From a virus: DNA of 27,281 bases. Location: positions 1-27,281 of the IMG/VR virus record IMGVR_UViG_3300025418_001582. One strand, written 5' to 3'. The notes under the pieces were generated by a model. It made no database searches. It had not been told where the DNA came from and saw only the letters and a program-made list of their open reading frames with translations. Made by a program: the position numbers and the translations under genes. Below, piece after piece: positions 1 to 27,281 of the stretch (the stretch's first letter is position 1; the number at the start of each line of letters is the position of its first letter).

Positions 1-2
1 GT

Positions 3-332
3 AAAAAAGTTGCTGTAAACACAAAGTATACAGGTCAACAAACTGGTCCAGATTTTGGCGGTAATGCAGTTAAGACTAGCACAAAAGCTGAAAATCAAGA
101 CGGTACAAGCCCAACTAAAGCCAACAATGAATACACAAAAGGCCAAGGCGAAACCCCAGAAGCTAAACAAAACGTAAACGTTCCTGGTGGTACAGCTGGC
201 AAAACAGCATTCAAGCACAAAGAAGGTGAGTACAGCACTGAACATGGTAAAGAAGGCAAGTTAGCTGGCGCCGACGGTAGCCGTCCAATCAATGCCAAGA
301 GTGTTCAGAAGCAAAACACTGGTAAGAAGTAA
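3..332 (+). CDS. C-terminal part of a hydrophilic phage protein upstream of gp21 (5' end outside window)
   Basis: An open frame runs from the window edge to a TAA at 330-332 and gives about 109 residues with no start inside the window. The visible part is rich in Lys, Gly, Thr, Asn and Glu, has no Cys or Trp and no hydrophobic segment, so it looks disordered or like a core protein. A recognisable stretch is NVPGGTAGKTAFKHKEGEYS, about 60-80 residues into the visible part. In T4 the small prohead core genes 67 and 68 lie between the portal gene 20 and gene 21, so a prohead core role is a positional inference only. The same codon style as the downstream genes and the short gap to gp21 (22 bases) suggest one transcription unit. 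I do not recognise the family with certainty. Confidence 0.7.
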   Translation, partial: KKVAVNTKYTGQQTGPDFGGNAVKTSTKAENQDGTSPTKANNEYTKGQGETPEAKQNVNVPGGTAGKTAFKHKEGEYSTEHGKEGKLAGADGSRPINAKSVQKQNTGKK

Positions 333-354
333 TTAATAGATTAGGGAACATAAA

Positions 355-993
355 ATGGCTTTGTACCTAAAAGAGAACTTGACGTTCGACCGGGCAGGGA
401 TTGTAGTTGAATCTACAGACTCTGCCGACGGGAAGGGTAAAGATCTCTATATGAAAGGGATATTCATTGAAGGAGGCGTTAAAAACGCTAACGAACGTGT
501 ATATCCCGTTCACGAAATTCAAAAAGCTGTCTCTACTATTAATGACCAAATCAAAGGTGGCTATTCCGTTTTAGGCGAAGTAGATCATCCAGATGACTTA
601 AAGATTAACTTAGACCGTGTTAGCCATATGATCACAGATATGTGGATGGATGGCCCATGCGGACATGGAAAATTAAAAGTGTTACCAACTCCAATGGGTA
701 AACTAGTTGAAGCTATGATTACATCAGGCGTAAAACTAGGCGTTAGCTCACGTGGATCTGGTAATGTTAACGAAGGAAGTGGACACGTTAGTGATTTTGA
801 AATCATTACCGTTGACATTGTAGCCCAACCAAGCGCACCTCATGCCTATCCTAAAGCAATTTATGAAGGTCTAATGAATTGGCGTGGTGGCGAAAAAGTA
901 TTTGGCCTGGCACGTGAAGCCAGTCAAGATCAAAAAGTACAGAAGTACCTGCAAGAATCCATCAAAGGGTTCATCAAAGAATTAAAACTATAG
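355..993 (+). CDS. 21: Prohead core protease, T4 gp21-like (peptidase family S80)
   Basis: 212 residues, close to T4 gp21. This serine protease sits inside the prohead and cleaves scaffold and capsid proteins after L/I-x-E sites during head maturation. Seen here: GEVDHPDD with His78 and GVKLGVSSRGSG with Ser131/Ser132, which match the His and Ser motifs of S80 proteases, plus a conserved-looking segment ITVDIVAQPSAPHAYP (151-166) with Asp154. The early ANERVYP segment (45-51) is also typical. A purine-rich AGGGAA lies upstream of the ATG. The stop is followed after 12 bases by gp22, and gp23 comes next, reproducing the T4 order 21-22-23, which makes the call strong. Confidence 0.93.
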   Translation: MALYLKENLTFDRAGIVVESTDSADGKGKDLYMKGIFIEGGVKNANERVYPVHEIQKAVSTINDQIKGGYSVLGEVDHPDDLKINLDRVSHMITDMWMDGPCGHGKLKVLPTPMGKLVEAMITSGVKLGVSSRGSGNVNEGSGHVSDFEIITVDIVAQPSAPHAYPKAIYEGLMNWRGGEKVFGLAREASQDQKVQKYLQESIKGFIKELKL

Positions 994-1005
994 GAGAAAT
1001 ATCCA

Positions 1006-2118
1006 ATGTTAGATGCTATCAAACCATTGTTGGATAACGGAATTATTAACGAAGAAACTCGTACAGCGATTTCTGAAGCTTGGGAAGCTCGTCTTTCTGA
1101 AGCTAAAGAGCAAGTACGTGCTGAACTACGTGAAGAATTTGCACAACGTTATTCCCACGATAAAGCAGTAATGGTTGAAGCTCTGGACAAAATGGTTACC
1201 GAGTCTCTCACTGCAGAACTACAAGAGTTTGCAGACGAAAAAAAACAATTAGCTGAAGACCGTGTTAAGTTTAAGACACACATGGTTGAAAGCGCAGGTA
1301 AGTTCAACGACTTCATGGTTGCAAAACTAAGTGAAGAAATTCGTGAACTACGTGCTGATCGTAAAACATACGAATCAGCGATTGCTAAACTAGAACAGTT
1401 TACAATCCGTGCGCTAGCAGAAGAAATTAAAGAATTTGAACAAGACAAACAAGCCGTAGTGGAAACTAAGGTTCGTTTAGTTGCTGAAGGTAAAGCTAAA
1501 TTAGCTGAACTACAAGCTCAATTCGTTAAACAGTCTGCTGAAGCTGTTAAAGAGGCTGTTACCAGTTCGTTAGAGTCAGAACTGACTCAACTAAAAGAAG
1601 ATATCCAAATTGCTCGCGAGAACATGTTTGGTCGTCGTCTATTTGAAGCATTCGCAAGCGAATTTGCTGGCACTCACCTAAATGAGAACAAGCAGATCCG
1701 TCAGTTACAATCACAAGTTGAATTAGTAACTGCTAAATTGTCTGAAGCAGTATCAGCAATTGAAGAGAAGAAAGCTCTAGTTGAGAGTAAAGAAACAGAA
1801 ATTAAAATTATCAAGGAATCAGCAGAGCGCAAGGAAAAACTTGCAGAAATGTTGAAACCATTGAACAAAGAGAAGTCAGCAATCATGCGTGACCTTCTTG
1901 AAAGTGTGCAGACTGATCGTCTTCAGACAGCATACGAAAAGTATCTACCAGCAGTTCTAAACAACTCACCTGTTGCTAAGACAGCCGTTAAGGTTGCTTT
2001 AACAGAGAGTCGTGTAGAAGTTACTGGTGATAAAACTGCTAAAACTGCCGTTGAACCTTCTAAAACAGAGTCTTATGACAATGTTATTGAAATTAAACGT
2101 TTAGCAGGGCTTAATTAA
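1006..2118 (+). CDS. 22: Prohead scaffold (core) protein, T4 gp22-like
   Basis: 370 residues, dominated by Glu, Lys, Ala, Leu and Gln and almost free of Cys, Trp and Pro until the C-terminus. Long heptad-like stretches (about 60-230 and 235-330) predict an extended coiled coil, as expected for the internal scaffold around which gp23 polymerises. There are many L-x-E tripeptides (for example around VRLVAEGKAKLAELQ, about residues 157-171), which fits destruction by the gp21 protease after assembly. The C-terminus ends in IEIKRLAGLN. AGGAG at 992-996 is a good ribosome binding site for the ATG at 1006. The call rests on composition and position between gp21 and gp23; scaffold sequence itself diverges fast. 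Confidence 0.87.
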   Translation: MLDAIKPLLDNGIINEETRTAISEAWEARLSEAKEQVRAELREEFAQRYSHDKAVMVEALDKMVTESLTAELQEFADEKKQLAEDRVKFKTHMVESAGKFNDFMVAKLSEEIRELRADRKTYESAIAKLEQFTIRALAEEIKEFEQDKQAVVETKVRLVAEGKAKLAELQAQFVKQSAEAVKEAVTSSLESELTQLKEDIQIARENMFGRRLFEAFASEFAGTHLNENKQIRQLQSQVELVTAKLSEAVSAIEEKKALVESKETEIKIIKESAERKEKLAEMLKPLNKEKSAIMRDLLESVQTDRLQTAYEKYLPAVLNNSPVAKTAVKVALTESRVEVTGDKTAKTAVEPSKTESYDNVIEIKRLAGLN

Positions 2119-2143
2119 ACCCTAAAAGGAAAAAGGAAATATC

Positions 2144-3322
2144 ATGACACAAGCATTATTAGAAAGCCGTTGGGGCGAAACCAAAGAAGCCCTGTTAGAA
2201 GGCTTACAAGGTTCTAAGCGCACCACAATGGGTGTTATCTTAGAAAACACTCGTAAAATGTTGGCAGAAAACGCAACAGCAGGTTCAACACAAGCAGGTA
2301 ACGTAGCTACACTAAACCGTGTAATTCTACCAGTTATCCGTCGTGTTATGCCTACAGTTATCGCTAACGAAATCGTTGGTGTACAACCAATGACAGGCCC
2401 AGTTGCTCAGATTCATACACTACGTGTACGTTACGCTGATCCAGTAACTGATTCTTCAGGCTATGCAACTAACGTTGCCGCTGGCGATGAAGCATTGAGC
2501 CCATTCAAGATTGCAACAGCATACTCTGGTAGCAATGCTACTGGTCAAGCTACTTCAACAGCCGCACTTGAAGGCGTTGCAGGTAACCGTATCAACGTTC
2601 AAATCTTGAAACAAGTTGTTGAAGCTAAAACACGTAAGTTATCAGCTCGTTGGACATTTGAAGCCGCTCAAGACGCACAGTCTATGCACGGTTTGGATGT
2701 TGAAGCTGAAATTATGGCAGCTTTGGCACAAGAAATCACAGTTGAAATTGACCAAGAGATCCTAGGTTCTCTACGTGCATTAGCGGCTACTGATTACACA
2801 TATGATCAGTCAGCAGTTTCAGGTACAGCTACATTCGTTGGTGACGAGCATGCCGCATTGGCAGTTCTAATCAACCGTACAGCTAACTTGATCGCTCAAC
2901 GTACACGTCGTGGTGCTGGTAACTGGGCAGTTGTTTCCCCAGCTTCTTTAACAGTACTACAATCTGCTACAACTAGCGCATTTGCTCGTACAACAGAAGG
3001 TACTTTCGAAGCTCCTACAAATACTAAATTTGTTGGTACTTTGAACGGTGCAATGAAGATTTATGTTGACGGTTATGCAAACGACAGCCAAGCAGTTCTA
3101 GTTGGTTATAAAGGTTCTAGCGAGGCAGATGCTGCCGCGTTCTATTGCCCATATATCCCATTGATGAGCTCTGGTGTTGTTCTAGATCCAAGCACATTCG
3201 AACCAGTAGTTTCATTTATGACACGTTATGGTTATGTAGAGTTGACAAACACAGCGTCATCTCTAGGTAACGCTGGCGACTACGTTGGTGAGATCGCTGT
3301 ATCTAACCTATCTTTCCAGTAA
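2144..3322 (+). CDS. 23: Major capsid protein, T4 gp23-like
   Basis: 392 residues, shorter than T4 gp23 (521). Hallmark gp23 motifs are present in order: GVQPMTGPVAQIHTLRVRY (79-97), RWTFEAAQDAQSMHGLD (169-185) followed by EITVEIDQEILG, NWAVVSPASLTVL (260-272), and near the C-terminus YCPYIPLMSSG with DPSTFEPVVSFMTRYGY (334-364). A likely gp21 cleavage site is LAE at 40-42 followed by Asn, which would remove a leader of about 42 residues (T4 removes 65). The N-terminus has several Glu-rich helical segments like the T4 delta domain. AAGGAAA precedes the ATG. A strong terminator follows the stop, so this gene closes the head operon. Confidence 0.97.
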   Translation: MTQALLESRWGETKEALLEGLQGSKRTTMGVILENTRKMLAENATAGSTQAGNVATLNRVILPVIRRVMPTVIANEIVGVQPMTGPVAQIHTLRVRYADPVTDSSGYATNVAAGDEALSPFKIATAYSGSNATGQATSTAALEGVAGNRINVQILKQVVEAKTRKLSARWTFEAAQDAQSMHGLDVEAEIMAALAQEITVEIDQEILGSLRALAATDYTYDQSAVSGTATFVGDEHAALAVLINRTANLIAQRTRRGAGNWAVVSPASLTVLQSATTSAFARTTEGTFEAPTNTKFVGTLNGAMKIYVDGYANDSQAVLVGYKGSSEADAAAFYCPYIPLMSSGVVLDPSTFEPVVSFMTRYGYVELTNTASSLGNAGDYVGEIAVSNLSFQ

Positions 3323-3354
3323 TATCGGAATACCAACCCAGGGATGGGAAGGAA

Positions 3355-3380
3355 CAAAAAGGCTCTTCGGAGCCTTTTTT
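3355..3380 (+). terminator. Rho-independent terminator after gp23
   Basis: GGCTC (3361-3365), TTCG loop (3366-3369), GAGCC (3370-3374), flanked by an A run and a T run that extend the stem. The stable TTCG tetraloop followed by six T is a classic intrinsic terminator. It lies 32 bases after the gp23 stop and before the next late promoter. Confidence 0.93.
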
Positions 3381-3400
3381 GTTGGCGGTACAATCTAGTG

Positions 3401-3408
3401 TATAAATA
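3401..3408 (+). promoter_or_regulatory. T4-type late promoter (TATAAATA)
   Basis: An exact match to the T4 late promoter core TATAAATA lies just after the gp23 terminator and 58 bases before the next start codon. Late promoters of this class are read by the phage sigma factor gp55 with a sliding-clamp-linked coactivator and have no -35 element. Placement between a terminator and a gene supports function. Confidence 0.8.
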
Positions 3409-3455
3409 TTTTTGTAGCAACAGCTACAGCTCGTGTTTAACACACATACACACAA

Positions 3456-3460
3456 AGGAG
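3456..3460 (+). promoter_or_regulatory. Ribosome binding site AGGAG that fixes the start at 3467
   Basis: AGGAG lies six bases before ATG 3467. The same frame is open up to an ATG at 3344, but that longer version would begin before the terminator and the late promoter, so this site decides the start. Confidence 0.85.
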
Positions 3461-3466
3461 AAAAAT

Positions 3467-3694
3467 ATGAGCAAAACACCTTACGAGATCCGTCTCGAAC
3501 TTCTCAAAATGGCCAACGAAATCCTCGTGACGCCAATACACCAAAAACGAGTAGCACTCAATGACGAATACCATTCCAAGTTGAATGACGCTAACCGTGG
3601 TACGCTACCCTACCCAACCATGCCTGATTTCCCATCTACCACAGATGTTATCAGCAAGGCCGAAGAACTTAAAAAGTTTGTAGACCAAGCGTAA
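3467..3694 (+). CDS. Small phage protein of unknown function (75 aa)
   Basis: 75 residues beginning MSKTPYEIRLELLKMA. A predicted N-terminal helix (about 5-40, with many Leu, Lys, Glu and Arg) is followed by a Pro-rich linker (LPYPTMPDFPST, about 47-58) and a second short helix (about 60-73). There is no signal peptide or membrane segment. It has its own late promoter (3401) and terminator (3701), so it is a single-gene late unit directly after gp23. That suggests an abundant virion or assembly protein, but I cannot name a function. I recall similar small proteins in other aquatic T4-like phages, without being able to check this here. Confidence 0.85.
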   Translation: MSKTPYEIRLELLKMANEILVTPIHQKRVALNDEYHSKLNDANRGTLPYPTMPDFPSTTDVISKAEELKKFVDQA

Positions 3695-3700
3695 AACTAA

Positions 3701-3720
3701 AGCCCCGCAAGGGGCTTTTT
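3701..3720 (+). terminator. Rho-independent terminator
   Basis: AGCCCC (3701-3706), GCAA loop (3707-3710), GGGGCT (3711-3716), then a T run to 3720. It is a GNRA-type tetraloop hairpin. No promoter is visible between it and the gene at 3733, so the following operon probably depends on read-through or on a promoter type I cannot recognise. Confidence 0.92.
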
Positions 3721-3732
3721 GCTAAGTACAGT

Positions 3733-4428
3733 ATGAAACCTCTACTAGTCAGCTTTGGTGATAGCTGGACATTTGGATCAGAATTAGATAGACCACAGGA
3801 GCAGTCCTGGATAGTGCGTCTTGCTGACTTGACAGGATACGGACATGTTAACATGGGTGTGCCGGCTAGCAGTATTGGACACCTAACAGTTCAATTATTT
3901 GATTTTGTAAATCGCACTTACTACAACGGTTACAAGAAAATATTTTTAGTGGGACTTTCTGGATTTACTAGATATCTAACCTACAGCAATCAACACAAAG
4001 AATTTATTAATATAACTCCTGAAGCAAACTACAGAACTAACACAGTAAATAAAAATGGTCGTCCACCGGATGTATTACACGACCTAAACATATTATCGTC
4101 TGAATGGTACAAGCGTGTACAGGATCCTGCATACGATACATTCTTGGCAGTACAGACTGTAAATCTTTTTCAAAATTATTGTCGTGCAAACAATATTGAC
4201 TGTTATGTATTCAGTTACTTTGATGAATTTAATTTTCACGGATATGAAAACATTTTAGACTTAACTAAAATACATCCAGAAACCATAACTAAGTCATTGA
4301 CAGGACAAGAATATACAAACGGCGTTATGGATCACCCTTGCTTTGCAGGAAAACTATTCCACCCTAACGAATACGGGCATGAACAAATAGCAAAATTACT
4401 TTATGATAACTACATTTCAAGGCTATGA
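3733..4428 (+). CDS. SGNH/GDSL-like hydrolase, first copy
   Basis: 231 residues with no signal peptide. It begins with the SGNH block I motif, SFGDSWTFG, with candidate nucleophile Ser11. NMGVPASS (40-47) corresponds to block II. The C-terminal FHPNEYGHEQIA (209-220) corresponds to block V, with His210 the probable catalytic base. SGNH enzymes are esterases, often removing acetyl groups from glycans. Two things are atypical: the position three before His210 is Lys207 rather than the Asp of the usual DxxH, and no clear GxND block III is seen, so activity is uncertain. No good Shine-Dalgarno is visible before ATG 3733. The 3' end overlaps the next gene by 26 bases, implying translational coupling. 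It probably pairs functionally with the neighbouring glycosyltransferase-like gene. Confidence 0.78.
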   Translation: MKPLLVSFGDSWTFGSELDRPQEQSWIVRLADLTGYGHVNMGVPASSIGHLTVQLFDFVNRTYYNGYKKIFLVGLSGFTRYLTYSNQHKEFINITPEANYRTNTVNKNGRPPDVLHDLNILSSEWYKRVQDPAYDTFLAVQTVNLFQNYCRANNIDCYVFSYFDEFNFHGYENILDLTKIHPETITKSLTGQEYTNGVMDHPCFAGKLFHPNEYGHEQIAKLLYDNYISRL

Positions 4429-5377
4429 AGGTGATGACCTTGCTTACCATATTGGTTTGCTAGGTAGAGACCTACGGAAAATTAAATCTGATGTATTGTT
4501 TATTCCCTTAAACAATCACTACGGCCTACACTCTGATACTTTTGTTGAAGAAACAGTTGAGCGCAGTCAATCTGCACGTGCTGTTATTTTTTATGACTTA
4601 GTTAATGCTGGCGATTGGGAACAGTTGAGATTTGCTAGTTTCATTAAACAGTTTCCTCACACAAACAAACATTACCTAACAGTTAATCAAAGTGGATTTC
4701 AGTTGCGTGATGTTAATACGATTCCTTGGGACTTTATGTGGAATCGTTTCAAGGCCTACTATACAGAACCTATACCTGACAATTTGTATTTGCATCATTG
4801 GGCTGGGCCTAATGCCTACATATTGCCTGACTTGACTGTTGGCAGTCACAGTAAAAAATTTATGAGCCTGTGTGGAAGAGAATATGGTTACCGTACTCAC
4901 CTGTATGAAGTAGTACAACAGTATGACGGTTACATCAGTAATAGAAGCAAAGGACGTTATCTTGAAGGTGAGGAAGTTATAGGAGCATTTAGACCTGTAC
5001 CAAATAGTTTTTATCAGGACAGTTGCTTGAGTGTATATGTTGAAAGTAATTGTATAAGGCCAGAGCTTATACATATTACAGAAAAAACTTTTGACCCTTT
5101 GGTTAAAGGTCATTTTATATTGCCATACAGCAATCCAGGAACTGTTCGTCGAATACAAGATTTAGGATTTAGATTGCCAAACTTTATAGACTACACTTAC
5201 GATCAAGAGCAGGATCCACAATTACGATTTGAGCGAGTGGTTAAAGAATTTGAACGGTTAGTTAATTTAGATCTACAGCAGTTACATTCACAACACACAG
5301 CCCTATTCAAACATAATCAAACCTGTATACATACCATTCCTTATGATGATAGGGTATTAAGGATTTTTGATGTATAA
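4403..5377 (+). CDS. Putative glycosyltransferase (GT10/fucosyltransferase-like C-terminal motif)
   Basis: 324 residues, no signal peptide or membrane segment. The C-terminal half carries a motif set I associate with GT10-type and related phage glycosyltransferases: KKFMSLCGREYGYRTHLYE (151-169), a YDGYISNRSKG segment (174-184), then HITEKTFDPLVKGHFILP (224-241), SNPGTVRRIQDLGF (243-256) and FIDYTYD (261-267) ahead of a charged helix. The T-E-K-T-F-x-P-L element followed by a G-x-F-I strand fits the nucleotide-sugar-binding part of the fold. The N-terminal half (1-140) has no motif I know. The gene starts inside the preceding SGNH gene and overlaps the next one by eight bases, so the three form an operon. 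Sugar donor and acceptor are unknown, and the family assignment is by eye. Confidence 0.55.
   Translation: MITTFQGYEGDDLAYHIGLLGRDLRKIKSDVLFIPLNNHYGLHSDTFVEETVERSQSARAVIFYDLVNAGDWEQLRFASFIKQFPHTNKHYLTVNQSGFQLRDVNTIPWDFMWNRFKAYYTEPIPDNLYLHHWAGPNAYILPDLTVGSHSKKFMSLCGREYGYRTHLYEVVQQYDGYISNRSKGRYLEGEEVIGAFRPVPNSFYQDSCLSVYVESNCIRPELIHITEKTFDPLVKGHFILPYSNPGTVRRIQDLGFRLPNFIDYTYDQEQDPQLRFERVVKEFERLVNLDLQQLHSQHTALFKHNQTCIHTIPYDDRVLRIFDV
5359..5363 (+). promoter_or_regulatory. Ribosome binding site AAGGA that fixes the start at 5370
   Basis: AAGGA lies six bases before ATG 5370. A TTG in the same frame at 5367 is possible, but the spacing favours the ATG. The site lies inside the end of the glycosyltransferase-like gene. 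Confidence 0.7.
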
Positions 5378-6248
5378 GTTTTATACCGAGCTTGATTTTA
5401 ACTCAAGCATAGATAACCGGCATAAAGACTGGTCGCCTGACAATCCCTACTCCTACAGGTGTTGGTATACAGAAGATATTGCAGGAAAAGACACACTTTT
5501 GCTTACTGTAGGCGACTCATGGACCTGGGGTGATCACCTGGGATCAATTGACTGGGACAAGTCAAGTGATGACCCTGTACGTTTGACTCAAATTTTTGGC
5601 AGACTGCTAGCTGATCGGTTAGATGCTGATTGGGTTAACTTAGCACGACCTGGTTGTAGTAATTATTGGATGCTAGAACAGTTAATGGATATACAACCGC
5701 ATTTAGCCAACAACCAATATAAGAGAGTTGTAGCAGTTGTTACCCTAACTGAAGATCTAAGAGAAGCAACCTATACACGCAGACTTGATGTTGCTAGACC
5801 ATATAAAGATTTTTGGGATCGTAGCAAATCAATCGAAGGATTCCTAATTCAAGTTGAGGATTTTTTATTTTATAACTTAAAAAGATATTTTGATCAACTA
5901 CCCAATGTTGATGTATATGTTGGTAGAGCATTTACTGATACGTGGCCTCAACACAAACAAGAATTTCTATTAGAAAAAACTTGGTGTGATGTAATACAAG
6001 ATCATGTACAGTTCTCTGACTATCAAAGACCTGTTCCGTTCATTGGACAAATGTCAATTGATCCCTTACGTGATAAGTTTATAACTACCGCAGAACAAAA
6101 AGAAGAGTTTCTTGAAATAATGAATCGTGTTGATAGTCGGTGGCGTTTTCTTGGTGCCAGTGAATATAATCTTAAAGGTAGTACATATCATCCTAATCCT
6201 GCTGGACACAAACTTTGGGCAGACTATGTTTTTTCACAATTACGATAA
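5370..6248 (+). CDS. SGNH/GDSL-like hydrolase, second copy
   Basis: 292 residues from the ATG. SGNH block I is TVGDSWTWGDHLG (46-58, nucleophile candidate Ser50), block II is VNLARPGCSNYWM (89-101), and block V is TYHPNPAGHKLWADYVF (272-288) with His274. As in the first copy, the residue three before the His is not Asp (here Ser271). A preceding aromatic, Asp-rich N-terminus (1-40) and a middle helical region (about 140-205) are extra. The two SGNH proteins share block layout but little else, so they look like old paralogs or separate acquisitions rather than a recent duplication. The gene overlaps the glycosyltransferase-like gene by eight bases. Its stop codon lies within the next late promoter. 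Confidence 0.78.
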   Translation: MYKFYTELDFNSSIDNRHKDWSPDNPYSYRCWYTEDIAGKDTLLLTVGDSWTWGDHLGSIDWDKSSDDPVRLTQIFGRLLADRLDADWVNLARPGCSNYWMLEQLMDIQPHLANNQYKRVVAVVTLTEDLREATYTRRLDVARPYKDFWDRSKSIEGFLIQVEDFLFYNLKRYFDQLPNVDVYVGRAFTDTWPQHKQEFLLEKTWCDVIQDHVQFSDYQRPVPFIGQMSIDPLRDKFITTAEQKEEFLEIMNRVDSRWRFLGASEYNLKGSTYHPNPAGHKLWADYVFSQLR

Positions 6249-6251
6249 ATA
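6244..6251 (+). promoter_or_regulatory. T4-type late promoter (GATAAATA)
   Basis: It matches the T4 late core at seven of eight bases and lies 77 bases before the start at 6329. It overlaps the stop codon of the preceding gene. The expected leader of about 70 bases contains a small GC-rich hairpin (CGGAG 6280-6284 with CTCCG 6290-6294) of unknown role. Confidence 0.7.
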
Positions 6252-6328
6252 TATTTGTTCACTCAACAAGAGTAACTCTCGGAGCACCACTCCGGGTAGC
6301 CTAGAACGCTATATTAAGGAGAAATAAA

Positions 6329-6976
6329 ATGGCAAACAAACTAAAAATCACAAAAACAAATAATGGCGTAACAACAGACAAGTATGTTAGCCCAACTATC
6401 GTTGATGGCGCACACATTGGTGGTACAGGCGGTTTAACAAGTCAAGCTGGTTATCAAATTCAGCCACAAGTTTATGTTACTGGTGGTAGCTCATTACCTG
6501 GTTCTATTGTACGTCAAAAAGGCGCACACAAGTTTCAAGTAACTGATGGTACTTTAACTGGTAAATGTACTTTAACTAACAGTCCTAATTTGGCTGCTGG
6601 TCAAATGAATATTTTAATCAATTTATCTACAATCCCATCTGCTAACGTTGCTGCCGCTAACGTTGCTGGTGGTGCTACAAGTACATACGTAACTTGGGGT
6701 ACTACATCAACTGGTCCAATTGCAACACCACGTGTTAGTGACTACATCATTGGTTTTACTGGCACAGCCGGCGTTGCTCAAGTTACTGCTGTTAATACTT
6801 CAAGTAACGTAACTATTGCTGTTTCTGGTAACGTTGCCGCACAAACTGCAAACATTACTGATAGTACATACGCTAACCGTATTACTAACAAGTTTGTGTA
6901 CGACTTCAATGGTAACAAATTACGTTATCGTTTAGCTACACCAGATGCAACATTTGTTCAGGTACAAAGTGCTTAA
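6329..6976 (+). CDS. Probable virion protein, unknown function (215 aa)
   Basis: 215 residues, rich in Thr, Ala, Val, Asn and Gly, with no Cys and a beta-strand-like composition. It begins MANKLKITKTNNGVTTDKYV and ends with the compact stretch KFVYDFNGNKLRYRL then PDATFVQVQ (about 188-213). There is no coiled coil or membrane segment. AAGGAG lies just upstream of the ATG. The gene is a single-gene unit with its own late promoter (6244) and terminator (6998-7017), the usual sign of a protein needed in quantity. A role as a minor capsid, decoration or tail-surface protein is plausible, but I do not recognise the family. Confidence 0.82.
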   Translation: MANKLKITKTNNGVTTDKYVSPTIVDGAHIGGTGGLTSQAGYQIQPQVYVTGGSSLPGSIVRQKGAHKFQVTDGTLTGKCTLTNSPNLAAGQMNILINLSTIPSANVAAANVAGGATSTYVTWGTTSTGPIATPRVSDYIIGFTGTAGVAQVTAVNTSSNVTIAVSGNVAAQTANITDSTYANRITNKFVYDFNGNKLRYRLATPDATFVQVQSA

Positions 6977-6992
6977 TTAATTTAAGCATGAT

Positions 6993-7017
6993 AAAAACCC
7001 GCTCCGGCGGGTTTTTT
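6993..7017 (+). terminator. Rho-independent terminator
   Basis: CCCGC (6998-7002), TCCG loop, GCGGG (7007-7011), then six T, with an upstream A run extending the stem. Just before it, GCTTAA (6971-6976) and TTAAGC (6982-6987) form a small AT-rich inverted repeat over the stop codon. Confidence 0.92.
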
Positions 7018-7043
7018 ATTGATTTCAGCAAAGATCTGCCAAG

Positions 7044-7051
7044 CATAAATA
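7044..7051 (+). promoter_or_regulatory. T4-type late promoter (CATAAATA)
   Basis: It matches the T4 late core at seven of eight bases, lies just after a terminator and 21 bases before ATG 7073. An AGGA ribosome binding site lies between. It would drive the six-gene fibre block 7073-12947. Confidence 0.72.
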
Positions 7052-7072
7052 CACTATAAACAGGATACCTAA

Positions 7073-7648
7073 ATGAGTGTTACTAAAAGAATCAACGGCG
7101 ATTATACTATTATTAATAGAGACCCGACGCTGGGCACACAGTCAAATGTAACCATTTCTACTAATAATTTCTATGTTGATGGAAATTTAATTGTTGGTGG
7201 TAATTCAACCCAAGTTACACGTACCAATGCTGTTATTGAAAATAACTATATTGTACTGAACCAAGGTGATCCTGGCCCAGGTGTAACACTAGGTACTAGC
7301 GGTATTGAAATCAATCGCGGAAATACTCCTGGATATGCTAACGTAGCTATTCGTTGGAACGAAGTAGCCGCACAATGGCAATTAACCAATGATGGTGTAA
7401 CTTTTACACAAATATCATCGGGTGCTGGTACAGCACTTGCTAACGTAGTAAGCGATCCAATCCCAACATTAGGTGGTAACCTAAATTTAAGCAATCACAC
7501 AATTTATAATGCACCGGCTGGTAACGTAAGCATTAGTATTTCTACTCCGGCCGCAGGCGGCACAGGTTTATATAGCACAACTACTTCGTTGGGCACACAC
7601 GAATTAATATTAAAGCGTTTGTCTTTAATTTATAACAATCTTCTCTAG
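7073..7648 (+). CDS. Virion/fibre-associated structural protein (191 aa)
   Basis: 191 residues. An N-terminal stretch SVTKRINGDYTIINRDP is followed by a module (about 33-115) with FYVDGNLIVGGNSTQVT, NAVIENNYIVLNQGD, SGIEINRGNTPGYANVAIRW and WQLTNDGVTF. Related modules occur twice in the 13015-17298 product and once in the 17388-19304 product, always as a VGNL or VNDP strand pair followed by a line ending in an aromatic/Glu-Ser turn. The C-terminus (ELILKRLSLIYNNLL) is short and helical. This looks like a component of a tail fibre or baseplate-proximal adhesin. It opens a block of six genes with very short gaps and has an AGGA site upstream. The exact role is not known to me. Confidence 0.78.
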   Translation: MSVTKRINGDYTIINRDPTLGTQSNVTISTNNFYVDGNLIVGGNSTQVTRTNAVIENNYIVLNQGDPGPGVTLGTSGIEINRGNTPGYANVAIRWNEVAAQWQLTNDGVTFTQISSGAGTALANVVSDPIPTLGGNLNLSNHTIYNAPAGNVSISISTPAAGGTGLYSTTTSLGTHELILKRLSLIYNNLL

Positions 7649-7657
7649 GAATAAAAA

Positions 7658-7972
7658 ATGAGCATACAGAATACATTATTATCAACTACGGCAGCCAATA
7701 TTATTGTTGGCAGTGGTGGATTAGGAACAGCAACTACTACAATTTATATGTGTAATCGTGGTGGAACAGCTACTACATTTAATCTGTACGCTGTGCCTGC
7801 TGGCTTTACTGCTAATGCTAACAACATTGTTTATAGTAACAAGTTGGTAGCATCAAACGATACTTACATCATGGATGTAGAAAAATTATTCTTAGGACCA
7901 AACGACGCACTAGTAGCCAACGCCAACGTAGCAAATTCAATCGTAGCAACAGTTAGCACTATAGGTATCTAA
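7658..7972 (+). CDS. Small beta-rich structural protein (104 aa)
   Basis: 104 residues, mostly short strands: TATTTIYMCNRGGTATTFNL (24-43), IVYSNKLVASNDTYIMDVEK (57-76), FLGPNDALVANANV (78-91) and a C-terminal VATVSTIGI. It resembles the small single-domain virion proteins of tailed phages in which a beta sandwich ends with an xVATVSxIGI strand; that is a recollection. AGGA precedes the ATG. It is two bases from the next gene and nine from the previous one, so it is co-expressed with the fibre block. Attachment to or capping of a fibre is a guess. Confidence 0.75.
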   Translation: MSIQNTLLSTTAANIIVGSGGLGTATTTIYMCNRGGTATTFNLYAVPAGFTANANNIVYSNKLVASNDTYIMDVEKLFLGPNDALVANANVANSIVATVSTIGI

Positions 7973-7974
7973 TA

Positions 7975-8409
7975 ATGGGACGTTATCTTAAAAACACTCA
8001 ATTGGTAGGCGGCGCTTACGCTGTGCAAATACCTGTGGGCACTGGCGGCATTGCACCAGACTCACCGGTTGCTGGCCAAATGCGATTTAATCAAGACAAT
8101 AGTAAGATTGAATTTTACTATAACAGTAGTTGGAACCAAGTTGCAAAAATTGGTAGCGCACAATTATTGATAGACACGTTTACTGGCGATGGTTCAACAT
8201 CGGCCTTTACACCAATGGCACAAAGTGAAACAGACCCAACAGCAGTAGCAGTATTCATTGGCGGAGTTTATCAAATTCCTACAACACACTATACAGTATC
8301 AGGATCTACTATTACATTCCAAACACCACCGCCGCTTTATACTGGATCAAGTCCAACTACAATTACTGTTATTCACAATATTAACAGCACTAAAACAATC
8401 GGAGACTAA
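7975..8409 (+). CDS. Fibre-type protein with the short YN/W module and GDGxT module (144 aa)
   Basis: 144 residues. GQMRFNQDNSKIEFYYNSSW (34-53) is a common phage-fibre strand pair of the form RYN-EYYNGxW. It is followed by DTFTGDGSTSAFTPM (67-81), VFIGGVYQIPTTHYTVSG (93-110) and TITFQTPPP. The same two-part unit is found near the C-termini of the 10422-12167 and 13015-17298 products, so this gene is essentially a free-standing copy of that unit. Its ATG follows the previous stop after two bases. It probably forms part of a fibre tip or a small adhesin, with no enzymatic motif. Confidence 0.78.
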   Translation: MGRYLKNTQLVGGAYAVQIPVGTGGIAPDSPVAGQMRFNQDNSKIEFYYNSSWNQVAKIGSAQLLIDTFTGDGSTSAFTPMAQSETDPTAVAVFIGGVYQIPTTHYTVSGSTITFQTPPPLYTGSSPTTITVIHNINSTKTIGD

Positions 8410-8412
8410 CCA

Positions 8413-10422
8413 ATGGCAATTGGTAAAATTTCCGGGACAATGCTACAGACAAACCTGGAACGTCAGGGAGTCGACCTAGCGGTAGATGCAAACGTAGCAT
8501 ACTTTGATGTTACCAATCGTCGCGTTGGTGTTAATAGAACAGCACCAGGATATACATTAGACGTCAATGGCAATGCTCGCATCGCTAACCTATTAATTCT
8601 TGGAAATACAATTTCCAGTAACACTGGTGTTATTAACCTTGGGTCAACAAGTAACATTACCATTTCAGGTGGCACACCTTATAACGTATTAATAACAGAT
8701 GGTAGTGGAAATATCAGTTTTAGTACTATCAGTAACGTAATTACATCCAGCGGAGCTTTTGCCAACACCATCAATCTTGGCGCAAATACCGCGGCAGCCT
8801 TTATCAGTAATGCAGTAACATTGACTAGTTCAACTAGCGTAACTAATGCAATCGCAGAATTAAATTATGTATTAGGTAAACTGGTTCCTCCTAGTCCTCC
8901 TGCATTTCCAAACAACACTACAATATCAATTACCACTGGCACCACAGCTGGTTACATGACTAACTTTACACAAACTGATAATTCAGGGTGGGGCAATTTA
9001 AGTGTCAGTGCTGGTACATTGGTTAACGCAGTACGTTCAGCAACATTTACAACATCGGCAGTTACAAGCGTAGGTCCTGGCACCACTGGTGTAGTTACAG
9101 CCTATGTTAATAACGTACCAAATGGTAACGTGACCTTAACTGGATCTAACAGCAACACAACCAATGGTAACTTGTATGTTTATAACGTTCAAGATTATCA
9201 CAATGTGGTATCTAGCGTAACAGCCGGCTTCTGGTCAGTATTTTCAACTTATGCTACTGCCACTAGCGGAGTACCCCCAGGATGGAACCGTGTTCGTATA
9301 TACGACAGCGGAACAGGGACTGCTACTAACGATGCTTATTGGTATTATGATTCTAGTACACCAGGAACTCCAACATTTGCTAACACTAGCATTTCTTTAG
9401 TAAGTAATTCAGTAATCTATTCAAGTACTATTCCGCATTTTACCAACAGTACAACTTTTAGAATTAAAGGCAACTTGACAAATTTAAGTGGAGACCTATA
9501 CAGTTCGTCTCCGTTTACTACTAGTGCAGGCGGAGCATTTGCAACACCAACAGTACCGGGTTATACAAGTTTTGTTCCTGCACTGACAACTCCATTAAGT
9601 CGCAACTATCTAACCAGCAGTTATTTTGAAACACCAGTTAGTATAAACAGCGGATTTGGTGCAAGTGCATCGGGTCCAAGTTTAACTTTTAACAACACCT
9701 ATGCCTCGGGTGGTACCGGTGCTGTTACAACAGGCGGTACAGTACTGTACAAAACTGGAACCAGTAACTCAATGGAAGAAACAGCTATTCCAGTCAGCGG
9801 TAGCTTAGGTGGTGGATATAGCTCTAACGGAGCTCGTATTGTTAATCCTGATGCCGGCACAGCCGCAGACAATCCTACCTATTCAGGTAGCGAAGGTGCA
9901 TTCAATAGCCAAACAGGTACATTTTATACAACAGATGCTACTATTGTTGGTGCTGTTCTTAAGTTCGATCAAACAAATTATTCATCGGGATACTTGCCAG
10001 TTGGTCCTAATCTAAGTGGACAAGGATCTGCACAATACTTTACATTCAAATTCCAACGTACAACAGTCAGTAAGTTTGACATACAGTTAACCACAGGTAG
10101 TTCAGGTGTTGCTGGTGTATGGGTAGCATTACCAGGAGTAACAGATGTAAGCTATGCTAGCCCAACTAAAGGTTGGTTAAATATGAACGTGGCCTATGCT
10201 GGAGCAGGTGCACCTGGAACAGGCAGCGGTGGTAACGGATCAGCTGGTTGTGCATTGTCGGGTAACTTACCATTAAATACACAAATTACAGGTTCAACCT
10301 ATACATGTACATTTGGTACATTAAGTAGTACTGCTAGTACAAGTAACGAAATTTATATTAGAATTAAGTTAACGTCAGGACAAACAGTCACAGCGTTACA
10401 GATTAACACAGCGAGCCGTTAA
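8413..10422 (+). CDS. Large virion/fibre protein (669 aa)
   Basis: 669 residues. The N-terminus MAIGKISGTMLQTNLERQGV, followed by LAVDANVAYFDVTNRRVGVN and YTLDVNGNARI (about 1-60), is the kind of N-terminal domain that anchors T4-like fibre or neck proteins to the virion. A short helix (AIAELNYVLGKLV, 146-158) and a Pro-rich hinge (PPSPPAFPN) lead into a long beta-rich Ser/Thr/Gly/Asn region (168-669) without the Gly-Asn repeats of the later genes. Aromatic-rich patches such as YWYYDSSTP (about 316-324) could bind sugars. The last base of the stop TAA is the first base of the next ATG, so translation is coupled. GGAG lies before its own start. No enzyme motif is visible. Confidence 0.8.
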   Translation: MAIGKISGTMLQTNLERQGVDLAVDANVAYFDVTNRRVGVNRTAPGYTLDVNGNARIANLLILGNTISSNTGVINLGSTSNITISGGTPYNVLITDGSGNISFSTISNVITSSGAFANTINLGANTAAAFISNAVTLTSSTSVTNAIAELNYVLGKLVPPSPPAFPNNTTISITTGTTAGYMTNFTQTDNSGWGNLSVSAGTLVNAVRSATFTTSAVTSVGPGTTGVVTAYVNNVPNGNVTLTGSNSNTTNGNLYVYNVQDYHNVVSSVTAGFWSVFSTYATATSGVPPGWNRVRIYDSGTGTATNDAYWYYDSSTPGTPTFANTSISLVSNSVIYSSTIPHFTNSTTFRIKGNLTNLSGDLYSSSPFTTSAGGAFATPTVPGYTSFVPALTTPLSRNYLTSSYFETPVSINSGFGASASGPSLTFNNTYASGGTGAVTTGGTVLYKTGTSNSMEETAIPVSGSLGGGYSSNGARIVNPDAGTAADNPTYSGSEGAFNSQTGTFYTTDATIVGAVLKFDQTNYSSGYLPVGPNLSGQGSAQYFTFKFQRTTVSKFDIQLTTGSSGVAGVWVALPGVTDVSYASPTKGWLNMNVAYAGAGAPGTGSGGNGSAGCALSGNLPLNTQITGSTYTCTFGTLSSTASTSNEIYIRIKLTSGQTVTALQINTASR

Positions 10423-12167
10423 TGCCAATTTCACAAACTAACCAAGTAGATTATCTCTTTAAGAAAATTGGTTATAGCGTAGCCAAGTCTGCCAACGCGA
10501 CAGTGAAATCGCCATCCAACGAAACAGTGGCTAGCCCTCTTACTATTAGGGGCGACAATATTTGGATTCAGTCAGGTAGTATTCCTGCAACGCCGCCTGG
10601 CAGTTCTGGGGGTGTAGTAACAGTCTACAGTGATGCTACAACCAACAGCGTAAAAACTACAGCAGATGCAACTAGTCCAACATCTGTAACTTGGAAAACT
10701 GGTATTACCAATTGGATTGACCCAAGTTTTAATTCCAACTATCAGGTTAAAATTTATCTTGATACCAGCACTAGTACTACACCACAGTCAACTGGCACAC
10801 AGTTATTCCCAGATGGTACAGGCAACAACGACAGTTGGTTCTTTGACTACGATGCTGGAACTGTAAACTTTCCAGACAATATTCCTAGTGTGGTTACTGC
10901 TAATCCAACAAAAGTTTTATATGTGGTGGGTTATGCTTATACTGGTTTGTATGGTATTTCCAACAGCGCCGCAGTTATCACAGGTACAGTTAATACTGCC
11001 AACGTTAGTCTGTATACCAACGTAACAAATTCTAGCACCAACTACAATTACAATCTATTGTTTGGTAACACAGCATCGGGTAACACACAGGTATTTGACA
11101 ATACTGCAATTACCTATAATCCAAACACAGGTAATCTAACCGTAGCCAACGTCATTGCAACTCATTATGGTAACATTGTTGGTAACGTTATTACTCCGAC
11201 ACAAACATTAATTACCACAGTTGGTACATTAACTAACTTAACTGTGGCTGGCAATACTACAAGTGGTAACGTGTTATCACCTAATGGCAATATTGGCAAT
11301 TTAATTTCTAACTTGTCAACTATTGTAACAGGTAACATTACAACTATTAATGCCAACTTGGCAACTGTTAATTACATCAACAACAATGTACTTGTTGCTA
11401 ATACGGCAACCATCACAGGACTGACAGTAACAGCCAATATCACTGCTGGTAATCTATATACCACACAGGCTAACCTAACTACCTTAATTGCCACAGGTAA
11501 CATTACTGCCACCAACTTTGTTGGCGTACAATTTGGTAACGTTAACACTAACAACATCATTGGTGGTACAGGGACTATTAATATTGTTCCTGGTACTAGC
11601 GGAGTAGTTAACGTAAACTCAACCACAGCTTTGTTGATTCCAAGTGGTACACAATCACAACGTCCAACTGGTGTAGCTGGTTATATTCGCTACAATCAAA
11701 ATACCAACATTGTTGAATATTATAATGGTAGTGCTTGGATTCCGGTAACTACCACAGTAAGCGATCAAACTTTTAACGGTGACGGCTCAAGCCAAACATT
11801 CAATTTAAGCAATCCAACCAATGCCGCTGGTATACTTGTAAGTATCAACGGTGTGGTACAAAACCCTAACACATACACAGTCAATGGCCCAGGCACACAA
11901 ATTACTTTTGTTGAAGCACCGTTAACAACTGACTCAGTAGATATTCGTTATCTATCTGTTGCAGTAACAAACAACGGCACTTTTGCAACAGATGTAACAG
12001 TTACAGGAAATATTACCATAACTGGATTACTATCAAGTCCTCTAACAACAAAAACATCGACTAGCACAGGCACCGCAGGACAAATTGCCTATGATGCAAA
12101 CTACATTTATATCTGTACTGCAACCAACACCTGGAAACGTGTAGCCCTATCTGGCGGCGTATTCTAA
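10422..12167 (+). CDS. Fibre protein with conserved N-terminal domain and repetitive shaft (581 aa)
   Basis: 581 residues in three parts. Residues 1-180 form a distinctive domain (VDYLFKKIGYSVAKSAN, SPLTIRGDNIWIQSGSIP, NWIDPSFNSNYQVKIYLD, DSWFFDYDAGTVNFPDNIP) that looks like a virion-attachment domain. Residues 180-400 are a low-complexity Thr/Asn/Val shaft with GN[IV]-type repeats, likely a trimeric beta structure. Residues 405-514 hold the YIRYNQ/EYYNGSAW unit plus NGDGSSQTFNL and VSINGVVQNP. The C-terminus (545-581) carries GTAGQIAYDANYIYICTATN followed by TWKR, a strand pair common at phage-fibre ends. It starts inside the stop of the preceding gene (TAATG). Confidence 0.83.
   Translation: MPISQTNQVDYLFKKIGYSVAKSANATVKSPSNETVASPLTIRGDNIWIQSGSIPATPPGSSGGVVTVYSDATTNSVKTTADATSPTSVTWKTGITNWIDPSFNSNYQVKIYLDTSTSTTPQSTGTQLFPDGTGNNDSWFFDYDAGTVNFPDNIPSVVTANPTKVLYVVGYAYTGLYGISNSAAVITGTVNTANVSLYTNVTNSSTNYNYNLLFGNTASGNTQVFDNTAITYNPNTGNLTVANVIATHYGNIVGNVITPTQTLITTVGTLTNLTVAGNTTSGNVLSPNGNIGNLISNLSTIVTGNITTINANLATVNYINNNVLVANTATITGLTVTANITAGNLYTTQANLTTLIATGNITATNFVGVQFGNVNTNNIIGGTGTINIVPGTSGVVNVNSTTALLIPSGTQSQRPTGVAGYIRYNQNTNIVEYYNGSAWIPVTTTVSDQTFNGDGSSQTFNLSNPTNAAGILVSINGVVQNPNTYTVNGPGTQITFVEAPLTTDSVDIRYLSVAVTNNGTFATDVTVTGNITITGLLSSPLTTKTSTSTGTAGQIAYDANYIYICTATNTWKRVALSGGVF
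11838..11860 (+). repeat. 23-bp exact repeat, copy 1 (VSINGVVQ unit)
   Basis: Twenty-three bases encoding VSINGVV and flanks are identical to 16729-16751 in the next large fibre gene, although the surrounding sequence has diverged. It is a candidate recombination or gene-conversion tract. Confidence 0.85.
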
Positions 12168-12182
12168 TGTTCCGGAGTTAGC

Positions 12183-12947
12183 ATGGGACTAAACATTGGG
12201 ACAGGAATTAAAATTGGTACAGGCATTGTAATTACTCCTATATTCACACCTCCACCACCAGTAGTAAATTCAAATCAAATATTATATTTAGATGGTCGTC
12301 AAACTAGCAGTTATCCTGGTACAGGTTCAACCTGGTATGACCTAAGCGGCCTTGGCAACAATGCCACTCTGTACAACAGTCCTACTTATGATGGTACCAG
12401 TCTAGTATTCTCTGGAGCAGGAACAGCACCTAGCCCGGGTACAGTAGGATCGGTGCAATACGGACAAGTGCCAAATGGTGTTTACTTTAACGGCGACTTT
12501 ACTATTAATACCTGGATCAAAATATCTGCCTACAACTACTGGCAACGTATTATTGACTTTGGTAACGGAGCCGGCAATAACTCTATACTATTAGCGTCAA
12601 CTTACGGTACATCGGGCTACCCTGGATTTTATGTTGGCAATGGTGGTAATAGTACACAGTTTCAATCTACTGCTCAACTATCCTATAATACCTGGTATAA
12701 TGTTGGCGCAACTATGTCAGGCACAACAGGAACTATATACGTAAATGGATCGGCCGCTGGCAGCCAAACTATGGGATATACAGCGGCAAACGTAACTCGT
12801 CAATATTGCTATATCGGACGTAGTGAATGGGCCGGAGACGGTATGTTCCAGGGTAGTATTGGCTCTATTTTGATATATAATCGTGCCCTAAGTTCTACGG
12901 AAATGCTGACAAATTTTAACGCACTACGTTCAGAATACAGCATATAA
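12183..12947 (+). CDS. LamG/concanavalin-A-like lectin domain protein
   Basis: 254 residues. A short Gly/Ile-rich N-terminus and a PPPPVV linker (about 23-28) are followed by one LamG-type jelly-roll (about 32-250): ILYLDGRQTSSYPGTGSTWY, then DLSG.GNNATL, YFNGDFTINTWIKI, WYNVGATMSGTTGTIYVNGS (171-190), and the C-terminal strand GSIGSILIYNRALSSTEM. The last motif is the typical end of phage and bacterial LamG_3 domains. Such domains bind carbohydrate or protein and would suit a receptor-binding tip. GGAG is at its ribosome binding site. It is the last gene of the 7073-12947 block. Two further LamG copies occur in the 24072-26249 gene. Confidence 0.88.
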   Translation: MGLNIGTGIKIGTGIVITPIFTPPPPVVNSNQILYLDGRQTSSYPGTGSTWYDLSGLGNNATLYNSPTYDGTSLVFSGAGTAPSPGTVGSVQYGQVPNGVYFNGDFTINTWIKISAYNYWQRIIDFGNGAGNNSILLASTYGTSGYPGFYVGNGGNSTQFQSTAQLSYNTWYNVGATMSGTTGTIYVNGSAAGSQTMGYTAANVTRQYCYIGRSEWAGDGMFQGSIGSILIYNRALSSTEMLTNFNALRSEYSI

Positions 12948-12975
12948 ATCCCTAGGTCCGAAATATTTCTGTAGC

Positions 12976-12983
12976 GATAAATA
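12976..12983 (+). promoter_or_regulatory. T4-type late promoter (GATAAATA)
   Basis: It matches the T4 late core at seven of eight bases and lies 31 bases before ATG 13015, with AAGG between. No clear terminator separates it from the LamG gene upstream. Confidence 0.7.
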
Positions 12984-13014
12984 ACAGTATACCTAAATAA
13001 ACAAGGATCTGAGC

Positions 13015-16000
13015 ATGGCCGTTACCCGTATTCAAAATAACCAGATTACCGATAAAACGATTACCTACGCAAAAATTGCGGATAATACGTTAACTGGTGG
13101 ACAGTTTAACCAAAATTTAACACTTAATTCCAACGTTACTATTGTTGGTAACTTGAGTATCAGTGGTAACACAACCACAATCCAATCAACAAACACATAC
13201 GTTAACGATCCATTGATTGTATTCAACAATGGATACACAGGCGCGGCAACATACGACATTGGTATGTTGGTGAACCGCAACTTGGCCAGCATGCCTGGCT
13301 TTGGCGCAGTTAACGCTTTCCTAGGTTGGAAAGAATCAGATCAAGCGTTTGAAGGTATTGCTACAGTTGAAACAGGAACAACTGCTGGCACAATTAATAA
13401 CTCAGGTTTTGCTAACTTACGTATTGGTAACGTAACAGCCAACAGCTTGACTCTAAGCACAGGTACCTTAACAGCAAGTAACGGTATTATCAATACACCA
13501 ATCTCAGGTAGCACAGGTTCCTTTACAACTTTATTTGGTACTAACTTCAGTACTGGTAATGCTCAAATCACAGGTGGTACAAGTTTTGTAGGTACAACAG
13601 GTACTCCAGTTGCTGGTGTTTATACAACCACAGCACAGATCCAAACTGCTATCACTCAATATGAAACTGTAGCAGTTGGTTTCTATAGTCCAAACGTATT
13701 CATCAACGGTGGTTACTTAAACAACTTAGCAAACATTGCCGCTGGCACGGCATTCCTTGCTACACTAAATTCAAGCACTGGTAACATTACAGCATTGAGC
13801 GGTACAAGTGCTAACATTATTACAGTCTACTCAGCAAACTTTGGATCACCAAACGTTCGAGTAACCGGTGGTTACTTAACTGGCTTAGCCAACGTAAGTA
13901 CAACATACGATACAGTAACAAACTTCTATACAGCCAACGCTGTAATTGCTGGTGGTTACATCAGTGCATTGAGTAATATTGGTGCCACCTACGGTACATT
14001 TACAAACTTATATGCGGCCAATGCTACAATCGCAAGTGGCACATTCACCGGTGGTGCTGTTAACGCAGTGGCTGGTAACATTACAACTGGCTACTTTGGT
14101 TCATTGAACACAGCCAACGCCGTAATCAGTGGCGGATACATTAGTGCTTTATCAAACGTAGCCGCAACATACGCAACATTTACAAACTTAGCATCAGGCA
14201 ACGCTGTAATTACCGGTGGTAGTATTACTGGTGACACTAGTGGTACATTTGTAACACTACAAGGTACAAACTTCTCAACAGGCAATGCTCAGATTACTGG
14301 TGGTAGTATTACAGGTCTAGTTCAATTAGCTGGACAATATGTTACAGCCACAACTGGTTTATCAACTGCCAACGCTGTTATTACAGGTGGTAGCGTTAAC
14401 TCTACTCCAATTGGTGGAACAACAGCCAGCTCGGGCGCATTTACAACACTAAGCGCAAGCAACCAATTATATGTAAGTACCAGTACAGCAAGTACAACAG
14501 CCAACACTGGTGCGTTAGTAGTTGCAGGCGGTGTTGGTATTGGTGGCGACTTAAACGTTGGTGGTAAATCGACTATTACAGGTAACTTAACGATTAGTGG
14601 TAACTTGAGTGTAACAGGTAATAGCGTAAGCATTGGTTCTAGCACATTAAGTGTTAACGATCCAATTATCAACTTACATACACCAAGCGACTTGACACCT
14701 TTAACAACCAATGATGGATTTGATATTGGTATCAAAATGCACTATTACAACGGTGTTGATAGTGCGGCATTCATGGGTCGTGCCAACGACACTGGATATC
14801 TAGAGTGGTATGGCGCAGGAACAGACATAGCCAACGTGTTCGTTGGTACTGCATACGGTGGTGCTAAATTTGGTTCCATGATTTTAGCCAATGCTCGCAC
14901 AGCCACAGGTGGTCTAAGTGCTAATACCGGTACGCTACAAGTATACGGTGATGGTAGTGTAAGTGGAAACTTGTATGTTGGCGGTACATTAACATTGCCA
15001 GGTATTACAGTTACTGGTACAGGTGGTGGTGCAAGCTCATATGCACCAAACTTCAGCTCACCAAACGTATTAATCACTGGTGGTAGTATTACAGGTATCA
15101 CTAGCGGTACATTTACCACACTACAAGCAACTAACTTTAGTTCTGGTAATGCTGTAATTACTGGTGGTAGTATTAGTGGTATTACTATTCCAAGCCTTGG
15201 TACTATTGCTATTACCAACCTTTCAACTGCTAATGCTGTAATCAGCGGTGGTTATATCAGTGCGTTAAGCAACGTTGCTGCCACATACGCAACATTTACT
15301 AACTTGGCATCAGGTAATGCTGTTATTACTGGTAGCCAAACTTATATTGGTACAAGTGGCACACCAATTGCTAACATTTATGCTAGCTTAGGTACATTTA
15401 CAACATTAAACACAACAACTGAGTACGCTACTAACCTTGGTAGTCCAAACTTAGTAGTCACTGGCGGTAGTATTAATAACACAGTTATTGGTAATGCCAC
15501 TCCGGCAGCCGCAACATTTACTACTGTGGTGTCAACAGGTACTGCTATCTATGCAGGTAACATTGTTGGTAACTCTACCACAGCAAGCACAAGCACAACA
15601 ACTGGTGCTTTAGTATTAACTGGCACAGGTGGTGCTGGTATTGGTGGTGCATTGAACGTTGGCGGTATCAGTACATTAGGCGGTAACCTAGTATTAACAG
15701 CCGCTACCAACACAAACAATAACACAACCGGCGCATTGGTAATTGCCAACGGTGGTATAGCAGTACTTGGTAATATCAACTCAGCGGGTCAGATGTTTAT
15801 TGGTTCGCTAGCACAGTCAACTCCATTAACAAGTGCAATCGCTGTTAAACGTGGCACAAGTATAACTGGTGCTGGTGTACAATATACACAAGACGCTTTA
15901 ATTAACGCAACAAATACTGGTTCAAGTGATTTTATTGCTTATCCAAACAACTATAACTTGTCAGTGGGTGACCAAGGTTGGATGGATATGGGCTTCACTG

Positions 16001-17298
16001 GTGATGCGTTCAGTGACGTTAACTATACAATTACCAAATCAAACGACGGTTACCTGTTTGCAAGTGGAGCCAATACATCAGTTGGTGGTAACTTGGTTAT
16101 GGCCACTGGTGGTACTGGTAGTTACAACGATATTGTTATTGGTGTAGGCGGTTTTGTAAGCTCAGCCGAAGTGGCTCGCTTCCATGGTAATACTGCAACA
16201 AGTGGTAACTTTACATTAAAATTACCAACTAACAATAACTTAACAGCTAACACAGGCGCATTCCAGGTTTGGGGTGGTGCTAGTATTACAGGTAACGTGT
16301 ATCATGGTAGTGCCGCAATATTCAACGGTAGCGGTACAGCCGGTAATGACGTTATTACCAAAGGTGTCAACGATGCTACATTGATTTGGGCACGTCCAAG
16401 CGCAACATACGACCAAGTTATCATTGGTAACTCAGCTACAACATCAACACTAGTAGTTGGTGCTAAGTTACAAATTAACTCAACTGATGCAATGTTAGTA
16501 CCAGTTGGTACACAAGCACAGCGTCCGGGTACTAGCGGTTATGGTACTGCGGTAGCTGGTATGATGCGTTATAACAAAGATAACGGGTTCCTAGAGTGGT
16601 ACAACGGTACTGCATGGCAAACAGCACAAACTAACGTAATTACCATTGCAACTGACCAACAGTTTACAGGTAACGGTGTACAAACTGTTTGGGGACTAAG
16701 TCAAAGCACAACAACTGCTGGTACAATCGTAAGTATCAACGGTGTGGTACAGATCCCAACACTAGCTTACTCTGTAACAAGTGGTACGGTATTGACATTT
16801 ACTGAAGCTCCTGCTTCAACTGACGTTATTGATGTACGTATTTTAACTACAACACAAACAGTAACTAGCTTGTCAAGTACTAACGGTGCAATGCAAGTAA
16901 GTATTGACAACAACGGATTGTATATTGCAACCGGCACAGTTACTCCAACAATCACAACAACTTACAATACTGCCGGTGCTGAAGTTTGGTCTGTTGCTAA
17001 CGTAAGCGTAGCAAGTTCTGGTTCTGCTACGCAGATTGACAGCTTTGCTACTGCCACATATCGTTCAGCACAATACACAGTACAAGTTACCAACGGTACT
17101 TCAAATTATCAAGTATTTGATGCATTGTTGATACACAACGGCGCAACTGCTAACCTAGTAGTAATCAACAGCGCAACAATGGGTTCAAGTACAGGTGCGC
17201 TAACTGCTACAGTAAGCGGTGGTAACGCAATTCTAAACTTTACAGCAACAAACGCTGGTAACCAAGTAAGAGTTAGAAAAGTTTATCAAACAATTTAA
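13015..17298 (+). CDS. Giant repetitive tail fibre/adhesin (1427 aa)
   Basis: 1427 residues, rich in Thr, Gly, Asn, Ser and Ala, with almost no Cys and few charged residues. N-terminal 1-60 (MAVTRIQNNQITDKTITYAK) looks like a virion-attachment segment. VNDPLIVFNNG (63-73) and VNDPIINLHTP (547-557) start two copies of a module shared with other genes here. Residues 170-480 and 690-840 are a shaft of TGNAQITGGS / NAVITGGSITG / SGGYISALSN repeats, a type known from phage fibres. Four TGA[LF]xV..GG..I.GN modules occur (498, 863, 904, 1079). RYNKDNGFLEWYNGTAW (1185-1201) and QFTGNGVQTVWGLS lead to a C-terminal beta domain (about 1290-1427) ending VRVRKVYQTI. It is a single-gene unit between a late promoter and a terminator, probably a long trimeric fibre; the tip's receptor is unknown. 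Confidence 0.88.
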   Translation: MAVTRIQNNQITDKTITYAKIADNTLTGGQFNQNLTLNSNVTIVGNLSISGNTTTIQSTNTYVNDPLIVFNNGYTGAATYDIGMLVNRNLASMPGFGAVNAFLGWKESDQAFEGIATVETGTTAGTINNSGFANLRIGNVTANSLTLSTGTLTASNGIINTPISGSTGSFTTLFGTNFSTGNAQITGGTSFVGTTGTPVAGVYTTTAQIQTAITQYETVAVGFYSPNVFINGGYLNNLANIAAGTAFLATLNSSTGNITALSGTSANIITVYSANFGSPNVRVTGGYLTGLANVSTTYDTVTNFYTANAVIAGGYISALSNIGATYGTFTNLYAANATIASGTFTGGAVNAVAGNITTGYFGSLNTANAVISGGYISALSNVAATYATFTNLASGNAVITGGSITGDTSGTFVTLQGTNFSTGNAQITGGSITGLVQLAGQYVTATTGLSTANAVITGGSVNSTPIGGTTASSGAFTTLSASNQLYVSTSTASTTANTGALVVAGGVGIGGDLNVGGKSTITGNLTISGNLSVTGNSVSIGSSTLSVNDPIINLHTPSDLTPLTTNDGFDIGIKMHYYNGVDSAAFMGRANDTGYLEWYGAGTDIANVFVGTAYGGAKFGSMILANARTATGGLSANTGTLQVYGDGSVSGNLYVGGTLTLPGITVTGTGGGASSYAPNFSSPNVLITGGSITGITSGTFTTLQATNFSSGNAVITGGSISGITIPSLGTIAITNLSTANAVISGGYISALSNVAATYATFTNLASGNAVITGSQTYIGTSGTPIANIYASLGTFTTLNTTTEYATNLGSPNLVVTGGSINNTVIGNATPAAATFTTVVSTGTAIYAGNIVGNSTTASTSTTTGALVLTGTGGAGIGGALNVGGISTLGGNLVLTAATNTNNNTTGALVIANGGIAVLGNINSAGQMFIGSLAQSTPLTSAIAVKRGTSITGAGVQYTQDALINATNTGSSDFIAYPNNYNLSVGDQGWMDMGFTGDAFSDVNYTITKSNDGYLFASGANTSVGGNLVMATGGTGSYNDIVIGVGGFVSSAEVARFHGNTATSGNFTLKLPTNNNLTANTGAFQVWGGASITGNVYHGSAAIFNGSGTAGNDVITKGVNDATLIWARPSATYDQVIIGNSATTSTLVVGAKLQINSTDAMLVPVGTQAQRPGTSGYGTAVAGMMRYNKDNGFLEWYNGTAWQTAQTNVITIATDQQFTGNGVQTVWGLSQSTTTAGTIVSINGVVQIPTLAYSVTSGTVLTFTEAPASTDVIDVRILTTTQTVTSLSSTNGAMQVSIDNNGLYIATGTVTPTITTTYNTAGAEVWSVANVSVASSGSATQIDSFATATYRSAQYTVQVTNGTSNYQVFDALLIHNGATANLVVINSATMGSSTGALTATVSGGNAILNFTATNAGNQVRVRKVYQTI
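14110..14217 (+). repeat. 36-residue protein repeat, copy A
   Basis: Codons 366-401 of the 1427-residue fibre. The encoded 36 residues (TANAVISGGYISALSNVAAT and the following 16) are identical to codons 738-773 at 15226-15333, yet 20 of the 36 codons differ, all synonymously. Confidence 0.9.
15226..15333 (+). repeat. 36-residue protein repeat, copy B
   Basis: Codons 738-773 of the same fibre. The amino acid sequence is identical to copy A (14110-14217) with 20 of 36 codons changed synonymously. A looser relative (TANAVIAGGYISALSNIGAT) begins at about codon 306. Confidence 0.9.
16729..16751 (+). repeat. 23-bp exact repeat, copy 2 (VSINGVVQ unit)
   Basis: Identical to 11838-11860. It lies in the equivalent module of the neighbouring fibre gene. 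Confidence 0.85.
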
Positions 17299-17327
17299 TA
17301 ACTTTTAGTTGATTTTAGTAACATCAT

Positions 17328-17350
17328 AAAGGGCCCAAAAGGGCCCTTTA
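17328..17350 (+). terminator. Rho-independent terminator
   Basis: AAAGGGCCC, an AAAA loop (17337-17340), then GGGCCCTTTA. A perfect nine-base-pair stem with a short T-rich tail lies 29 bases after the large fibre's stop. Because GGGCCC is itself a palindrome the arms are also direct repeats. Confidence 0.9.
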
Positions 17351-17359
17351 TTGTTTTGT

Positions 17360-17367
17360 GATAAATA
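17360..17367 (+). promoter_or_regulatory. T4-type late promoter (GATAAATA)
   Basis: It lies directly after a terminator and 20 bases before ATG 17388. GGTGA at about 17376-17380 can serve as the ribosome binding site in the short leader. It would drive 17388-26249. Confidence 0.75.
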
Positions 17368-17387
17368 CTACAAATGGTGAATAACAT

Positions 17388-19304
17388 ATGGCATTAACTA
17401 GACCGCGCCTAGGGCAACTGATAACTAACGTAGTTAATTTAACCGATTCGATGACGGTTATTAACTCTGCGGCAACCCAGGCCAACGTTGACGTAGGTTT
17501 CATATTCAATCGTGCCGACGGTGTTAACTCTGTAGCAAACGTAGCCTTATACTGGAACGAATCACTACAAAGTTTTACATTTGCATCAACCAATGATTCT
17601 GGTGCAAATACAGCAAATATCAACCCAATTTCTTGGGCTAACATAACAGCCGGTAATATCACAGCCAATGGATTCTATTGGCCCAACGGTGCCAGTTATG
17701 GTGCCAGTATTATTGCCGCGCAGAGCGTATACTCAAATGCCAACGTAGCCGCTTATCTAGTAACAAACACCGGTAACTTACAAGCTGGTAACATTACCAC
17801 AGTTGGTATAAGTGGTAATATTTCAAACGTCAGTTACATTTTGGCCAACACTGGTATTTACAGTGGTAACGTACAAGCCAACAGTATCATTGTTGGTACT
17901 GGTTTGTATTTTTCAAACGGTACTCCATTCTCAACTGGTACAGCAAGCGTATCCGGCCTTAACGGTCAACTACAGTATAACAACAATGGTGTACTTGCTG
18001 GTGCCAACATCAGTTTCTTCAGTTCAAACGTTTCGTTAGTTTCAACCGCTAACATTACCACAACTGGTAACATTGTTGGTGGTGGTGTGCGTTCAACAAC
18101 CAGCGCAACTCCTCCGGCTAACCCGGTACCGGGCGACGTATGGTACAACAGCACAACAGATGCTATCTATCGTTACACACAAGATTCAACAAGCAGTTAC
18201 TGGTTAAATGTTTTTGCACCGTCAGTGACCAGCAACTCATCAATTATTACAACCACAACTAACTCTAATGCCAACGTGGCCAGTTATGTTACTGTGGCAG
18301 GTGGCGGATTCCCAGGTGGTGTATATTATATTCCCTATGGTAACATTGGTAACTACACAGGTAACACACAATTAGGTTCAAGTACCAACTTTTTCTACAA
18401 TAGTAGCAGTGGCATCCTGGCTGCACCGACAGGTGCATTCAATCAAATTAACGCACAGGTAAGTCCGTTTAACCTAATACCAACCACTATTAGCCAGATG
18501 AACTTTGGTAATGCCTCGACTACAATCTTTATGGGTGCGGCAAGCGGTACAGTACAAATGGCCGGTAACTTGACATTGCTAGCAGGGTCGGGCTATTTTG
18601 CTGGTGTATTCAACGAAAATGACACAAGATCGGGCGTGTTTGTTGGCAATACTGGTTCAGGAACTCCAACCCCACGTATTGGATTCTTTAACGGTAATAC
18701 CACACAAAACTGGGAGATAGATAACTACAACGGTCAGTTCCGTTGGTTTACTCCTGGCGTTACTCGTATGAACTTAGACGGTAACACCAACCAGCTAACT
18801 GTTTACGGTAACGTGTCGTCAACTGCTAATGTGATAGCCTCTAATGCCATTATCAGTGGTAACGCTGTAGTTAGCGGTCTTGGCGGAGTTAGTCAACCAA
18901 ACATTCCAGCGTTCCGTGTTATTGGTAGTGGTGGAACCCCTATTGCCGCAACAGCCAACGTAACCAGTAGTAATTTTACAGTTGATTTCAATCAAGGTGG
19001 ATACCTAAATACAACTACTGGGTTCTTTACAGCGCCAATAGCTGGATTGTATCAAGTATGTTTGGTAACAAGAACCAGTAGTAATACTAACAGTGGTATC
19101 CTTCAAGCAGTGGTACAGCAAAATTATAACGGTGGTAATAAAAATGTAATCATGATTGAGTACGGAACTAATACTTCTATGAACCACACTGGTGGTAGTA
19201 CCATTGTTAAGATGGCAGTGGGCGATAGTTTACAATTTAGAGTTCTTTCTGGCTCAATCAACTTTGATGGCAACGATAACTGGTCAGTGGCCTTTTTAGG
19301 ATAA
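17388..19304 (+). CDS. Tail fibre/adhesin with C-terminal C1q-like domain (638 aa)
   Basis: 638 residues. N-terminal 1-70 (MALTRPRLGQLITNVVNLTD, then VDVGFIFNRADG and LYWNESLQSF) is a copy of the module seen in the 7073 and 13015 genes. FYWPNGASYGASI followed by VYSNANVAAYL (96-124) is a module repeated many times in the next gene. GQLQYNNNGVLAGANI (193-208) and PGDVWYNSTTDAIYRY (248-263) are further fibre units. The C-terminus (about 505-638) has the C1q/TNF-like pattern: IPAFRVIG, FTVDFNQGGYLNTTTGFFTA (530-549), PIAGLYQVCLV, IEYGTNTSMNHTGGSTIVKM (590-609), AVGDSLQFRV and NWSVAFLG at the end. C1q domains form trimers and bind surface ligands, which suits a receptor-binding tip. It is the first gene of its block. 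Confidence 0.88.
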   Translation: MALTRPRLGQLITNVVNLTDSMTVINSAATQANVDVGFIFNRADGVNSVANVALYWNESLQSFTFASTNDSGANTANINPISWANITAGNITANGFYWPNGASYGASIIAAQSVYSNANVAAYLVTNTGNLQAGNITTVGISGNISNVSYILANTGIYSGNVQANSIIVGTGLYFSNGTPFSTGTASVSGLNGQLQYNNNGVLAGANISFFSSNVSLVSTANITTTGNIVGGGVRSTTSATPPANPVPGDVWYNSTTDAIYRYTQDSTSSYWLNVFAPSVTSNSSIITTTTNSNANVASYVTVAGGGFPGGVYYIPYGNIGNYTGNTQLGSSTNFFYNSSSGILAAPTGAFNQINAQVSPFNLIPTTISQMNFGNASTTIFMGAASGTVQMAGNLTLLAGSGYFAGVFNENDTRSGVFVGNTGSGTPTPRIGFFNGNTTQNWEIDNYNGQFRWFTPGVTRMNLDGNTNQLTVYGNVSSTANVIASNAIISGNAVVSGLGGVSQPNIPAFRVIGSGGTPIAATANVTSSNFTVDFNQGGYLNTTTGFFTAPIAGLYQVCLVTRTSSNTNSGILQAVVQQNYNGGNKNVIMIEYGTNTSMNHTGGSTIVKMAVGDSLQFRVLSGSINFDGNDNWSVAFLG

Positions 19305-19310
19305 TAGAAT

Positions 19311-22300
19311 ATGGCATTTCCCTTAACCCCGTCTAATGGACAAACCACAACAGTAAATGGAGTTACTTATCAGTACAACTCCACTTACAATACATGGACG
19401 GTCGTTGCACAGCCATTGCCAGCTTATACTGGTAACATTGGTAATATCAACCTTGGTAGTCCCGATATTACAGTTTATGGTAACCTGTTACCCGGATCCA
19501 ATGTAATCTACAACTTAGGTAATTCAACACAAAGTTGGAATAATATTTCAGCAGGCGGTAACGTTGTTATTACATCAACAACTCCAGTATTTGGTCAATA
19601 CACTGGCGCATTACAAGTAGCTGGTGGCACTTGGATTGGTGGTAGTTTAGCTGTTTGGCAAAAAGCAGTAATCAGCGGTAACTTAGTTGCAGGTTCAGGA
19701 ACAATTAGTACTAGTGCAACAACTGGAGCATTGGTTGTTTCTGGCGCAGGCGGATTAGGTGTTGGTGGGGATATCAACGTTAACGGTAACGTCAACGCAG
19801 TTGGCAATGTAACAGCCGGTAACGTATTAACTAACAATTTATTTTATGCCAACGGTGCACCATACGTCTTTACAGCATATTCAAATGCTAGCGTAGCCGC
19901 ATATCTATTAAACAACACAGGTAACATCAGTGCTGGTAACATAACGGTTTCTGGTAATTTAACAGTCGCTAATATTATCTACACCAATAGAGAAGTTATT
20001 AGTACTTCTGAAACAGTACAAGGTAACTTGGTAATCAGTGCAACCACAGCAAGTACCAGTAACGTAACTGGCGCTATTGTTTCGTTGGGTGGTATAGCAA
20101 CACAAGGTGTAATTTATAGCACTGGTACAACATTAGTACTTAATAATGGTATTGCTACAACAGGTAACACTGGTAGTATTGTTTTAGGTGATGGAATATT
20201 CACCAAGACTTACGGATCGGCGTGGAGCTTCCCGGGCAGTGGTATTAGTACAACAGTAGTTTCATCTAACCTAGATGCACCAGCTGGTACATTTGCCGCA
20301 CCGAGTATCAAATTCCAAGGTGCCCAATACGGTTTCTATAATCCAACTGGTGGCACTATTGCTACAACTGGCACAGCCTTTGTATCAAATGGATCGGTTA
20401 CATTAGGCAGTGGTTCAAGCAACGTAGTGGTAGCCGCTACTACCACAAGCACAAACACAACAACAGGTGCCTTGGTTGTTGCAGGTGGCGCGGGCATTGC
20501 CGGTAATGCAATCGTTGGTGGTAACATACAAGCCACAGGAACTATGCAGTTTGGTTCCGGCCAAGGTGGATTAATATTCCAAACTTTAGTTGGCGGTACT
20601 AGTGCCGCAATTTACAATACTAATATTGTACCATCGGCACAAAACTATGCCTTAGCTACTAACGGTGCCGCATTAAACTTAAACGCACCTAGTGGTGGTG
20701 GTGTTTATACCAGTATCAATAACAGTATCATTACTACTGTACAGGCCGGTACACCAAGTAGCACACAGGCAACAGGACAGAGTTTAGTAGTCAGTAACGG
20801 TTTAGGTGTAACTGGTGCAAGTTATTTTAGTGGCAACGTAGGAGCAGGCGGCAATCTATCAGTAGCCGGTTATGCCAACATTGCAGGGAACTTGTATGTT
20901 GGCGGTAGTACAACACTAGCCAACACAACAGTTTCCGTTAACAACAGTTCTGTAGTTCAAAGCGGCAGTCACTTGACGCTGGCTAACCCCACTGGTGGGC
21001 AAACTTCTATTGGATTTACTTTTGGTGGCACTTCTTACGGCGAAGTGCGAGTAGATAACGGTGGCAACTTCTTGTTGAATGCGGCATCGGGTAGTTTCTA
21101 TTTTGATAACGACCTTGCCACTGGCATTCCGATAAATCTTAAAGGTCCTGGCGGCATAACATTTCAAACAGTTACCAACGGTACTAATAACGTAAACTTT
21201 CCGGGCAATGTCACAGTTGGTAATTTGGCAGTTACCGGTAACATTACCACAATCAACTACGAAACAGTAAACAATACAGAGTACGCAAACACTATTACTG
21301 CTACTACAGTTACAGCCGCTACAATTGGTAATACAGGCGCACAAGGTACATTTGGTAATATTACAACAACTAACGGTCTATATTGGGCCAACGGTGTCAG
21401 CTACGGCTCAAGTATTACAGCCACCTTGAGTACTTACTCAAATGCTAATGCACAGGCATACTTGACAAGTGGTGCCACTGGAGTTACAGCCAACCTTGGT
21501 AACATTATTACTACCAACGGTGTGTTCTGGGCCAATGGTGTCACTTATGGATCTGGCAGTTTCTTTACCAGCAACATTATTGCCAATGCCGCAACTCCAA
21601 CAACCAGCAGTAACACTGGCGCTATCATTGTGCCTTATGGCGGTTTGGGTGTTGCAGGTAATATCTTTGTTGGTGGTAACTTAGTTGGTACATATACCAA
21701 CGTAACAATTACATCAGGTGGTTTTACAACAACCTTTGACCCATATGGTAACGTGACCATTGCCAACGGTAGTGGTAATCTTATTGCTGGCAACGTTAAT
21801 GCGGCCTTTATTGGTAACCTTGGTGCTCGACTGATTGGTGATGGTTCGGGCATTACAAACGTTGCGGCTAGTCAATTAGCAGGTACAGCGCAAACTGCCA
21901 ACGTATCGATTCAAAGTCAGATTAACCCTAGTGTTAGTTCGGGTGTGTTCTACCCAACGTTCAGTAACGTACAAACTGGTAACTCTGTTTTAAGTACATC
22001 TACAGTTTATCAATATCAACCAAGTACAGGTAACTTAACTGCTACAAACTTTGTTGGTGGATTATGGGGTGCAGTTCAAACTCCGATCCAAGGTAACATT
22101 ATACAGTTTGGTAACTTAATTAATTTATCAGTTGGTAACGGAACAATCTTAAATGGTAACGTTGTTGCTAACAGTAATGCCACAAGTGGTAATGCTGTCA
22201 CTGGCGCTATCATTGTACCATATGGTGGCATTGGTGTTGGTCGTGACATATATGTTGGCGGTAATGCAAACATTGTTGGTAACTTAATATCAACTACAAT

Positions 22301-24068
22301 TACTAACAATACTGCCGCAAACGTTAACCTATATACTTCTAACATTACCAGCAACATCAACGTTGGTAGTGCAACAAGTAACGTATATATAACCGGCAAC
22401 TTGGTCACTGGAGGCAACATTTATTCTAACATCATTATTAGTAATAATGGTGTGTTCTGGCCAAACGGTGTAAGTTTTGCAACCAGCGTCATTAGCGGTA
22501 TTGCTGTTTATAGTAACAGTAACGTAGCCGCATACTTAACACAGGGTGTTCCTGGTAATATCAACATCAACAACGGTGCCGGTATATACTGGACTGCCAA
22601 CGGTTTACCATATGGTTATGGTAACATTAACGTTCAAAACTATTTACAAAGTGGTCAGTTGGCCAACGTTCGTTTAGGTAATGCCCTTATTACTGGTAAC
22701 TTAACAGTACAAAACATCACTTACACTAACCAAGAAATTGTTACCTTAACAGATTTAGTTCAAGGTAACGTAACAGCCAACGCAAATACAGTACCTGGTT
22801 TTGGTTCAACCGTTGGTGCTATTACTGTACCTTATGGCGGTATTTACTCGGCAGGTAACATTGTAACAGGCCAAGCAGTTGCAACCACAAGTGGTTTCTT
22901 CTGGGCAGGTAACGGTCAAGTTTATGGTTATAGTAACGCGGCTGCCGCAACTTACTTAACTAGCGGCGCAACTACAGTAACAGCCAACTTAGGTAATATT
23001 ATTACAGCCAATGGTGTTTACTATGCCAACGGTGCTAGCTTTACAGCTGGCTTTACTAGTTATGCTAATGCTAACGTAGCCGGTTACTTACCAACCTACG
23101 CAGGTAACATTCTTGCCGCTAACGTCACATCTACTTCTTACTATTGGGCAGGTAATGGTGCTAGCTTGTACGGTAACACTGATATGGCAGGCTATGCTTA
23201 TCGTTACTTTATGCCTAACTTTACTGGCAACTTACAAGCTGGTAATATTTTTGTTTCTAACGCTAACGGCCTAAGTGGTAACGTAAGTGCCGCTAACGTA
23301 TTAGCTGGCGGTTACTTCTGGTCCAATGGTGCTCCGTTTATTACCAGCAACTATGGTAACGCTAACGTAGCCGCATATTTGCCAACATATCAAGGATTCT
23401 TGTTAAGTGGCCAATTGCGTGTTTTCAATAGTGCTAACATTGGTGGTAACGTTTATGCCGGTGCTAACTTAATTGCCAACGGTGAAAGTTATTTTGGTGG
23501 TAACGTATTTGTTAACGGCTTGTCTACACAAAGCAACGTTAACGTAATTACCAGCATTACCTATCAAAATACAAACTTGTCATTTGCTACTACACCATTT
23601 GCTCCTGTGGCAAACAGCGTGGTTGTATTCAGCGGATCGTTTGGTAGCTTTACTGGCAACACACCTTACTATGTATTGTCGGGAGCAACTACAACGTCAA
23701 TAACGGTGTCTACTACACCGGGTGGATCGGCGTTCAACAGTGGACAACCAATTTTAACTGCCGCAACAGGTGTAACTGGTACTCTTACTACAACCTATGT
23801 AGTTCCAACTCCAAGTTATAATGCCAACACCGGTGCTATTATTACCGCAGGTGGCATTGGCGTAGGTGGTAACTTAAACGTTGGTGGTAACTTAAACGTA
23901 AGCGGTAATATTACAGGTAGCTTCTACGGCAACACTTACGGCAACGTAACAGGTGGTAACATTTATACTAACACCAGAGTTGGCTTTACCTATAGTGGTA
24001 ATACAACCAGTGTAGTATATACAACCTACAATTCTGCGACCAACAGTATCGACACTATATTTGGATAA
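19311..24068 (+). CDS. Giant repetitive tail fibre/adhesin (1585 aa)
   Basis: 1585 residues, extremely rich in Asn, Gly, Thr and Ala, with few charged residues. The N-terminus FPLTPSNGQTTTVNGVTYQY (3-22), ending NTWTVV, is a short domain common at the start of phage fibres. The shaft mixes two repeating modules: TGA[LI]xV.GG.G..GN..VGGN (starts near 98, 138, 253, 385, 769, 964, 1168, 1507) and [YF][WY]xNG..YG... followed by YSNANVAAYL (near 178, 690, 737, 1048, 1092, 1197, 1236, 1278, 1335). LIGDGSGITNVAASQLAGTA (841-860) is another known fibre unit. A repeat-free island at about 1404-1500 precedes the last module. There is no C-terminal lectin or chaperone domain, so the tip may be supplied by the next gene. 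It follows the C1q fibre after six bases and precedes the LamG protein by three. Confidence 0.87.
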   Translation: MAFPLTPSNGQTTTVNGVTYQYNSTYNTWTVVAQPLPAYTGNIGNINLGSPDITVYGNLLPGSNVIYNLGNSTQSWNNISAGGNVVITSTTPVFGQYTGALQVAGGTWIGGSLAVWQKAVISGNLVAGSGTISTSATTGALVVSGAGGLGVGGDINVNGNVNAVGNVTAGNVLTNNLFYANGAPYVFTAYSNASVAAYLLNNTGNISAGNITVSGNLTVANIIYTNREVISTSETVQGNLVISATTASTSNVTGAIVSLGGIATQGVIYSTGTTLVLNNGIATTGNTGSIVLGDGIFTKTYGSAWSFPGSGISTTVVSSNLDAPAGTFAAPSIKFQGAQYGFYNPTGGTIATTGTAFVSNGSVTLGSGSSNVVVAATTTSTNTTTGALVVAGGAGIAGNAIVGGNIQATGTMQFGSGQGGLIFQTLVGGTSAAIYNTNIVPSAQNYALATNGAALNLNAPSGGGVYTSINNSIITTVQAGTPSSTQATGQSLVVSNGLGVTGASYFSGNVGAGGNLSVAGYANIAGNLYVGGSTTLANTTVSVNNSSVVQSGSHLTLANPTGGQTSIGFTFGGTSYGEVRVDNGGNFLLNAASGSFYFDNDLATGIPINLKGPGGITFQTVTNGTNNVNFPGNVTVGNLAVTGNITTINYETVNNTEYANTITATTVTAATIGNTGAQGTFGNITTTNGLYWANGVSYGSSITATLSTYSNANAQAYLTSGATGVTANLGNIITTNGVFWANGVTYGSGSFFTSNIIANAATPTTSSNTGAIIVPYGGLGVAGNIFVGGNLVGTYTNVTITSGGFTTTFDPYGNVTIANGSGNLIAGNVNAAFIGNLGARLIGDGSGITNVAASQLAGTAQTANVSIQSQINPSVSSGVFYPTFSNVQTGNSVLSTSTVYQYQPSTGNLTATNFVGGLWGAVQTPIQGNIIQFGNLINLSVGNGTILNGNVVANSNATSGNAVTGAIIVPYGGIGVGRDIYVGGNANIVGNLISTTITNNTAANVNLYTSNITSNINVGSATSNVYITGNLVTGGNIYSNIIISNNGVFWPNGVSFATSVISGIAVYSNSNVAAYLTQGVPGNININNGAGIYWTANGLPYGYGNINVQNYLQSGQLANVRLGNALITGNLTVQNITYTNQEIVTLTDLVQGNVTANANTVPGFGSTVGAITVPYGGIYSAGNIVTGQAVATTSGFFWAGNGQVYGYSNAAAATYLTSGATTVTANLGNIITANGVYYANGASFTAGFTSYANANVAGYLPTYAGNILAANVTSTSYYWAGNGASLYGNTDMAGYAYRYFMPNFTGNLQAGNIFVSNANGLSGNVSAANVLAGGYFWSNGAPFITSNYGNANVAAYLPTYQGFLLSGQLRVFNSANIGGNVYAGANLIANGESYFGGNVFVNGLSTQSNVNVITSITYQNTNLSFATTPFAPVANSVVVFSGSFGSFTGNTPYYVLSGATTTSITVSTTPGGSAFNSGQPILTAATGVTGTLTTTYVVPTPSYNANTGAIITAGGIGVGGNLNVGGNLNVSGNITGSFYGNTYGNVTGGNIYTNTRVGFTYSGNTTSVVYTTYNSATNSIDTIFG

Positions 24069-24071
24069 TCT

Positions 24072-26249
24072 ATGGCAACTATAGCAAGTAGATTAACCAA
24101 CACTGGCACGTTACTAGTAAATGGTACAATAGATGAATTTACCGGTGCACCTGTAGTCGATAGCAGTTTGACCATGTGGTTAGACTTTGGACAAACATCT
24201 AGTTATACAGGATCGGGCACAACAGTATACGATCTCAGTCCTGGGCGAACAGCAAACGTTACACTAGTCGGCTCTCCTACTTTTAATTCAACTGACGGCG
24301 GCGGTGCAGAAGTATTTAATGGTACCACACAGTACGGCAACGGTAGCGGAACACCACTGGGTCAAACAGCCTATACTAAATCTTTTTGGTTCAAACTATC
24401 TAGTTATGGAACCAATAACAACGTAGTCAGTGGCGATAGCCAGTTCAGTTATTTTGGTGGTGGAACAAAACTACAAAACGGACACAGTTCCTGGTCTAGT
24501 TTTGGTGCATTTACATCTGTAACAACATTCAACTTGAACACCTGGTATCATGCTTGTGTTACCTTTAATACAGCGACCGGTATGGCGCTTTATGTGAATG
24601 GGGTACTAGATTCTACTTATGTAAGTACTGGGGCGAATCCCACAAACGTAGCAGTAGGCGGAACTGGTAGGGTAGACATTGCACAATACGGCGGTGGCAA
24701 TTTTTTAGCCGGAAGTATTGGACAAGTTATGATATACAATCGTGCGCTAACGGCAGCCGAGGCACAACAAAATTATAATGCATTAGCACCACGTTATGGA
24801 TTAAAACAGTTAGCCAATATTGCTAACCCAACTAGACAGACTGCAAATACTATAACATCAAGTTTGTTTGATGAAGTTACCTATAATCCGACGGCTAGTT
24901 CATCTGCAATTAAAAATTTATTATCCTACTCTCAAGATTTTACAAATTCTGCCTGGGCTAACTATCAGCAATATGCTAATAGTGTTATTATAACTGGTAA
25001 TGTAACCACAGCACCAGATGGTACTTTAACAGCTGGAAAATTTGCTAGTAATAATGCCGTTTCAACTTACTATAGTTACTTCAGAGGTGCTATTACTATT
25101 AATCCAAATACAGCCTACACCTATAGTACATATTTCAAAGCGGCAGAAAGAACTTCAGGTAGTATGGTAATGTATACTACTGGATATAACAACACTATAA
25201 ATTTTGATTTATCTGCAGGAACAGTAACCGGTATAATACCAACAGATCCTGCGTTAACAATGACCGGAGGAATATCATCTGTTGGTAACGGTTGGTACAG
25301 AGTTTACTATACATTTAGTAAAACAGCATCTGACTACCCACAGTTCAAATATGGTCTCGATACAGGAAATATACCAGTAGGACAAGGTTTTTATGTTTGG
25401 GGCGCTCAGCTAGAAGCTTCATCTGCACCTACAATCTATCAAGGTGTTACTGCCGCTAATACATTAATTGCTTCAAGTACAGTGAGAAAAATTGATAGTA
25501 CTGGATCATACTATATACAGGGTGTGTACGATGAATACACAGGTGCACCAGTAGTTGACAACAGTTTAGTATTATGGCTTGATGCCGCTCAACCAGCAAG
25601 CTACCCTGGTACAGGCGCAACCTGGTACGATATGTCCAGCGGTATTAATTTTGGAACAGACACGATTGGATCTCCATCAACATTCAATGTAGCGCCACCA
25701 TCATTCAATATGAACAACACAACCTTGCGAGGTTTTGCGTCGTCGACGGGATCTTTACCAACCCTGGATACAGGTACTTTTACTATAGAAGCTTGGTTAC
25801 TACACACTAGTTTTAATGCAAGCAGTCAGTATAGTAATAAAATTTCTCACAGAGAAAATTATAATGTGTCAGGATTTAGATTTGGTGTAGCTACGCCTAG
25901 TGCATTGTCCACTGATACCACAGGTTGTCCGATATTTTGGACTAATCAAAGCGGGGGTAGTTTTAGCACATCTACGCCCTCATACCCAATTTTATTGAAC
26001 CAATGGTATCAAACTGTGGTAACCTATGATGGAACAACCTGTAAAGTTTATTATAACGGAACAGTATTAACTTCAACTACGGGTACTTTTGTTATTCCTA
26101 CTGGTAGAGGATACTATCTTGGCACAAACGAAAGTGGAATGACAAGTTTTAATGGAAATTTTTCCGCTTACAAACAATATAACCGTGCATTAACCCCAGA
26201 TGAAGTACAACAAAACTTCAATGCATTGCGCCGTAGATACGGATTATAA
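24072..26249 (+). CDS. Adhesin with LamG, carbohydrate-binding-like and LamG domains (725 aa)
   Basis: 725 residues. Domain order: a short N-terminus, LamG 1 (about 31-244: SSLTMWLDFGQTSSYTG, NTWYHACVTFN, ALYVNGVLDS, IGQVMIYNRALTAAEAQQNY), a linker, a jelly-roll like family 4/9 carbohydrate-binding modules (about 281-460: NLLSYSQDFTNSAWANYQQY, APDGTLTAGKF, NGWYRVYYTFS, GFYVWGAQLEASSAPTIYQ), then LamG 2 (about 497-725: SLVLWLDAAQPASYPGTGAT, FTIEAWLLHTSF, WYQTVVTYDGTTCKVYYNG, YNRALTPDEVQQNFNALRR). DEFTGAPVVDSSL (21-33) and DEYTGAPVVDNSL (487-499) introduce each LamG domain, so the two halves stem from an internal duplication. The protein likely binds glycans at a fibre tip. It is the last gene of its block, like the LamG gene at 12183. 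Confidence 0.88.
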   Translation: MATIASRLTNTGTLLVNGTIDEFTGAPVVDSSLTMWLDFGQTSSYTGSGTTVYDLSPGRTANVTLVGSPTFNSTDGGGAEVFNGTTQYGNGSGTPLGQTAYTKSFWFKLSSYGTNNNVVSGDSQFSYFGGGTKLQNGHSSWSSFGAFTSVTTFNLNTWYHACVTFNTATGMALYVNGVLDSTYVSTGANPTNVAVGGTGRVDIAQYGGGNFLAGSIGQVMIYNRALTAAEAQQNYNALAPRYGLKQLANIANPTRQTANTITSSLFDEVTYNPTASSSAIKNLLSYSQDFTNSAWANYQQYANSVIITGNVTTAPDGTLTAGKFASNNAVSTYYSYFRGAITINPNTAYTYSTYFKAAERTSGSMVMYTTGYNNTINFDLSAGTVTGIIPTDPALTMTGGISSVGNGWYRVYYTFSKTASDYPQFKYGLDTGNIPVGQGFYVWGAQLEASSAPTIYQGVTAANTLIASSTVRKIDSTGSYYIQGVYDEYTGAPVVDNSLVLWLDAAQPASYPGTGATWYDMSSGINFGTDTIGSPSTFNVAPPSFNMNNTTLRGFASSTGSLPTLDTGTFTIEAWLLHTSFNASSQYSNKISHRENYNVSGFRFGVATPSALSTDTTGCPIFWTNQSGGSFSTSTPSYPILLNQWYQTVVTYDGTTCKVYYNGTVLTSTTGTFVIPTGRGYYLGTNESGMTSFNGNFSAYKQYNRALTPDEVQQNFNALRRRYGL

Positions 26250-26254
26250 AAGGC

Positions 26255-26262
26255 GATAAATA
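26255..26262 (+). promoter_or_regulatory. T4-type late promoter (GATAAATA) almost on the start codon
   Basis: The motif ends four bases before ATG 26267. In T4 the transcript starts about 12-13 bases after the first base of the motif, which would place it at or next to this ATG and give an essentially leaderless message. Confidence 0.65.
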
Positions 26263-26266
26263 CAGT

Positions 26267-27281
26267 ATGGCAAAACTCTTAGGCGGAACACGAATATATG
26301 GTAATGCAACGGTTGATTCTAACCTAGTTATCAGCGGCGCAACAACCAGCATTAATACCACTACAGGTGCATTAACTATTGCAGGTGGTATGGGCGCACA
26401 GGGCAACATTTATGCCAATGCGTTTTATACAGTAAGCGGCTTATACTGGGCAGGTAACAACAACGTTATCAACGTAGGTAGTACAGGCGGTAACCCAACT
26501 GGTGCTTCTGGACAAATTCAGTACAACCAAGGTGGTGCGCTAGCGGCCGCTAACTTGATTTATTATATTGGTAACAATACCGTTGTTTCTAACTCGGGTA
26601 TTAATAGTGCCAATACTACCAGCGGTGCATTCCAAGTAGTGGGCGGTGTTGGTGTTACTGGCAACGTATGGGCTGGTAACATTTGGAGTACAAGTTTATA
26701 TACCAACAGCGGTGTATTCTGGTCAGGTAACTTACAGCCAATTTACTTAGGTAACGTTTTAAGTGCTAATAACTTAATCTTTACAAACAGTACAACCAAC
26801 ACACTACAAGTTAACGGTGGTGCCAACGTTGGTACTATTTTAACAGTCGGTAACACAATTACTGCTACAGGTAACATTGTTGCCGCTAGTGGGGTATCTA
26901 GTACAAGCGTAACAACTGGTGCTTTGGTAGTTGTTGGTGGTACAGGTATCAGTGGTAACTTAAACGTTGGTGGTAACGTAACAGTTGGTGGTAACATTAT
27001 ACCAACAGCTAACGTTACCTATAACCTGGGTAGTGCAACACAGCGATTTGCATCCTTGTACCTAAGCGGTAACACAATTTACATTGGTAGTGCCACAATT
27101 AGCGCAAGCTCTGGCTCAATGACCCTAACCACAGACACTGGTGGTAGCTTTAGTGTTACAGGTAGTATTGCAGGTCAAGGTACTGGTACATTTGGTAACT
27201 TGTTGGCCAACTCTGGTGTTGCAAGTAACGGTACAAACAGTGGTGCATTACAAGTAGTTGGTGGTGCCGGTATCACAGGTA
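26267..27281 (+). CDS. Repetitive tail fibre/adhesin, 5' part (3' end outside window)
   Basis: 338 complete codons are visible and the frame is open to the edge. The N-terminus MAKLLGGTRIYGNATVDSNL is probably a virion-attachment segment. TGALTIAGGMGAQGN (33-47), SGAFQVVGGVGVTGN (119-133), TGALVVVGGTGISGNLNVGG (217-236) and SGALQVVGGAGITG (325-338) are four copies of the TGAL module of the neighbouring fibres. YWAGN and FWSGN elements, GQIQYNQGGALAAANLIYY (82-100) and VTYNLGSATQRFASLYLSGN (250-269) are further shared fibre units. The nearest purine-rich stretch (AGG at 26251-26253) is 13 bases from the ATG, so the start lacks a good Shine-Dalgarno, but the N-terminal sequence supports it. It is at least the third giant shaft protein of this locus. 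Confidence 0.88.
   Translation, partial: MAKLLGGTRIYGNATVDSNLVISGATTSINTTTGALTIAGGMGAQGNIYANAFYTVSGLYWAGNNNVINVGSTGGNPTGASGQIQYNQGGALAAANLIYYIGNNTVVSNSGINSANTTSGAFQVVGGVGVTGNVWAGNIWSTSLYTNSGVFWSGNLQPIYLGNVLSANNLIFTNSTTNTLQVNGGANVGTILTVGNTITATGNIVAASGVSSTSVTTGALVVVGGTGISGNLNVGGNVTVGGNIIPTANVTYNLGSATQRFASLYLSGNTIYIGSATISASSGSMTLTTDTGGSFSVTGSIAGQGTGTFGNLLANSGVASNGTNSGALQVVGGAGITG

Follow-up and report, generated by a model that had tools for sequence, protein, structure and literature searches.

A 36-residue repeat in a T4-type phage fibre gene is identical in protein and saturated at silent sites

The window, that is, the whole 27,281-nucleotide stretch of DNA analysed here (IMG/VR record IMGVR_UViG_3300025418_001582, positions 1 to 27,281), is a ~27-kb viral contig of a T4-type phage. 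It encodes a prohead protease and a Gp23 major capsid protein, whose best named-phage matches, a Vibrio phage and very large Sinorhizobium and Pseudomonas phages, are 67-71% identical, and a long series of repeat-rich structural genes runs downstream of the Gp23 gene (Table 1). A GDSL-type acylhydrolase gene lies between the capsid and fibre genes, at 5367-6248. We also observed, at 12183-12947, 17388-19304 and 24072-26249, two structural genes with a concanavalin A-like lectin domain (Laminin_G_3) and one with a C1q-like domain; judged from these domains, they likely encode carbohydrate- or receptor-binding parts of the same fibre set. A 23-bp exact DNA repeat between genes, reported in an earlier note on this DNA, is present at 11838 and 16729, and a still longer exact repeat of 26 bp, GTGGTAACTTAAACGTTGGTGGTAAC, is shared by two structural genes (23866-23891 and 26952-26977).

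Table 1 Features of the window, in positions of the 27,281-nucleotide stretch
Feature	Position	Strand	Basis or remark
Prohead protease	355-993		Peptidase_S77, E 9e-26
Gp23 major capsid protein	2144-3322		E 1e-97
Repeat-rich fibre/structural protein gene, 1427 aa	13015..17298	+	ORF; weak PHROG 697 and tblastn matches
Additional 84-nt (28-aa) unit, in register immediately upstream	13846..13929	+	family D1; DNA 62% identical with copy 1 across 138 nt
Third, diverged copy, same unit type	13930..14037	+	26/36 residues in common with copies 1 and 2
Copy 1, 36-residue repeat (residues 366-401)	14110..14217	+	mostly A/C-ending codons
Second repeat type, ITGGSITG.TSGTF.TLQ.TNFS.GNA	14183..14316	+	overlaps copy 1 end; family D2, 75% identical to 15047-15180
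Second repeat type again (family D2), upstream of copy 2	15047..15180	+	
T-ending-codon-rich block, codons 706-795, contains copy 2	15130..15399	+	codon scans; alignment with relatives
Copy 2, 36-residue repeat (residues 738-773)	15226..15333	+	mostly T-ending codons

The 1427-aa fibre matches PHROG 697, annotated as structural protein, weakly (E 2e-7, residues 517-778), and gives weak tblastn matches to cyanophage structural and fibre proteins; no match was found in Pfam or in a sequence search against solved structures. Its repeat families are spaced at 84 nt, or 28 residues; the 36-residue stretch consists of one 28-residue unit and the beginning of the following one. Residues 285-474, modelled with AlphaFold as a single chain with 34 sequences, come out all-beta at low confidence (mean pLDDT 50), too low to establish the fold; the unit would probably belong to a beta-rich shaft repeat. 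Searches of public viral contigs with the neighbourhoods of the two copies recovered related repeats at 70 and 71 loci, with a consensus close to TNFSTGNAVITGGYI..L.N..ATT, and a degenerate DNA pattern search for the core NVAATYATFTN found no other record in the viral collection.

Copies 1 and 2 encode the same 36 residues, TANAVISGGYISALSNVAATYATFTNLASGNAVITG, and, as the earlier note described, 20 of the 36 codons differ between codons 366-401 and 738-773 while each residue is unchanged. No other exact protein repeat in the fibre gene comes near this length, the next being 14 and 11 aa. At the level of DNA, 22 of the 108 bases differ. At codon 15 of the unit, a serine, copy 1 has TCA and copy 2 has AGC; these belong to codon sets unconnected by single synonymous steps, and a switch needs a tandem change or an intermediate with another residue. 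The requirement for a tandem substitution between the two serine codon sets is described in PMC6872785. With the NG86 method, dS between the copies is about 2.0, which at saturation is merely a rough lower guide to age, and dN is 0.03, a value due only to the TCA/AGC serine. If every codon is drawn twice, independently, from the codon usage of this gene, 20.1 +/- 2.9 codons and 23.9 +/- 3.8 bases are expected to differ, compared to the 20 and 22 observed, and the silent sites are therefore saturated without excess. Chance accounts for the number of codon differences, but by no means for the protein identity of the two copies. An assembly artefact was ruled out as the source of the pair, since the collapse of repeats cannot create synonymous differences between copies.

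To place the pair among other sequences of the phage group, we surveyed 326 distinct long ORFs from fetched related phage loci and grouped 40-residue pairs by protein-identity class. At 26-27/40 identity, within-gene pairs had a median silent divergence of 0.82 of saturation, which dropped to 0.51 at 40/40; over the same range it fell from 0.89 to 0.46 for fibre segments between phages and from 0.88 to 0.42 for ordinary genes between phages. In every class below 38/40, within-gene repeats were less silent-diverged than between-phage segments, and in the 38-40/40 classes they were alike (0.60 and 0.51 for the within-gene repeats; 0.67 and 0.46, and 0.58 and 0.42, between phages). Identity and silent divergence follow one kind of curve, whether the pairs lie in a single gene, in different fibre genes or in ordinary genes, and at equal protein identity the silent divergence of within-gene repeats does not exceed that of homologous segments compared between phages. 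Short-read assembly may drop long DNA-identical repeats, which would shift the within-gene survey towards diverged pairs and leaves the window pair unaffected. Among exact matches of at least 36 aa, 0.9 of saturation or more was reached by 5 of 64 when both segments lay in one gene (one in the window, three in L080 and one in L039), by 11 of 146 when they lay in different repeat ORFs and by 14 of 178 when they lay in different non-repeat ORFs, and this last group includes a 75-aa stretch of the major capsid protein. As several matches come from the same genes, the counts are not independent. The pair is ordinary old repeat evolution for this phage group. In the fibre ORF of L080 (2506 aa), we observed a case more extreme than that of the window, in which a ~39-residue unit, AFTTGTFSSTLGVTGATTLSTATAGGLQAQAIGNVTPGT, is repeated many times over, unchanged in protein but with its codons strongly scrambled.

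Of the full-length relatives, the near-identical pair of records L008/L009, with a fibre of 1242 aa, and L010, with one of 1147 aa, are the nearest to the window, where the fibre has 1427 aa. The L008 unit corresponding to copy 1, TANAVVTGGYIAGISNISASYGTFTNFATGNAVITG, is identical to it at 25 of 36 residues and differs at 11 (dN 0.20 at dS 1.2), and the L008 unit at the place of copy 2, TANAVISGGYISALTNATITTASITNLTTTSLIPTN, matches at 21 and differs at 15, counted by eye. These two L008 units are unlike each other, and L010 has neither. Gene-wide silent divergence between the window and L008 is 0.77 of saturation, which is not greater than the 1.0 between copies 1 and 2 (sampling error about 0.14). 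The third copy differs from copies 1 and 2 with a dN of 0.19-0.23 at comparable silent distance. Because such other comparisons of the unit at similar silent distance give a dN of about 0.2, zero replacements in 36 residues is a tail event for this fibre gene. The earlier note had considered an old duplication under strong protein constraint, and this holds in part: the homology is old, with silent sites saturated, and the residues are held by purifying selection, but a fixed constraint on the exact sequence does not fit the 11/36 and 15/36 differences in L008. Across relatives, the exact 36-residue sequence is thus under no fixed constraint. The point of interest in this pair is that it is free of replacements while the same unit varies freely elsewhere.

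The two copies also differ in the kind of codon they use. Among third-base changes that gain or lose T between them, T is in copy 2 for 14 of 17 (binomial P 0.013), and codons 706-795 are rich in T-ending codons (scan P <0.002 to 0.04 over five window sizes). This block overlaps a stretch that, in the alignment, is absent from L010 and mostly missing from L008. In the same codon-usage block test, 15-16% of other ORFs also reach P<=0.05, and because equally strong blocks are not rare, the block does no more than suggest an import of copy 2. Copy 2 probably lies in a later-acquired block with a somewhat different codon history, whose source was either a relative or an internal duplication of older date.

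We consider it probable that the pair is a shuffled shaft cassette in which the protein was held and the silent sites were randomised. The earlier note had instead raised the possibility that selection keeps the DNA copies different, preventing recombinational deletion of the intervening 1.1 kb. T4-type phages recombine readily, and the longest DNA run common to the two copies is only 17 bp, both of which speak for such selection. However, the codon differences are at the random level, and silent divergence within genes is not above that of between-phage segments. The mismatches are also not spaced to break DNA runs; instead, identical codons are clumped, with a longest identical run of 5 codons in the window pair compared to 3.6 expected. 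Across the survey, the longest identical-codon run had a mean quantile of 0.69 for within-gene exact matches (0.74 averaged per ORF) and 0.57 between phages, where 0.5 is random. Moreover, the fibre gene contains more, not fewer, exact DNA repeats than its synonymous shuffles, with 76 identical 12-mer pairs compared to 31 and a longest exact repeat of 21 bp compared to 17.8, and 91 of 96 repeat ORFs likewise have more 12-mer repeats than their own shuffles. Codon scrambling selected against recombination is contradicted by these data, and we judge this explanation very unlikely. The clumping suggests that repeats in a single fibre gene exchange short tracts. Clumped identical codons in protein-identical repeats are a feature of the repeat ORFs of loci L008-L153 as well as of the window.

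The absence of replacements at saturation, set against 10-11 differences in 36 for the same unit elsewhere at similar silent distance, might instead indicate that the two copies were co-selected in this lineage to stay identical, for example to keep an inter-chain register or to bind one partner twice. This does not sit well with L008, whose units do not match each other, or with L010, which is without both; comparable tail pairs occur elsewhere without known pairing, and the AlphaFold model, at a mean pLDDT of 50, gives no structural support. We therefore regard co-selection as unlikely, and a lineage-specific form, in which assembly register or a shared partner forced replacements in both copies together, as quite unlikely. 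A version of the shuffled-cassette explanation is that copy 2 was imported whole from a related phage with its silent sites already diverged, and that the pair never was an in-genome duplication. The codon-usage block around copy 2 and its absence or reduction in relatives are consistent with this, as is the finding that phages commonly share fibre cassettes that are identical in protein yet saturated in their codons. Against it stand the lack of a donor, as the viral collection has no second record with the NVAATYATFTN core, and the fact that codon blocks of this strength are fairly common. Whole import is a serious possibility, though less likely than not.

Returning to a shaft cassette that is shuffled among fibres, we propose that the 28-residue unit is a widespread, probably beta-rich shaft repeat of T4-type phage fibres, and that shafts grow, shrink and are reshuffled through the duplication of units, their loss, or their uptake from related phages by recombination. 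Copies 1 and 2 share one old common ancestor, since which the silent sites have become fully randomised and the residues have been kept by purifying selection, the probable reason being that the unit has to fit into the fold of the repeating shaft. Copy 2 probably arrived later, together with its block. The saturation, the 28-aa period, the occurrence of the block among relatives and the lack of avoidance of DNA identity are observed, and the beta-shaft role, the direction of transfer and selection on the fold as the cause are inferred from them. A striking repeat with the same protein and different codons thus requires no special selection at the DNA level: in this phage group, stretches of 30-75 residues stay identical while silent sites saturate, both within fibres and between phages. 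The survey provides a baseline for recognising genuine codon scrambling, and modular, exchanged shaft units are indicated as a route of fibre length change.

A literature search on phage fibre repeats with synonymous divergence found no relevant paper, and we compared the fibre with known systems of related kinds. Like triple-stranded beta-helix fibres and spikes (e.g. T4 gp5, PMC4576200), it is a long virion protein with a regular short repeat and is predicted to be all-beta; unlike them, it has no sequence match to solved structures, and its model (mean pLDDT 50) is too poor for a comparison of folds. It resembles the T4-like cyanophage structural and fibre proteins of PHROG 697 in being a large, repeat-rich virion protein with a weak match to them over residues 517-778, but this match misses copy 1 and leaves most of the window protein without a counterpart. 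Polyubiquitin is the textbook example of repeats that keep the same protein sequence despite many synonymous differences; the explanations given by Nei et al. 2000 and other authors, as discussed in PMC10457151, are purifying selection with birth-and-death of repeats or, alternatively, slow concerted evolution. Ubiquitin is conserved between species, in contrast to the fibre unit, which is not conserved between related phages, and in the fibre only two of several copies are identical. In both systems, however, repeats within one gene combine identical protein with extensive synonymous differences.
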